Below are positions 1 through 64,000 of a DNA stretch of 64,000 bases, piece after piece. Source of the stretch: Cliona cf. orientalis (Eukaryota > Porifera > Demospongiae > Clionaida > Clionaidae); contig OZ005704.1 in the NCBI GenBank assembly GCA_963930775.1, positions 5,146,001 through 5,210,000 on the forward strand, given 5' to 3'. Each line of letters opens with the position of its first letter. The first letter of the stretch is position 1. A program made the translations under genes and the position numbers. The notes beneath the pieces are model-generated. The model searched no databases. It was given only the letters and a program-made list of their open reading frames with translations, and was not told the DNA's origin.

Positions 1-111
1 CATCCTTCTGGCAAATGAACAATTATTATTACTAACACATGCATGTGCATGTACGTAAGTGACATTGAAGTGAATGTGCATGCACAATGTCATTTACTTG
101 TGTGTAAATGT

Positions 112-189
112 CAGTGTTCTCCCCAAAGGAAATTCTGTACTGAAGGCTTGTTGGGCCGACATGCCTTAGGTATGCTGGGGAGAACACTG
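112..189. mobile_element. Short CAGTGTTCTC-ended MITE
   Basis: A 78-bp element starts CAGTGTTCTCCCC and ends with the inverted copy GGGGAGAACACTG. The six bases aaatgt directly flank both ends, as expected of a target-site duplication. A longer relative with the same ends lies at 8298-8460. The superfamily is not assigned. Confidence 0.6.
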
Positions 190-374
190 AAATGTGTTGG
201 CCCTGGCTACACATGTATCTACAAGTACATGTAGGTATGCCCACCACATGAAATTCACATCCTAGCTACAAATAAATTACGCTTTTGAAAGTCAGCAAAA
301 TTTCATTCAATAATTTGGCTTCAGTCTAGGGTAAAATAATTTTGGTTGCCACTTGACCCGAGACAAGAGCTTAC

Positions 375-494
375 GGTTATTTCTCCGTCCGAGGCATAGA
401 TGGTCCCCCCTGGTTCTGAGTCCTGCTGCTGCAGGAGGCTAGTGCTCTCGCCGTAGCTGTTGGAATTCTCCTCGGGGATAGTGGTTACATTCAT
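375..494 (-). CDS. First coding exon of an unidentified gene (divergent pair, left member)
   Basis: The frame opens with ATG at 494, runs 40 codons and meets a good splice donor (GTAAGC) at 374, so the exon ends in phase 0 and the gene continues off the left edge of the window. The peptide begins MNVTTIPEENSNSYGEST and is hydrophilic, with a run of glutamines and an acidic dileucine-type motif (E-S-T-S-L-L). Such motifs direct endosomal or lysosomal sorting of membrane proteins when they lie in cytosolic tails; that role is an inference here. I do not recognise the family. Its start codon lies 227 bp from the ATG of a plus-strand gene, so the two probably share a promoter. No downstream exon could be placed with confidence in 1-374. 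Confidence 0.5.
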
Positions 495-721
495 CTCTAG
501 CTCTGAAGCTGCTCCTTGTGTGACATGTCATATGACAGACACGTGGGAGAACATGTGACATCGCGCGATCGCGAATTCGAGCGATCGCGATCGCAATTTC
601 GACCACGCACTTATGACGTATTAATCATGGGTATCATTTGCATTCCGGAAAAACGGATGCTTTCAGGCGCAGGGTAGCTACAGAGAACTTGACTTGTTGA
701 ATCGTTTTAGAATCAGTCAGT
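495..721. promoter_or_regulatory. Bidirectional promoter between two divergent genes
   Basis: This 227-bp gap separates the start codons of two head-to-head genes. At 565-600 it holds a CpG-rich block with overlapping copies of the palindrome GCGATCGC interleaved with GAATTCGA-like steps. CpG density here is well above the surrounding AT-rich sequence. No TATA box is evident close to either start. The assignment rests on gene layout and composition. Confidence 0.5.
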
Positions 722-1083
722 ATGAGTGAGTCCACAGGTATGTCCATGTAACCATAGATAGTAGAAGGGGGGGAACGATGTCAGAAACGCTATCATTTAT
801 GCGGCAGCAGAAATTATACATGAATCATAGATAGCTACTTGAATTATGTACATTGTGCAATTATTCTACTACATTTATACAGATCGCACTAAGCTTCTCC
901 AGGACAGCACTGAAAGTGATAATGAAGACATTGGTAAGCTGCTGCAAGCTGAAACAGAACCACTTGTTCCCAATAAAGATGACCCGGCCACCATGACGCT
1001 CGGGCCAGTGAGTAGTGGCAAGCAAGAGGAACAGAACAACTGTCAGCTGGACAAGCAAACCCAACCTCCACGTTATGAACCAG
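722..1083 (+). CDS. N-terminal exons of an unidentified gene (divergent pair, right member)
   Basis: Exon 1 (722-737) reads ATG AGT GAG TCC ACA G and is followed by a GTATGT donor. Exon 2 (883-1083) follows the acceptor ATTTATACAG and ends at CAG|GTATAT. The phases match (1 into 1), giving MSESTDRTKLLQDSTESDN and then an acidic, proline- and glutamine-containing stretch ending near QPPRYEP. It carries two acidic dileucine-type motifs (D-R-T-K-L-L and D-I-G-K-L-L), which suggests the cytosolic N-terminus of a sorted membrane protein. The gene must continue, since exon 2 ends in phase 1. A short candidate exon near 2147-2192 after a polyC/AG acceptor does not match that phase. Family not recognised. 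Confidence 0.6.
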
Positions 1084-1445
1084 GTATATATATTAACACC
1101 GGAGTGACCATGACCGATAATGTTTAAGATAATCATGATACAAGCCATGCATACTTGCTGCAATTCAGACTTAATGTTATGTTGGCAGGAAATTATAGCT
1201 AAATGTGTAGTTAGCTATAGCTATAAGGATGGATTTATTGACTGCGTGTATATCAGATCCATAACCATGGATCATAATATTATAGTGTACATGCAGTGAT
1301 TACTAGAGCTCTTGTAATTACGTGCTGTTCACAAACTACCGTAGTTCAATATTATGCAACACCATATTATATGCCTATAATTTGCTAGTTGTTGGCCATG
1401 AGCCAACATTAAGAGACCTTATAATTAATGGTGCATCACCATAAT

Positions 1446-1672
1446 TACCGTATCCGATCTAATTAACGCGCCATGAAAAAATAATTACGAGTGCTGGGTG
1501 GCGCACCATTAGAGCGTGAAAATTATCCTTCACAACCAGGTGGCACGCAAAATTTGTACACAAAAGTATAGGGACGCGTGGGTGGGCGCATTTGAATAGA
1601 GTGTGAAAATTGCACTTCAGGCCGAGGTGGTGTATCTACTAGAGAGGCGCGTTAATTAGATCGGATACGGTA
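1446..1672. mobile_element. TACCGTA-ended MITE with perfect 27-bp inverted repeats
   Basis: The left end TACCGTATCCGATCTAATTA continues for 27 bases that are exactly repeated, inverted, at 1646-1672. The ends coincide with TA dinucleotides, consistent with TA target duplication. The 227-bp interior has no coding capacity, so it is a non-autonomous element. The perfect inverted repeats imply recent activity. Confidence 0.85.
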
Positions 1673-2740
1673 TCCATACATAGCTGTATAATCTTACCAA
1701 AATCTTCCAGCTAATTATGTTATCTGCTAGCTAGCTATACTCGTAGACTTAGTCTGGTTTCGAATTGGTATAGGCCAGTGGTGGAGGGGAGCCTGAGTGG
1801 CAGGGGCAAGCCCCCCCCCCCTTACACACACACATCCAAGCATAATAATATTATTAGCCTCGTTTTCAATGTAAACGTGGGAGTTCCCTGGGGACGAGGC
1901 TAAATTATTATATTGATATCACATGTCAATGAAGTAGCTACTTTTCATGACAATTAGCTACATGCTTACAAAAGCTGCCTAGAATAGCTTCAAGAATTGA
2001 TCATAGTACAAATTTACCACTATTATAGTGGACAATAGTAATACCATCATAATAATATTATAGCCATAAATGATATTTGAACTTTGATTAAATGGGTGTG
2101 GCCTTAATTATCGTGCGATTGTGCTATTTGCCCCCCCCCCCCCCCCAGCAAACAAAGCTATCTTCCACCGCCTATGATTGATGTTGAGTGCCAGGCAAGT
2201 TTAATCAAAATTAGCTATTAGTTGAAGGGCCAGAACCATGTGGGCTAACCAAAAGTAAATATTATGGTGAATTGTCCAAACATGCAGTTAAAAAAACCAT
2301 GCCAGTATAACTACATGTACATGATTTTAGCTACTCTGCCAAATTTAAACATCGCGCGCCCGTATGACTGCTAGGCAAGCGCGCGCCGCGCAATCTAAAC
2401 TTAACGTGACGTCACGTAAAACGAACGGTCCATTATTGCATTCCAGGAGCACAACTCGATGTATGCGAAGTTACCAGACCCTCTTTCTCTCGGAGATTGA
2501 AGGGTGTGGCTTGCGAGACTAACCCAGACCATAGATTATATCATGCAATCTTTTGCTAGGCTGCATGAGCATGCGGGCGCTGATGGGAAACTAGGAATCA
2601 AGTTTGCTTGGCCTTGTTATAATATGTCGGTAAGTGTCATTTTCTGCCCTTTTTTGGTCAAATTGTCATAGCAACGCCGAACGGGCAGGGTTTTCCCCAC
2701 ACTGGTCGGTTCTGGTAAAGGGTCGACCAGTTGCTAACTC

Positions 2741-2789
2741 AGATATTATAGACTACGTAAACGTACTACGTACGTAGTCTATAATATCT
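2741..2789. repeat. Perfect 19-bp hairpin
   Basis: Arms AGATATTATAGACTACGTA (2741-2759) and its exact inverse (2771-2789) surround an 11-base loop. It could be an extruding palindrome or the remains of a small fold-back element. Confidence 0.75.
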
Positions 2790-4047
2790 ATGCTCAATAT
2801 TACCACCACTCACCTAGCCCTAGTTGTGATGCACTACAAATGGTTATTATACCCTCACCACAGCCTGCGGTGACTATAGTAGTGGATTTGTTAGCTGTAG
2901 TACTGCATATACATCTAAAGGCTGATAACAATTTTACCACCTCTCAAAATTTCTAGGGAGAACCCTGAACGGGGATTTCCGAGGATGCAAACTATAATAC
3001 TAGCGGTACATTACGTGCAGGGGCTTCCTCGCTCAGCTCAGGGAGGCAGTGCGCACGCGCATGGCAACCATGTGCTTGCGGGGAATTCCCTGTAAACAAA
3101 TCTTGCGACACATACATGTAGGTGCAACAAAAGTGCTTACTAAACGGCACTTGTAGAAGATCCAAAGCTAGGAATCAGTTTATATTGTAGACAAGGTAGT
3201 TTACTATCAATGACTATTAGTGAAAGTGTCAGCAACTACGATTCAACAACGGGCGACCATTTTTGTGGGTCGCACATTATAGCCATCGAGGGAGTGCAGT
3301 TCTCCAAAACTGGTAGAGTGTTGGTGGTATCAAGTTTTCAGAGAATAGAAATCCATGTTTGACGTGTATCAGGAGCACAAAGAAGCAGCAAGAGGTGATC
3401 GGGAAGATGGGTGAAGATATAAAGTCGACGCGAACTTTTGAACAAGATAGGTAAAATCCGGCAAATCTGCTGACTTGTAGCCACTTTTGAAGATAGAAAT
3501 CCATGTTTGGCAATCTGTGAGTTGGCGATGGAAAGCAACTAGATATGGCGAGCAAGAACGGCATTTTACAAGAACGTGAGGAATATGGATGAAGCCATAC
3601 ATTTTAGGTCTGAGTCCGAGTAGAGACCTCGCTTCTCTCAGAATAAATATAATATGGAGTGCGAGTACACGTACGTACGTTCCATTGCTCACGTGAGCAG
3701 TTTCCAATCCCGGATCCTGTTTATGTATATTATGATGTATGATGCAGTAGGTTCATACCCTATATTGTGGCCAATCAATATACCTGTCGCGGAATTTCTG
3801 CCTTTGGGATACTTCCGTCCAGGGTTATGTTCCAGACTCTCGATCCCTCTCTCTTCTCACGCACGGAGGGTCTGGGGACGAGACTAGTGTGCAGCTTTGA
3901 AATTCCAACCTGAATGTTGTGCTGTGCCCAACTATAGCTATGTATATAGCTCCCATGTTACTGATGATGTGTGACTTCATAGTGATACAGTAATTGATTG
4001 TTTTGTATGATCCATTGGTCAAGTGTGAGTATATGTTGTGTAGGCAT

Positions 4048-4257
4048 TACCGTAGGACGGGTTTAATTGCCTAGTTTAATAATTGCGTTCTAGTCAAGTC
4101 AGGCCAAATTGCGAATCCAATAATTGCGATGGATGACCCCGTACCGTACTGTAGTATACGTGTACGTTTATGTTTGCAAATCTATTAATTGAGAAACGTA
4201 GAAAAACTCGCAATTTGCAATTAATAGATACTCGCAATTAAAACCCGACCTACGGTA
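4048..4257. mobile_element. TACCGTAGG-type MITE
   Basis: The left end TACCGTAGGACGGGTTTAAT and the inverted right end (4234-4257) match over about 23 bases with minor differences. TA flanks both sides. The interior repeats GCAATTAAT-like blocks. A lone half of the same family lies at 22375-22440. Confidence 0.8.
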
Positions 4258-4312
4258 TTGTGCTCTCTTGGTGGCCACACCTTTGCACATTGAACAAGGA
4301 GGTTTGAGTTCA

Positions 4313-4316
<4 letters not shown>

Positions 4317-4367
<51 letters not shown>

Positions 4368-4820
4368 ATGCGCATGCGCGCACTTGCATGCAGTGTGAAT
4401 GAATGTTCACTAAACCTGAGACCTATGTCCACTGAGCATTCTGTTTCTCCTGAGCCTTCTGCATACACTAAATCTACTATGTCCACTGAGCATTCTGTTT
4501 CAGGTGAACTTTCTGCACTTACTAAGCCTACTTACAGGGCATTCCGTGTCTTGCCATCCACTAATATCCCTCTGTCCAATGAGCATTCTGTTCCATGACT
4601 TACTTTTGCACAACTGAGCCACTGAGCATTGTGATATATGTAGCTGGGATGCTGAGCATTCTGTCATGTCTGAGCCTTCTATTATTGGGAAGGATATTTC
4701 TGTAACTGAGCCTGTGTATCCACGGTGAATTCCTTTTCTCTGGAGCCTTCTGTGTTACAGTGCCATTTGATTTATATGACTGCCTATTTATAGTTGAGCA
4801 TTAGGTTTTAATCGTGTGTG
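4317..4820. repeat. TG microsatellite followed by degenerate Ser/Thr-Glu-Pro repeats
   Basis: A (TG)n tract at 4317-4350 is followed by repeats around CACTGAGCATTCTGT and CTGAGCCTTCTG, seen at least eight times to about 4740. In one frame the first copies read STEHSVSPEPSA-like units (about 4424-4598), then the frame breaks. The same repeat words recur at 29220-29400. It may be the decayed exon of a low-complexity extracellular protein or a minisatellite. Confidence 0.55.
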
Positions 4821-5566
4821 CATGTATTTGTGTTTTTGTGTGTGTGCATGTGTTTGTATTACTGTGTGTGTGTATACACGTGCACTTACAGGCATCTGTG
4901 TCTGTAGAGGAGGTAGGACACGGTTGATCTTTAGGTCACAGATAGAAGCTTTTGTGAAGATTTTCAGTGATTTTTCTTGATATTAATTTTTGAACTCAGC
5001 ACCATCGATTTACTGGGAGGCCCTTCGGTTTGAGAGCTCTAGATCAATTTTTGAGGATAGGAATGTTAGTTGATTCCAGGCGCTGTATAGTGCTCCATAG
5101 CAAGAGAGTAGATTTTTACCACTGTATAGTTTTTCAGTGTTTTGTGGTTAAACTTGCATGTCTCTACATTTGATTTGATACCCAGTTAGGCCAATGGATG
5201 GACTATCTACATCTGCAGTGGAAAGTTGAAGCCACCTTTTATAATATGACTTCAGCATGCAAAAATGGCCAAAAATTCCCAATTCTTATGTTAGACACAA
5301 TTTAAAGGGATTGGTTTATGGTTTATAGTTAAGAATTCAGATTTGAGATGAAGATAGACACCAACTAGACACATCTTTGTGCCAAATAAGAAGTCTTAAC
5401 TACAAAGGGTCACAGAGCTATCAACCAAAATAGCCTAAAATATGGTCTATTTATGTTAGGCACAGAAATTTGCATGAAAGTATTAGTCAAGAGTCAATAT
5501 TGTACTCTATGCATCCTTATGCATTAATAATCCTAGTGTATGTGTGGAGCTGCGAATATTTTGCAG

Positions 5567-5662
5567 GAAATGCCCAATCCGGAAGCAAACATTTCCGTCG
5601 ACTGCTTCAGACGGGTTGAAGTTCGCCTTGATGACGTAGTACCCAACGCATGTGTACAATAG
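5567..5662 (+). CDS. Candidate terminal exon, 31 codons
   Basis: A plausible acceptor (AATATTTTGCAG) at 5566 precedes an open frame, EMPNPEANISVDCFRRVEVR and so on, ending at TAG 5660-5662. Composition is protein-like, with mixed charged residues and no simple repeats, unlike its flanks. No upstream exon was identified, so this is weakly supported. The opposite strand is also open across part of the region. Family unknown. Confidence 0.25.
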   Translation, partial: EMPNPEANISVDCFRRVEVRLDDVVPNACVQ

Positions 5663-6693
5663 TGACATTTTCATTGACCACGCCCACTGGTGATATAGGA
5701 AAGAGAAGGCAGCGAGAACAGAGTTATTGGCGTTGAACACGTGGAGCGCTTCGCTTCTAAGGCGTCCAAGCGAGGTAAGATATTAACGATAGACAGCCCA
5801 AAAGCCTTTTTAATGCTCCAAAGTTTTTTTGTGGGGTTGACTGTCACTGCCTCACTAGGCAATCCGACAGTCGCTCGTGTTAGCTATGTATGGTAGTACT
5901 GTGTAGAAGTAGACATACCAGAGCGATTCTCTACCTTCAGAAACTTACCTCATCTTGTCTATAACCTTCAATCTTGTAATTTTTGATCGTTTGTATTGCT
6001 ATGTATTGTGCACGTGATACCAGACCAAGGTCATAGTTCGTCATAGCTTCTGTTACGGAGCGGTCTTTGTTTGACGCTTTGCACGCTAATACTACTGCTA
6101 AAAAGTGATACTTTTATTCATTATGCGTAAAAATAAGTGTGCATGCAAAGTTAGAAAAAAATTTTTACTCTTTTGCTGTGTAGCACTGCAGTTGAAGCCC
6201 CCCCCCCCCCCGGCCCCCCCATAAGCAACGATACTGAGTTCAAAAATCACCATAAGAATGTCCAATGATGCATACCAAAGCTGATACTGAAGCTTCAATC
6301 AGTAGCCTATAAAGTCGGTAAACTGGACTGGTACTGATCGATCTATACTCTAGCGTGCTTGGGCAGAAATGCGCTGCTAGTCTCTCAATATAGCAAGTTA
6401 TTGCTACTTTCTTAGCTATTCTAGATCAAAAATCATGATTGTGAATAGCAGGGGGGTGCTGAGGCTGTGCTATCACCTAGACGTATCACTGTAGTTCGTC
6501 AGAAGATCAACTTACCCAGCATGCTGGCAAACTTAGAACTTTTTAGGTAGTTAGTGGGCATGGCTTAAAGTTTGTGTGCGCTTTGTGCTCACGTATACTA
6601 CTGTTACCAGCACCCCCTTCTCCCAAATCTTGGACAGGCCACTGTGGGTGTATGATCAGATGAAACTTATGCTGTAATTACTCTGAACACTGC

Positions 6694-7960
6694 TTCAAAA
6701 TGTTTAGCTCGCATGAAAGGTTGTTGGGACCCAGAATTTGAACCTAGCGTAGAAGAGATCATGGACTATCGATGAGATATGGCAGTTTGGTTTCTTTTGT
6801 GAGCTCGCACTCGGGGGGATTTCCCTATTCAGTCTAGCACATGGCAGGTGAAGGTCACGTCCGGGTCAACCAGCTCAAGCCACGCACCCCAATATACGTG
6901 TACGTAGCATGCGCAGTTTGTCAGTGTAATAGGCGCAGTGAATCTATGCTTTTTTATTGAGGGACTCTGGATGTACCGTATAGCCGGAAATATTGGCGGG
7001 AATTAAATTTGGCGGTTGAGCCCAAAATCGCTATTGCAAGAATATTGGCGGATTTAAATTTGGCGGTTCGGTACGGGATCGCCATACGTATAATTATATA
7101 TATGCGAGTAGGAAATTTTGGCAGATTTTAATTTGGCGGTCGTGATGTAGACCGCCACACCGCCAAATTTAATTCCCCACAAAATTTTCTGGCTATACGG
7201 TGTATAGTCTAAGTTTTTCATTACATCCCGAGTCCCAATTAGAAAAAAAATTCGGCCCTTGCTATGATGAAATTATGATGAAACTTAGGATGTAATTGCT
7301 GTGAAACTATTTTAAAATGTTTAGTGCGCATGAAAGGTTGTTGGGACCCAGAATTCAAACCTAGCGTAGAGGACATTGTGGACTATCGATAGACATGGCG
7401 ATTTTCTCAGTTTGCTTTCTTTGGCGAGCTCGCACTCGGGGGGATTTCCCTATTCAGTCTAGCACATGGCAGGTGGAGGTCACGTCCGGGTCAACCAGCT
7501 GAAGCCGCACGCCCCAATATACGCGTATACGGAGCATGCGCAGTTTGTCGATGTGTCCTAGTTCGAATTATGGCAGCGTTACAGTAAGCGCAGTGCACTT
7601 ATGAGGGACTCGGGATGTAGTCTAAGTTGTTCATTATGTCCAGAGTCCCAGTCAACAAATCGCTTTGGCCGACCGATGAGGTAATTGTGATGAAATGATG
7701 ATGAAATTTACATGTATGATGAAATTGGGGTGAAGACTGCTTCAAGATATTTAGCTCGCATGACAGGGTGTTGGGACCCAGAATTCGAACCTAGCGTATA
7801 AGAGATCGTGAACTATCCGTGACTCTCTAAGTTTTTCATTATATCCCCAGTAGCAATTCACTTCTCTGTGGTTATGAGGTAATTATGGTGCAATCTATGA
7901 TGAAACCTATGGTGTAATTTGTGAGGTAATCTATGAGATAATTACGAGAAAATTTAGGGT
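6694..7960. repeat. Tandem repeat of a roughly 0.4-0.6 kb unit, about 2.5 copies
   Basis: Copy 1 (about 6694-7255), copy 2 (about 7300-7680) and a partial copy 3 (about 7740-7960) share long blocks, including GTTGTTGGGACCCAGAATT, AACCTAGCGTA, GGGGGGATTTCCCTATTC and a common GAGGGACTC...ATGTAGTCTAAG end. Copy 1 is longer because a MITE sits inside it. No coding frame spans the unit. Confidence 0.8.
6974..7204. mobile_element. TACCGTATAGCC MITE inserted in a tandem-repeat copy
   Basis: The ends are TACCGTATAGCC and GGCTATACGGT. The interior has repeated TTTGGCGG blocks facing one another. It interrupts repeat copy 1 at the sequence that reads GGGATGTAGTCTAAG without interruption in copy 2, so filled and empty sites can be compared. 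A relative lies at 54651-54861. Confidence 0.85.
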
Positions 7961-8297
7961 CATGGTGGAGCCTTTCTGGGACTTAAAAATCAGTGAGTAT
8001 GTAGAGTATCTGACGCCTGTATCTATCGAATGCCCTACAAGTTGTGAGTGACTTTCCTTGAGAAGTACCGCTGGCCGAACTTTACGAATTTTCTTGGCTT
8101 TCGTAATCCTGTGGCTAATGTGTGCTATATTATATACATGTAGCACACGTTAGCCAGCGTGCCACAACCGACCAATCTGAAGTTTGAAAGCTCTACTGTG
8201 CTGGTTAGAGTTTATATATACATGTAGTGTTCATTTCACCTCGGCTCTATATTGCCGTAATACTGTGATAACAATAATATATTGATACATTACAAAG

Positions 8298-8460
8298 CAG
8301 TGTTCTCCCTAGCATACCGAAGGCATGTCAGCTCAACAAGCCTTCAGTACAGAAATTCCCTTTGATGTGGGAATGGGACAACCCAAAAGCTTTTACGTCG
8401 CTACAAGGTCCACCTAATGCCCTCCTATCATATCTTAAATTTTGCTTGGGGAGAACACTG
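8298..8460. mobile_element. CAGTGTTCTC-ended MITE, 163 bp
   Basis: It starts CAGTGTTCTCCCT, ends GGGGAGAACACTG, and is flanked on both sides by caaag. It shares inner blocks (GAAGGCATGTC, CTTCAGTACAGAAATTC) with the 112-189 element, which looks like an internally deleted sibling. Confidence 0.7.
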
Positions 8461-8522
8461 CAAAGTTGATACATTCAAGCCAGAGGAGGTACGAAATCAT
8501 TAATATTCCATGTGACGTTCAG

Positions 8523-8864
8523 GCATACCAATCTGCGTCATCGTGGGTGTGTCCCCATACAGTTGCTGTGCTAAGGGTAACAATGGCGGGATCCTCGAAG
8601 GTTCACTAGCTCAACCGTTGTGCTTTCGATTGCAGTTCTATCAAGCTTTTGCTTTTTGCGTGGTATATATAGTAGTGTTACTGTGCTGTTATATGTTAAC
8701 AGGTAAAGTAATTATTTTAGAACCTTTTGTGCTTACAAATCAAAATCAGAAATATTCAAGCGAGTGATAGTATTCAGCACAAGGACATAGACACGTTGCA
8801 TAAAATTATTATTAATTATTAATGTTCAGGTGTGCCATCAGGCCTTGGATGGGAGTTGGAGTAG
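8523..8864 (+). CDS. Candidate 3' exons of a small membrane protein
   Basis: Exon 8523-8702 follows the acceptor GTGACGTTCAG and ends at ACAG|GTAAAG. It encodes IPICVIVGVSPYSCCAKGNN, then GGILEGSLAQPLCF, then a hydrophobic stretch of about 18 residues (FAFCVVYIVVLLCCYMLT) that fits a membrane helix. Using the acceptor GTTCAG at 8830, the next exon (8831-8864) stays in phase and adds G-VPSGLGWELE before a stop. That gives a short tail after the helix, as in a type I or tail-anchored protein. An upstream exon may end near 8490 (CCAGAGGAG|GTACGA). The last exon lies antisense inside exon 4 of the minus-strand gene 8812-9435, so one of the two models may be wrong. Family not recognised. Confidence 0.35.
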
Positions 8865-9435
8865 GCGAGTTCAAATCAATAAGATTTTCACTGATGGAAG
8901 GTGCTGGAGGAGGAATGCTCCCTCTGGTGGAGGTGCTACCTGGAGTGGGGGCAGGGACTGGAGGAGGACCAACAGTACCACTTGCATCAGGACCGTGGTG
9001 AGTTGCAGGTCCAGTTGTCTGTTTAGTAAATGTACACCATTATAAATTCCATTGTTTAGTAAGTGTGCTGAGCATGTGCATGTACATGTAGCTACTGCTG
9101 ATTTACCTTTCCTTTCTTACGTCTGGGCCTCCTCCTCCTCCTCCTCCTTTTCCCACTACTTCTCTCCTTGTGGTTAGCTATGTTGCCGTCTACATTTCAG
9201 CTTATGTACACATGATTTCTTTTTGTGCATATACCTGCTAGTGGCATCATTTCCCCTCTCTTCCATCTTGCCTCCAGCTCCCTCAGCCACCTCTCCCTGG
9301 AGACAAGCTGGTCGTACTGCCATTGCTGTTCCTGAAGTTGAACCAGCACATGAAGAGCAAGTTCTGTTGGAGAGAAGAAAATGAGGGTGTGTATTCCAAT
9401 GCTACCTTTCACTCACTGCTGAAACTATCACCCAT
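8812..9435 (-). CDS. Four-exon gene, 141-aa basic and proline-rich protein
   Basis: Exons on the minus strand are 9417-9435 (ATG, ends before a GTGAGT donor), 9235-9363 (acceptor TCTCTCCAACAG, donor GTATAT), 9107-9177 (acceptor AACATAG, donor GTAAAT) and 8812-9018 (acceptor TACTAAACAG, stop TAA). They join in frame with matching phases (1, 1, 0) to exactly 142 codons. The protein starts MGDSFSKLALHVLVQLQEQQ, then has a charged helical part (residues 20-45), a polybasic run with seven arginines (about 59-72) that could be a nuclear or membrane-binding signal, and a proline-rich tail containing SENLIDLN, which resembles but does not fully match a clathrin box. Introns are short (about 50-90 bp). 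I do not recognise the family. Confidence 0.5.
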
Positions 9436-9853
9436 TCTGCCAACCTCTTATGCAGGACTGAGCTAGGTGAGTTTATATAGAAAATGTGGGGAAAATAGTT
9501 TATGAACTCCTGATGCAAGTCTCTCTGCTGATGCAAGCCTCTAATAGTCCCTCTGTAGTTGGTTTCATCACAAAACCAGCTTACAGTGCTAATGTGATGC
9601 AACTGTACTTATCCCCCCCCCCCCCCCCCACGTGCACAATACATACTAGTTGGCTTGCTCAAACTCAGGCTTGATAGCAATGGCATTGAATGAAAAGGGA
9701 TTAGGCCATTTTCAGTGTTTTTCAATAGTAAAGACACTTAGAGTTTTGTCGCTAGCCGCCCTGTCAGCTTACTGCTTGCTCTTTTAACAAATTTTCTATG
9801 ATTTTAAAATCTCTAAAAAGAATTGGGTCGTGCAAAAATACTAATGTTCTAAT

Positions 9854-10304
9854 CAGAGGAGGTTGGACATGACGTGGATTTACGCTATAATCACATGACC
9901 TTGGTATGCAAGTATGCTGCCACACGTTCAGAACAATGCCATTTGCGAGTGTAGCCGGTAGCTAAAATGTTTGCATTTGTGAATATGGCCAAATCTAAAG
10001 CTGGAACAGGGATGAATCATGTTGATCTAATGTTGTAACATTGAAAGAAGCTGACTGCGATGGACAAATATTGTTTTGTTGTTGCCATTGTGAGAAACGA
10101 GTTTTCTTGATTTGCAAGAAGTATGAGGGGTGAACGGGCGGGGTATGGTGCTGGATCTTCTTTTCTCATGGATTTCAACTTAATTGCTTTCACGTTTAAA
10201 ACTGTCTTCAAGGCTTTAGATTGTGACTTACATTTTGTACAGTGTTGTATACCGGGCAACACTCCCACTTTTTGTGCACACGTGATCATGTCCAACCTCC
10301 TCTG
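9854..10304. mobile_element. 451-bp element with 19-bp inverted repeats and 9-bp target duplications
   Basis: Both ends begin CAGAGGAGGTTGGACATGA (19 of 19 identical). The flanks are tgttctaat (9845-9853) and tgttcgaat (10305-10313), a 9-bp direct repeat with one mismatch. Nine-base duplications are typical of Mutator-like elements. The interior is open on both strands for about 80-115 codons, but these frames look like chance. It is probably a non-autonomous element. Confidence 0.75.
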
Positions 10305-10782
10305 TGTTCGAATTTTGAAGCTTGACACCATTTTACATGCCAAGGAAGCAAGACTGAATAGCAAATAGGCTGTACATTAGCCAATACACACTCGGTAAGG
10401 TCTCACAGATCATGTTACATGTACACCATGTAATGAGCCCCTTATTCTTGTGGTGTTGGGGAATGGAGTTGGTTTCTGGTATGGAGGAGAAGGCATGGTG
10501 TAATCCCCCTTTAGAGAGTTTGCATGTAGACTTGTTATGATACATGTAAGATTCTTTATAATAGTTAGAGACTGAGTCCAAGGTCTCTACGCATTTTTCT
10601 AGCCCGTTGCTATGTGGTTACTAAGGTATACAAGGTACTGTATATGTGATACAGTCCCTCCTTGTAGGGCTCATGTCCATATGTTTACTATTATACAGTT
10701 CCTGAGGGCCAGGGCAAACATTCATACAGTTCTTGGGGGCTAAAAACATGTTTATTGTATCCATGGAAACAATGGGCTAGAA

Positions 10783-10904
10783 AATAGTTATTGACCAATC
10801 CCTCGCTTTGTATGCAGTATAGAAGCACTCATCCCTCGGGCTTTGCCCTCGGGATTTGTGCTTCTATACTGCATACAAACCTTGGGAGTTGGTCAATAAC
10901 TATT
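10783..10904. repeat. Fold-back palindrome with CCCTCGGG centre
   Basis: Outer arms AATAGTTATTGACCAA and inner arms TTTGTATGCAGTATAGAAGC pair with inverse copies around a centre CCCTCGGGCTTTGCCCTCGG. Transcribed, it would form a long hairpin. At least four other palindromes in the window share a related centre with unrelated arms. Confidence 0.8.
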
Positions 10905-10906
10905 AC

Positions 10907-10980
10907 TAAGAGACCAAAGGCCCTGGGCTGTAGCATCCCGAGCGCAGCGAGGGTGCTACTAAGGGCCTGAGGGTCTCTTA
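10907..10980. repeat. Second fold-back palindrome, CGAGCGCAGCGAGGG centre
   Basis: Arms TAAGAGACCAAAGGCCCT and AAGGGCCTGAGGGTCTCTTA pair around GCATCCCGAGCGCAGCGAGG. It begins two bases after the previous palindrome, so the two form a cluster. Confidence 0.75.
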
Positions 10981-11504
10981 AAAAGCGTAGAGACCATTGG
11001 ATGAGGTCTCTAACTGATTTAGAATATAGCAACTGTAACCATGACATTAAGCCTGGGGACTAGGCTACTGTTGCACTGTGCATCTTTCTTTGCCCTTGGC
11101 AGCCCAATAATAGACCTACCTCTCTAAGAGGTCTATAAATGAATTGAGAGGTCTCTAAGTGAAATAATGGACCTCCAATTGACCAATCAGATTGCTGTAT
11201 TTGTTACAACTATATTCTAACTGTGCATATAATGTATGTTTGCGCTTGAGTAACTACCATGACATCATTGTTTCTGGAATTTTGTACATTGGTATTTTGT
11301 TCAATGAGTGCCAAAGTAACATCACGACATTTTGTTCCACATACATGTATATGTAGACTACACATGTCGTGATACTGTAGCGGTAATGACATTTTCCAGA
11401 TTTCCTCGTGGATATTTTGTGCTCGGTAATCAAAAGAAGGTACTGTATATACATGTATGTTGGTACATGTACCATAGTTTGTGAAATTGTCACCGAAAAA
11501 AAAT

Positions 11505-11890
11505 TTTTTTTACAAGTATAGAAACGATTGAATAAAATTGAAGAATAAAGTAGGGGGTGGCAGGATCAAAAAGTACACAAACAAGAGATAATCGCATCTA
11601 TTATACATTCTACGCTTGCTTTTCTCGACTATTGTGCACCTATTAATTATGGTTGACGTGTTTGTTGAGCGCGGTACGTGGGAGACATTCATGCAGGTTG
11701 TTCCCTAGTTGTCGCGATGGTTCGGGTTTATCAGTTTGATTCAACCGCATTATTACTGGTTATTTTTGCACCCCTCAAAAAGCAAGCGTAAGGATGTATA
11801 GTAGATGTGATTATCTTTTGTTTGTGTACTTTTTGATCCTGCCATCCCTACTTCATTCTTCAATTTTATTCAATTGTTTATGTACTTGTT
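11505..11890. mobile_element. Fold-back element with about 110-bp inverted ends
   Basis: The left end (about 11505-11615) and right end (about 11780-11890) are inverted copies of each other at roughly 90 percent identity. They include GGATCAAAAAGTACACAAAC on the left and its inverse on the right. About 165 bp lie between. A lone copy of the right end is found at 29045-29115, downstream of the transposase gene. Confidence 0.75.
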
Positions 11891-12176
11891 TCTGTTCTTT
11901 TGCACTTAGTGTAATTTATCAATGCCATCTTACATGGTTTGCTCATTAAGTGGAAGATGGGAGGTGCGCAAAATTCTTTGCCACGCCCCTCATTAACTTG
12001 CTTTCATATTATTATGACGATGAACAGGATATATTATGACAAAGAAGGCTGTTTTAGGCGGCCCAAGTAGTGATGAGACTTTTCCGCTTAGGGAGAAAAC
12101 CAAATTTCAAGTTTTACTGTTGGCAGCAGCTAGCTACCCGGCATAATATTAATTTTATGATCAGTACGTTTAATAC

Positions 12177-12400
12177 CGCTGCTCGAGCCTTGCGCCTTCG
12201 CTGTATGATGATATGATATCTATGATCAATCCAGCGTAGCAAAAATGCTGCAAGCGCTAGCGAGTAGCTCGCCTATGCCTAGCACCTTACCGCTCCTCGA
12301 GCCTTGAACCTTCATATCCACGATCTGTCCAGCGTGCCGTTGCACGCGCTAGTGATATACGAGCGAGCTAGCTCGCCTAGGCCTACATAGGCGCCTAGGG
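12177..12400. repeat. Tandem duplication of about 110 bp
   Basis: Two diverged copies begin CGCTGCTCGAGCCTTG (12177) and CGCTCCTCGAGCCTTG (12291). Each runs through a CCAGCGT block and a GCGCTAG...CTCGCCTA block. The unit is CpG-rich compared with its flanks. No coding frame. Confidence 0.6.
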
Positions 12401-12479
12401 CCAGGCGCTGTCACATGATTTCACCATGGCAACATATTCCGAGCATGCACATTATATCACAGAAGGTGTATCAGACAAA

Positions 12480-12745
12480 CCCATTCGATAATGCGCCGTA
12501 CATACCCACTATTATGTAACTGTCGAGATAAGGCCAAACTAGCGTGCCACTGCACTGCGCGCTACAAAATAAAGTGGATTTATACTCAAAGTAAGATGAG
12601 CGGTGGAGGCAGTCTTGAGCTAGCCCAACTAGAAAGAAAGAAATCAATAATGAGAAATGGCCTATTTTTTTGAATATCTGGTTCTGACGTATACAATTGT
12701 TTTGATGAATGATTTTGGTCTTGTTAGATGCATAATTTGCTTGAG
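12480..12745. repeat. Dispersed repeat, inverted partner at 22490-22735
   Basis: This stretch matches, on the opposite strand, 22490-22735. Shared blocks include the ACTAGCGTG...CACTGCACTGCGCGC region, TATACTCAAA, the GGCAGTCTTGAG...AGCC block, and the CTGGTTCTGAC...TTTTGATGAATGAT block. The copies are clearly diverged. It is probably an old interspersed element of at least 260 bp. Confidence 0.65.
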
Positions 12746-13779
12746 ATTTCTGATTTTCACACTTAGAAATTTCACAAAATTACCTATTTTGAGATATTTG
12801 GGTATTTGCAATGTATTACATATATGGCATATCCAGGCCATCCCTACTTATAGAGTCTACCGACTCTATGGTAGATAGTATATACAGAAAAATTAAATGC
12901 ACAGTAGCCAGGGAATTATGGCAGATAACCATCCGAGACACAAGGGTGGAGCCCGAGGGTGACACGTGGTTATCTCCCATCTTTCACTTAGGATTTCTTC
13001 TAAAATTCAGCCCTTCTAATCATTCGGCACCCTTTACCGAATGATTTAAAATAGTCTCTAATTTTTGGCAAAGGTCGTCATGCGTATATGCTATAAATGG
13101 GAATGGAATGCGCACGCAGACAGAATGTTGAATATCAACCTCTAAAAATTCGGCAAAGCTAAAGCAATATTATTATTTTCATGCCGAATTTTTAGAAGAA
13201 ATACGGTAATTCCCTGGGTATCGTGCATTAACTGATTTATATCCCACTGTTGATTGGTCAAGGGCTCCTCTCCATGGAAACAAACCTCTCCATAGAAATA
13301 AATTCAAGATTAGACAAAGAATCTATAAATTAACTGAACTCGCTTACTGAGGAGCTATTAACTGTGAGTAGCCTGTTAGCTAGCTAGCTACGAGTGTTTA
13401 GAATAGCTGTCTATCTGTCAACTACTAGTACTTGCCATGTCCAAGACTCTTCACCGTCAGTTTAGTCAACGATATTAGACAATACAAGGGAATATACACT
13501 GTAAGTGCCAGAGGGAGGGAAATATCTTAGTTAGTTCACCCCTGTTACCTAGGATACAAGGCCTAGGTGGGATATAAATATAAGTTAGACACTGAAGCCA
13601 AGGGATCTACAGGATTTAGAATACTGAAGACACTAATCTAAAATCCCAAAGGAGAACAAACATGTGTACCATGTGTCCTTTTCCTCTCCCACACGAATAG
13701 GTGCTAAAATTAGTTGGCTAGCCTTTCCTTGATATTGTAACTATGTACCTGCATACCTGCCCTGCCTTGCTAATACATG

Positions 13780-13952
13780 TACTGTAGTTTCCTGGGCAAG
13801 CACCCACTCCCAGGTAAGTGCCCATGTACCGCTTTTCAAGGGGCCAATATAGAAGCTTCTATGCAAACATGGAATTTTGATCCCAGCCCACGCGGGCCAA
13901 AATCGCAGGTTATATTTAAGCGCCCATGGGCACTTGCCCAGACACTATGGTA
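13780..13952. mobile_element. TA-flanked MITE with GGGCAAG ends
   Basis: The left end TACTGTAGTTTCCTGGGCAA and the inverse right end (TACCATAGTGTCTGGGCAAG read on the minus strand) form imperfect inverted repeats. It belongs to the same broad class as the TACCGTA MITEs, with a different inner sequence. Confidence 0.65.
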
Positions 13953-15391
13953 TTTGTAATTGCTGATTACTTGATGTAATACCGTAGTTTGCTTGCATCA
14001 CTTGGAAAGTTGGTGTGTATATAAGTTTCAGTGCCTGCCTTATTTGGCTACCCATTTGTTTTATGCTGTTAGCTGTATGAACTGAGCTTTGTTTGGTCTT
14101 TGGTCTAAAATATCTGAACAATTATAGTATCACTCTCTTAGTCTGTGTTGGATATCATCGTAATACCATTGTGTCAAATCTATGGATAGAATTTCATATT
14201 CAGGAAGCGAGGTAAGTATCAGTTTTTTTTGCGGATTTCTGCCTACAAATTTGATTGTGATAGTTCAATAATCACTTGATATATCCCACCTACCATACCT
14301 ATATATACGATAGAGCCAGCTGGGCTTTAATTTCCCTCTCTGAGAGGTACAAGGAAATCATGATTCATAAATTCCTCCATAGTTCATTACAATGTAATTT
14401 CGTGTGCACTGTATAGTTTGCACTATGCATACACATGTGTACACATACACATAATATGCAGCACACTAATTGACACTAATCAGGAACCGATTAGTTACCT
14501 CTCTATCTGGCAGTTCTGCCCTGGTTATCTCAACTAGCCATGGTTCTCTGACTCAAGCTATCCATCATATTATTATTCTGTGCGACTCTTCTGTGTAGGA
14601 CTATTCAGTGTTGCTAAGTCAGAACGGTTGTTGCTATGCACATACACTATGGTGCGCATGACTTTGGCCAATCACTTGTCTTCAGGCTATGCCCTCGGAC
14701 TACTGCCATAAATTTCTGGCCCCATGCTTTAACTATAACAAATTGCACCCAAGTGACAGGTATTGTTGGTGATTTATAACTGCTTGATCTTCACCAGAGC
14801 TTACACTACTGGAAAGTAGGTATAAGAAAATGATATGAAGAATATAGGAAAGTGTGTGTGCGTATGATCCATTTCATATCATCAAAGAAGTACTGGTAAT
14901 GTATCTGAAAATTTGACCCAATTTTGGTGGGAAATTGCTCAATTGCGTTTGGGAATAGTACTGGAGTTTCCCATACTATTCCAATCTTATTAGTGGGAAA
15001 ATGTCAGCATAAATAGTGTTAGAATAGTATTAAAGCTCATGAATGTAGGTTTAGTATGGTAAAATTATTCAATTGTGAATATCATAATATTATTAGAAAA
15101 GTTGAATAAAACCAATCAACATGATAATTAAAATAATAAGAGTGAAACCAACGATATTACATCCTAATTACATCCTAAGTGGGAAGAAAAATAAAATCAA
15201 TCTGTAATGTAATGTAATATAATGTAAGTAAACTCAGCCCCAGAACATGCTACGAAGATAATTCAAAGACCAGCAGATAGAGTATAAAAAAAACAAAATT
15301 TACACGTTCCAGAATTTGCAATTTCACTTTCATTGTCGAGTTATAAGCGAAAATGTCCTTGTCAAAACACAAAAGCCACAACTATACTACT

Positions 15392-15480
15392 GTCCAGATG
15401 GTCTAATGGTTAAGCTCTGAGTCTGCCAGGTAGTGTGAAATGCGTGCCCCGGTTCGAATCCTGTTAAGGCCGATTTTTTT
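15392..15480 (+). ncRNA. tRNA-derived sequence with Pol III-like promoter boxes
   Basis: An A-box-like TGGTCTAATGG (15399-15409), a B-box GGTTCGAATCC (15451-15461) and a T7 run (15474-15480, Pol III terminator) are in the right order. The spacing suggests a long variable arm, as in leucine or serine tRNAs. The acceptor stem does not pair well, so it is more likely a tRNA pseudogene or SINE head than a working tRNA. Confidence 0.5.
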
Positions 15481-15950
15481 CCAACTCTTTTAACAGCTGA
15501 TGATGCTGGGAAAGGTTGTTTTACATGTATATTGGATAATAAAAGATTAAATACTAGTACGTATACTGATGCATCATCATCAATATACAGTTTAGGCCAA
15601 TGACAATATTTACCATAGCTAAATACTAGAGTGAAGCAAAGTTAGGTAAAGATCGTCATTGGCTGCTGATCAGACATTGTGGCTACTATTTATTTCATTG
15701 CCCAAGTTTGTGTGGTACATACTATATGCTTTTATCATAATTATAGCTAAATCTCAATTACCATTGGTCTGTCTACACTAAGACCACCGGAAGTCCATAT
15801 ACATTTTAATGTCAACGCACGGTTTACATGGCGCCTGTGGGGGTTAATGATTGCATGCCATACACGTGGGGTCAAAAATAGTGCATGTCTATGTACAACT
15901 GTATCTTCTAGTGTGAGTTAGCTATCATTTTATCTAAAGTACGATTGTAA

Positions 15951-16049
15951 AGAAGAAGAGCTGAGCTTCACATTGATACCAAGAACAAGACTAAGCGTGC
16001 TGAGATGACCGATGTAGACATGAACCAGTTTTCAGCCGCGTATGGCTGA
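15951..16049 (+). CDS. Candidate terminal exon, 32 codons
   Basis: An open frame bounded upstream by TAA and ending at TGA 16047-16049 encodes RRRAELHIDTKNKTKRAEMT then DVDMNQFSAAYG. Composition is protein-like and unlike the surrounding AT-rich sequence. No strong acceptor is visible. It could instead be part of the repeated unit that also occurs near 16389. Family unknown. Confidence 0.2.
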   Translation, partial: RRRAELHIDTKNKTKRAEMTDVDMNQFSAAYG

Positions 16050-16284
16050 TGGCATCTTTGAATTCGGGGCAAATCTGTAACACTCACACCAGCGCTAGGG
16101 GACTTGGTCCACTAGTAGGTAAGTACCAGAGCAGTTACTCGGCTGAATCCCGAGTCTTCCAGGGTCATTCAGCCACCATGAGCGCTCTTTGAAAATCTAA
16201 AATAATTTATCACTTTAGCCTATTCTATTTTCTTGGTAGTATCTATCTAGACTGTCAACTAAAGAAAATACTGAACTTTAGCTA

Positions 16285-16611
16285 CTAAATTAGCTGTGTT
16301 ATAGCTACCAACTCTTCGTCTTGAGTACTTTCTTCGTGACAGTTCAACTCGCTCGTCCATTTCTTGATCTTTTCTGGCTGAATGGAACTTTGAATTCGGG
16401 GCAAATCTGTAATACTCATTCCAGAACGAAAAACGAGGCATCCTCGATGTCTACACCATAGTGGCAGTGTATAGCAGTAGCGTGGAACAGAACCGCTCGA
16501 GGCGCTTCGAGAAACGAACCTTTGAAAACGAGAAAAATTCATTCCGTCCTGGGTAGGGCGCGGTACACGGATAGATATACGGACGTATACGAGATTATTG
16601 CGTGTACCCAC
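16285..16611 (-). CDS. Unassigned 108-codon open frame
   Basis: It is open from a CpG-rich region with a start near 16611 or an internal ATG (MNFSRFQRFVS...). The C-terminal part, SSIQPEKIKKWTSELNCHEE followed by STQDEELVAITQLI, is charged and protein-like. The sequence around GFRSGMSITDLPRIQ overlaps a duplicated DNA block, so the frame may be exonised repeat. No family recognised. Confidence 0.25.
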   Translation of the reverse strand: MGTRNNLVYVRISIRVPRPTQDGMNFSRFQRFVSRSASSGSVPRYCYTLPLWCRHRGCLVFRSGMSITDLPRIQSSIQPEKIKKWTSELNCHEESTQDEELVAITQLI

Positions 16612-16820
16612 GTAATACGTACGCGTGCGTGCGTAATTCTACGCAGGAAAACATCATTTCCATTTTGCCATTAAATGGTAGGTATTAGTGTAGACTGTTG
16701 GTTAATAATCGGACCAATCACCTTCATTATTCCCGTATCCTATGATACCACATGTACGTAGTCTAATAGTATTAGGGTCCAGTAGATCTTGAGACCGAGG
16801 ACGAAGGTATGTAAGGAAGA

Positions 16821-16934
16821 ATGGCTAGGACAAAGCTTTACGACACATTCGACATTGGCATCGAGGGTTTACTCATGTCTAGTTTTGACAACCCTAACTT
16901 CGACTTTGACCTGATCCACTCACCCTCGACTTAA
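16821..16934 (+). CDS. Small open frame, 37 codons
   Basis: ATG at 16821 starts MARTKLYDTFDIGIEGLLMS and ends in an FDNPNFDFDLIHSPST tail. Acidic/aromatic composition looks non-random, but length alone gives little support. No family recognised. Confidence 0.15.
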   Translation: MARTKLYDTFDIGIEGLLMSSFDNPNFDFDLIHSPST

Positions 16935-17369
16935 ACTCACTTATTAATACATCAGTGACACACTAGTTTCAGCTACAACAGCTCATCATGCTCACTGACT
17001 GTTTAATTGCTATCTAGCACACTAGCTATATCAGTACACTCCTGTATTCAGTCTGTGGTACATTAAACTCACGTTGTCTTGATCATGTCCTGCCTATATG
17101 GTGTCGATCTTTATGCATGGCACCAGCACACACTTGCACAGCTATAGCATGATATAATTATGCTGACTCAGCATGAGGTCACGTGTCAAACAGGTGTTGA
17201 TACGGCTTCAAACAGCACATGATACGGATCAAACTCATCGTGATACGGGAATTTACAAGCGTGGTTTCCTTCCATGCATTCCACATAGGCCACAATAGTA
17301 TCATGTCAAAAAGCTATATGATAAATGTATTTATTCAAAGTGATGACTTCTATTTGAGAGTGGTGTTTA

Positions 17370-17930
17370 TTAACCCTCGGCGCATGCGCCGCAGGGTTAC
17401 GGTAGTCGTTCTGTGTGTGTGTCTGTCTGTCTATTACCACAAAATCAGCTGCCTACCTCGTTTGTATGTCGCAAACAAAGTTTTAAAGGGTTCTTTATGG
17501 TGTTTTCAACGTTTTTACCGTTTGGCTTTCCCTGAAAACGCTTTGTTCAAGAGTTATGGCGTCATTTGCTGGTCACCGCTTCCTTCCTCGCTCCCTGGCG
17601 AACTTTCAACGGCCAAACGAGACAGTGATGGCTTCTTTTCAACTCGAAAAGTATATATGGTTAGTTATAGATCCAACAACACGACTGGTTCATCACTGAT
17701 CATACTACACTGGCAGAGAAGCTTCTTGGCTATCTCTGCATGCTACAAAATGCTGACACAGCATTACACATGTGATACTGCTGGACATTACGCAATCGCA
17801 TGCAATGGGCATTCTTGTGGTTACTCTAGGAAGTCCATAGGCCTATAGGATGCATGTAAGCTTCTTGCACTAATGCAGTAATGCTCAGTACTTGCGCGCC
17901 GAGGGTTTTGCACTATTGTGCTTCATTAAT
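17370..17930. mobile_element. Repeat element with TTAACCCTCGGCGC ends
   Basis: The left end TTAACCCTCGGCGCATGCGC and the right GCGCGCCGAGGGTT (17894-17907) are inverted, and TTAAT-like sequence flanks both. A GT/CTGTCTGTCT tract follows the left end, as at related sites 35570-35630, 44640-44710 and 51830-51900. A long frame overlaps most of it (17219-17848, plus strand) but looks like repeat read-through. The right half has a diverged relative at about 24040-24370. Confidence 0.6.
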
Positions 17931-17935
17931 ACCAG

Positions 17936-18028
17936 TAGCTGCCAGAGAGGCAATCCATAGAGAAATGGTCAATTGACACCACTGATTCGGACTCCTTTGC
18001 CGATGTAGAAGGCTACAGCTTGTTCTAG
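17936..18028 (+). CDS. Candidate terminal exon ending EGYSLF
   Basis: After ATACCAG (acceptor) at 17935, or TAG at 17938, the frame reads LPERQSIEKWSIDTTDSDSF then ADVEGYSLF and stops at 18026-18028. It is acidic and protein-like. The repeat 17370-17930 ends directly against the acceptor, so the insertion may have remodelled this intron. No upstream exon was located. Family unknown. Confidence 0.3.
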
Positions 18029-19088
18029 AAGACTGCTAAGTATTAATTTAATTTTAGTTACTTTTCATGTATCATCTATCAAGAATGAGTCATGAGGCAT
18101 GTTCACATGCTAATGTACATGTACTTCTCGAATAATAGGTGTGGTACGGCTACTATTCAAGAGCGGCAGCTATTGATTTTCATTCAATACCTATATATAA
18201 CAAAAGTGTCTAATGTGTTTTGTCAGTAATACCTCAGTGATGCCCTTGTGTCCTTGATATGCATGTAGGGGATCAGAATAGCTTATAGGTATGTGGCTAT
18301 TAAATATTCTTTGGCTTGTATGTACATGTACAAATACTTTAAAATTGTATATTATGAAAAATTTCCAATATATTAACAACACATAAAAATTACTATATGT
18401 GTATACTTTTTATAGATTACTTAGAAAAATATTTTCTAGATTTCCAATATTTATCACATGTGTACTCCAAGTGATAATATATTATTCCAACACTATGAAA
18501 TTATTTCCCACAGTTACACACCAAAGAATTGGGCTCTGGCCTCAATTTCCAAGACTATTCCAGCTCTAAGAGCTCAGCACATATGATTTTCTCATATTTT
18601 CATTACACTTTTCATAGAATTGGCTTCCAGTAGTGTTACCAGTGTAGGCAGAACCCCATGAACGTGTACTGTGTATTTAAGTGGAGGTTTCGTAGCTCCT
18701 CTAAGTATGAATTTTATGAATTTAGTATCCTATTGACAGGAAGTTTGAACTGCCCTCTTGCACACTAGTGAAAACATGAAGTACCAACATGGAGGTGGGA
18801 CCAAAGTCCTGATTAAAGCCTGGTTCGCAATATTGACCCAAGGTCTTGTGCTGCATTGTGTTAAAGTTTGAGAATGGTGAAATATCGAGTTTGCAGTGAA
18901 ATTTTTTGATCTGATGCATGGACGACACAGTGCAATGTGTGATCTTGCATCATATTATTGTGTGCTTGCCTTAAAGTAGATGTCCACGTTTCAGGGGTTT
19001 CCTTCAAGATGGGTTCTCTACTATTTTGGGGGCGAGCCTGAGCAAGCTCCACATAAGCGATGCAGCTGTGCATGATGCATATCTCATA
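18029..19088. other. AT-rich spacer, nothing supportable
   Basis: No exon with both coding composition and splice borders was found. Only short AT-rich direct repeats (TTTCCAATAT at 18361 and 18440) are seen. Confidence 0.4.
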
Positions 19089-19533
19089 TACCGTATGGCG
19101 GGTAATTTTCGTGGGGTGCTAATTCTTGTTATTTTCGTGGTTGATTTGGCAGTCACGAAATTATCCCACCCACGAAAATTAATGCCTACGGTGATATGTG
19201 AGTCCATGATGATGGGCGTGGCCACAAACATCGTGGCAGCGCGGTCAACACTTTTCAGTGTTAGCAAGCAATAGTAGCCCCACTATCATCCAGCTGATAG
19301 CGTCTTCGACACTAATATTCTTCTATCTCATGCCTTTTGTCCAAGTCTCTATAGGTATGGCTTAGTAACAAAGAAGATCGTGAGCACGTGTATCAATTAC
19401 ATCATCACTTATGCAGCAGTGCCACGCCCCTAGTCTAGGACTGGTTTCTGTCACGAACCACGAAAATTGATTGAGGGCCTTTTTGGACTTTCCACGAAAA
19501 TTAGGCCCCACGAAAGTTACCCGCCATAAGGTA
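19089..19533. mobile_element. TACCGTATGGCGGGTAA MITE, 445 bp
   Basis: The left end TACCGTATGGCGGGTAATTT and the inverse right end (TACCTTATGGCGGGTAACTT on the minus strand) extend into CGTGGGG...TAATTTTCGTGG blocks. Repeated ACGAAAATTA words lie inside near both ends. TA flanks. Non-coding. Confidence 0.75.
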
Positions 19534-19569
19534 TTTAACACTTGGTGTGCATGCGCACGAGAGATAATC

Positions 19570-19612
19570 ATAGTACTCACTTTGTGTGTATGTGTGTGTG
19601 TGTGTGTTAGTG
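19570..19612. repeat. GT microsatellite
   Basis: A (GTGT)n tract lies just outside the preceding MITE. Confidence 0.8.
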
Positions 19613-20170
19613 TGTCCACTATTTCTAGCTTATTCTACTTTTGAACATGGCAAGGCTTTACGCTAATTTATAAGGTTTTAAGTCAAAATTTTCTCTAAGA
19701 AGGCTACTTACAAGAGATAATTACAGTATTCTTACTAGTTTTCAACACATTTTTGTAGAATAAGACCAACTGCATCTTTACGACTCTTTCTCCGATTTTT
19801 TAAATGGACTAAGCATGTGCAAAAGTTGTATCATTACTGTATTCAGTTTGCAGTGTGCTCTAATAGTGAAAAGAGAGCCGAGCGTTAGGCCCTTGGGTTC
19901 CTTGGGGGTTTGAGAAGCTTAGCAGAACAGATCTAAGCCTATGTAAGTTATATTGCATTCTCCTGAACATCTAGCAGCGCCTGTCGCCTGAACCACACCC
20001 ATAGTGAATGGTGAGCTGAAACAACAACCATATGATGTTCGACAAGTGAACGGAGATGGCAGCTTCATAGTGAGCACAAACAGCGTCTTTGTAGTTAGCA
20101 GAGGATAATTTCTTTGTTTACTAACTCAGTAACTATAATAGCCTTGGCCTTGGGATATATATAAACTAGG

Positions 20171-20281
20171 CATAACGTGTACTCGGGATACATGGCATTT
20201 ATTGCACTCGGCCCTCAGGCAGCTTCGTGCCCTCGTGCTTCAGTGCAATGAATGCCATACATCCCTCGCACCCGTGTTATA
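20171..20281. repeat. Fold-back palindrome near a GCCCTCGTGC centre
   Basis: Arms ATAACGTGTACTCGGGATAC and CATGGCATTTATTGCAC pair imperfectly with inverse copies at 20242-20281. The centre is GGCAGCTTCGTGCCCTCGTG. It belongs to the same structural class as 10783-10904. Confidence 0.65.
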
Positions 20282-20552
20282 ACTATCTATTACATATACA
20301 AAAGGTGGACAGCTATATTGCACTCAGGCACCAGCACTACATATATGCAACTGAAGAATGAATAACTTACTGAAAGAAGGAACACTCTGTCGTCGAGAAA
20401 ACCATTGGTTAATCACAAACAACTTGCATTCTATCAGATTCACTCCAAAATATCAGTTGTCTTGCCAGGTCTACACTGCTGTTGCTACAACAAAGCAAAG
20501 CAGTCGCATACATGACAGCTAAAGAAATGCAACGCTTACCAAAGAAACTGCT

Positions 20553-20810
20553 AAAGCCCCATTTACACGTAGGCCTTAACTCGGGTCAGGATCCGCATTA
20601 AACTAACTCGCTTATGTGTAAACGCGCTAATCCACTTGTAAACCGAATTAGTTGACCCGGGTTGTAACCCACATCCTGATGTGGGTTAGAAGTGGGTTAC
20701 GTGCATAGTAGTGGGCTATGAATATCTTAACTCGGGTCAAGCGCGTGCGTGTAAACGCGATTTAATCCGGTTCAGTTTAAACTGGTTTGGTACGTGTAAA
20801 CGGGGCTTAA
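20553..20810. mobile_element. AAGCCCC-ended MITE with TAA duplication
   Basis: Left AGCCCCATTTACACGTA and right TACGTGTAAACGGGGCT are inverted copies flanked by TAA on both sides. A 3-bp TWA duplication fits PIF/Harbinger-type elements. The interior is full of AACTCGGGTCA and GTAAACGCG-like words. Confidence 0.75.
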
Positions 20811-22374
20811 GACTCTCCGAGGAACACTACTCGTTGAAAAACCTCGAAGATGCTGCACAATCTACGCTGCCTAATGCGTTGCTAAGGTCAAAGTTGCCCG
20901 TATGCATGTACATTCAAGTGACTGAATTGGCCACGCCCACAACCGAGATTGTATGGTCGTGCACAACTCGTGTTGACTCCGTGCGTAGCCCGTGCTCATG
21001 TATACCTTGCAGTTACGAATGCTTGTGTTGACCATGGCAACTACAGAGCATTTCTACGAAAACTGTCACTTTTTCTTGGCAACTGGGTCGCATTTTCATG
21101 CCCTGCAGGTTAGGACACAGACTGTATAAACTTTTGTCACCGCGGAAAAGTGACAGTATCTGAGAAAAGAGACCATTTCACGCAAATACTAAATTTTTTA
21201 CCATAACTGCCACCGAGCATTAAGAGCTTATAGACTCATACAAGTATATATTATGAAAATACATGTACATCAGTCTGCACGAAGGGGTCACGTTTTCCAT
21301 ACACTTTCTTATTTGTACAGGAAGTACGTTGCTTACTTTGGTTGCCAGGCGCATGCGCCTAGGGCTAGCTCATTGTGCAAGCGTCAAACATATGCGCATT
21401 CATGATAATATATTGCGCACACGTTGTATGAATGTGATTGTATACGGTTGCGCGCGTTTTTATGATTAATATTAGCGCCACCACCAAAAAGGTCAGCGGG
21501 CCAGGCAGGGGTCAAGGGAGCCAAGTGCACCTTATTACAAAAATCAGGATTTGATACCAAAAAATCTCGAAACAATCAAGATTCAGCTATAACATATGTT
21601 AAACTACTGGTTGTAATGTATCTACACTGGTGTTTTTGAAAGATTTGCTGCTTGTCTTCACCATGTTCAAAACTTCTAAAAATGCTCCAGACACATAAAT
21701 CTCCAAATGCGTTGTACAAAATCGACCATCACTCAAAAACAGTAGTGAATTGGAATACGGGGTTGGTTCTACTGTAGAGTGTTAGGACAGAATCTTAAGA
21801 CCATCCATTTAATCCAGCCATCAGCGTTGGGTAGGCTCTGACTGGGGGCCTTGAGTATAGTGGAAATTTTCGGATTTATGCATCTCACAGATCCCAACTA
21901 GGGCCAACCTTTAGCTCTTGAAAAAATTATGTAGTAGATATTATGGTATTGAAGTCCTGTACCAAGTTTTAGGTCCATCGCAGGCGTGCAAGTATATGTT
22001 CAAAAATTCTGAAATATGTTGAAATGAGGATCCCTGCAGATAGTGGCAGCAGCAGGAGAGCTGTTTTACACAACCTACCTCTTGAAATTACTGTGTGTAG
22101 CTCATAATATAATTTTTTCAACCAGTGCTTGGCTCAAAACCCTTCGCACCGACATTGCTGACACATACCGTCAACTCGAGTTGACCGCCTGTTCTGTCAG
22201 CCATGTTGGAATTCGCCCATACAAAATCCCCATAGTGTAAATTAACTTCCGGGTGCGTGATTCACTTCCACGCGAATAAGAGAATTTGACCCGTTCGTGC
22301 AGACTGCATGTACAAACAGCGGTATTAACACTGTATGCTGCATCCGCATGTACCATGTATTGATAATGACTGAG
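20811..22374. other. Spacer with no supportable gene
   Basis: Short open frames (for example 20711-21031 plus) cross the preceding MITE and lack splice support. A GGCGCATGCGCC palindrome lies at 21346-21361. No other structure is evident. Confidence 0.35.
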
Positions 22375-22440
22375 TACCTTAAGGACAGGTTTAATTGCGA
22401 GTACTTAATTTTGCGATTTGGCTATATACCCCTCACATTT
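22375..22440. mobile_element. Lone end of the TACCGTAGG-type MITE
   Basis: TACCTTAAGGACAGGTTTAA continues through TTGCGAG and TTGCGATTTGG words as in the left half of 4048-4257. No matching right end was found, so it is truncated. Confidence 0.5.
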
Positions 22441-22489
22441 TAAACTAATAATCAGATTCTCCGGAAATTATCTATCTAGATCTGTCAGG

Positions 22490-22735
22490 ACTAAGATCAT
22501 TCATCAAAACAATAATTATTGTGCATGTCAGAACCAGATGTTTGAAAAATAGCCAATTATCAATCTTTCTTTCTTCCTTTCTTTTTCATTATTAGGGCTA
22601 ACTCAAGACTGCCTTGACCACTCACCTTAGTTTGAGTATAAATCTACTCCGTTTTGGAGCGCGCAGTGCAGTGACACGCTAATTTTATTGTTATCTTGAC
22701 AGTTACATAATCATCAATGATTGGGCATGTCTGAC
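22490..22735. repeat. Inverted partner of the 12480-12745 repeat
   Basis: Matches the other copy on the opposite strand through GATCATTCATCAAAAC, GTCAGAACCAG, GACTGCC, TTTGAGTATAAA and GCAGTGACACGCTA blocks. Diverged, non-coding. Confidence 0.65.
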
Positions 22736-22890
22736 ATGCCATTTTGTCATATAATGCACATGCTCATAATGTGCTATCATGGTGAAGTCATGTGTCAGTC
22801 GCGCGTGCGCCGGCACATCCATGGCTGGCCGGCCTATAGTAGTACTATACTCTTGCTCAGTGCGCGCAGCAACAACTGAATGGTGCTACC

Positions 22891-23556
22891 CTCAGTGCAG
22901 TTAAGGCATGTCACCAGTGAATTTTTTTTACTCTTTTTAACCTAGATTGAGAGGTTATTCTAGAAGTATTAGAACATGCAGTGCTGTCTTTATGGTGCTC
23001 ATATGAAAGTTCAATCCTAATACTATCCCCTTAACACTAAAGTAACCGCAAACAACAAACCAATTAAGTAGGAGGAGCTTCTGAAGTCACGCCCTCCAAA
23101 CGTAAAAATCGAGTTTGCCAGAGGGGAAGAACCCCTTGTATCCCGACCTTAACCAGCATGTAGACAATACTAAAGGTGCTCTAAGTTTTTGTCGGAGCGA
23201 TAGTGGATAAGTGCTATAGCTGAAGAGTTAACCGCAGAAATGACAAAAATCGGTGGTTCGGCGACCGACGTTTTCGCATGTAATGGCCGATTGACAAACT
23301 AAGGCAACAATCGCTCTTGTAGAACAGCTTTAAGCTTGGCAAAGAGTCGTTTGATAGTAGAGACGGAAAATTAAACGAACGTTTAGGGGTCTGGCAAGAG
23401 TTCAGCGGCGATTTCGAGGCTAAAACTGCGATCGTGCGGCCTTTCCGCCGTGGCTTGTATGCGGTTGATATGGAATGACGTCACGTTACAAGCCGCTAAT
23501 TGGCTCGTAGTCGGGCGCGCGCGCAACAAACGGTGACTGTCCTTAACTGCACTGAG
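22891..23556. mobile_element. 0.67-kb element with CTCAGTGCAGTTAAGG ends
   Basis: CTCAGTGCAGTTAAGG (22891-22906) is exactly inverted at 23541-23556, with a further GTCACC block matching just inside. The interior is CpG-rich and includes TGACGTCA. No target duplication could be read. Non-coding. Confidence 0.65.
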
Positions 23557-23773
23557 CCAGCAATATACCTACTGGTCTCTAAAATTCACTCCCTATACAG
23601 GCATTATTCATTGCTACTTGGCTTAAAACAACCTTCTTTCAAGTTTGTCAGCCAGCTATCTACAGGAATGAGTTAATGAGGGGCATGGTTATGTTTGCAT
23701 GTCTTCTAGTACAGCACAGCAGATTGGCACTGGTTATTTGCAGCTATGTCTCAATAATCCCAGTGATGCGTGA

Positions 23774-23956
23774 TCAAGCGGAGACATCTTTCTGGACTTG
23801 CAGGATCTAGATCCCACCACTCACTCAGGAAATAGTAGTTTGTGGGATGGTATGGCGAAGTTCAGGGTATCAGGCCTTATGCAGGGCCTCTATGGACCTG
23901 AGCTAACGTTTCAAGGTAGACAAGGCATGCGCTCACTACAATACTACCATCTCTGA
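23774..23956 (+). CDS. Unassigned open segment, 60 codons
   Basis: Bounded by TGA upstream and TGA 23954-23956, it reads SSGDIFLDLQDLDPTTHSGN, SSLWDGMAKFRVSGLMQG and on to RQGMRSLQYYHL. Composition is strongly protein-like compared with flanking sequence. No start or clear acceptor is visible; a donor-like AGGGTATCAGG lies inside. It could be a lost exon or transposon remnant. Not homologous, by eye, to the transposase that begins 1.3 kb downstream. Confidence 0.3.
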   Translation, partial: SSGDIFLDLQDLDPTTHSGNSSLWDGMAKFRVSGLMQGLYGPELTFQGRQGMRSLQYYHL

Positions 23957-24998
23957 CTGTTTTACAAAACACTCATCGACCGTAATTTGGACATTGTTGT
24001 AAGGTGGTGGATAAACAAAGACCTCTATATATCATTTAGCAGAAATATTAAAAGAAGTATAGACTTGAAAGTCCGTGGCGGAAGCCATTACTATGAAATT
24101 CCAATCTAGTATCACTGTTGACCATTTAAAGCCTACCTGGACATTTGGACATGTTCAACAATACCTATGGGTTTATTATGCACACTGCTGACACAGCATA
24201 CACTAACAACTGTATGGCACACATGATACTGTTGTGTATTACGCAATCACATGCAATGTGCGCATGCGTGAATTCTGGTTGCTACTTCTTGCACTATTGA
24301 TGTGGTATGAGAAACTTGCATGCAATCTGCTCAGTGCACTTGCTGCTTCATTTAAATATCTCACAGCTCTGAGGGTTTAGCACCAATGGTATTCATTTTA
24401 TACTTGTGTCTGTACAGATGCATTGAGCTAAGAGATTGGTGGTTGTAGTAGTCAACTTCTGTACAAGTAGTAAAACCACACTTCAGACTAGCAGGTTTTG
24501 CACTTGTTGGAGTGCCTGCTAGGGTTAGGATGCAGTGCTAAAGCTGTGTGCACGGCTTAATTAAAATGGGCGTGACCTAAAAATTTGTGGGTATTAAATA
24601 TTGCGATTTCGACCTAATTTGCAAAAAAATTCATTAATAGCTATCCCTAATGTATAAACATCTAGTGCCGTGAATTTGTATCATTAATTTTGACATAGCT
24701 ACCATAGCCTGCTCACGATCAATGATCACTGTTGATCACAAGGCGAGGTCAGACTCACCCCATATTATGCCCTGGTATCCGTGCATATCTTGAAATTTTA
24801 AAGTGCAGTGTTAGGATCTTTGGTGCTTTCAGCTTTTGGCTAGTGTTCCACATTTGAACTAATGGAAAGCATTAATTTTGTGGGAATGATTATCGAGTAC
24901 AATACAATCCTTACTTCCTCTTGATTCTCCTTGATGACAGTATCCTTTGGTAATAGTACTACTTGTATATACAGTTTCAGGTAGTGTGCTCCATGGCA

Positions 24999-25197
24999 TA
25001 CCGTAAATGCGGGTTTTTAAGTGCACCTAAGAATTAAGCGCATATTTAGAAATAAGCGCATACTTCCTTCCTGATTTAACTACTAGGAAATAGGCGCACT
25101 AGCCATCTAGATAGCCTAGAGCTATATACAATGCAGTAAGCGGCTTATCTGTGATTTTGCAATAGGCGCATGCACTTAAAAACCCACGTTTACGGTA
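24999..25197. mobile_element. TACCGTAAATGCGGG MITE in the transposase 5' intron
   Basis: TACCGTAAATGCGGGTTTTT and the inverse end (TACCGTAAACGTGGGTTTTT on the minus strand) delimit 199 bp flanked by TA. Inside, AAGCGCATA-like words repeat. It ends 43 bp before the transposase exon acceptor. Confidence 0.85.
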
Positions 25198-25240
25198 TTC
25201 TAGTTAGCTTTGCTAGTAATAGTCTTGTTGCATTTTGTAG

Positions 25241-28200
25241 GAGGATAGTCCTTGCTGTGATGAACAATTTTCATCAGAATTGGATGAATCATTTGCTACT
25301 GTGTCTGCGGATGATTCATTGTATATTCCTACTCCGGATCAGGTAGTTAGGAAGAAATTACTGAATAGTACATGTACGGGTATTCCTTTGAAAGTGTGCT
25401 TCATGGACCTATCCCAATTAGACTCATTTGTGAAGCAACTTAATCAGATACGTGCCTGTACCACACCCAGCTGTAAGGGCATCCTTGTTCCAGAACATGT
25501 GAGGAGTGCTGGCCTTGGAGGTGCTATTTCTATAAAATACACATGTAATGGTTGTGTTTGTAAGATAGCCACATTTGAAACATGCACTAAGTTTGAGCTT
25601 GGCAGAAGCTGTGATATTAGCACTGCTGTTCAGGTGGCTTTTATTGTTGCCGGTTGCACCCACATGACCTATTACAAGGTACTGAAACATGTACTTGGAA
25701 TCGATGCTGTTTCATGGCCCACATTTCAATCAACCATAGAGAAAATGTATCCTGTAGTGAAAATGATGGTTGATCGAATGTGTGATGAAGCAAAGCTGGA
25801 AATGAAATCCATGGATCAAAGGGAACTTGGTTCATGGAGTCGTGCTGTAACATCAGCAGATGGCACGTGGATGACTAGAGGTCATCACAGCAAGAATGCT
25901 ACTTTTAGTATTCGCAATTACTACAATGGAGCTCTTCTTTACCGCAAGCATCTTTGCCAGAAAGGCAGGGATAGAGTAATTAAAGAAGAGCTGTACCAAG
26001 GGACCTCTAAAGGTGCAGAAGGGTACGCAGCCCGCCTGACTTTCAAACAAGCCAAAGAGGAGGGCATGAACATAGCTATTCAGTGGCAGGATGCTGATTC
26101 CTCTTCTGCCAATGCAGTGACAGACCACTTCCCCAATGCTGAGGTGATGATATGTGCTGGACACGCTGCACGGGCACACAAAAAGCGTCTTGAAAACTTT
26201 GCAGTAAAGAAAAGTTTTAGTGCCAGATTGAAGCGGGTTTACCGTGAGCGATTTCCTCTTGTGGATGAAGTGGTTTGTCATTGTAAGAGGCACCAAGCTG
26301 GCTGTGGTTGCCTGTCAAAGGGATTTATTGAGAGAGCACGAAATAACTTCTCCTTGATCCTGTCCATGAGTGAGTCAGCTGAGGAGTTTGCTGACAAGGC
26401 TAAGGCATTGCCACGACATGCTCGTGATGAGCACACATGGGATGGAGGAATGTGTGACTTTCATTCATTGCGTGTTTGTAGTTGTGGCAAGTGTGAGGAC
26501 AATGAGTGGCTTCAGTGCCAAGGTAAAGATTATCACACCAGGTGTTCACTTTCTTGTCCTTTCCATGCTCTTGCTTATGAAATAGAGTGCCATGATAGAG
26601 CATCAGTGTCTAAACAGCTTATCCATCCCATTTTTAAAAAGGGTCACTCCAACTGGTTGGAAGCTTCTCATACTGTCTTCATTCGGTTTAGACCAAAGCA
26701 TATCCACTTGGAGAGGCTTCACTATGTAGTATCAACGGAGCTTGCATTGCTTCAGTCAAACATGACCTACATGTACCAGAGGCATGGACCGCAGTATCAC
26801 TGGGTGATTGAGCTGTTTAGGCACATGAAGCTACCTGTCTTTGATGGTGTTCATCAGGCACTGGAAGAATTCAATAAAGCCAGGAAGCAAGTGCTGGAAA
26901 GTCGACAAACTGAGAAGTTTAGGAAAAGAAGAATACAGTTGAAAGTGGAAAGAACCAAGGATGCTCAGCGCCGTAAGGCGTGGTCGTACAAACACGGCCA
27001 TGACACTTATGGTGATCATGATAGTGGTGACGATGAAGATGATCTTGAGCTTAAACCTAAGGTATCAAGGAAAAAAGGTTCAGCTGGTGGGAAGTGCAAA
27101 GCTTGTGGATCTACTACTCACCTGCGCTCTAACCACAACGATTGCCCGTTCAATAAGCAGTTAAAAAATAAGTCGTCCCACCATGAAGATGACACGAAGT
27201 CAGCAAACATTGATACATTATCTGATGAAGAATTCTCCACTGATGACTTCATACCTTCATCTGACAGTGATTGCTGTTTTGAAGATAATATCTTCACTGG
27301 TGACCTGTGTACCTGTGGTGCTGGTGGCAGGGCACACAAGAAAGACTGTCCCATGAGCTCCAGGAATCGCTACCACACTGGTCGTGTCCTCTTCCCTAGT
27401 GGTCCTTCTGCTGATCCTATTCCACCACCTACTGACACTGCTGGTGGATCTGATGTTATTGGCACTAACCCAAGCTCAAATGTGCTTGGTAAGAGAGAAA
27501 ATGTCAGTGGAGACCAACTCCCATCTGCTAAAAAGCAGAGGTCTAGTACTTCCTATAAGGTTGGAGATAAAGTATGTGTTCATACTGACAGGTTGGATAA
27601 GCACCATGTTCCTTGCCGTGTGGTCCTTGTAGTGGGTAAAAAGTACCAGCTTTACTGCCACAAGGGTGTACTCAACCGTAGCTATGTCATGCAGGAATTA
27701 AGCACGTGCAAGAGTGACTGGTCTTTGTCACTGGAAGGTTGGAGAACTGGTGCCAAAGTCTCACTTCAAGACGTTGCCAGTGACCCCAACTGTTTAGAAA
27801 AGTGTGAGTGTGCTGTAGACAAAGTTAATAACACTGTCATAGACCTCACTCAGGATGATGATTCTGATGCAGTAGCTGTAAGTAGTAAGAATTGGCTGTG
27901 CAATCCCCTGTACACTCTGACTTCTACCAACAGAGAGGAAGTACTGTCACCTTCAGGTTGGCTCTCTGACAGAGTTATTGAAGCCGCTCAGCTACTCATT
28001 TTGCAACAATTTCCTCACATATCTGGCCTACAAAATCCTATTCTTCAGCAAACTCTTACCTTTCAAGTTCATAGAGGAGAATTTGTACAGGTAATCAATG
28101 TTCGAAACAGTCACTGGTGTGCTGTTTCTAACATTGGTTGTGGTGAAGGAGAAGCTAAGGTGTATGACAGCATGTACCCTTCTGTTTCCACTGGCACTCT

Positions 28201-28636
28201 ACGTGTGATTGCCAGTCTGATATTTAGCTCTGCCTCACAGTTGGTAGTCAAGATGATGGATGTTGGCAGACAGTCAAATGGCTCCGACTGTGGTGTGCTT
28301 GCTATAGCATTTGCATACGACATCTGCAGTGGGTCAGATCCCTGCAAGGTGAAGTTCAATCATAAAGCCATTAGACAGCACTTAGCCAACTGTCTGGAGA
28401 AGTGTAGCCTCTCACGATTTCCAATAGTTGGTGAGCGGAGGAGTACTGGTGTAAAGTCTACTCAGACAGTTGACCTTCATTGCTCCTGCCGCCTGCCTGA
28501 GGAGAGGGGTGATAAAATGGCTGAGTGTGATGTATGCAAGACATGGTACCACCAACACTGTATGGACATTCCTGATGATGTGTTTGGTGATTCAGAGGTC
28601 CCTTGGAAATGTAAAGCATGTGCAGGCCATGATTAA
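25241..28636 (+). CDS. Mutator-like transposase with Ulp1-type protease and PHD finger
   Basis: The exon opens after the acceptor CATTTTGTAG (25240), with an in-frame TAG just before it, so upstream exon(s) supply the start. It runs 1131 codons to TAA. Numbering from the TTG at 25280: a DDE nuclease domain has DGTW (D194), a QDADSSS block (D271/D273), C292 and H295 in CAGHAARAHKK, and E461 in NWLEASH. This motif set matches the Mutator-like transposase domain family of animals. Within it sits a Cys/His cluster (400-430). Then come a zinc knuckle (C606, C609, H614, C622), a second CxC...H...C motif (677 on), a basic KKQR patch, a chromo/Tudor-like VGDKV segment (about 759-800), a SUMO-interacting motif VIDLT followed by acidic residues (853-857), a C48/Ulp1-like protease with H945, D963, Q998 and C1004, and a PHD finger from C1068. 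All key residues are present and no stop interrupts, so it may be active or recently active. The second copy at 62489-64000 is decayed. Confidence 0.9.
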   Translation, partial: EDSPCCDEQFSSELDESFATVSADDSLYIPTPDQVVRKKLLNSTCTGIPLKVCFMDLSQLDSFVKQLNQIRACTTPSCKGILVPEHVRSAGLGGAISIKYTCNGCVCKIATFETCTKFELGRSCDISTAVQVAFIVAGCTHMTYYKVLKHVLGIDAVSWPTFQSTIEKMYPVVKMMVDRMCDEAKLEMKSMDQRELGSWSRAVTSADGTWMTRGHHSKNATFSIRNYYNGALLYRKHLCQKGRDRVIKEELYQGTSKGAEGYAARLTFKQAKEEGMNIAIQWQDADSSSANAVTDHFPNAEVMICAGHAARAHKKRLENFAVKKSFSARLKRVYRERFPLVDEVVCHCKRHQAGCGCLSKGFIERARNNFSLILSMSESAEEFADKAKALPRHARDEHTWDGGMCDFHSLRVCSCGKCEDNEWLQCQGKDYHTRCSLSCPFHALAYEIECHDRASVSKQLIHPIFKKGHSNWLEASHTVFIRFRPKHIHLERLHYVVSTELALLQSNMTYMYQRHGPQYHWVIELFRHMKLPVFDGVHQALEEFNKARKQVLESRQTEKFRKRRIQLKVERTKDAQRRKAWSYKHGHDTYGDHDSGDDEDDLELKPKVSRKKGSAGGKCKACGSTTHLRSNHNDCPFNKQLKNKSSHHEDDTKSANIDTLSDEEFSTDDFIPSSDSDCCFEDNIFTGDLCTCGAGGRAHKKDCPMSSRNRYHTGRVLFPSGPSADPIPPPTDTAGGSDVIGTNPSSNVLGKRENVSGDQLPSAKKQRSSTSYKVGDKVCVHTDRLDKHHVPCRVVLVVGKKYQLYCHKGVLNRSYVMQELSTCKSDWSLSLEGWRTGAKVSLQDVASDPNCLEKCECAVDKVNNTVIDLTQDDDSDAVAVSSKNWLCNPLYTLTSTNREEVLSPSGWLSDRVIEAAQLLILQQFPHISGLQNPILQQTLTFQVHRGEFVQVINVRNSHWCAVSNIGCGEGEAKVYDSMYPSVSTGTLRVIASLIFSSASQLVVKMMDVGRQSNGSDCGVLAIAFAYDICSGSDPCKVKFNHKAIRQHLANCLEKCSLSRFPIVGERRSTGVKSTQTVDLHCSCRLPEERGDKMAECDVCKTWYHQHCMDIPDDVFGDSEVPWKCKACAGHD

Positions 28637-29044
28637 CCAGTGTCTGTGTAATGTCCAGGTGTGGTCACGTGTTGCTCATGTTCCTTCTTTGTCTGCTTTG
28701 TGTGCTTACTGCATGAGAGCTCCAATGTATTGCGTGTCCTTTTGTTTTGATATATTTTATGGAGCATCTGCAGTTTGGACAAATTGAGAGAGTATGAGAG
28801 GGTGGAAGGGTGGGAGGGCAACGTTGCAGTATCACCTCCTCGATGATGGTGTTGCCTGGGGCTTCAGATATCAATCCATGTATCTGAAGTGCTAAGTGTA
28901 CTGCTGATTGTTCTCGCTCATGCTCCTTCATGTCAAATTGGTTAATCATAGAGATCTACTTCTTATTGCATGAAGTTGACTACATGGAATAAGATGTAGT
29001 TACAGATGTCTATTCGCAATATTTATCATCCCTGCTCAGATTCT
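28637..29044. other. Transposase 3' flank without a gene
   Basis: No similarity by eye to the sequence downstream of the second transposase copy. No inverted repeat pairing with the 5' flank was found, so the element ends are not defined. Confidence 0.4.
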
Positions 29045-29115
29045 TGTATGTGTGCTTTTTGCACCACCATCCCTACTTCACTTTACAATTTTCATTGTTT
29101 TTTACACTTGTAAAT
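29045..29115. mobile_element. Lone end related to the 11505-11890 fold-back element
   Basis: CACCATCCCTACTTCA, then TTTACAATTTTCATTG and ACTTGT match the right end of the 11505-11890 element in order and spacing. No partner end is seen near the transposase start. Confidence 0.45.
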
Positions 29116-29141
29116 TGCTAGTGTTAACTTGGGGAGTTGGT

Positions 29142-29400
29142 TTTTCTCTCTCTCTCTCTCATTTGCATGCATGTCCACTGGCAATCATGGATGTGAGCCT
29201 GTAACTGTGTGCAACATCATTGTCGACTGATCCTTCTGTTCACAATTTGCCTTCTGTGCTCACTGAGTCTTCTGTGTTTGCTTTGCCTTGTGTACGTGTC
29301 CACTTTGCCCTCTGCCCTTGCACAACAGCATTTTATGTTTTTGTGCATTCTTATACATTCCTAGTCAACTGTGCCCTGTGTATCCACTGAGCCTTCCGTG
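29142..29400. repeat. TC microsatellite and degenerate CACTGAGCCTTCTGT repeats
   Basis: A TC tract (29146-29160) is followed by at least six variants of CACTGAG(C/T)CTTC(T/C)GTGT and GCCTTCTGTG words. The words and context (microsatellite, then CATGCATG, then the repeats) match 4317-4820. Confidence 0.5.
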
Positions 29401-29614
29401 TCTATAGTACAGCACATTATATCTGTTTAACTCCGTCATGGCGTCCCTGGATAGCGAGTGCATGCAGTTTCTAGCTGGAGATTGATCATTTATATTTAGC
29501 CATGGGGCTGTCCACATGTTCATCACGCACGTGCATGTGTCCATCATGACGTCACATGAAATGCTCTGATCTGCATGCAATATGCATTGCTAGCTAGCTA
29601 GCTATAATATGTAA

Positions 29615-29714
29615 TAGTTATACCATGCATGCGAGGGCTGTATGGGATCTATTGCCTGAGCCCGAGGGCGAAAGCAATAGATTCCATACGACCTGAGAGG
29701 GCATGGTATAACCA
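29615..29714. repeat. Fold-back palindrome, GAGCCCGAGGGCG centre
   Basis: AGTTATACCATGC and TATGGGATCTATTGC pair with GCAATAGATTCCATA and GCATGGTATAAC around CTGAGCCCGAGGGCGAAA. Same class as 10783-10904 and 57731-57860. Confidence 0.75.
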
Positions 29715-29954
29715 TTTTAAAGCCTACCATAGTACTATAGTGATGCTTGTAATGACGTCAACCACATATCCATGGTGACTGATGATATCACTACAGCTGT
29801 TTATGACTGTATATGGACAGCCACAGAATTGTGCTGCATTTGACCACTGTTCCAGAAAGCTGAATCCAATGGCATCTTCATGGCATTGTATAACCAGTTC
29901 ACTGAGCTATCTAAGCTTAAAATGACTCCTGTAAACCTTTTGTGAGTTTTTTTC

Positions 29955-30042
29955 GTGCCTGCTGGTGAGGCCTGGTATTGGCCGAAACCAGAGGTACATG
30001 TAGTTAAATATAAGTCGATGTGGACTACCTTTGGTCCAGCAC
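29955..30042 (+). ncRNA. Hammerhead ribozyme, outer copy, left arm (mutated core)
   Basis: Layout as in the neighbouring copy: core CTGGTGA (29962-29968) in place of CTGATGA, stem II GGCC/GGCC with loop TGGTATT, GAAA (29984-29987), stem III CCAGAGGTA with TACCTTTGG (30026-30034), then TC and CAGCAC. The A-to-G change in the core and an extra C in stem I (GTGCCTG) predict weak or no cleavage. The predicted cleavage point is after 30036. Confidence 0.75.
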
Positions 30043-30109
30043 ATGCTGTCATTAAAATTTTAGTGTCCACCGACAGTCGAGTTGACAAAACAACACACAC
30101 ACACAGCCA

Positions 30110-30188
30110 GTGCTGCTGATGAGGCCTGGTATTGGCCGAAACCAGAGGTAGTTTATATAGTTGACGTGGACTACCTTTGGTCCAGCAC
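30110..30188 (+). ncRNA. Hammerhead ribozyme (open stem I), left arm, intact
   Basis: Stem I GTGCTG (30110-30115) pairs fully with CAGCAC (30183-30188). The core is CTGATGA (30116-30122). Stem II is GGCC/GGCC around TGGTATT, followed by GAAA (30138-30141). Stem III CCAGAGGTAG (30142-30151) pairs with CTACCTTTGG (30171-30180) over 10 bp with one G-U, and the conserved T-C (30181-30182) precedes the cleavage point. Every invariant hammerhead residue is present. Stems II and III are closed and stem I is open, which defines type I. The cleavage site is exactly 146 nt from that of the outer copy, so a tandem transcript would release a 146-nt monomer (30037-30182), as in retrozymes and hammerhead satellites. 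A third, partial unit without a core continues to about 30250. Confidence 0.93.
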
Positions 30189-30720
30189 ATGCTGTTATTT
30201 TAATAATTTTTCACCAACAGTGGAGTTTAAGATAAGCTGGCTGTGCACTGGTAGGAGTCAGACTGATCTGCATGCATATACTCCCATTACATAATATTAT
30301 ATCTGAGTATTGTTGAATAGGAAGTGCTTTTACCATTATTGGCTGTTTCCAATTCGTTGTTCGGTAATTTGGCCAGTTGCTTAAATAATGGTGAAGATTA
30401 AACGAAAATTCCCCCACGCATTATAAATAAAGCATTTAGGTGAGAAACCCTGGGAGCCGTTGATGAATTATTGACCTCTTTAAATCAATAATAATTTTAT
30501 TGGGAAAACCACGTTATGAAAGTTATTATACCATGTGACTGGAGGCGTGGAGTGTTTTGGTACTGAACCGTGTAAACTTAGACACATAATTGTGGCAAGC
30601 ACTGTATACCGCAGTGCTGGAAATATTATTTGCGTGATACGAATGCTGTGAGTTGCTGTGTAATCGCATAGTTAAATGTCACAATAATTAAATGGTACCT
30701 ATGTACTTTAAAAATCGCAC

Positions 30721-30974
30721 TACAGTAGAACCTCTAATAAACCCTCCGAGGAAGGGACACTCTGTTGGTTGCTCAAAGTCCCCAAACTGCTATTACCTAT
30801 ATAATAATTATATTGTATAGTTTCCATACATCGAAAAACTCTGAGCTCAAGCTCTCTACAAAGGACAAAACAGTTGAATTTTGTCCCCAAAGTGTCCTTT
30901 GTTCGGATATTCCACTGTAAAATGCATTAAAAATAGATATATGCCTCTCTCTCTCTCTCTCTTTCACACACATA

Positions 30975-31013
<39 letters not shown>

Positions 31014-31046
31014 GAAAAGTGTCCTTCATTCGGAGGTTCCACTGTA
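30721..31046. mobile_element. TACAGTRGAACCTC-ended MITE (left arm)
   Basis: TACAGTAGAACCTCTAATAA and the inverse right end (TACAGTGGAACCTCCGAATG on the minus strand) bound the element. Inside, a second TTCCACTGTA end (about 30909-30919) and TC/CA microsatellites (30946-31010) suggest one copy nested in another. The mirror copy is at 49923-50252. Confidence 0.7.
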
Positions 31047-31771
31047 AAATACATCAAAAATGTACCCGCAACAATTTCTAGCACTACGGTAATATGAGAT
31101 TCTAACTTCACCATTATCATTCATCAAGTCAGTGACTAGTAGAAATCATGTGACTCATGTACGTAATGTACATGGAGTGAGGGGAGAAAACCTACTAGTC
31201 TTAAGAGTGCTGCCTGTCGACGAAATCCACCTTGCAAACTATGAGCCCAAAATATGTGCTTACCTAATGAGCTCACAGATGTACAGGGAACAAAAGAAAC
31301 AGTGATGTTAGAGACAGTGAGTGGGAAAATGTATGGTTGTCAGTGGAGGAGGCGGAGCTGAAAATGATGGACCAGGTGCCAGGTTGTGTGCAAGCAGGTT
31401 TTTAACGTGGCTCTAGGTAGACTAAGTCACAGCCTGCAACTGTTTCCTGAATATGCACGATTCAATTCCATTCAAAATTTAAACTGAGCAATTTAGGTGA
31501 GCAATACAATTTGCACCTACATGTACGGTTTACCTCCAAATAAATTGCAAAATAGTATTGGAATTCTGGTTGAGGTGAAATCGGTCATTCATCAACAGTT
31601 TACACACACTACCACCAATTACTACGTACGCTCAGGCTCGCCTCCAAATTATTGTGTACATTATTATTAGCATGCAACTTTGTAGTGTAAACGTCATGTA
31701 AATGTACCAGCTGATCAGAGAGAGGTGCCACAGTGGATCAGGAAAAGGTGCCATAATAAAAAAATTATTAG
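31047..31771. other. Spacer before the proline-rich exon, left arm
   Basis: No exon could be supported. A short frame, MYQLIRERCHSGSGKGAIIK, enters the following exon in the wrong phase. Mirror at 49198-49922. Confidence 0.35.
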
Positions 31772-32087
31772 GGGTCCATCAGTTCCTCCTCCTCCACCAC
31801 CGACAGCACGTCCATCAGCCCCTCCTCCTTCTCCACCAGCACCATGCAGGTCCATCAGCCCTCCTCCTTCTCCACCGGTACCAGGTCCATCAGCCCTCCT
31901 CCTTCTCCAACGGCACCTCCTCCTTCTCCACCGGCACCAGGTCCGTCAGCCCTCCTCCTTCTCCACCGGCACCGGGTCCATCAGCCCTCCTCCTTCTCCA
32001 CCGGCACCAGGTCCATCAGCCCCTCCTTCTCCACTAGCGGATAGCAAGGAGTTTTCGGTTCCCAATGGTGCTTTAGATCTATACTAG
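31772..32087 (+). CDS. Proline-rich terminal exon (left arm)
   Basis: After an acceptor AAAATTATTAG the frame is open to TAG 32085-32087: GPSVPPPPPPTARPSAPPPS and on to SPLADSKEFSVPNGALDLY. The DNA is a minisatellite of 35-36 bp units (GGTCCATCAGCC...CCGGCACCA). 36-bp units keep the 12-residue repeat GPSAPPPSPPAP, and 35-bp units shift the frame, which returns after three shifts, so the middle reads Leu/His/Arg-rich. Upstream exons are not identified. The copy in the right arm (48882-49197, minus) has the same reading frame. Function unknown; proline-rich tails often bind SH3 or WW domains. Confidence 0.45.
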
Positions 32088-32647
32088 GTCCACCAAGAGT
32101 CATCTGAAGTGCATACAATCAAAAAGGGTATCCCTATTTGCATGATCATACAGTATACATGTAGGTATCTTTTCAAGGTGGAATCTCTTGTGACTTTGGT
32201 GGCTTTCAAAAAAGCCGGTTTTGATAGAGAGAACAGATTCAACAGAAATCTGTTGAGCAGCTGCCACCCGGAACTGCACCATCAGAGATGGGGCACCACT
32301 GTCTCGAGTGCCAGTTGATGTCGCGTCATCACCTATAAGGATTGGTCGCAGCCATAATAACTTTGAGACAAACAGTAAGTTACAGTAGGTATGGTGGGCA
32401 ATGTGATTATGATGGGATTTGAAGATACGGTGTTGTGCACTGGAGTGCCTTCATTTGTAGTAGCAATACTAATAATTATTATGAATTATTACGTTACAGG
32501 TTAACGTGTTTGGAAGAGTGGTCTTTGAGGCCATCTGTAGAATTTGTATATTAATTTTCATAGTTTATATTAGTGAATTTTGGGAAGAAGACATATCTTG
32601 TATAGTTTTTATTACACGCACATGTTTGTACAGATATTTAATAATAT

Positions 32648-32972
32648 TGTTAGCAAGAGTTCTCTAAGGCAAGCGACCAGCTTTTGAAACGACTGAGTGA
32701 CAGAGTTTTGCTTAGCAAGAGAATTTATACAACAGACTAACAAAAAAGAGTATGCATGCATGCATGCAAAATAAAAAGTTAAAGAAGACGCGCAGGGCCT
32801 CCTTACAAGAGAAGTAGTGAAAAAAAGAGCATTGTCGAGCACGAAAATAGCGCAAGCCTCACAGGAAATTACAACAAAATTAACATTCCTAAGAACTAGT
32901 AATAAACATTCCTACAGAGAAAACTTAGCAACTACTATAATAATAATGCTAAGTACAAGTGTATTGTCCACA
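32648..32972 (-). mobile_element. Copia-type 3' LTR (left arm)
   Basis: Mirror of 47997-48321. Read on the minus strand it starts TGTGGACAATACACTTG after a purine tract (AAAGTGAGGAGGAG), and ends AACTCTTGCTAACA. It directly follows the RNase H remnant. No 5' LTR is in the window. Confidence 0.55.
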
Positions 32973-32995
32973 CTCCTCCTCACTTTACTTGACCA

Positions 32996-33285
32996 TTATG
33001 GTTCAATCATTCCAGACATGTCACGGAGTTTGTAGAAGTTCTCGTGACTAAGTCCTTTGGTGAGTATGTTGCGACCATCTTCTCCGTAGGACAGTACTGT
33101 AACACGATCGTTCCTTGAGTAACTTGCTGGCGAAAAAAATATTGTCGATGTGTTTTGCACGTGTATGAAACTGTGGATTCTTGGTCATAGCAATGGCCGA
33201 CTGATTGACACAACGTTGTTTTTGACTTTTCCATGACACCGCCCCACCACAGAGCAGAAAAATATAGTCTGAAGTCTATTTCAGG
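32996..33285 (-). pseudogene. Copia-type RNase H remnant (left arm)
   Basis: On the minus strand one finds GGAVSWKSQKQ, then NQSAIAMTKNPQFH with KHI, then QYCPTEKMVA, then ILTKGLSHENFYKLRDMSGM and a stop. These are in the order of the C-terminal RNase H of Ty1/copia polyproteins but in different frames. The part that normally lies between SWKSQKQ and NQSAIA is deleted. A 2-base deletion relative to the right arm near 33280 adds another break. Dead element; it anchors the LTR that follows. Confidence 0.75.
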
Positions 33286-33417
33286 CAGCGTTGGCCTCAG
33301 CCTCTAGTGCAGTGTAGTCGTGAACGCATAATATTATAGATGGTGAGAATTTCGCGGAGCTTTATTTAAAATTTTAGCCCCCTGGCATTGTACGTATAGC
33401 GCGAAAGAATTTTTCCA

Positions 33418-33669
33418 TTGTCTCCAGCTTCGCACACCTACACAAACATAATTCAATTATTAATACTCACCATCCAATTCCACACACAAACAATAACTTT
33501 ACAATCAACATCTACTCCTGCCTTCTCTAAACACTTACACGCCTCCACTATCAAATGCAACAACTCCACCCAAACCCCTACCATCTCCACTTTCCTCAAC
33601 CACACAAACGCCACCCACAACATCACCGCCCTTTCACATGCACCCTATTCCACATTTTTTCCTACTTAG
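33418..33669. other. Strongly strand-biased, G-poor block (left arm)
   Basis: The plus strand has very few G residues over about 250 bases (A, C and T only for long runs). Both strands are open: plus reads a Ser/Thr/Asn-rich frame, and minus reads a Val/Trp/Leu-rich frame that meets a GTGAGT donor (mirror: + strand, about 47308-47495). Either could be an exon or simply skewed sequence. Confidence 0.4.
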
Positions 33670-34000
33670 TTACACACTAAGTAATGTTCCGAGCCATTGG
33701 AAGCATCTCAAGGCGTCATTTTACACATGCACATAGGTTATGGTGTAACTAAGAAACGATATAATAGAGAACTTGAATTTCGGTTTCGTCTTGGAGATAC
33801 GGCTGCTTTTGCTTTCCCATACATTACTATGGAGAATCCCCAAAATGCTGCTAGTATCGATCAACACCTATTTAATGCAGGCTCATTTAATTATTTCCTA
33901 ATCTCACGATTCAATAGGATTTATGATTTTCACTTTCGTTCAGGAGATATGGCCGTTTTTAGTTTTTGCCAACAAAAGCCACACAAGCTCAATCAACACC

Positions 34001-34085
34001 TTTCCTGTAGCAAGATGGTAAGGCTCCTGGCTCCCAATGCTGAAGTCCCCAGTTCAAATCCCTCTCTGGACACAATATTGTTTTT
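34001..34085 (+). ncRNA. tRNA-derived sequence (left arm)
   Basis: TAGCAAGATGG (34008-34018) fits the A box, AGTTCAAATCC (34051-34061) the B box at normal tRNA spacing, and a T5 run follows at about 34080. Stems are poor, so it is a tRNA relic or SINE head. The mirror copy is at 46882-46966. Confidence 0.45.
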
Positions 34086-34424
34086 CTAATCACAATCTTG
34101 TCTACTTCCACCACTTTCACTTGCAAAATTGACTGAAACACATGTACACGAATGATGACATGCAATGTGACTTGCACCACATTTCCGGACAATTTTTTCT
34201 ACTGAGCTTGAAAATAAAAATATTAAACATGAATTGTAGAAATATATAGTGTACAACAGTCTTGGACCAGCATATAACAAGAATGAGCATGCATTCATAA
34301 TATTAACTTAAAACAATGACTACAAAATATTTTTCTTCCCTAATTTGTACACAGACTGGTGGTATAAGGTGGTATGGTATGACTACACAAATAAAACCAT
34401 TCTTCTCTACACTGTAAACAGAAA

Positions 34425-34967
34425 TTATTTAATAATCTTTTTGAATTCACTACTTGCCACAAAGTTCCCAGCGCCAACAAGATATGTGCTCACATCTATG
34501 TACACTGGGTGGGGGTGAAGGTTTGCTGGAGTCTTTATCAAACTCTCTTTATCCTTGGTACCTGTGGCCTCTACTAATTTATTAAGTGGCAAATCATTGT
34601 TGATGATACCCGTCAATACCTCCTTTCTCTTTCTTTTATCAACCATGGTGACGAACTCGAGAGCTGATGAGCGGTAAATTTTTTTCCTCTGCGACACAAA
34701 CTCCTGCACAGAATCACTCACGGTTTTTGGTGTTGTCAAAGAGCCTTTGGATTTGGCATTCCCAAGTTTATTTATTAGGTTATCTGCATCTAGGAATCTT
34801 GTTCCAATTTCTGGGGAGTAACTTGCGATCCAACCCTCCCTTTCCTCTGGTTTGGAATCGGGAAAGAGTTTTACCAAATGCTTCACCAAAAAGTTGACAA
34901 TTGTCCTTCTTGGCGGGTCACTGATATTCACAGGGTCCACACGAAGCTCATGCAACGTCACCGGCAA
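34425..34967 (-). CDS. C-terminal exon of a P-loop ATPase-like protein (left arm)
   Basis: Open from a splice-like CATTAG|GC border with no ATG; it reads ALLLPVTLHELRVDPVNIS, then SDPPRRTIVNFLVKHL and on to a charged helical tail ending SSEFKKIIK. The segment ELRVDPVNISDPPRRTIVNF resembles the part of STAND/AAA-type ATPases that follows sensor 1 and feeds the helical lid; that is an inference. It lies head to head with an N-terminal ATPase exon on the other strand (34973-35293). The right-arm copy at 46000-46542 is identical in protein sequence. Confidence 0.55.
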   Translation of the reverse strand: MPVTLHELRVDPVNISDPPRRTIVNFLVKHLVKLFPDSKPEEREGWIASYSPEIGTRFLDADNLINKLGNAKSKGSLTTPKTVSDSVQEFVSQRKKIYRSSALEFVTMVDKRKRKEVLTGIINNDLPLNKLVEATGTKDKESLIKTPANLHPHPVYIDVSTYLVGAGNFVASSEFKKIIK

Positions 34968-34972
34968 CAGTA

Positions 34973-35293
34973 GTGCAGCTGGAGCCTAATGATAACTTGG
35001 ACAAGAAGAATGAATCCAGTTCTACTCCCCCCCACATCCCCTTCTGGAAGACAGCTTTATTAGCTGTCACTGTAGGCGTTATAGGAGCAGTGATAGGACT
35101 TGAAGAAAGAAAGAGGAGCATGAAAGAAGACGTCGACCAACTGAGTGATGCTCTTCAAAAAGCAACGATGGAAGAGTATGATAAAGAAAGTTATGTCCCA
35201 GTAGCATCTAGGGACAACCTATATATTGCCATGCAGGCGTTAAGTGATTCAAACATGAATTTAACATTTCTAGCAGGGATCAGGATATTTTGA
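34973..35293 (+). pseudogene. Truncated membrane-anchored P-loop ATPase (left arm)
   Basis: The frame matches the right-arm copy (45317-45994) for about 100 residues: a polar start, one membrane helix (FWKTALLAVTVGVIGAVIGL) and a charged segment up to NMNLTFL. There a 692-bp deletion removes Walker A, Walker B and the rest, and the frame ends at AGIRIF. No nucleotide-binding site remains, so this copy cannot make a working ATPase. Confidence 0.7.
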
Positions 35294-35762
35294 GACAACT
35301 ACGACCTCTTCCTTTTGGTATCAATCTGTTACACTCACCCCAGGAAACCAAAAACAATGTCCCGATTATATCATTACTGCGCGAGCGTCGATTAAAGCCA
35401 TACTCTCAGCATGCATTGTATTGTCAGCTGGACATTACCGCTCTAGCCTGTGTGCCCTGCCTTGTAACTTGCCTGTCGTTGCCTAGCTACACAATGCTGC
35501 AGCTGCTTCTAGATCTTGTGTCCACCGCACTCTCTGTAAACTTCACAACACTGGGCATGCCTTAATTAACCCTCGGCAAGGGTGCGAGAGGATTACAGTA
35601 GTGTGTCGGTCGGTCTGTCTCTATGTCTGTCTGTCCGGACTCTAGCGACTTCATTTTAGCTATTTATGATGCATTATCGTGATCTTTAGGCTTTCGTGAC
35701 ATTCTCTAGCAATGCAACTCATAGACACACACACACACACATTCACATGCACTCTGCTGCAG

Positions 35763-36002
35763 TGAATTGATCGAAGCCGAGTGAGGTTGGCCAGAGGCAA
35801 CAATGGTGCGAGCAACTTAAAGTCAACCGAGTCATACCACCTGACTGTGCTGTTATGGCCCCCAAACGAGCCTGCAGTGGGGCCCTACAAAGCCACTATA
35901 TGTACTAACCAAAAGGACTGGAGAATTCGTGTCATTTGCACCTCTTTACACTCTTGGACCACGCCATTAGGCCAAAAGTACAAGGTGCAAGTCACATGCT
36001 AG
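35763..36002 (+). pseudogene. Exon module A1 (left arm), frame-broken
   Basis: Follows the acceptor-like CTCTGCTGCAG. It is homologous to module A2 (37992-38280): SYHLTVLLWPPNEPAVGPYK is conserved. It has an in-frame TGA, lacks one base at GTGC-GAGC, and lacks a short block after GPYKA. The identical copy in the right arm (44273-44512) shows that the decay preceded duplication of the arms. A CA repeat precedes it. Confidence 0.5.
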
Positions 36003-36538
36003 CCTCGTGCCCACTTGTTCAATTTTCGTAAACTATCTTAAACGAGCATGTGTTGAATAAATACGCAATACATAGGCGTATCTTTCACGAAACGCGATCA
36101 CTGGGGGCGGGGTATAAAGGGGGGTGGAAGTGTTTGCCATGCGCACAAACATGGCGGCCAAATTCAAACTTTTAAAAAGAAGCGCCATACACTCAACGCT
36201 CACGCACAGTATACACAGGCGCAAAATTACACAGAGCCACACAGCATAGTACATGTAGCCAACTGTACAGTACGGTCAAAGGTCACCATTTCCGTGTCAT
36301 CACTTGGACACCAATAGAGTACAAAGGGTACTTAGTACATGGCCGCACCGGATCAAAGAGACAAAACTAATGACGCTATAACTTCTAAACAAAACACTTC
36401 TAGCAATCCACCAGTCAAAAACCTTCGAAGTATCCCATTAGTGTGATGTTTGGATAATAGAGGTCAACACTCGAGCAGATTGAGTGGAGACAGACTAACA
36501 CTGACACACACACACACACTAGCCCACTCAAATTACAG

Positions 36539-36721
36539 AAGTTACGCATTTACTCACATTTTCCACGTGAATCAGTAACGATCGGAGATGGGCGAGCGTT
36601 GCCTGCGGCAAACTCTTGGGCAGAGAAGATAATGGTGCTGCCCAATGGCCGAGGGACGAGGTTAGACCTGACCGTGCCGTTAGGGTCCCCCAACGAGCCA
36701 GCAGTAGTGGCGCTCTACAAG
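36539..36721 (+). CDS. Exon module B1 (left arm)
   Basis: Bounded by ATTACAG and a GTGACA donor. It encodes, with one base missing in this arm (T4 against T5 in the right arm), SYAFTHIFPRESVTIGDGRA, then a conserved AEKIMVLPNGRGTRLDLTV and LGSPNEPAVVALYK. The shared W/E..MVL.N....LTV.L..PNEPAV..YK pattern links A and B modules as a repeated beta-strand-rich domain, perhaps fibronectin-III-like. Family not certain. A CA repeat precedes it. Confidence 0.4.
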
Positions 36722-37169
36722 GTGACAGTGCGTACATATCTGCGACGACGACTGGTGTGAGCGACGAGGAGTTTCGTCAATCCGAAAGCAAGAGTAGATT
36801 AGTTACTGAGAGTGTTGAACTTCCATACAAAATCCCAGACAGCGTTCCGGTAGTATGACGTAGGCAAAAGTGTAATCTTGGTTTGCCAACATTGTACTGT
36901 GGCCCAGTCTGTGGGTGTTATGTAAACGAAGACACAGGCAGTGCACGCACAGTCAGCATTAGCCTTGGCCTTGCGCATGCGTGTTGTGTGTAGTTCAACA
37001 CTCTCAGTAACTAATCTACTCTTGCCGAAAGCTAGAGACACAATGGCACCGCATCAAGCGTCCTTATCATGTATTATCATGAGTACACTCTCGATTGGCG
37101 TTGTTAGGCACACCTCAGAGGAGGTTGGAAGTGCGGTTAGCACTGTCATGTGACCGAAAAAGGGGGCGT

Positions 37170-37504
37170 CAGTGGCGGATCCAGGATATCTAAAAGGGGG
37201 GTTGTAGTACACTTTTGCGTGCGAAGCGCGCGCAAAATTTTAGAAGCCACGCCCACTTTAGGGCAAAAACCACGCCCATTTCGCTTGTTTTTGAGACTAA
37301 CAACCAGCCCTACCAGTCCAATCGATCTGTTTTCGAATAAACTTTCTTCTAAAGCATCTAAGGTGAGCCATAGCAGCAGTTTTCTTAGTTCTATAGCCAG
37401 AAAGGGGGGTTCCTTTTAGTTTATCATCAGTACTTCTTAGTGTTGGATGCAGCCCAAAGGGGGGTACACTTGCACCCCCCTTACCCCCCCTGGATCCGCC
37501 ACTG
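37170..37504. mobile_element. CAGTGGCGGATCCAGG MITE (left arm)
   Basis: CAGTGGCGGATCCAGG and its exact inverse bound 335 bp, flanked by ggcgt on both sides. The interior has CACGCCC words. The mirror copy is at 42770-43104. Confidence 0.85.
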
Positions 37505-37609
37505 GGCGTGTCGCCCATACTAAACACTATGTGCTTTTTCTTTGGATGCACAAGGTAAAAGCAAGAAGGATTGAGCTATTTCCAGCAGCTGGAAAAGTAA
37601 TTAAAAAGT

Positions 37610-37800
37610 ACTGATAGGGGGCTTAGAAGTAGTGGAATTTGACTAGAAGTACTGGAAGTAGGCATCTAGTCGTGGAAGTTGACTGAAAGTGGATTAAAAG
37701 TTGACTAGAAGTACTGGAGGTGGACTAGAAGTGGATAAGTAGTAATGAAGTAGACTAGAAGTTAATTAGAAGTACTGGAATTGGATTGGAAGTTGATTAG
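37610..37800. repeat. Degenerate GAAGTACTGGAAGTGGACTA repeats
   Basis: About ten variants of (A/T)AGAAGTACTGGA(A/G)(G/T)TGGA(C/T)TAGAAGT. Non-coding minisatellite, mirrored at 42475-42665. Confidence 0.7.
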
Positions 37801-37991
37801 AAGACCTATGTATACACCTATTCCATCCATTTTCCTGTTTTCAGCTCTTTGGGCAGACTGATGCGAAAGGTCACAGCGATCCCAAATTCAGGTTATGTCA
37901 TCCCCTTACACACACACACACACGCACGCACGCACACACACACACACACTCACACACACACACACTCACAGTCACATGGACTCTGCTGCAG

Positions 37992-38280
37992 TGAATCAAC
38001 TGAAGCCAAGTCAGGTTGGCCAGAGGCGACAATGGTGCTGAACAACTTGAAGTCAACCGAGTCATACCACCTGACTGTGCTGTTATGGCCCCCAAATGAG
38101 CCTGCAGTGGGGCCCTACAAAGCATCAGTGACACCATATTATGTGCTAACCAAAAGGACTAGAGAATTTGCGTCCTTTGCACCTCTTTACAGTCTGGACC
38201 ATTCCATTGGGTCAAAAGTACAAGCTGCAAGTCACATGCTAGCCTCAGTCCGCTTGTTCAATTTTCGTAAACTACCCTAA
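37992..38280 (+). CDS. Exon module A2 (left arm), open frame
   Basis: After ACTCTGCTGCAG the frame reads ESTEAKSGWPEATMVLNNLK, then STESYHLTVLLWPPNEPAVG and PYKASVTPYYVLTKRT to a stop at 38278-38280. This is the best preserved A module. The LTVLLWPP...GPYKASVTPYY pattern is compatible with a fibronectin type III domain, though weakly. The right-arm copy (41995-42274) has an extra T near its end that changes the last residues. A CA repeat precedes it. Confidence 0.4.
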
Positions 38281-38356
38281 GAGCTATGGTCATGTACTCT
38301 TGCTGTGGGGCCATTGAATAGGTACAATACTGCCTTGTCACAACTGTAAGTACATG

Positions 38357-38471
38357 TATTTGGTAGCAGGTACAATAGCGACAGAAATTTTAACCCATAA
38401 TTCTGTAAGAACAGAAAGTGATTGATGATCAGTGGGACGTTAACGGGCTATGGTAACTGCTACCAAATTAG
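38357..38471. repeat. Hairpin element TTTGGTAGCAG...CTGCTACCAAA (left arm)
   Basis: Ends TTTGGTAGCAGGTACAATAG and CTATGGTAACTGCTACCAAA pair imperfectly. The same element in the other orientation lies at 52112-52214, and the mirror at about 41803-41918. Confidence 0.65.
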
Positions 38472-38474
38472 TTA

Positions 38475-38720
38475 GCTGGTGGTTTCACAGTTCTACTCGC
38501 GGCTGTGCCGCTTCATACAACATGCGAAACCACCATCAAATATATATAGCATATTGGACAATAAAACTCATGTGCCATGAATGAGCGTGCATTAAATAGA
38601 ACATACATGTGCGTGTAACATGCGAAACCACCATCTAACATAATTATAGCATACTGGACAGTAAAACTTATGCGCCATGATTAAATGAACGTGCATTAGA
38701 ATATACATGTGCGTGTTAGC
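38475..38720. repeat. Hairpin plus tandem duplication of about 100 bp (left arm)
   Basis: GGTGGTTTCACAG...GCGAAACCACC forms a hairpin. The ACATGCGAAACCACCATC...ACATGTGCGTGT unit then occurs twice (about 38520-38617 and 38618-38717). The right arm lacks about 10 bases in one unit. Confidence 0.7.
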
Positions 38721-38756
38721 CAAGAGAAATCGACGATCGAACTTGTGTTGACATCA

Positions 38757-38986
<230 letters not shown>

Positions 38987-38996
38987 CACTAAATAG

Positions 38997-39194
38997 AAGT
39001 TACGCATTTACTCACATTTTTCGACGCGAATCTGTGGCAGTGAATAGATCGCAGATGCAGATGGGCGAGCGCTGCCTGCGGCAAACTCTGGGGCAGAGAA
39101 GACAATGGTGCTGCCAAATGGCCAGGGGACGAGGGTAGACCTGACCGTGAGGTTAGGGTCCCCAAACGAGCCAGCAGTAGTGGTGCTCTACGAA
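38997..39194 (+). CDS. Exon module B2 (left arm)
   Basis: Begins SYAFTHIF like B1. In the frame giving AEKTMVLPNGQGTRVDLTV and LGSPNEPAVVVLYE there is a TAG near 39040, so the module is open only from there or through a frame change. A donor-like GAA|GTGACA closes it at 39194; unspliced, the frame runs to 39320. Its distance from B1 equals the A1-A2 spacing to within about 10 percent, so A-B was duplicated in tandem. Mirror at 41094-41291. Confidence 0.35.
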
Positions 39195-39399
39195 GTGACA
39201 GTGCGTACATTGTCTGCGACGGCGACTGGTGTGAGCGACGAGGAGATCGAGCGTCAATCCAACAGACAAATGGCACCGAGCAATCGTAGTTTATCCACGA
39301 TCGAGTACGTACACTCTTGATTGGGGACGCTGAACTGAGTTGTTGACAACTTGTTGTCATTTCCTGCATGCACCAAGCGCATGCAAATCACATGCATAT

Positions 39400-40016
39400 C
39401 CGCATGCATACCGCATGCGGATATGCATTGTACTTGGCGTACGTGTAATTAATTGTCCATGTACGTATATATACGTATACGTATGCGTCAGCGCGCGCGG
39501 CGCTAGCGCTTGGAGCATTTACTGTACATGTGAGAGGGTAATTAGAACAAACCACTACTCCACAAGTACTCTATACCTATAAGCCCTAGTGTGGTTGGCC
39601 CTAGAGTTTACTTAGGTACAAATTTGTCTGGTTTTGCCCAGCTGAATGTTACAAGTGAGCTGTGATCACTGTACTGAGTTTGCAGTTTTGTTGTCAAAGG
39701 CAATAGGGCATGGTTCAGCATGTAGTTTACACAACAACATCTTTCCTATTCAACATGGGTAGTAGTGTTAGCTAGATAATGGAGTTTGCATTATCCTTGC
39801 CATTGCAGCTCCAAGCTCCATGCTTTCCATATATGGAGATAATTAGCAAAGACAAGGTGCCATCTCTATTGTGGTTGCCATATGTACACAGGCTGTCTGC
39901 TCTGTAGTGGCAGTCTTGCACTCAAGCCTGTCAAACTAGATCTGCAAGGATTTTACAAAGTGCAGTACATACACATCTCATCTGCATAGCCACTTAGCTG
40001 AAGCCTCTCAATTCAA
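39400..40016. other. Inner end of left arm, no gene
   Basis: Unique-looking sequence with a dense run of small palindromes near 39470-39510 (ACGTATATATACGTATACGT, GCGCGCGCGG). Mirrored at 40282-40900 with several substitutions and a small replaced block near 40720-40735. Confidence 0.4.
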
Positions 40017-40281
40017 TTCAGATGTCTCTCTAGGACAGCTGCAGTTCCTGAAGGTGACCTTTGCTAGACCCTTCTCCTTTGCATCCCTGTAAGAAGAGAT
40101 GAGGGTCTAGCTCTCTGGACTAAATACATTAATAGCATTGAAGCTACAGCAGTAGGTTCCCCACAATGGTATGAATAGGCCAGCAAGTCATAATTGTGAT
40201 AGAGATCCACCATGCAGATGATTTGAGGGCACCTTCACAGTTTATACAGCTACTATTACTATGCTTTGTCTGGCAGGCCTG
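40017..40281. other. 265-bp spacer at the centre of the palindrome
   Basis: Single-copy between the arms. It contains GACCCTTCTCCTTTGCATCC near an inverse GATGAGGGTCTAG, a small local hairpin (about 40069-40117). No gene or element ends are visible. A real spacer favours a biological inverted repeat over a simple read fold-back, but does not prove it. Confidence 0.7.
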
Positions 40282-41093
40282 TTGAATTGAGAGGCTTCAG
40301 CTAAGTGGCTATGCAGATGAGATGTGTATGTACTGCACTTTGTAAAATCCTTGCAGATCTAGTTTGACAGGCTTGAGTGCAAGACTGCCACTACAGAGCA
40401 GACAGCCTGTGTACATATGGCAACCACAATAGAGATGGCACCTTGTCTTTGCTAATTATCTCCATATATGGAAAGCATGGAGCTTGGAGCTGCAATGGCA
40501 AGGATAATGCAAACTCCATTATCTAGCTAACACTACTACCCATGTTGAATAGGAAAGATGTTGTTGTGTAAACTACATGCTGAACCATGCCCTATTGCCT
40601 TTGACAACAAAACTGCAAACTCAGTACAGTGATCACAGCTCACTTGTAACATTCAGCTGGGCAAAACCAGACAAATTTGTACCTAAGTAAAATCTAGGGC
40701 CAACCACACTAGGGCTTATAGAGCATGCACTTGTGGAGTAGTGGTTTGTTCTAATTACCCTCTCACATGTACAGTAAATGCTCCAAGCGCCGCGCGCGCT
40801 GACGCATACGTATATACGTATACGTACATGGACAATTAATTACACGTACGCCAAGTACAATGCATATCCGCATGCGGTATGCATGCGGATATGCATGTGA
40901 TTTGCATGCGCTTGGTGCATGCAGGAAATGACAACAAGTTGTCAACAACTCAGTTCAGCGTCCCCAATCAAGAGTGTACGTACTCGATCGTGGATAAACT
41001 ACGATTGCTCGGTGCCATTTGTCTGTTGGATTGACGCTCGATCTCCTCGTCGCTCACACCAGTCGCCGTCGCAGACAATGTACGCACTGTCAC

Positions 41094-41291
41094 TTCGTAG
41101 AGCACCACTACTGCTGGCTCGTTTGGGGACCCTAACCTCACGGTCAGGTCTACCCTCGTCCCCTGGCCATTTGGCAGCACCATTGTCTTCTCTGCCCCAG
41201 AGTTTGCCGCAGGCAGCGCTCGCCCATCTGCATCTCCGAGCTATTCACTGCCACAGATTCGCGTAGAAAAATGTGAGTAAATGCGTAACTT
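41094..41291 (-). CDS. Exon module B2 (right arm)
   Basis: Mirror of 38997-39194 with a few substitutions (for example GAGCTATTC for GATCTATTC). The same internal TAG is present. See the left-arm entry for the domain pattern. Confidence 0.35.
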
Positions 41292-41301
41292 CTATTTAGT
41301 G

Positions 41302-41520
<219 letters not shown>

Positions 41521-41994
41521 TGATGTCAACACAAGTTCGATCATCGATTTCTCTTGGCTAACACGCACATGTATATTCTAATGCACGTTCATTTAATCAT
41601 GGCGCATAAGTTTTACCGTCCAGTATGCTATAATTATGTTAGATGGTGGTTTCGCATGTTACACGCACATGTATGTTCCATTTAATGCACGCTCATTCAT
41701 GGCACATGTCCAATATGCTATATGTTTGATGGTGGTTTCGCATGTTGTATGAAGCGGCACAGCCGCGAGTAGAACTGTGAAACCACCAGCTAACTAATTC
41801 GGTAGCAGTTACCATAGCCCGTTAACGTCCCACTGATCATCAATCACTTTCTGTTCTTACAGAATTATGGGTTAAAATTTCTGTCGCTATTGTACCTGCT
41901 ACCAAATACATGTACTTACAGTTGTGACAAGGCAGTATTGTACCTATTCAATGGCCCCACAGCAAGAGTACATGACCATAGCTCTTAGGGTAGT

Positions 41995-42274
41995 TTACGA
42001 AAATTGAACAAGCGGACATGAGGCTAGCATGTGACTTGCAGCTTGTACTTTTGACCCAATGGAATGGTCCAGACTGTAAAGAGGTGCAAAGGACGCAAAT
42101 TCTCTAGTCCTTTTGGTTAGCACATAATATGGTGTCACTGATGCTTTGTAGGGCCCCACTGCAGGCTCATTTGGGGGCCATAACAGCACAGTCAGGTGGT
42201 ATGACTCGGTTGACTTCAAGTTGTTCAGCACCATTGTCGCCTCTGGCCAACCTGACTTGGCTTCAGTTGATTCA
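41995..42274 (-). CDS. Exon module A2 (right arm)
   Basis: Mirror of 37992-38280; the frame is open from the acceptor to a stop. One inserted base near 42017 replaces the last residues by CPLVQFS. Confidence 0.4.
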
Positions 42275-42310
42275 CTGCAGCAGAGTCCATGTGACTGTGA
42301 GTGTGTGTGT

Positions 42311-42341
<31 letters not shown>

Positions 42342-42769
42342 CGTGCGTGCGTGTGTGTGTGTGTGTAAGGGGATGACATAACCTGAATTTGGGATCGCTG
42401 TGACCTTTCGCATCAGTCTGCCCAAAGAGCTGAAAACAGGAAAATGGATGGAATAGGTGTATACATAGGTCTTCTAATCAACTTCCAATCCAATTCCAGT
42501 ACTTCTAATTAACTTCTAGTCTACTTCATTACTACTTATCCACTTCTAGTCCACCTCCAGTACTTCTAGTCAACTTTTAATCCACTTTCAGTCAACTTCC
42601 ACGACTAGATGCCTACTTCCAGTACTTCTAGTCAAATTCCACTACTTCTAAGCCCCCTATCAGTACTTTTTAATTACTTTTCCAGCTGCTGGAAATAGCT
42701 CAATCCTTCTTGCTTTTACCTTGTGCATCCAAAGAAAAAGCACATAGTGTTTAGTATGGGCGACACGCC

Positions 42770-43104
42770 CAGTGGCGGATCCAGGGGGGGTAAGGGGGGT
42801 GCAAGTGTACCCCCCTTTGGGCTGCATCCAACACTAAGAAGTACTGATGATAAACTAAAAGGAACCCCCCTTTCTGGCTATAGAACTAAGAAAACTGCTG
42901 CTATGGCTCACCTTAGATGCTTTAGAAGAAAGTTTATTCGAAAACAGATCGATTGGACTGGTAGGGCTGGTTGTTAGTCTCAAAAACAAGCGAAATGGGC
43001 GTGGTTTTTGCCCTAAAGTGGGCGTGGCTTCTAAAATTTTGCGCGCGCTTCGCACGCAAAAGTGTACTACAACCCCCCTTTTAGATATCCTGGATCCGCC
43101 ACTG
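42770..43104. mobile_element. CAGTGGCGGATCCAGG MITE (right arm)
   Basis: Mirror of 37170-37504, with the same ends and the same 5-bp flanks. Confidence 0.85.
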
Positions 43105-43552
43105 ACGCCCCCTTTTTCGGTCACATGACAGTGCTAACCGCACTTCCAACCTCCTCTGAGGTGTGCCTAACAACGCCAATCGAGAGTGTACTCATGATAA
43201 TACATGATAAGGACGCTTGATGCGGTGCCATTGTGTCTCTAGCTTTCGGCAAGAGTAGATTAGTTACTGAGAGTGTTGAACTACACACAACACGCATGCG
43301 CAAGGCCAAGGCTAATGCTGACTGTGCGTGCACTGCCTGTGTCTTCGTTTACATAACACCCACAGACTGGGCCACAGTACAATGTTGGCAAACCAAGATT
43401 ACACTTTTGCCTACGTCATACTACCGGAACGCTGTCTGGGATTTTGTATGGAAGTTCAACACTCTCAGTAACTAATCTACTCTTGCTTTCGGATTGACGA
43501 AACTCCTCGTCGCTCACACCAGTCGTCGTCGCAGATATGTACGCACTGTCAC

Positions 43553-43736
43553 CTTGTAGAGCGCCACTACTGCTGGCTCGTTGGGGGACCCTAACGGCAC
43601 GGTCAGGTCTAACCTCGTCCCTCGGCCATTGGGCAGCACCATTATCTTCTCTGCCCAAGAGTTTGCCGCAGGCAACGCTCGCCCATCTCCGATCGTTACT
43701 GATTCACGTGGAAAAATGTGAGTAAATGCGTAACTT
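43553..43736 (-). CDS. Exon module B1 (right arm), intact frame
   Basis: Here the T5 run keeps SYAFTHIFPRESVTIGDGRA in frame with AEKIMVLPNGRGTRLDLTV and LGSPNEPAVVALYK, up to AAG|GTGACA. This is the best copy for defining the B module. The left arm lacks one T. Confidence 0.45.
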
Positions 43737-44272
43737 CTGTAATTTGAGTGGGCTAGTGTGTGTGTGTGTGTCAGTGTTAGTCTGTCTCCACTCAATCTGC
43801 TCGAGTGTTGACCTCTATTATCCAAACATCACACTAATGGGATACTTCGAAGGTTTTTGACTGGTGGATTGCTAGAAGTGTTTTGTTTAGAAGTTATAGC
43901 GTCATTAGTTTTGTCTCTTTGATCCGGTGCGGCCATGTACTAAGTACCCTTTGTACTCTATTGGTGTCCAAGTGATGACACGGAAATGGTGACCTTTGAC
44001 CGTACTGTACAGTTGGCTACATGTACTATGCTGTGTGGCTCTGTGTAATTTTGCGCCTGTGTATACTGTGCGTGAGCGTTGAGTGTATGGCGCTTCTTTT
44101 TAAAAGTTTGAATTTGGCCGCCATGTTTGTGCGCATGGCAAACACTTCCACCCCCCTTTATACCCCGCCCCCAGTGATCGCGTTTCGTGAAAGATACGCC
44201 TATGTATTGCGTATTTATTCAACACATGCTCGTTTAAGATAGTTTACGAAAATTGAACAAGTGGGCACGAGG

Positions 44273-44512
44273 CTAGCATGTGACTTGCACCTTGTACTTT
44301 TGGCCTAATGGCGTGGTCCAAGAGTGTAAAGAGGTGCAAATGACACGAATTCTCCAGTCCTTTTGGTTAGTACATATAGTGGCTTTGTAGGGCCCCACTG
44401 CAGGCTCGTTTGGGGGCCATAACAGCACAGTCAGGTGGTATGACTCGGTTGACTTTAAGTTGCTCGCACCATTGTTGCCTCTGGCCAACCTCACTCGGCT
44501 TCGATCAATTCA
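44273..44512 (-). pseudogene. Exon module A1 (right arm), frame-broken
   Basis: Mirror of 35763-36002 with the same stop and base loss. Confidence 0.5.
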
Positions 44513-44639
44513 CTGCAGCAGAGTGCATGTGAATGTGTGTGTGTGTGTGTCTATGAGTTGCATTGCTAGAGAATGTCACGAAAGCCTAAAGATCACGATA
44601 ATGCATCATAAATAGCTAAAATGAAGTCGCTAGAGTCCG

Positions 44640-44710
44640 GACAGACAGACATAGAGACAGACCGACCGACACACTACTGTAATCCTCTCGCACCCTTGCC
44701 GAGGGTTAAT
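44640..44710. repeat. ACCCTTGCCGAGGGTTAA repeat end (right arm)
   Basis: A GACAGACAGACC tract followed by ACTACTGTAATCC and CCGAGGGTTAATTAA matches the 17370 and 51830-51900 sites. Mirror at 35570-35640. Confidence 0.5.
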
Positions 44711-45001
44711 TAAGGCATGCCCAGTGTTGTGAAGTTTACAGAGAGTGCGGTGGACACAAGATCTAGAAGCAGCTGCAGCATTGTGTAGCTAGGCAACGAC
44801 AGGCAAGTTACAAGGCAGGGCACACAGGCTAGAGCGGTAATGTCCAGCTGACAATACAATGCATGCTGAGAGTATGGCTTTAATCGACGCTCGCGCAGTA
44901 ATGATATAATCGGGACATTGTTTTTGGTTTCCTGGGGTGAGTGTAACAGATTGATACCAAAAGGAAGAGGTCGTAGTTGTCTCAAAATATCCTGATCCCT
45001 G

Positions 45002-45693
45002 GAGATAGAAGAACAACAGTATGTAGACAATTGAGGACGTTGCAGGTGTTGCGATGTCTTCCAAACATCAGCATAATTTGAAGCACAGCGCAGCAATCCA
45101 GTTATTGCAATGTGACGTTCTTACATTCGTTACACATTTACCATAACATTAATCAGCTGACACAGGCGACCCAGATGTAAAAACTGTTTGTAACTCGGAT
45201 TGTGTGTGATGTTTTTGAACCACTGAACTCCACACCCAAGCTAATGAGTGCTGAGTTGATAAAAATCCCCTTTTCCTGTAGCTGGTTACATAATATGTTA
45301 CATGACTAATGTTGTTTTATTTTGCTAGGTTGTTCGACGTAGAGCCTTTTCTACGGAAGGAAGTGGATAAGACGACAACTCCATTTGCAAGATTCCTATC
45401 TGCCACCAATATCTTCAATTCGATCAGAATTGCCATGAGTTCTTTCTCAGAACATTTTTCATTTACATCTACTACAAAGGTCGGTTTAATTCCTTTTTCA
45501 TCGCCTTTGATTTTCTTTAAGGCATGGATGACGTCATATGATTCGCTTTGTGTCTTGAAGCCGACATATTCGACAATGGATTTGTAGAAATTTTCAACCG
45601 TCAATGGGTTTGGTTGAATGTGCACAACGCCTTTCACACAATTTAGGGAATGTTGCGTGTGAGTGGTTTTTCCCACCCCTCGCGGCCCATGTA
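45002..45693. other. 692-bp segment present only in the right arm
   Basis: The flanking bases join as TTCTAG|CAGGGATC in the left arm. The segment spans from the base before the Walker A codons to 315 bp past the ATPase frame's stop. Its ends are not a splice-site pair that would give the left-arm sequence, so retro-copy loss of an intron does not explain it. Confidence 0.85.
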
Positions 45694-45994
45694 CTAGAAA
45701 TGTTAAATTCATGTTTGAATCACTTAACGCCTGCATGGCAATATATAGGTTGTCCCTAGATGCTACTGGGACATAACTTTCTTTATCATACTCTTCCATC
45801 GTTGCTTTTTGAAGAGCATCACTCAGTTGGTCGACGTCTTCTTTCATGCTCCTCTTTCTTTCTTCAAGTCCTATCACTGCTCCTATAACGCCTACAGTGA
45901 CAGCTAATAAAGCTGTCTTCCAGAAGGGGATGTGGGGGGGAGTAGAACTGGATTCATTCTTCTTGTCCAAGTTATCATTAGGCTCCAGCTGCAC
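45317..45994 (-). CDS. Membrane-anchored P-loop ATPase, N-terminal part (right arm)
   Basis: A 225-codon frame. It is open for a further dozen codons upstream (HATSPATVVQLEP) to a TGA/CACAG border, so the true start may be on another exon. Residues 24-43 form one membrane helix (FWKTALLAVTVGVIGAVIGL). Walker A is GPRGVGKTT (103-111), Walker B is TFVVDVN (D176), and VVVLSTS near the end fits sensor 1. This is a STAND/AAA-like P-loop NTPase fold anchored in a membrane; the substrate is unknown. The frame stops right after sensor 1, without the lid domain that such proteins need. A lid-like C-terminal exon lies immediately next door in the opposite direction (46000-46542). Confidence 0.7.
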   Translation of the reverse strand: MQLEPNDNLDKKNESSSTPPHIPFWKTALLAVTVGVIGAVIGLEERKRSMKEDVDQLSDALQKATMEEYDKESYVPVASRDNLYIAMQALSDSNMNLTFLVHGPRGVGKTTHTQHSLNCVKGVVHIQPNPLTVENFYKSIVEYVGFKTQSESYDVIHALKKIKGDEKGIKPTFVVDVNEKCSEKELMAILIELKILVADRNLANGVVVLSTSFRRKGSTSNNLAK

Positions 45995-45999
45995 TACTG

Positions 46000-46542
46000 T
46001 TGCCGGTGACGTTGCATGAGCTTCGTGTGGACCCTGTGAATATCAGTGACCCGCCAAGAAGGACAATTGTCAACTTTTTGGTGAAGCATTTGGTAAAACT
46101 CTTTCCCGATTCCAAACCAGAGGAAAGGGAGGGTTGGATCGCAAGTTACTCCCCAGAAATTGGAACAAGATTCCTAGATGCAGATAACCTAATAAATAAA
46201 CTTGGGAATGCCAAATCCAAAGGCTCTTTGACAACACCAAAAACCGTGAGTGATTCTGTGCAGGAGTTTGTGTCGCAGAGGAAAAAAATTTACCGCTCAT
46301 CAGCTCTCGAGTTCGTCACCATGGTTGATAAAAGAAAGAGAAAGGAGGTATTGACGGGTATCATCAACAATGATTTGCCACTTAATAAATTAGTAGAGGC
46401 CACAGGTACCAAGGATAAAGAGAGTTTGATAAAGACTCCAGCAAACCTTCACCCCCACCCAGTGTACATAGATGTGAGCACATATCTTGTTGGCGCTGGG
46501 AACTTTGTGGCAAGTAGTGAATTCAAAAAGATTATTAAATAA
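46000..46542 (+). CDS. C-terminal exon of a P-loop ATPase-like protein (right arm)
   Basis: Mirror of 34425-34967, identical in protein. It starts 5 bp from the head of the opposing ATPase N-terminal frame. A helix-rich, basic protein end with no membrane segment; a TTTATTTGTG/polyA-like region follows at about 46567. See the left-arm entry for the family argument. Confidence 0.55.
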   Translation: MPVTLHELRVDPVNISDPPRRTIVNFLVKHLVKLFPDSKPEEREGWIASYSPEIGTRFLDADNLINKLGNAKSKGSLTTPKTVSDSVQEFVSQRKKIYRSSALEFVTMVDKRKRKEVLTGIINNDLPLNKLVEATGTKDKESLIKTPANLHPHPVYIDVSTYLVGAGNFVASSEFKKIIK

Positions 46543-46881
46543 TTTCTGTTTACAGTGTAGAGAAGAATGGTTTTATTTGTGTAGTCATACCATACCACCT
46601 TATACCACCAGTCTGTGTACAAATTAGGGAAGAAAAATATTTTGTAGTCATTGTTTTAAGTTAATATTATGAATGCATGCTCATTCTTGTTATATGCTGG
46701 TCCAAGACTGTTGTACACTATATATTTCTACAATTCATGTTTAATATTTTTATTTTCAAGCTCAGTAGAAAAAATTGTCCGGAAATGTGGTGCAAGTCAC
46801 ATTGCATGTCATCATTCGTGTACATGTGTTTCAGTCAATTTTGCAAGTGAAAGTGGTGGAAGTAGACAAGATTGTGATTAG

Positions 46882-46966
46882 AAAAACAATATTGTGTCCA
46901 GAGAGGGATTTGAACTGGGGACTTCAGCATTGGGAGCCAGGAGCCTTACCATCTTGCTACAGGAAA
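46882..46966 (-). ncRNA. tRNA-derived sequence (right arm)
   Basis: Mirror of 34001-34085: A and B boxes and the T5 run are conserved. Confidence 0.45.
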
Positions 46967-47297
46967 GGTGTTGATTGAGCTTGTGTGGCTTTTGTTGGCA
47001 AAAACTAAAAACGGCCATATCTCCTGAACGAAAGTGAAAATCATAAATCCTATTGAATCGTGAGATTAGGAAATAATTAAATGAGCCTGCATTAAATAGG
47101 TGTTGATCGATACTAGCAGCATTTTGGGGATTCTCCATAGTAATGTATGGGAAAGCAAAAGCAGCCGTATCTCCAAGACGAAACCGAAATTCAAGTTCTC
47201 TATTATATCGTTTCTTAGTTACACCATAACCTATGTGCATGTGTAAAATGACGCCTTGAGATGCTTCCAATGGCTCGGAACATTACTTAGTGTGTAA

Positions 47298-47549
47298 CTA
47301 AGTAGGAAAAAATGTGGAATAGGGTGCATGTGAAAGGGCGGTGATGTTGTGGGTGGCGTTTGTGTGGTTGAGGAAAGTGGAGATGGTAGGGGTTTGGGTG
47401 GAGTTGTTGCATTTGATAGTGGAGGCGTGTAAGTGTTTAGAGAAGGCAGGAGTAGATGTTGATTGTAAAGTTATTGTTTGTGTGTGGAATTGGATGGTGA
47501 GTATTAATAATTGAATTATGTTTGTGTAGGTGTGCGAAGCTGGAGACAA
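47298..47549. other. Strand-biased G/T-rich block (right arm)
   Basis: Mirror of 33418-33669. On the plus strand a frame ERAVMLWVAFVWLRKVEMVG continues to NWM and a GTGAGT donor (about 47495), after a TAG|GGTG border. Exon status uncertain. Confidence 0.35.
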
Positions 47550-47683
47550 TGGAAAAATTCTTTCGCGCTATACGTACAATGCCAGGGGGCTAAAATTTTA
47601 AATAAAGCTCCGCGAAATTCTCACCATCTATAATATTATGCGTTCACGACTACACTGCACTAGAGGCTGAGGCCAACGCTGCC

Positions 47684-47973
47684 TGAAATACAGACTTCAG
47701 ACTATATTTTTCTGCTCTGTGGTGGGGCGGTGTCATGGAAAAGTCAAAAACAACGTTGTGTCAATCAGTCGGCCATTGCTATGACCAAGAATCCACAGTT
47801 TCATAGACGTGCAAAACACATCCACAATATTTTTTTCGCCAGCAAGTTACTCAAGGAACGATCGTGTTACAGTACTGTCCTACGGAGAAGATGGTCGCAA
47901 CATACTCACCAAAGGACTTAGTCACGAGAACTTCTACAAACTCCGTGACATGTCTGGAATGATTGAACCATAA
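47684..47973 (+). pseudogene. Copia-type RNase H remnant (right arm)
   Basis: The frame EIQTSDYIFLLCGGAVSWKS continues to KQRCVNQSAIAMTKNPQFHR and KHIHN. After a T7 run a shift gives QYCPTEKMVA, then a further shift gives ILTKGLSHENFYKLRDMSGM and IEP-stop. Motif order is that of copia RNase H, with the EAEYMAL region deleted. Slightly better preserved than the left-arm copy. Confidence 0.8.
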
Positions 47974-47996
47974 TGGTCAAGTAAAGTGAGGAGGAG

Positions 47997-48321
47997 TGTG
48001 GACAATACACTTGTACTTAGCATTATTATTATAGTAGTTGCTAAGTTTTCTCTGTAGGAATGTTTATTACTAGTTCTTAGGAATGTTAATTTTGTTGTAA
48101 TTTCCTGTGAGGCTTGCGCTATTTTCGTGCTCGACAATGCTCTTTTTTTCACTACTTCTCTTGTAAGGAGGCCCTGCGCGTCTTCTTTAACTTTTTATTT
48201 TGCATGCATGCATGCATACTCTTTTTTGTTAGTCTGTTGTATAAATTCTCTTGCTAAGCAAAACTCTGTCACTCAGTCGTTTCAAAAGCTGGTCGCTTGC
48301 CTTAGAGAACTCTTGCTAACA
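47997..48321 (+). mobile_element. Copia-type 3' LTR (right arm)
   Basis: It follows the RNase H stop and a purine tract (GTAAAGTGAGGAGGAG). It starts TGTGGACAATACACTTG, ends TTGCTAACA (TG...CA rule), and carries TATAAATTC near 48240. About 325 bp. Mirror at 32648-32972. Confidence 0.6.
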
Positions 48322-48881
48322 ATATTATTAAATATCTGTACAAACATGTGCGTGTAATAAAAACTATACAAGATATGTCTTCTTCCCAAAATTCACTAAT
48401 ATAAACTATGAAAATTAATATACAAATTCTACAGATGGCCTCAAAGACCACTCTTCCAAACACGTTAACCTGTAACGTAATAATTCATAATAATTATTAG
48501 TATTGCTACTACAAATGAAGGCACTCCAGTGCACAACACCGTATCTTCAAATCCCATCATAATCACATTGCCCACCATACCTACTGTAACTTACTGTTTG
48601 TCTCAAAGTTATTATGGCTGCGACCAATCCTTATAGGTGATGACGCGACATCAACTGGCACTCGAGACAGTGGTGCCCCATCTCTGATGGTGCAGTTCCG
48701 GGTGGCAGCTGCTCAACAGATTTCTGTTGAATCTGTTCTCTCTATCAAAACCGGCTTTTTTGAAAGCCACCAAAGTCACAAGAGATTCCACCTTGAAAAG
48801 ATACCTACATGTATACTGTATGATCATGCAAATAGGGATACCCTTTTTGATTGTATGCACTTCAGATGACTCTTGGTGGAC

Positions 48882-49197
48882 CTAGTATAGATCTAAAGCA
48901 CCATTGGGAACCGAAAACTCCTTGCTATCCGCTAGTGGAGAAGGAGGGGCTGATGGACCTGGTGCCGGTGGAGAAGGAGGAGGGCTGATGGACCCGGTGC
49001 CGGTGGAGAAGGAGGAGGGCTGACGGACCTGGTGCCGGTGGAGAAGGAGGAGGTGCCGTTGGAGAAGGAGGAGGGCTGATGGACCTGGTACCGGTGGAGA
49101 AGGAGGAGGGCTGATGGACCTGCATGGTGCTGGTGGAGAAGGAGGAGGGGCTGATGGACGTGCTGTCGGTGGTGGAGGAGGAGGAACTGATGGACCC
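48882..49197 (-). CDS. Proline-rich terminal exon (right arm)
   Basis: Mirror of 31772-32087, with the same frame and same minisatellite structure. Confidence 0.45.
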
Positions 49198-49922
49198 CTA
49201 ATAATTTTTTTATTATGGCACCTTTTCCTGATCCACTGTGGCACCTCTCTCTGATCAGCTGGTACATTTACATGACGTTTACACTACAAAGTTGCATGCT
49301 AATAATAATGTACACAATAATTTGGAGGCGAGCCTGAGCGTACGTAGTAATTGGTGGTAGTGTGTGTAAACTGTTGATGAATGACCGATTTCACCTCAAC
49401 CAGAATTCCAATACTATTTTGCAATTTATTTGGAGGTAAACCGTACATGTAGGTGCAAATTGTATTGCTCACCTAAATTGCTCAGTTTAAATTTTGAATG
49501 GAATTGAATCGTGCATATTCAGGAAACAGTTGCAGGCTGTGACTTAGTCTACCTAGAGCCACGTTAAAAACCTGCTTGCACACAACCTGGCACCTGGTCC
49601 ATCATTTTCAGCTCCGCCTCCTCCACTGACAACCATACATTTTCCCACTCACTGTCTCTAACATCACTGTTTCTTTTGTTCCCTGTACATCTGTGAGCTC
49701 ATTAGGTAAGCACATATTTTGGGCTCATAGTTTGCAAGGTGGATTTCGTCGACAGGCAGCACTCTTAAGACTAGTAGGTTTTCTCCCCTCACTCCATGTA
49801 CATTACGTACATGAGTCACATGATTTCTACTAGTCACTGACTTGATGAATGATAATGGTGAAGTTAGAATCTCATATTACCGTAGTGCTAGAAATTGTTG
49901 CGGGTACATTTTTGATGTATTT

Positions 49923-49955
49923 TACAGTGGAACCTCCGAATGAAGGACACTTTTC

Positions 49956-49998
<43 letters not shown>

Positions 49999-50252
49999 TA
50001 TGTGTGTGAAAGAGAGAGAGAGAGAGAGGCATATATCTATTTTTAATGCATTTTACAGTGGAATATCCGAACAAAGGACACTTTGGGGACAAAATTCAAC
50101 TGTTTTGTCCTTTGTAGAGAGCTTGAGCTCAGAGTTTTTCGATGTATGGAAACTATACAATATAATTATTATATAGGTAATAGCAGTTTGGGGACTTTGA
50201 GCAACCAACAGAGTGTCCCTTCCTCGGAGGGTTTATTAGAGGTTCTACTGTA
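49923..50252. mobile_element. TACAGTRGAACCTC-ended MITE (right arm)
   Basis: Mirror of 30721-31046. The GT tract is a few units longer than in the left arm. Confidence 0.7.
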
Positions 50253-50785
50253 GTGCGATTTTTAAAGTACATAGGTACCATTTAATTATTGTGACATTTA
50301 ACTATGCGATTACACAGCAACTCACAGCATTCGTATCACGCAAATAATATTTCCAGCACTGCGGTATACAGTGCTTGCCACAATTATGTGTCTAAGTTTA
50401 CACGGTTCAGTACCAAAACACTCCACGCCTCCAGTCACAATGGTATAATAACTTTCATAACGTGGTTTTCCCAATAAAATTATTATTGATTTAAAGAGGT
50501 CAATAATTCATCAACGGCTCCCAGGGTTTCTCACCTAAATGCTTTATTTATAATGCGTGGGGGAATTTTCGTTTAATCTTCACCATTATTTAAGCAACTG
50601 GCCAAATTACCGAACAACGAATTGGAAACAGCCAATAATGGTAAAAACACTTCCTATTCAACAATACTCAGATATAATATTATGTAATGGGAGTATATGC
50701 ATGCAGATCAGTCTGACTCCTACCAGTGCACAGCCAGCTTATCTCAAACTCCACTGTTGGTGAAAAATTATTAAAATAACAGCAT

Positions 50786-50864
50786 GTGCTGGACCAAAGG
50801 TAGTCCACGTCAACTATATAAACTACCTCTGGTTTCGGCCAATACCAGGCCTCATCAGCAGCAC
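50786..50864 (-). ncRNA. Hammerhead ribozyme (open stem I), right arm, intact
   Basis: Exact mirror of 30110-30188: CTGATGA, GGCC/GGCC stem II, GAAA, 10-bp stem III, TC, and a 6-bp stem I. The predicted cleavage is between 50792 and 50791 (minus strand), 146 nt from the outer copy's site. Confidence 0.93.
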
Positions 50865-50931
50865 TGGCTGTGTGTGTGTGTTGTTTTGTCAACTCGACTG
50901 TCGGTGGACACTAAAATTTTAATGACAGCAT

Positions 50932-51018
50932 GTGCTGGACCAAAGGTAGTCCACATCGACTTATATTTAACTACATGTACCTCTGGTTTCGGCCAATACC
51001 AGGCCTCACCAGCAGCAC
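50932..51018 (-). ncRNA. Hammerhead ribozyme, outer copy, right arm (A-to-G core)
   Basis: Like the left-arm outer copy it has CTGGTGA in the core, but stem I (GTGCTG with CAGCAC) is intact, so only the core change separates it from a canonical ribozyme. The core change is shared by both arms, so it predates their separation. Confidence 0.8.
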
Positions 51019-51047
51019 TGGCTGCTGTGTGTGTGCGAAAAAACTGC

Positions 51048-52111
51048 ATCAGCTTCCGAATCCGGGAATTGTCACCGCGAACTGGTCTTTTCATGGTCGC
51101 AGTCGGCTTGATGACGTTTAAGCGTGCACACGTGACACCTTCATGACGCTTTTGACGTACATTTGAGACCACGCCCATCATTTCTCAGCAGTGTAAAATT
51201 CTGCTCATGAACATTCATACCATGAAAAATCAGTAGGGTTCACAGGCTTCTCCAAAAAGCATGCTAGCTTGGTGCTGCACCCTGAGAAAGGGGAGGGGAG
51301 GGGAGGGAGAGAGAGAGAAAGGAATAATGCAACTGCTTATATCTAGCATAATAGAAGCTTCAAATACGTAATACTAGTACAGGCTATCAGCCAAACGACC
51401 CTTCTTTCCTTGATTTTAGAACACCTCTATAAATGAAGCACTAAAGTGCAAAATCCTCGGCGGTGTAGTTGTAAGACAAACATTTGAAGAGGTTTTACAG
51501 TAAAAAGACATCGGTTATCCCTGACGACCATTGCCCACTACCGCGTCTGGCCTGCACGGTATAGTAGGCAATGGTTGTCACAGAGATTAAGTCGTCAAGC
51601 ATGTGGCGCGCATAACGCGCGTCATGTCACACGCTAGCGCTAGCACTGCATGGGGCGGAGCTTGAAAGATGGCGTATACAAAGATATAGAGAGGAACGAT
51701 TTATCGCCGATTACTCTTGAACGAAAAGGTTTTAGCAGGTCTTACACGATACGTTCCTTTGGCATGCTATACATAACGCGCACAATACGTTAAAGTGTAA
51801 TATTGATATCTACCTAGTGGGCTGTAGAGCATAGACAGACACACAGACACACACAAACAGACAGACTACTGTAACCCTCGCTGCGCATGCGCCAAGGGTT
51901 AATGAAGGTACATGTACACCTTCACCTAGGTATGTTCTCTTTTGATCCAGCCTGTTTAAGTCCTGAGACAATTTGTATTCCTGTGATTTTGAGAGGGCAA
52001 TAGAGTAAGCAATTATCGTATAGTGTAAGCAGTCGTCAATATACATGTCATGTAGTAATGCCATCTTCCCTCTCTGCGCCACTTCGTAGAACATGTGAAA
52101 TCACAATCTAA
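51048..52111. other. Right flank of the palindrome, no supportable gene
   Basis: A minus-strand open frame starting near 51181 (MMGVVSNVRQKRHEG...) runs into the hammerhead array and is probably chance. A GGGGAGGGGAGGGAGAGAGA tract lies at 51290-51320, and a CpG-rich patch at 51600-51650. Confidence 0.35.
51830..51900. repeat. ACCCTCGCTGCGCATGCGCC repeat with CAGACAGACA tract
   Basis: The same structure as 17370 on, read in the opposite direction: a CACAGACACA tract, ACTACTGTA, then ACCCTCGCTGCGCATGCGCC and AAGGGTTAATGA. A degraded copy lies at 58200-58256. Confidence 0.55.
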
Positions 52112-52214
52112 TTTTTGTAGCAGTTACCATAGCCCATTAACATCATAAATCACTTTCTGTTCTTACAGAACTAGGGGTTAAATTTTCTGTCGCTATGGTA
52201 ACTGCTACCAAATC
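52112..52214. repeat. Hairpin element TAGCAGTTACCATAGC
   Basis: TAGCAGTTACCATAGC and its exact inverse are separated by about 70 bp. Same family as 38357-38471 in opposite orientation, followed by TC/CCCT low-complexity sequence to 52265. Confidence 0.7.
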
Positions 52215-53341
52215 TCTCTCTCTCTCTCCCTCCTTCCCTCCCTCTCTCTCCCTCCCTCCCCCATCTGCCCTTCTAAATTGAAATCAAACACATGACTTCC
52301 ATCCACATAGGCCAGCTCATTTCACAAACCAACACACATTGGATGATACAGACTGGTCATGTGACAAACAGATAATATATGGCTAGTGTACTTTAAAAAT
52401 TGTGACTATCAGCACTAACCTTGAATGGACATGCATACCAGGAGTTTCCCAAAAGGGTGGTAGAGTGGCGCTGGACCACTCTACTTGCGGCCATTACCCC
52501 ATGATGTGGTCAACAGAATGCACAAAATATGTTTGAAGCCTTTGATCTTTTACTAAAATACCATTTTCTCTTATATTCTGAGAGAGAGAGAGAGAGTTTG
52601 TCGTTTGAACAAAGTGAATTAGACAGCAAATATTCTCTCAATAGCTTGCATGTCACATGGTCAGTGGTTGTGTGTTGTTGCATGAGGTATTGTGTGCTGT
52701 TGTACGTTTGTAGTCTATGTGGTGTCATGTGTTTTGGCTGGGCATGGGTTGTTCTGATTGGTCAGAATCTTGTATGCTGGTGCATGTTTAAGTGTTGTGG
52801 TGGCAAACAGTAGTCTCTCGGCAAACTTGGCAAGTTCATTTGCATTCATGATTTATGGAGTAAGGTATGTTGACTGACAATTGAAGATTTGTGCAGTCTT
52901 AATAATATTGTGTTATATCGTTCTTTGAGTATTGCTGTGCAATAGTCACTACTTCACTTGAAAAATGTTGGTACCTGTGAGGGACGTGTACTTCTGATGT
53001 CCAGAAGTCTGAGGACCTGGAACTTTGTGGACGATATGGGGTATAGACAAGGGTTTTCCCTTGCCACTGTATGAAAGTTTCTTATGTGGTGAGGTTTTTC
53101 CTTGGGTATGGTTGGCCACCCTCCCGGTTGTGCATTTATTCGTCGTCTGGCCGCCCCAATTAAAATTCTGTCATTATTGAATTTGTTTTGATTTTTGTCA
53201 TAGTGAGGTGTTTTATTGTGTAGGAATATGTGTATTCTAGCTTCGATATGACCAAACTGAAACTGTCCTGGAACGGTACAGTTGGCTATTTATAGCAAAC
53301 ATGCCATGTGGCAAGTAAGGATAGATGTATGCATTACATCT

Positions 53342-53814
53342 CTAGGCAGGGTTTTATACAGGATTTTTTCCCAAGGGGGGGAAAACGATCGATGGTAATA
53401 CTATCACGGTGTGCGTAGCACGCCCAGACTAGGGGGGTCTGGGGGCATGCCCCCCCAGGAAAATTTTTAATTTTATAACCTCTGAGACTGCTTCTGGTGG
53501 CTTCTGAGACCACATCTCAGTTTGGTTTGTTACTGCACATTTTCACCTTTTTCGTGACATATCTTGTGGGCATAACCACCCATTGATTAAAATTTGCACT
53601 TTTGAGGAAATCTTGGACATATTTAAGGAGTCAAACAGGCGCATTTCACTTTAATTCTAGCTAGCAATAGGCAATGTGTTGTGCATTAAGCTATCAATGG
53701 CTGTTATTAACAAATATTATTACTATAATATATGGCAGTTTTCAGGGGGGGGGAAAAGCAAGTCAGGGGGGGGAAATCCCATGGTTCCCCCCCCTCTAAA
53801 TAAAACACTGTCTA
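53342..53814. mobile_element. CTAGGCAGGGTTTTAT-ended element with G-runs
   Basis: The left CTAGGCAGGGTTTTATACAG and the inverse right end (CTAGACAGTGTTTTATTTAG on the minus strand) bound 473 bp. GGGGGGGAAAAC-like runs lie just inside both ends, and AGGGGGGTCTGGGGGCATGC in the interior. Non-coding. Confidence 0.65.
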
Positions 53815-54536
53815 GGTATGGGCCACGTGGCAATATCATGCAATAGACGGAGCTATGTTAGAAACAATGGCCGCCGTGTGTTGAAAGATAGCGAAAACTG
53901 ATGTAGCTCATCAACAAAGCCTTCTCAGCGAAAATCGTAACTTGCAAATCTTTTAAATCTAGCATAAAGCCTATTGTCATGTATGTACATGTCGATGTAT
54001 GTGTGTGTACCTGTTACACATTCCTCTCTCTCTCTTTGGGATGAGTGTGTTCATAGAATTTTCATATTACTAACTCGTTCTATTTCTTTTTCTACTATCC
54101 TAACAATATACATGTGCTTTGTAACAGTAGAACAGTTCACGGATCACATCTACAACACCCATTCAACCTCCCTAAGGAGAATCACTGGCCTATGCATTGT
54201 GTAAACACACACTAGATGTTTGCTGACTTTGCAATAGTGCATTTCCATATAAGGTAACTCAGTAGTTTTGTGGTGGTGTGCTAGCTGAAACGCTGTTTTG
54301 CCTTTGTGTGAGTTGTTTCATGATCATAGCTATCCTTATACACCAAGTGCTGAGTATGCCAATATTACAGTGCATATTGAGTCATAATTCACATGTACAC
54401 TGTAACACAGAAGTGTAACTGTGAAATGAAAGTGAAGATATCTATGTGGCTAACAATACCACAGCATGCCACGTGTGTTTGACAAGTGACCTCAAGAGTC
54501 ATGTTCCCTCCAGCTACACCACCAACTGACCACTTC

Positions 54537-54558
54537 CACACACACACACACACACATA

Positions 54559-54608
<50 letters not shown>
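54537..54608. repeat. CA microsatellite
   Basis: (CA)n with two CATA interruptions. Confidence 0.95.
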
Positions 54609-54612
<4 letters not shown>

Positions 54613-54650
54613 CAGTTAATTAAGTGCTAAAAAGCATATAAACAAGAATA

Positions 54651-54861
54651 TACAGTATAGCCGGAAATATTGGCGGTCTTTAAATTTGGCGATTTGGCCC
54701 GTAAGCCGACGAAACAAAAATATTGGCGGATTTAAATTTGGTGGCTTGGTACAGTGTCGTCATACGTATAATATTATATGCGTGTAAGAAATATTGGCGG
54801 ATTTAAATTTGGCGGTTGGCGGCCCCACCACCAAACCGCCAAATTTTCCCACTATATGGTA
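54651..54861. mobile_element. TA-flanked TTTGGCGG MITE
   Basis: The ends TACAGTATAGCCGG and (inverse) TACCATATAGTGGG enclose repeated GGCGGATTTAAATTTGG-like blocks. It is a diverged relative of 6974-7204, with a shared CGTCATACGTATAAT core. Confidence 0.8.
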
Positions 54862-54872
54862 TATAATATAGC

Positions 54873-54982
54873 AGGGATGTCAACATACATGTAAAAGTAG
54901 ACATTCGAAGCTACATTCGTTTCAAGTAGTCATGGACTCCTATGAAAGATATAGGGATGTCTACTTGTAAGTTGACATCCCT
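54873..54982. mobile_element. AGGGATGTCAAC-ended MITE, 110 bp
   Basis: AGGGATGTCAAC is exactly inverted at 54971-54982, with GTAGACAT words facing each other inside. It lies 11 bp beyond the previous MITE. Confidence 0.75.
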
Positions 54983-55347
54983 ACCATATATTCTTGTTTG
55001 TATATACTCAATTGGCACTAGCTTCCATATTCCACGCACAATTTAACTAATATTATTTAATTGATATTCTATACTTGCGTGTTTATGGTGATTTTTGTGT
55101 GATTGCCAAATGAAGCACATTCTATAGCATTTGTGCAAAGCTACCATCACACGGGGACCAGTAAAGGAGAGTCAACGCCAATATAGGCAATTTTGGTGTG
55201 CGTTATTTAGAGTAAGCACTGCGTATATGGCGCTCTATGGTTGTGCATCGCGTGATGCCGGCACTGTGCTACGTGCTGGTCAAGCTAGTTCAAAGTAGGC
55301 TGCCAGGCTTCTTATACGTATGAAACACAGCAGGTTGATACATGTAA

Positions 55348-55824
55348 ATGTGTCACAAAAGGTTGACGTTGTGTCAAATATTCCGCGTACTGCAGACCTC
55401 ACCATCAGCTCAGTGGCCTCTTCCTCCTCCATTGGCACCTGGTCAACAATCACCGTCAGCTCAGTGGCTTCTTCCTCCTCCATCAGCACCTGGTCAACAA
55501 TCACCATCGCCTCCGCCTCCTCCTCCATTGGCACCTGGTCAACAATCACCGTCAGCTCAGTGGCCTCTTCCTCCGCCTCCATCGGCACCTGGTCAACAAT
55601 CACCATCGCCTCCTTCTCCTCCTCCATCAGCACCTGGTCAACAATCACCATCAGCTCAGTGGCCTCCTCCGCCGGCACATGGTCAACAATCTCAGTGGCC
55701 TCTTCCTCCTCCTCCATCGGCACCTGGTCAACAATCACCAAATGCTCACACACTGTCTCATCAAAAAGTTATTACTCCTGCTCATAACAAGCAGTCTGAT
55801 AAAAACTATTGTATAGTAAGCTAG
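55348..55824 (+). CDS. Proline/glutamine-rich terminal exon ending in a CaaX box
   Basis: The frame is open from ATG 55348 (MCHKRLTLCQIFRVLQTS) or from an acceptor CTGCAG at 55395, to TAG 55822-55824. The body is a tandem protein repeat, SPSAQWPLPPPPSAPGQQSP with shorter SPSPPPPPPLAPGQQ variants, about 57-75 bp per unit. After it comes a unique polar tail (HTLSHQKVITPAHNKQSDKN) ending YCIVS. C-I-V-S is a canonical CaaX motif with S at the end, which predicts farnesylation and membrane anchoring. The repeat keeps frame through all units, unlike the proline repeat in the palindrome, so it is under coding constraint or young. Upstream exons are not found. The family is not recognised; the architecture suggests a membrane-tethered ligand for SH3/WW/profilin-type domains. 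Confidence 0.55.
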   Translation: MCHKRLTLCQIFRVLQTSPSAQWPLPPPLAPGQQSPSAQWLLPPPSAPGQQSPSPPPPPPLAPGQQSPSAQWPLPPPPSAPGQQSPSPPSPPPSAPGQQSPSAQWPPPPAHGQQSQWPLPPPPSAPGQQSPNAHTLSHQKVITPAHNKQSDKNYCIVS

Positions 55825-56529
55825 GCCAGTTTTGAGTTATCTTTTTCTGTCAAACTTTTTGTGTGCTTCTATGTGTAACTCTTCCTTATATTACATCATT
55901 GTGAATTATGTAATGCTAGTATTATGCATTACATCAAACTTTTGCTCAGTATACTAGTGTTGATATTCATGGTATATAGTATGTACTGCGACATGGATGC
56001 TACGGTAACGTGTGTAATACTGGTAATAAGGGTAATAGAGGTAATACGTGTACGTGTGGCATGGCATTAATTGAGCTTGCATGAGCCTGAGTTTGAGCGA
56101 ATGCAGGTTCGACGTTCCATATAGAGCACACGCGCACGCGTTTCAGTCGTGGCTGGCTTTAGAGAACTAAAAACAGTAGCTACAAGTAGATCTTAGTGTC
56201 AGAAAAAAATTTGTCGTCCGAATCAGAGAATAGATCGAGCTCTTCTGATGGGCACTTGCTATGTTGTAGCAGGCACAGCTTGACTGGGTGCTTATCCGGG
56301 AGTGGGCTCTTTCCATTCGTCTACACAAAACAAGTACATGGGCACTTATCTGGCTTACCTTGGACTCTACGGTACTGGTTGTAATAGAGGTACCATAGAA
56401 TCAGGTTATCAGGCGCACTTCGTCATTTAGTGCACCTCGTCTATTAAGAACATGCTCTATTCTTGACCAAATTTGCGTAGACACTCGATAATAAGCGCTT
56501 TAGTGTAATCGATGTTACTTACATATACG

Positions 56530-56954
56530 AGCTAGAGAGCAAGCTGAGAAAAGAAAAAGCGCAGAAAGAAGCTTATGTGTGAAGGAGTGCGAAAGAGGAT
56601 CACTTTGCTACTACCAATGAATAATCCAAAAAAAAACGCGAGAAAAGGCTATAAAAGTAGCAGAGCCACTGCTTGTCTGTCATGGCGATTGTTCGGATAC
56701 TGGAAGTTACTGTCCAATGACAGGCCGCCACGCTTCTTTGTACACGTGGTGGCCTCGAACTATGCTCTACTTCTCTCTCCATAGTCTCTCAACACTTGAA
56801 ATGCAGGTGGCAAATTGTGGAGCATGGTCAACCGGTCCTGTTGTTCGCGATCCCGGCTGGCCCCACCCTCGTTATTTGGCGCAACTCGCTATGTGGCGCA
56901 TAATACTTGGCTGTTATCTCAATAAGCACATGCGCTAGACAACCCGATTTTACG
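56530..56954. other. Spacer with short open frames only
   Basis: Frames on both strands (56575-56784 plus, 56600-56782 minus) overlap and neither has splice or family support. Confidence 0.3.
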
Positions 56955-57066
56955 GCAATACGGGTAATACTGGTAATATGGGTAATAGAGGTAATACTGG
57001 TAATATGCGTAATAGAGGTAATACTGGTAATAGAAGTAATATGGGTAATAGCGGTAATACGGAGCA
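56955..57066. repeat. GGTAATANN minisatellite
   Basis: About twelve 9-base units of GGTAATACT, GGTAATATG or GGTAATAGA type. The same words appear at 56013-56052. In the minus strand they give Ile-Thr-Ser or Leu-Pro-Val repeats, which are unlikely to be real protein. Confidence 0.85.
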
Positions 57067-57604
57067 ATACCGAAGCACTATAGTGCAAACCCCTCTGCAC
57101 GCTTGCATACAATTTGTGCGTGTTAATAAGAACACGTAATACGTTGATGTGTGCAACCATAATATCTATGGTACAACTATTATTTGCAATCAGTGAGCGT
57201 TAAATAGAAATTATATGCTCTCTAGTGCGTGCTGCTTGTTCTTCTCGCCACAGTAGCAAGTGGAGCAAGCGACTATTTTGTGTGTGTACACTCGAACGTG
57301 GCCATTGACTAAAGCTTACCCAGGGACAATAGTATAGACTTCTCTGCTTCACAAAGTTCGCCGTTTCCGTATCACCGTAAGGATACGGCAATGATGTATT
57401 GAAGGGGTGGCTTACCTTAGTGTATCGCATTGACAGCATTTAAGTTTCTGCAATTACACTGCAAAAATATGTTAAATTCTCCCTCTCCCCCCCCCCCCCT
57501 TCCTCTTTCGGTATCTTCCTCCCTCTAGATCTCCCAGTCCCTGTTCTTAGAGGTAGCTTTTCAGAATTAGATTCTACTTGTAACAAATACTGTAATCTGA
57601 TTGG

Positions 57605-57690
57605 TCAATAGGAGGTAACTAAGTAGCTTAGTTACTTGTAAATTTACTTAGTTACTTGTAAATTTTTACTTAGTTACTTGTAAGTTTTTA
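57605..57690. repeat. ACTTAGTTACTTGTAAATTT tandem repeat
   Basis: Three to four units of 20-27 bp, AT-rich, non-coding. Confidence 0.7.
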
Positions 57691-57730
57691 ATTGGTCTTT
57701 AGTCTTATCTTAATTAGAATCTAAATTACT

Positions 57731-57860
57731 TAGACACTGTTTAGTCGTTTTCTATGTGATTTAGAAGACCTCTGGCTCCGTAGAACCCTCGCTGCGCTCG
57801 GGATTCTACATAGAGCCATCGGTCTTCTAAATCACATAGAAACCTCCTAAACAGTGTCTA
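57731..57860. repeat. Fold-back palindrome, CCCTCGCTGCGCTCGGG centre
   Basis: TAGACACTGTTTAG, TCTATGTGATTTAGAAGACC and GGCTC pair with inverse copies, around TAGAACCCTCGCTGCGCTCG. This is the best example of the class also seen at 10783, 10907, 20171 and 29615. Confidence 0.85.
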
Positions 57861-58620
57861 ACTTATATATAGATCACTCACCCTCAGTCACTATTCTTCT
57901 GTCCATGGAGTTACTGGTTAACTTAATATCTTGTCACAGCACTTCTGACAGGGCAAGGAGGGGAACTGCACACACAGAGACACGTTGGTCACTGTGTTTC
58001 TGGCTTATTAGCCGTCATCAGTGCAGCATACCCAATACTATTGTTCTGCTCTGTGTGTGTGTGTGTGTGAGAGAGAGAGAAGAGTTATAATGACTGTACA
58101 TCTACTCGCATGTAATCTTCGGAGACTGAAATGACAGCAGATACACAGAGAGGTGTAGTTTTTGCATTGCTAAGCACGTTAGAACTAGAGTGGTAATAAA
58201 TACACACACAGACCAACTACCATAACCCTGCTATGCATGCGTAGTGGGGTAAATTACTACTAATACCCTTCACAAGGCTCTTTGGGAGAAATACACACTA
58301 GGATATCCTTTGTGAGTGGGAAGGCAGAGAGAAAGATAAGAGAGCGAAAGAGAGAGAGAGAGATGAGAGTGACTCTATTTGCAGGATATTTTGAATAAGT
58401 GCACACACATTTTAACATGAGAAGGAATGGTCTATATATACGTTTCATACTAAAAAACATTTCTCACTTGCTTTCAGTCGAAAACAACAAGTTTTGAGTG
58501 ACATAACGAACTTCTACCATGGCGCACATGTAGTCATAGATACATGATTTACCAATGCGAAAAGAGCAAAGTATGTAAAATTACACTAAACGGCGTTTAC
58601 ACAAAATTAGCACTAACGAG

Positions 58621-58736
58621 ACTTCTCCAAACTACGTTACCTTTCTCTTGGAATCATAGCGCCTGCTTTCTACTCCTTCGCGCTAGGAAACTTTGCTGAC
58701 TCAGCTCAAGCTGAACTTGTTCACCCTGCTCATCAT
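58621..58736 (+). CDS. Exon resembling the start of mature cytochrome c1
   Basis: An open segment between an AACGAG border and a strong GTAAGT donor encodes FSKLRYLSLGIIAPAFYSFA, then LGNFADSAQAELVHPAHH. In cytochrome c1, the heme subunit of mitochondrial complex III, the cleaved presequence ends with a hydrophobic stretch and the mature protein begins with a short E-L-x-H-P-P-x motif before W-S-H. The AELVHPAHH here fits that position. The CxxCH-bearing next exon was not found before 60 kb, so the assignment is tentative. Alternative: an unrelated membrane-protein exon. Confidence 0.3.
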
Positions 58737-60690
58737 GTAAGTATAACACGGATGCGTACAATTTATTGACCCACAAGGAGGTGAATTAGAGATTAATTCA
58801 TCTCCTATACAGCAATCTGATTGGTCAGAATTTACAACCACGGTACAGATGAACAAAAGAGATGGCTGTCAAACATGTCACAGTCTATATATATGCTGCA
58901 CAATTTGAGAAGGGATAATTGGGGCGAGCCTGAGCGAGCCCCACATAAATGAGATGTATGTTCGCAATGTATATTATGGTGTATGTTTGGTACGTACGTC
59001 ACGTGCGAACCGCTATAGACATTGTACAGCGCTGCGTGGTATATTTCGATTGGCCGCATGAAAACATTTGCGCCACGCCACTGCCACGTTCTTTCGTCAG
59101 TGCACGCGTGATTAAGTTCATGGTTCATGCTAGCCTCGTACCCAGGCCTTAGCCCTGGGTGTGAGGTAGCCTCGTAGATCGTCTGAGAAGTCTAAAAGCA
59201 AGTCTTAGCCATAGGGATACGAGCCAGCTATATTCTGTACTTCAAGAAATAATGATGAGTTCAAGAGATGAACGAACTGAGCTACCTCGTGCACAACCTG
59301 TCTGTTGGTTAGCCTAGATATACGTGTGTAAGACCCTTAGCTATTTTGTTTTAGTAGCAGCCAACTAAAAATCGAAGGACAATGACTCATGCTGTGTGTG
59401 CCTTGTTTGATCAGTAATCAGTCGCTCAGGCTTGCCCCACGATGTCCTGCATCATCACTAGTTTAGGTATGCAGATTAGGTAAAGGATGGGTTTCAGGAT
59501 TACCCCTAACGATGACATAATCGGTCGGTCGGACGTACTACAACATAATCTGTCAGACACAAACAATGAATCACCAGCCGTTGTACTCACCACCGTGGGG
59601 CTCGCTCAGGCCACACACAACCAGATTACAGATAGGTAGTACTGCCAACCACACGGAGCGAATGGGAACAAGCAGAAACATGTATGCAGGCACAATGATG
59701 GACATGGACCAAACAACTGACACCTGCAGTCACAGGCTCCATGCTGATTAAAATTACTAAGTCATACCTAAATGATCCACGTAATATTCCTCTCGCCTTT
59801 TCCTCCTCTTTATACTATTATATAGTACAGTCCGGCATACTAGGTAACCATCAGACCACTGTCCATGTCGATCTGTATCATACATATAATTATGTGTGTA
59901 GGGAGAACACTAGTAATAAAGACCATACCATTACTAGGAAATATACAACATTCAAGAGGCGAGCCTTTGCTTTGTGTAAGCGTAATCAGATCATGCTCAT
60001 GCATACATGTACATAAAATAAGTACATGAAACCATGAAACTATTGCTCATCCAACTATCGACAAATAATGAAATGGTCTTCCAGCCCCAATCAAAAAGTT
60101 ACGGACTTTCTCAACGTAGCTTCACAGTGGACACAAAAATTGACAAAATAATCTCTAACCTCTTCAAAGAAGAAATTTACCCCCACAACAAAGAAGAGAG
60201 AGATTGACTGAGAGGGAGAGAGAGTTTGAGTGTACCATAGTTACATGTACATCTAATTATTACTAACTTTAGTCGAGAGGTTACATTTCTCCTTATCTCA
60301 CCCGAGTAATATCTTGACACAACATTTCTGTGTGTGTATGTGTATGTGTGGAAGACCACAGAGGTTGATGAGTAAACAGTTAGCACAGCTAGTATAAGCT
60401 CAGAGTGCACCTGGGGAACATTAGCACGAATGCCAAATGTAGCATAAAGTAGAATAGACACCTTGTATTACGACTGTGGAGCCCATACATTGCATGTGCT
60501 GTTGATTCAACATTGTTAACATTTTCAAGGCAAAGGATTGGGAATTCGGGAGAATGACAGGATGGAAGGGGAGAAAGAGAGAGCTGGTGTGTACCGTAGT
60601 TACATCTAATTGTTCACCTACTACATCAACCTTAGTCAACAGGCTATATTACCCTTAGATCACAAAAGCAATATTTTGTTATAACAATTC
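58737..60690. other. Spacer with no supportable gene
   Basis: Contains GGGGCGAGCCTGAGCGAGCC at 58920-58940 (also near 19028 and, inverted, near 59597) and a TAGCCTCGTACCCAGGCC hairpin-like repeat at 59130-59170. No exon stands out. Confidence 0.35.
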
Positions 60691-60750
60691 TGAGAGAGAC
60701 AAGAGAGAAAGAGAGAAAGAGAGAAAGAGAGAGAGAGAGAGAGAGTACAT
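60690..60750. repeat. GA microsatellite
   Basis: (GAGA)n with AAAG interruptions. Confidence 0.9.
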
Positions 60751-61407
60751 CCTTTTGCTAAGGAGCTACCCCTTAGAGAGGCAACTCCTATCCCAGGTCA
60801 CGGCACGCGGAGCCAGATGTACAGGTGACCCTCAGGGCATTATGACTACCACACAATGCCCCGGCTCCAAGGGGGAGAAAGAAGGAATGACTGGTTCCCA
60901 GAATAAATTTCTTTACACAGTTCAAGAAATGTAAACAAAGACCAGCTATCAGATACGTACATTATACCTTCACATTCACAGCCAAGGAGCTCTACAATTA
61001 AAGATAGCAGAATCACTGACAGAGAACAAACAACCAAAAAAATACACATATGTAGCTGTTGCAAGTATACAGCATATATCTAACATGTTGCTCTCTCTCT
61101 CTGATTCCGTTATCTCCACCGGCAGAAACAACAAGCATTATACATGTATATGGATGGCTCAAATAGAAACTGCAACTGGAGGAGCTCACATGCAAAAACA
61201 TACACACACAGAACATTAAGAGCCCGGGCCACACCGTCTAGGTTTAAGGAAGCATCACTATGTGAACAAAAGTACAGTGAGAAAATATAGCCTACACAAA
61301 CTCTGAGGGAAACAAACATGGACTCCTTACCAAAGACAGTGTGGCTAAAATCACACAGTTACAGTGAGCACATCAACAGACTGCCAGTGATTATGTAATT
61401 TACATAA

Positions 61408-61838
<431 letters not shown>

Positions 61839-61954
61839 ATATAACAGCCCTGGCCACACTGTTCTGGGCTACACACTGTGCTATTAACTGTTCACATTCA
61901 GAGGGAATGTTTCACAGTGTGGCTACAAACACAGTTATGGAGAGCTTTACATTA

Positions 61955-62115
61955 GAGAATGAGAGTGAGAGAGAGAAAGAGAGGGGGGGATAGAGAGTGA
62001 GAGTGAGAGAGAGAGAGAGAGAGAGACAGGGAGAGAGATGGAGAAAGTGAGACTCAGAGGTAGGGGGAAGGACAGGGAGAGAGAGAAAAAGCGGGAGAGA
62101 AAGAGAGAGAGAGAT
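61955..62115. repeat. Imperfect GA-rich tract
   Basis: GAGAGTGAGAGAGAGAAAGA and similar runs. The long minus-strand frame across it is Ser/Leu-only and not a gene. Confidence 0.85.
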
Positions 62116-62488
62116 GCGCCAGAACATATCTTTCAGATGGACTGGAAACGTGTGTGCTACTTGCATATCATTAACTTTTCTGTTTCTAACATTCTCGTTA
62201 CGGATAGTACTCTTCTTGAGCGGTAAGAAGTTCAAGACGCTATCCTGGAAAACGAAGCGATGGTTTGAAGTTAGCGTCTGTGTATGATCTACATGTACAA
62301 CAGACAATAGTGAGCTAAAGTTAATGTGAGGTGAGTATCCCTCGTGATTGCATTGCGAGAGTGTCAACATTTGGCGTGGTTAAGGCTACGCGTAGTATAT
62401 ACACACATAAGTCAGCCGTTCTGCTGAAAGATATGTATTGTCCATGGATGCACACAGTGAATAAAATACACGTCCAACTCCCCAATTT

Positions 62489-64000
62489 TTAACACTTGCA
62501 CTTTTTACACACCCACTGAACCTCTGAGTCACCAAACACTTCTTTTGGGATGTCCATGCAGTGTTGGTGATACCACACATTACACGAGTCACACTGAGCC
62601 ATCACATCACGTCCTTCTACCTCGGGCATGCGACAAGAACAGTGAATCTCAATCTCCTCAATGTGCTTTACTGTGGAATGCCTTCGCTCACCAACTAAGG
62701 GAACCGTGAAAGGTGGCACTCTTCCAAGCATTTGAGCAAGTGTTGTCTTGTCGACTTGTGATTGTACTTGGCTTTGCAGGGATTGTTCCCACTGCAAATC
62801 TCGTATGCAAATGCTATGGACAGGATGCCACAGTCTGAGCCATTGGTTTGCTCACCAACATCCATCATCCTGATCACGAGTTTTGGGGCAGAGGTAAGCA
62901 ACAGGCTGGCTATGACATACATGGTGGTGGAGGACACAGAATAGTACATGCTGTCGTAGACATTGACAACACCATCGTCACAACCTACGTTGGAAACGGT
63001 GCACCAGTGATTGTTTCCAACGCAAAGAATCTAAACAAACTCTCCCCTGTGGACATGGAAAGCCATGGCCTGAGCAAGTGTTGGCGGTTGTAGGCCAGAC
63101 ATGTGGGGAAACTGCTGCAGTAAGAGCATCTGAGCTGCTGAAATTATGTTGTCATTCAGCCACCCGGAAGGAGACTCTATTGTTTCCCGTTCTTTATTGT
63201 TGAGTGTGTACAGCTCGTTTTTAAGCCATGTATGGTCACCAGCAGACACACGGCCGTGGTCGGGCTCCTCAGAGTCCCCCGTGAGGTCTATGGCAGCCAA
63301 AGGAGACTTGCTACGGGTACAGTTGCACCTCTCAAGACATGCTGGATCACTAACTACATCACAAAGGGACACCACGGGACTCTGACGCCACTCAAACAAA
63401 GGAAGAGAGAACTTCTTGCTAGAGGCTGTCAAATCCTCGCTCGAGTAACGCCCATTGAGGGCACCTTTCATACAACAAAGACGGTAGAATTTGCCAACAA
63501 CTTCGACAATTCGGCACCTGACGTGGTTATTGAGTGCCTTTCTACTGTGCACAAACACACAATCTCCAGGCTTAAACCCAACACTGCTGTCATCCCTCTC
63601 ACTCACACGAGATTTGTCAGACTCAATGGTATTGTTCGATTTCTCAGACTTGCTAAGACCAGGTTTGTTTGATGGAGCAGGTCCTAGATTATCAGCAACA
63701 AAGAGGACACGACTGGATCGATTCCTACTGCTCATATATAGGACAGAATGCCTTGTGTGCACGATTCAACGCCCCACACAAGCATAGACTACCACTCATT
63801 AAGTCCTCATCGTCCAACCACTCGTCACCCGAGTCATCAAGACTGCTGTTTGAAGAGAGATAAACGACAGGAGTAATGTCCATATCACTGTCACTTGATT
63901 CACATAGTGCAACATTATCATGTAATGAAACCGGAACATTGACCTTCCTCTTCTTGTTCATAGGACAATCTCTGTGGGTGGGAAGACTGTGAGTAGTAGA
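62489..64000 (-). pseudogene. Decayed second copy of the transposase-protease-PHD gene (partial)
   Basis: On the minus strand it aligns with the C-terminal half of the 25241-28636 protein: zinc knuckle (THRDCPMNKKRK), CLCGALNRAHKAFCP, a VGF/KPGDCVFVHSRKALNNHV segment, AIDLTGDSEE (the SIM equivalent), the protease (HW, VYDSM, EQTNGSDCG) and the PHD finger with WYHQHCMDIP. Breaks relative to the intact copy are a 4-base (ATAT) insertion at about 63745, a TAG in place of the CAG codon after HRGEFV (63031-63033), and a 1-base deletion just after HLSRFP (about 62697). It continues beyond the right edge. The three breaks argue that it is dead, while the catalytic residues themselves are still recognisable. 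Confidence 0.9.

Follow-up and report, generated by a model that had tools for sequence, protein, structure and literature searches.

Hammerhead and HDV-like self-cleaving ribozyme motifs, typically on one strand, in dispersed repeats of the sponge Cliona cf. orientalis

The window analyzed here is a stretch of 64,000 nucleotides of the genome of the sponge Cliona cf. orientalis (C16:5146001-5210000; 216.8 Mb in 149 contigs). In a 71-nt piece of mitochondrial COX1 from this genome, read as DMAFPRLNN, AGA stands at the conserved arginine and TGA encodes tryptophan, as in genetic code 4, which sponges and cnidarians use. Inspection of its sequence reveals two hammerhead-like motifs in direct repeat, with cores at 29962 and 30116 and with UH|C sites after 30036 and after 30182, exactly where an earlier note, made from the sequence alone, had predicted cleavage. 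The inner motif (30110-30188, plus strand, predicted cleavage after 30182) is a complete type I hammerhead of the family hereafter called HHR-A, recognized by sequence, descriptor scan, minimum-energy fold and family covariation, and it does possess all the invariant residues attributed to it: it is composed of CTGATGA, GGCC/GGCC, GAAA, CCAGAGGTAG/CTACCTTTGG and GUC|CAGCAC pairing with GTGCTG, with an outer stem I (CAGC/GCUG) across a CA/AU internal loop. The minimum-energy structure computed with RNAfold is exactly the hammerhead three-way junction (-41.4 kcal/mol, z -4.6, 0 of 200 shuffles). This inner copy therefore carries the type I core (CUGANGA...GAAA, with UH at the site) and shows three helices, an open-ended stem I and compensatory changes within its family. 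The internal loop of stem I, CA/AU(U), together with the near-constant loop II UGGNAUU, would fit a tertiary contact between loop I and loop II, judging from the sequences.

The upstream motif (29956-30042, plus strand) is damaged. Its core reads CTGGTGA for CTGATGA, a change of core residue A6 to G with which it fails the type I pattern, an interruption (GTGCCTG) breaks the left strand of its stem I, and its structure of lowest energy does not form a hammerhead. Of the two tandem type I hammerheads originally proposed, the direct repeat and the inner ribozyme thus stand, whereas the outer copy is no intact ribozyme. The two local units align across the ribozyme and about 50 nt of spacer; the third partial unit described downstream reduces to such a spacer (30183-30235, plus strand, homologous to approximately 30037-30090, with an alignment score of 63 against a maximum of 45 in 500 shuffles), in which no ribozyme is found (best core match 13 of 27). 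The core pattern, with three mismatches allowed, matches the window at four places, namely the two motifs and their mirror images in the palindrome, the expected number being 0.23.

Both motifs recur in mirrored form at 50786-51018 because positions 29959-51015 constitute a near-perfect palindrome of about 21 kb with hammerheads at both edges. The arms are 100% identical for most of their length, about 690 nt (approximately 45002-45693) being found in the right arm only, and the left edge falls within the damaged hammerhead. The mirror copy of the complete hammerhead lies at 50786-50864 (minus strand, by sequence and descriptor), that of the A6G hammerhead at 50932-51018 (minus strand, by sequence), where the stem I strand is intact (CAGCAGCCAGTGCTG). 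This palindrome could be either a real inverted duplication or an artefact of assembly. A second large palindrome (C1:27326800-27342900, L056/L057), with arms 99.6-99.8% identical, likewise contains HHR-A copies, which face inward, together with HHH_3-domain ORFs. The local site is best explained as one complete hammerhead together with a tandem duplicate that is old and damaged, both situated at the margin of a large palindromic repeat. The 146-nt monomer that the earlier note derived from cleavage at both sites is unsupported, since neither palindrome arm has an undamaged upstream ribozyme, and a 146-nt circle is unlikely because of that damage and of the lack of a third ribozyme after the pair.

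The Rfam models return no match at gathering score in the window. The best weak hammerhead match is to RAGATH-1-hammerhead (21.2 bits against a cutoff of 56.3, E=1), and the hammerhead models RF00163, RF02275 and RF03152 all stay below their gathering scores. HH9 (RF02275), a vertebrate intronic hammerhead, reaches 30.2 bits against a cutoff of 52; HHR-A and HHR-B (see below) members score 21-30 bits. Their likeness to HH9 consists in the type I topology, an extended stem I with an internal loop and GAAACC...GGUC, while they differ from it in the score below the cutoff, in a variable and often long stem III and in their occurrence as some hundred repeat copies. Covariance scores below threshold had been named beforehand as a result that would speak against the ribozymes, and formally this is what the models give; we set the shortfall aside because the long stem III presumably fits the models poorly, and because covariation and copy number back the motif. 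As the motifs of the window escape the curated Rfam cutoffs, systems of this kind may also be under-counted elsewhere.

A genome-wide search, as had been recommended, retrieved a repeat-associated family. The 27-nt core of HHR-A, with at most two mismatches, matched 85 places (0 for a reversed-sequence control), and a second search in which only the core and loop II were fixed, with at most one mismatch, matched 91 (control 1). From these 91 rows we list 89 HHR-A sites, leaving out C17:734445 (incomplete) and C12:7031609 (chance-like); C1:24069981, found by the first search only, is also outside the list. These are pattern-based counts that miss diverged copies. C1, which makes up 17% of the genome, holds 79 of the 89 sites. 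Among the neighboring HHR-A pairs within 20 kb on C1 (n=28, decayed neighbors below the cutoff escaping this count), only two are separated by less than 600 nt (506 and 517 nt), the other distances being 3.4-18 kb, and 11 pairs face inward. The sole match of the HHR-A pattern in viral contigs (L071) appears to be due to chance.

These numbers bear on the idea that the window holds an animal non-LTR retrozyme or hammerhead satellite, whose tandem pair would release a 146-nt RNA to be circularized and reverse transcribed. Metazoan retrozymes are described as carrying hammerheads in tandem repeats of 150-450 bp, from dimers to multimers (Cervera and de la Pena 2020, PMC7229834). The direct repeat in the window, a unit size close to this published range (PMC7229834) and the compact fold of the 146-nt unit (z -3.9) agree with such an origin, as do type I hammerheads lying in non-coding animal repeats. 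On the other side, A6G affects the upstream ribozyme in either arm and its stem I is broken in the left one, spacers differ between HHR-A subfamilies, and the tandem arrangement is confined to one damaged dimer with its mirror, the pattern-matched members elsewhere being almost all single, so that the satellite or array nature initially claimed does not hold. The repeats also differ from the retrozymes of the published description (PMC7229834) in being several kb long, with dispersed single hammerheads and co-located HDV-like motifs. We regard this origin as distinctly improbable.

The HHR-A copies that were fetched sit in ORF-poor repeats of several kb. About 20 of them (three being on C2, C5 and C12) have downstream sequence in common, many across 0.8-1.4 kb; upstream, the same copies fall into three groups, mostly without mutual match and mostly joined to the hammerhead via a (TC)n tract. 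Approximately 60-210 nt are common to members outside their own group in L011, L036/L037, L038, L055(+), the window and the C1:27.33 Mb palindrome (L005/L056/L057), and L010 has an additional few hundred nt upstream in common with one group. A Pfam scan of 17 ORFs from fetched copies, which are a minority of all copies, found a PHD domain (window 25280-28633), HHH_3 (with DUF655 and HHH_6 in the same frame), DUF7869 and a weak tRNA_bind, with no reverse transcriptase or GIY-YIG domain in these ORFs. The PHD finger ends a stop-to-stop frame of 1131 codons in the window (25241-28633, plus strand); since part of it (25433-26196) has 77% DNA identity to the flanks of two C1 repeats, this frame probably belongs to a repeated, possibly mobile, gene. 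Within one HHR-A repeat, consecutive ORFs at L043 2164-4724, one of which matches DUF7869 (5.8e-10), are probably another transposon nested in the repeat.

Other interpretations of the repeats were considered and discarded. Long direct repeats about 9 kb apart in the E3/E4 copies resembled LTRs, but the edges examined show neither TG..CA ends, nor other element ends, nor target-site duplications. The hammerhead might have been a terminal inverted repeat, given the inward-facing pairs, yet groups of copies have sequence beyond it in common, so that it is not simply the end of an element. A coding origin of the core was rejected by inspection because the frames around it differ between copies and because the change of stem II to GGCU/AGCC alters the reading while keeping the stem.

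Evidence for selection at the RNA level comes from an alignment of 13 HHR-A members, in which 95% of pair cells do pair, as against 27-36% for slid structures. None of the 500 shuffles attains the observed covariation score (0.188 vs. 0.100+-0.018), percentage paired or number of cells with changes on both sides, whereas the remaining two of the five measures lie within the shuffled range (pairs changed on both sides, 108/500; further pair types, 486/500). The inner stem I does not vary across the alignment. Compensatory changes are present in stems II and III between members with unrelated flanks. Stem II is GGCU/AGCC at five sites, a compensatory change, and wholly different (GCUG/CAGC) at one (L067, the 3' half of which could not be completed), loop UGGNAUU being kept in both forms. 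In L068, the GGCU/AGCC member that was fully read, inspection shows every part to be present, but the structure of lowest energy is something other than the hammerhead. The length of stem III is 5 to 12 or more bp, with loops of 5 to 44 nt (descriptor scan), and the outer stem I occurs as TGTAGC/GCTACA, ACAGC/GCTGT and GCCC/GGGC, variants recognized by eye only. Applied to the window and 28 loci, the structural descriptor matched HHR-A members only. In 20 copies (17 on C1) the 74 ribozyme columns vary by 0.56% and the flank downstream by 4.3% (0 of 2000 draws), a contrast weaker than it appears because 27 of the 74 columns served as the search key and variation is just 0.8% in the first 50 nt of that flank. 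A separate stem II subfamily comprises 12 sites (for example C1:9181822, 28012083 and 30453806), with CGCC/GGCA in 10, which leaves a C.A mismatch at the stem base, and the paired TGCC/GGCA in 2; of its 11 sites on C1, nine face another HHR-A inward at 3.4-8.3 kb.

A second hammerhead, HHR-B, was missed by the first descriptor scan because of its loop rule and emerged when the scan was relaxed, in seven locus records, some of which overlap. Its sequence is GCCACC CTGATGA GCTG CAATAA CAGC GAAA CAGAACACATGTTCTG TC GGTGGT, it folds as a hammerhead, and in one group it lies about 1.4-1.5 kb upstream of HHR-A. Allowing up to three mismatches, HHR-B is found at 86 places (control 0), 77 of them on C1.

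The third family is HDV-like. It was initially flagged by an Rfam match of 31.9 bits, the cutoff being 50 (E 0.19, and 0.92 for this place when the search was larger), while the gathering score of RF00094 is not reached and the window copy goes unmatched. HDV-like ribozymes share a consensus P1-P2-P3-P1.1-P4 double pseudoknot with CNRA in J4/2. Our descriptor (P1 of 7 bp, P2 of at least 6 bp, P3, L3 YCC, P1.1, P4 and J4/2 CNRA) replaced an earlier version that had P4 and P2 wrong for the C1 copies and gave one match in 768 kb of shuffled sequence. It matches 10 records, equivalent to 8 of the 13 distinct places with sequence, the window included, and none in 3.2 Mb of shuffled sequence (mononucleotide, within 400-nt blocks); the five failing places are L016 (apparently a P4 mismatch), L027, L028 and L029 (P1 or P3 changes) and L021 (degenerate). 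The corresponding pattern occurs at 91 places, 82 of them on C1, with no exact match in the viral contigs, and its only match in the window is at 60745-60831 (minus strand, predicted cleavage just 5' of 60831), supported by descriptor, fold and sequence. This copy has P1 GGGUCAC/GUGACCU, P2 GUACAUC/GAUGUAC, P3 GGC/GCC, L3 UCCGCGU, a P4 of 13 bp and J4/2 CAAAA. Across the family P2 alternates between GCAUCU/GGAUGC and ACAUCU/GGAUGU and P3 between GCC/GGC and GGC/GCC, in compensatory fashion, and P4 is wholly different yet paired, with CNRA in each J4/2. The window copy shows such compensatory P2 and P3 changes and a different P4 with respect to the C1 copies, with which it has only about 111 nt in common. 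Homology reaches about 60 nt upstream of the cut, unlike that of a ribozyme at the exact 5' end of an element, and includes a conserved hairpin immediately upstream of the cleavage site (60832-60866, minus strand, by alignment and fold).

The three ribozyme families are concentrated on C1, mainly at 17-37.5 Mb, and C1 may be a special chromosome. Type I hammerheads detected with Rfam show no such concentration, with 2 of 10 on C1 among the matches listed (73 of 21,693 candidates scored). The bias could indicate that the ribozymes are passengers, old or inactive motifs copied along with segmental duplications of C1 and with large repeats and having no present role, a possibility to which the several-kb blocks common to copies and the damage in some of them also lend weight. 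It is at odds with the subfamilies that retain the core and compensate in their stems amid unrelated flanks, and with the low variation of the ribozyme columns, albeit weakened as indicated above. We therefore consider it unlikely that the ribozymes are mere passengers.

The relative order and strand of the motifs were then counted for C1 sites only, using the nearest motif within 10 kb. An HDV-like motif lies upstream of 33 of the 77 HHR-B sites, always on the same strand (33/33) and in 21 cases at 2.8-3.6 kb, and upstream of 33 of 68 HHR-A sites, on the same strand in 32; these strand ratios are not independent and overstate the support, since many C1 copies duplicate the same larger repeat. 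No HDV-like motif lies within 10 kb upstream at 44 of 77 HHR-B and 35 of 68 HHR-A sites. The 68 HHR-A sites exclude 11 sites of the GGCA subfamily, none of which has an HDV-like motif upstream, while six have one downstream on the opposite strand. Downstream HDV-like motifs are found for 5 of 77 HHR-B sites (two on the same and three on the opposite strand) and for 9 of 68 HHR-A sites, all on the same strand and eight at 3.4-3.9 kb. The position of HHR-A relative to HHR-B is mixed (upstream, seven on the same and three on the opposite strand; downstream, seven and four, respectively). On C5 and on C12 alike, HDV-like, HHR-B and HHR-A follow one another in this order along one strand. The HDV-like motif of the window (60831) is approximately 10 kb upstream of the complete minus-strand hammerhead, a single same-strand pair that has the value of a coin toss. 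The distance from HDV-like motif to hammerhead ranges from 0.34 to 10 kb. Eight distinct units of HDV-like motif and HHR-A have predicted RNAs of 447-638 nt, four of them failing the strict HDV descriptor; circular folding of the 451-nt L016 unit yields a weak result (z -2.8, 60 shuffles).

The hairpin directly 5' of the HDV-like cut leaves room for a role in forming the 3' end of the upstream RNA, as a rival or an added function. In its exclusive form, this proposal holds that the HDV-like ribozyme just after the hairpin generates a hairpin-capped 3' end, with hammerheads trimming other ends and neither circles nor mobility involved. The eight HHR-A sites with a same-strand HDV-like motif at a narrow downstream distance (of nine with any) are in its favor, but it leaves unexplained that HDV-like motifs are commoner in front of hammerheads than behind them, as the HHR-B counts show. 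As the sole function we deem 3'-end formation quite unlikely.

Our preferred interpretation is that these dispersed, largely non-coding repeats of several kb are probably non-autonomous elements, or derivatives thereof, with RNA ends set by two ribozymes. Their typical layout would be an HDV-like motif upstream and hammerheads (A and B) downstream on one strand. The cut made by an HDV-like ribozyme is at its own 5' edge, and that of a type I hammerhead is close to its 3' edge. Within a transcribed repeat, a 5'-OH would accordingly be left by the HDV-like motif at its own 5' edge and a 2',3'-cyclic phosphate by the hammerhead near its 3' edge; because of this geometry, the RNA between the cuts would retain both ribozymes together with ends that a tRNA-ligase-type enzyme could join. 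For animal retrozyme RNAs with such ends, closure is considered to be most likely performed by tRNA ligases (PMC7229834). Cut geometry and this mode of closure thus favor a ribozyme-defined release of RNA from non-autonomous repeats. Beyond the motifs, their compensatory changes, their copy number and their preferred order and strand, we infer that the repeats are transcribed, that their RNA is cleaved and ligated, and that they are mobile. The data suggest that some repeats cut out defined RNAs from both ends. The stronger version, a natural dual-ribozyme excision cassette in which the HDV-like motif sets the 5' end and a same-strand hammerhead the 3' end of RNAs of about 450 nt to several kb that circularize and serve as a mobile or regulatory form, concentrated on one chromosome of a non-bilaterian animal, we advance only tentatively, as possible but doubtful. 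To our knowledge, self-cleaving ribozymes in animal repeats are known singly, either as hammerheads (retrozymes, Penelope-like elements) or as HDV-like ribozymes (5' ends of some retrotransposons). If one repeat system combines two ribozyme classes, preferentially ordered along the same strand, it would show the way in which an RNA lacking proteins of its own can set both ends. Engineered ribozyme-flanked circular RNAs exist, and a dual-ribozyme repeat, if true, would be their natural counterpart.

The repeats resemble in their working retrozymes, Penelope-like elements or Terminons, and R2, while lacking a defining feature of the first two, namely the tandem repeats discussed above for retrozymes and a minimal hammerhead for Penelope-like elements. 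With the latter and Terminons they have in common type I hammerheads in large repeats (PMC11167929, PMC7761336), and with Terminons, for which a hammerhead at the 3' end is reported (PMC6431247), also a hammerhead near a 3' end. Penelope-like hammerheads are described as minimal and usually without helix III (PMC7761336), unlike the helix III of 5 to 12 or more bp found here; the 17 ORFs scanned with Pfam, from the minority of copies that were fetched, contain no telomerase-like reverse transcriptase domain. R2 is reported to have an HDV-like ribozyme at its 5' junction (PMC3774820), a situation comparable to the HDV-like fold upstream of the element body in our repeats, which differ from that description in the lack of reverse transcriptase domains in the scanned ORFs, in homology continuing about 60 nt past the cut and in same-strand hammerheads downstream. 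Among the papers listed from open-licence PubMed Central, a corpus to which subscription papers and preprints are mostly external, no title or abstract opening indicates sponge hammerheads or the combination of HDV-like and hammerhead ribozymes on one strand of one genomic repeat.

Two further observations concern individual places. An exact 28-nt match to the core, stem II and GAAAC of HHR-A lies at L072 3537-3564 (minus strand), near one end of the examined stretch of JAHRAH010000185.1, a contig filed as a gammaproteobacterial MAG; by inspection it has no cleavable site, and this contig is possibly animal DNA binned with a symbiont. Finally, two type I hammerheads scoring 30.6 bits each, just below the cutoff of 34, stand in tandem 442 nt apart on C1 (G000:C1:23081553 and 23081995, minus strand) and represent a candidate conventional retrozyme, the one hammerhead of this pair that was read folding as a hammerhead.
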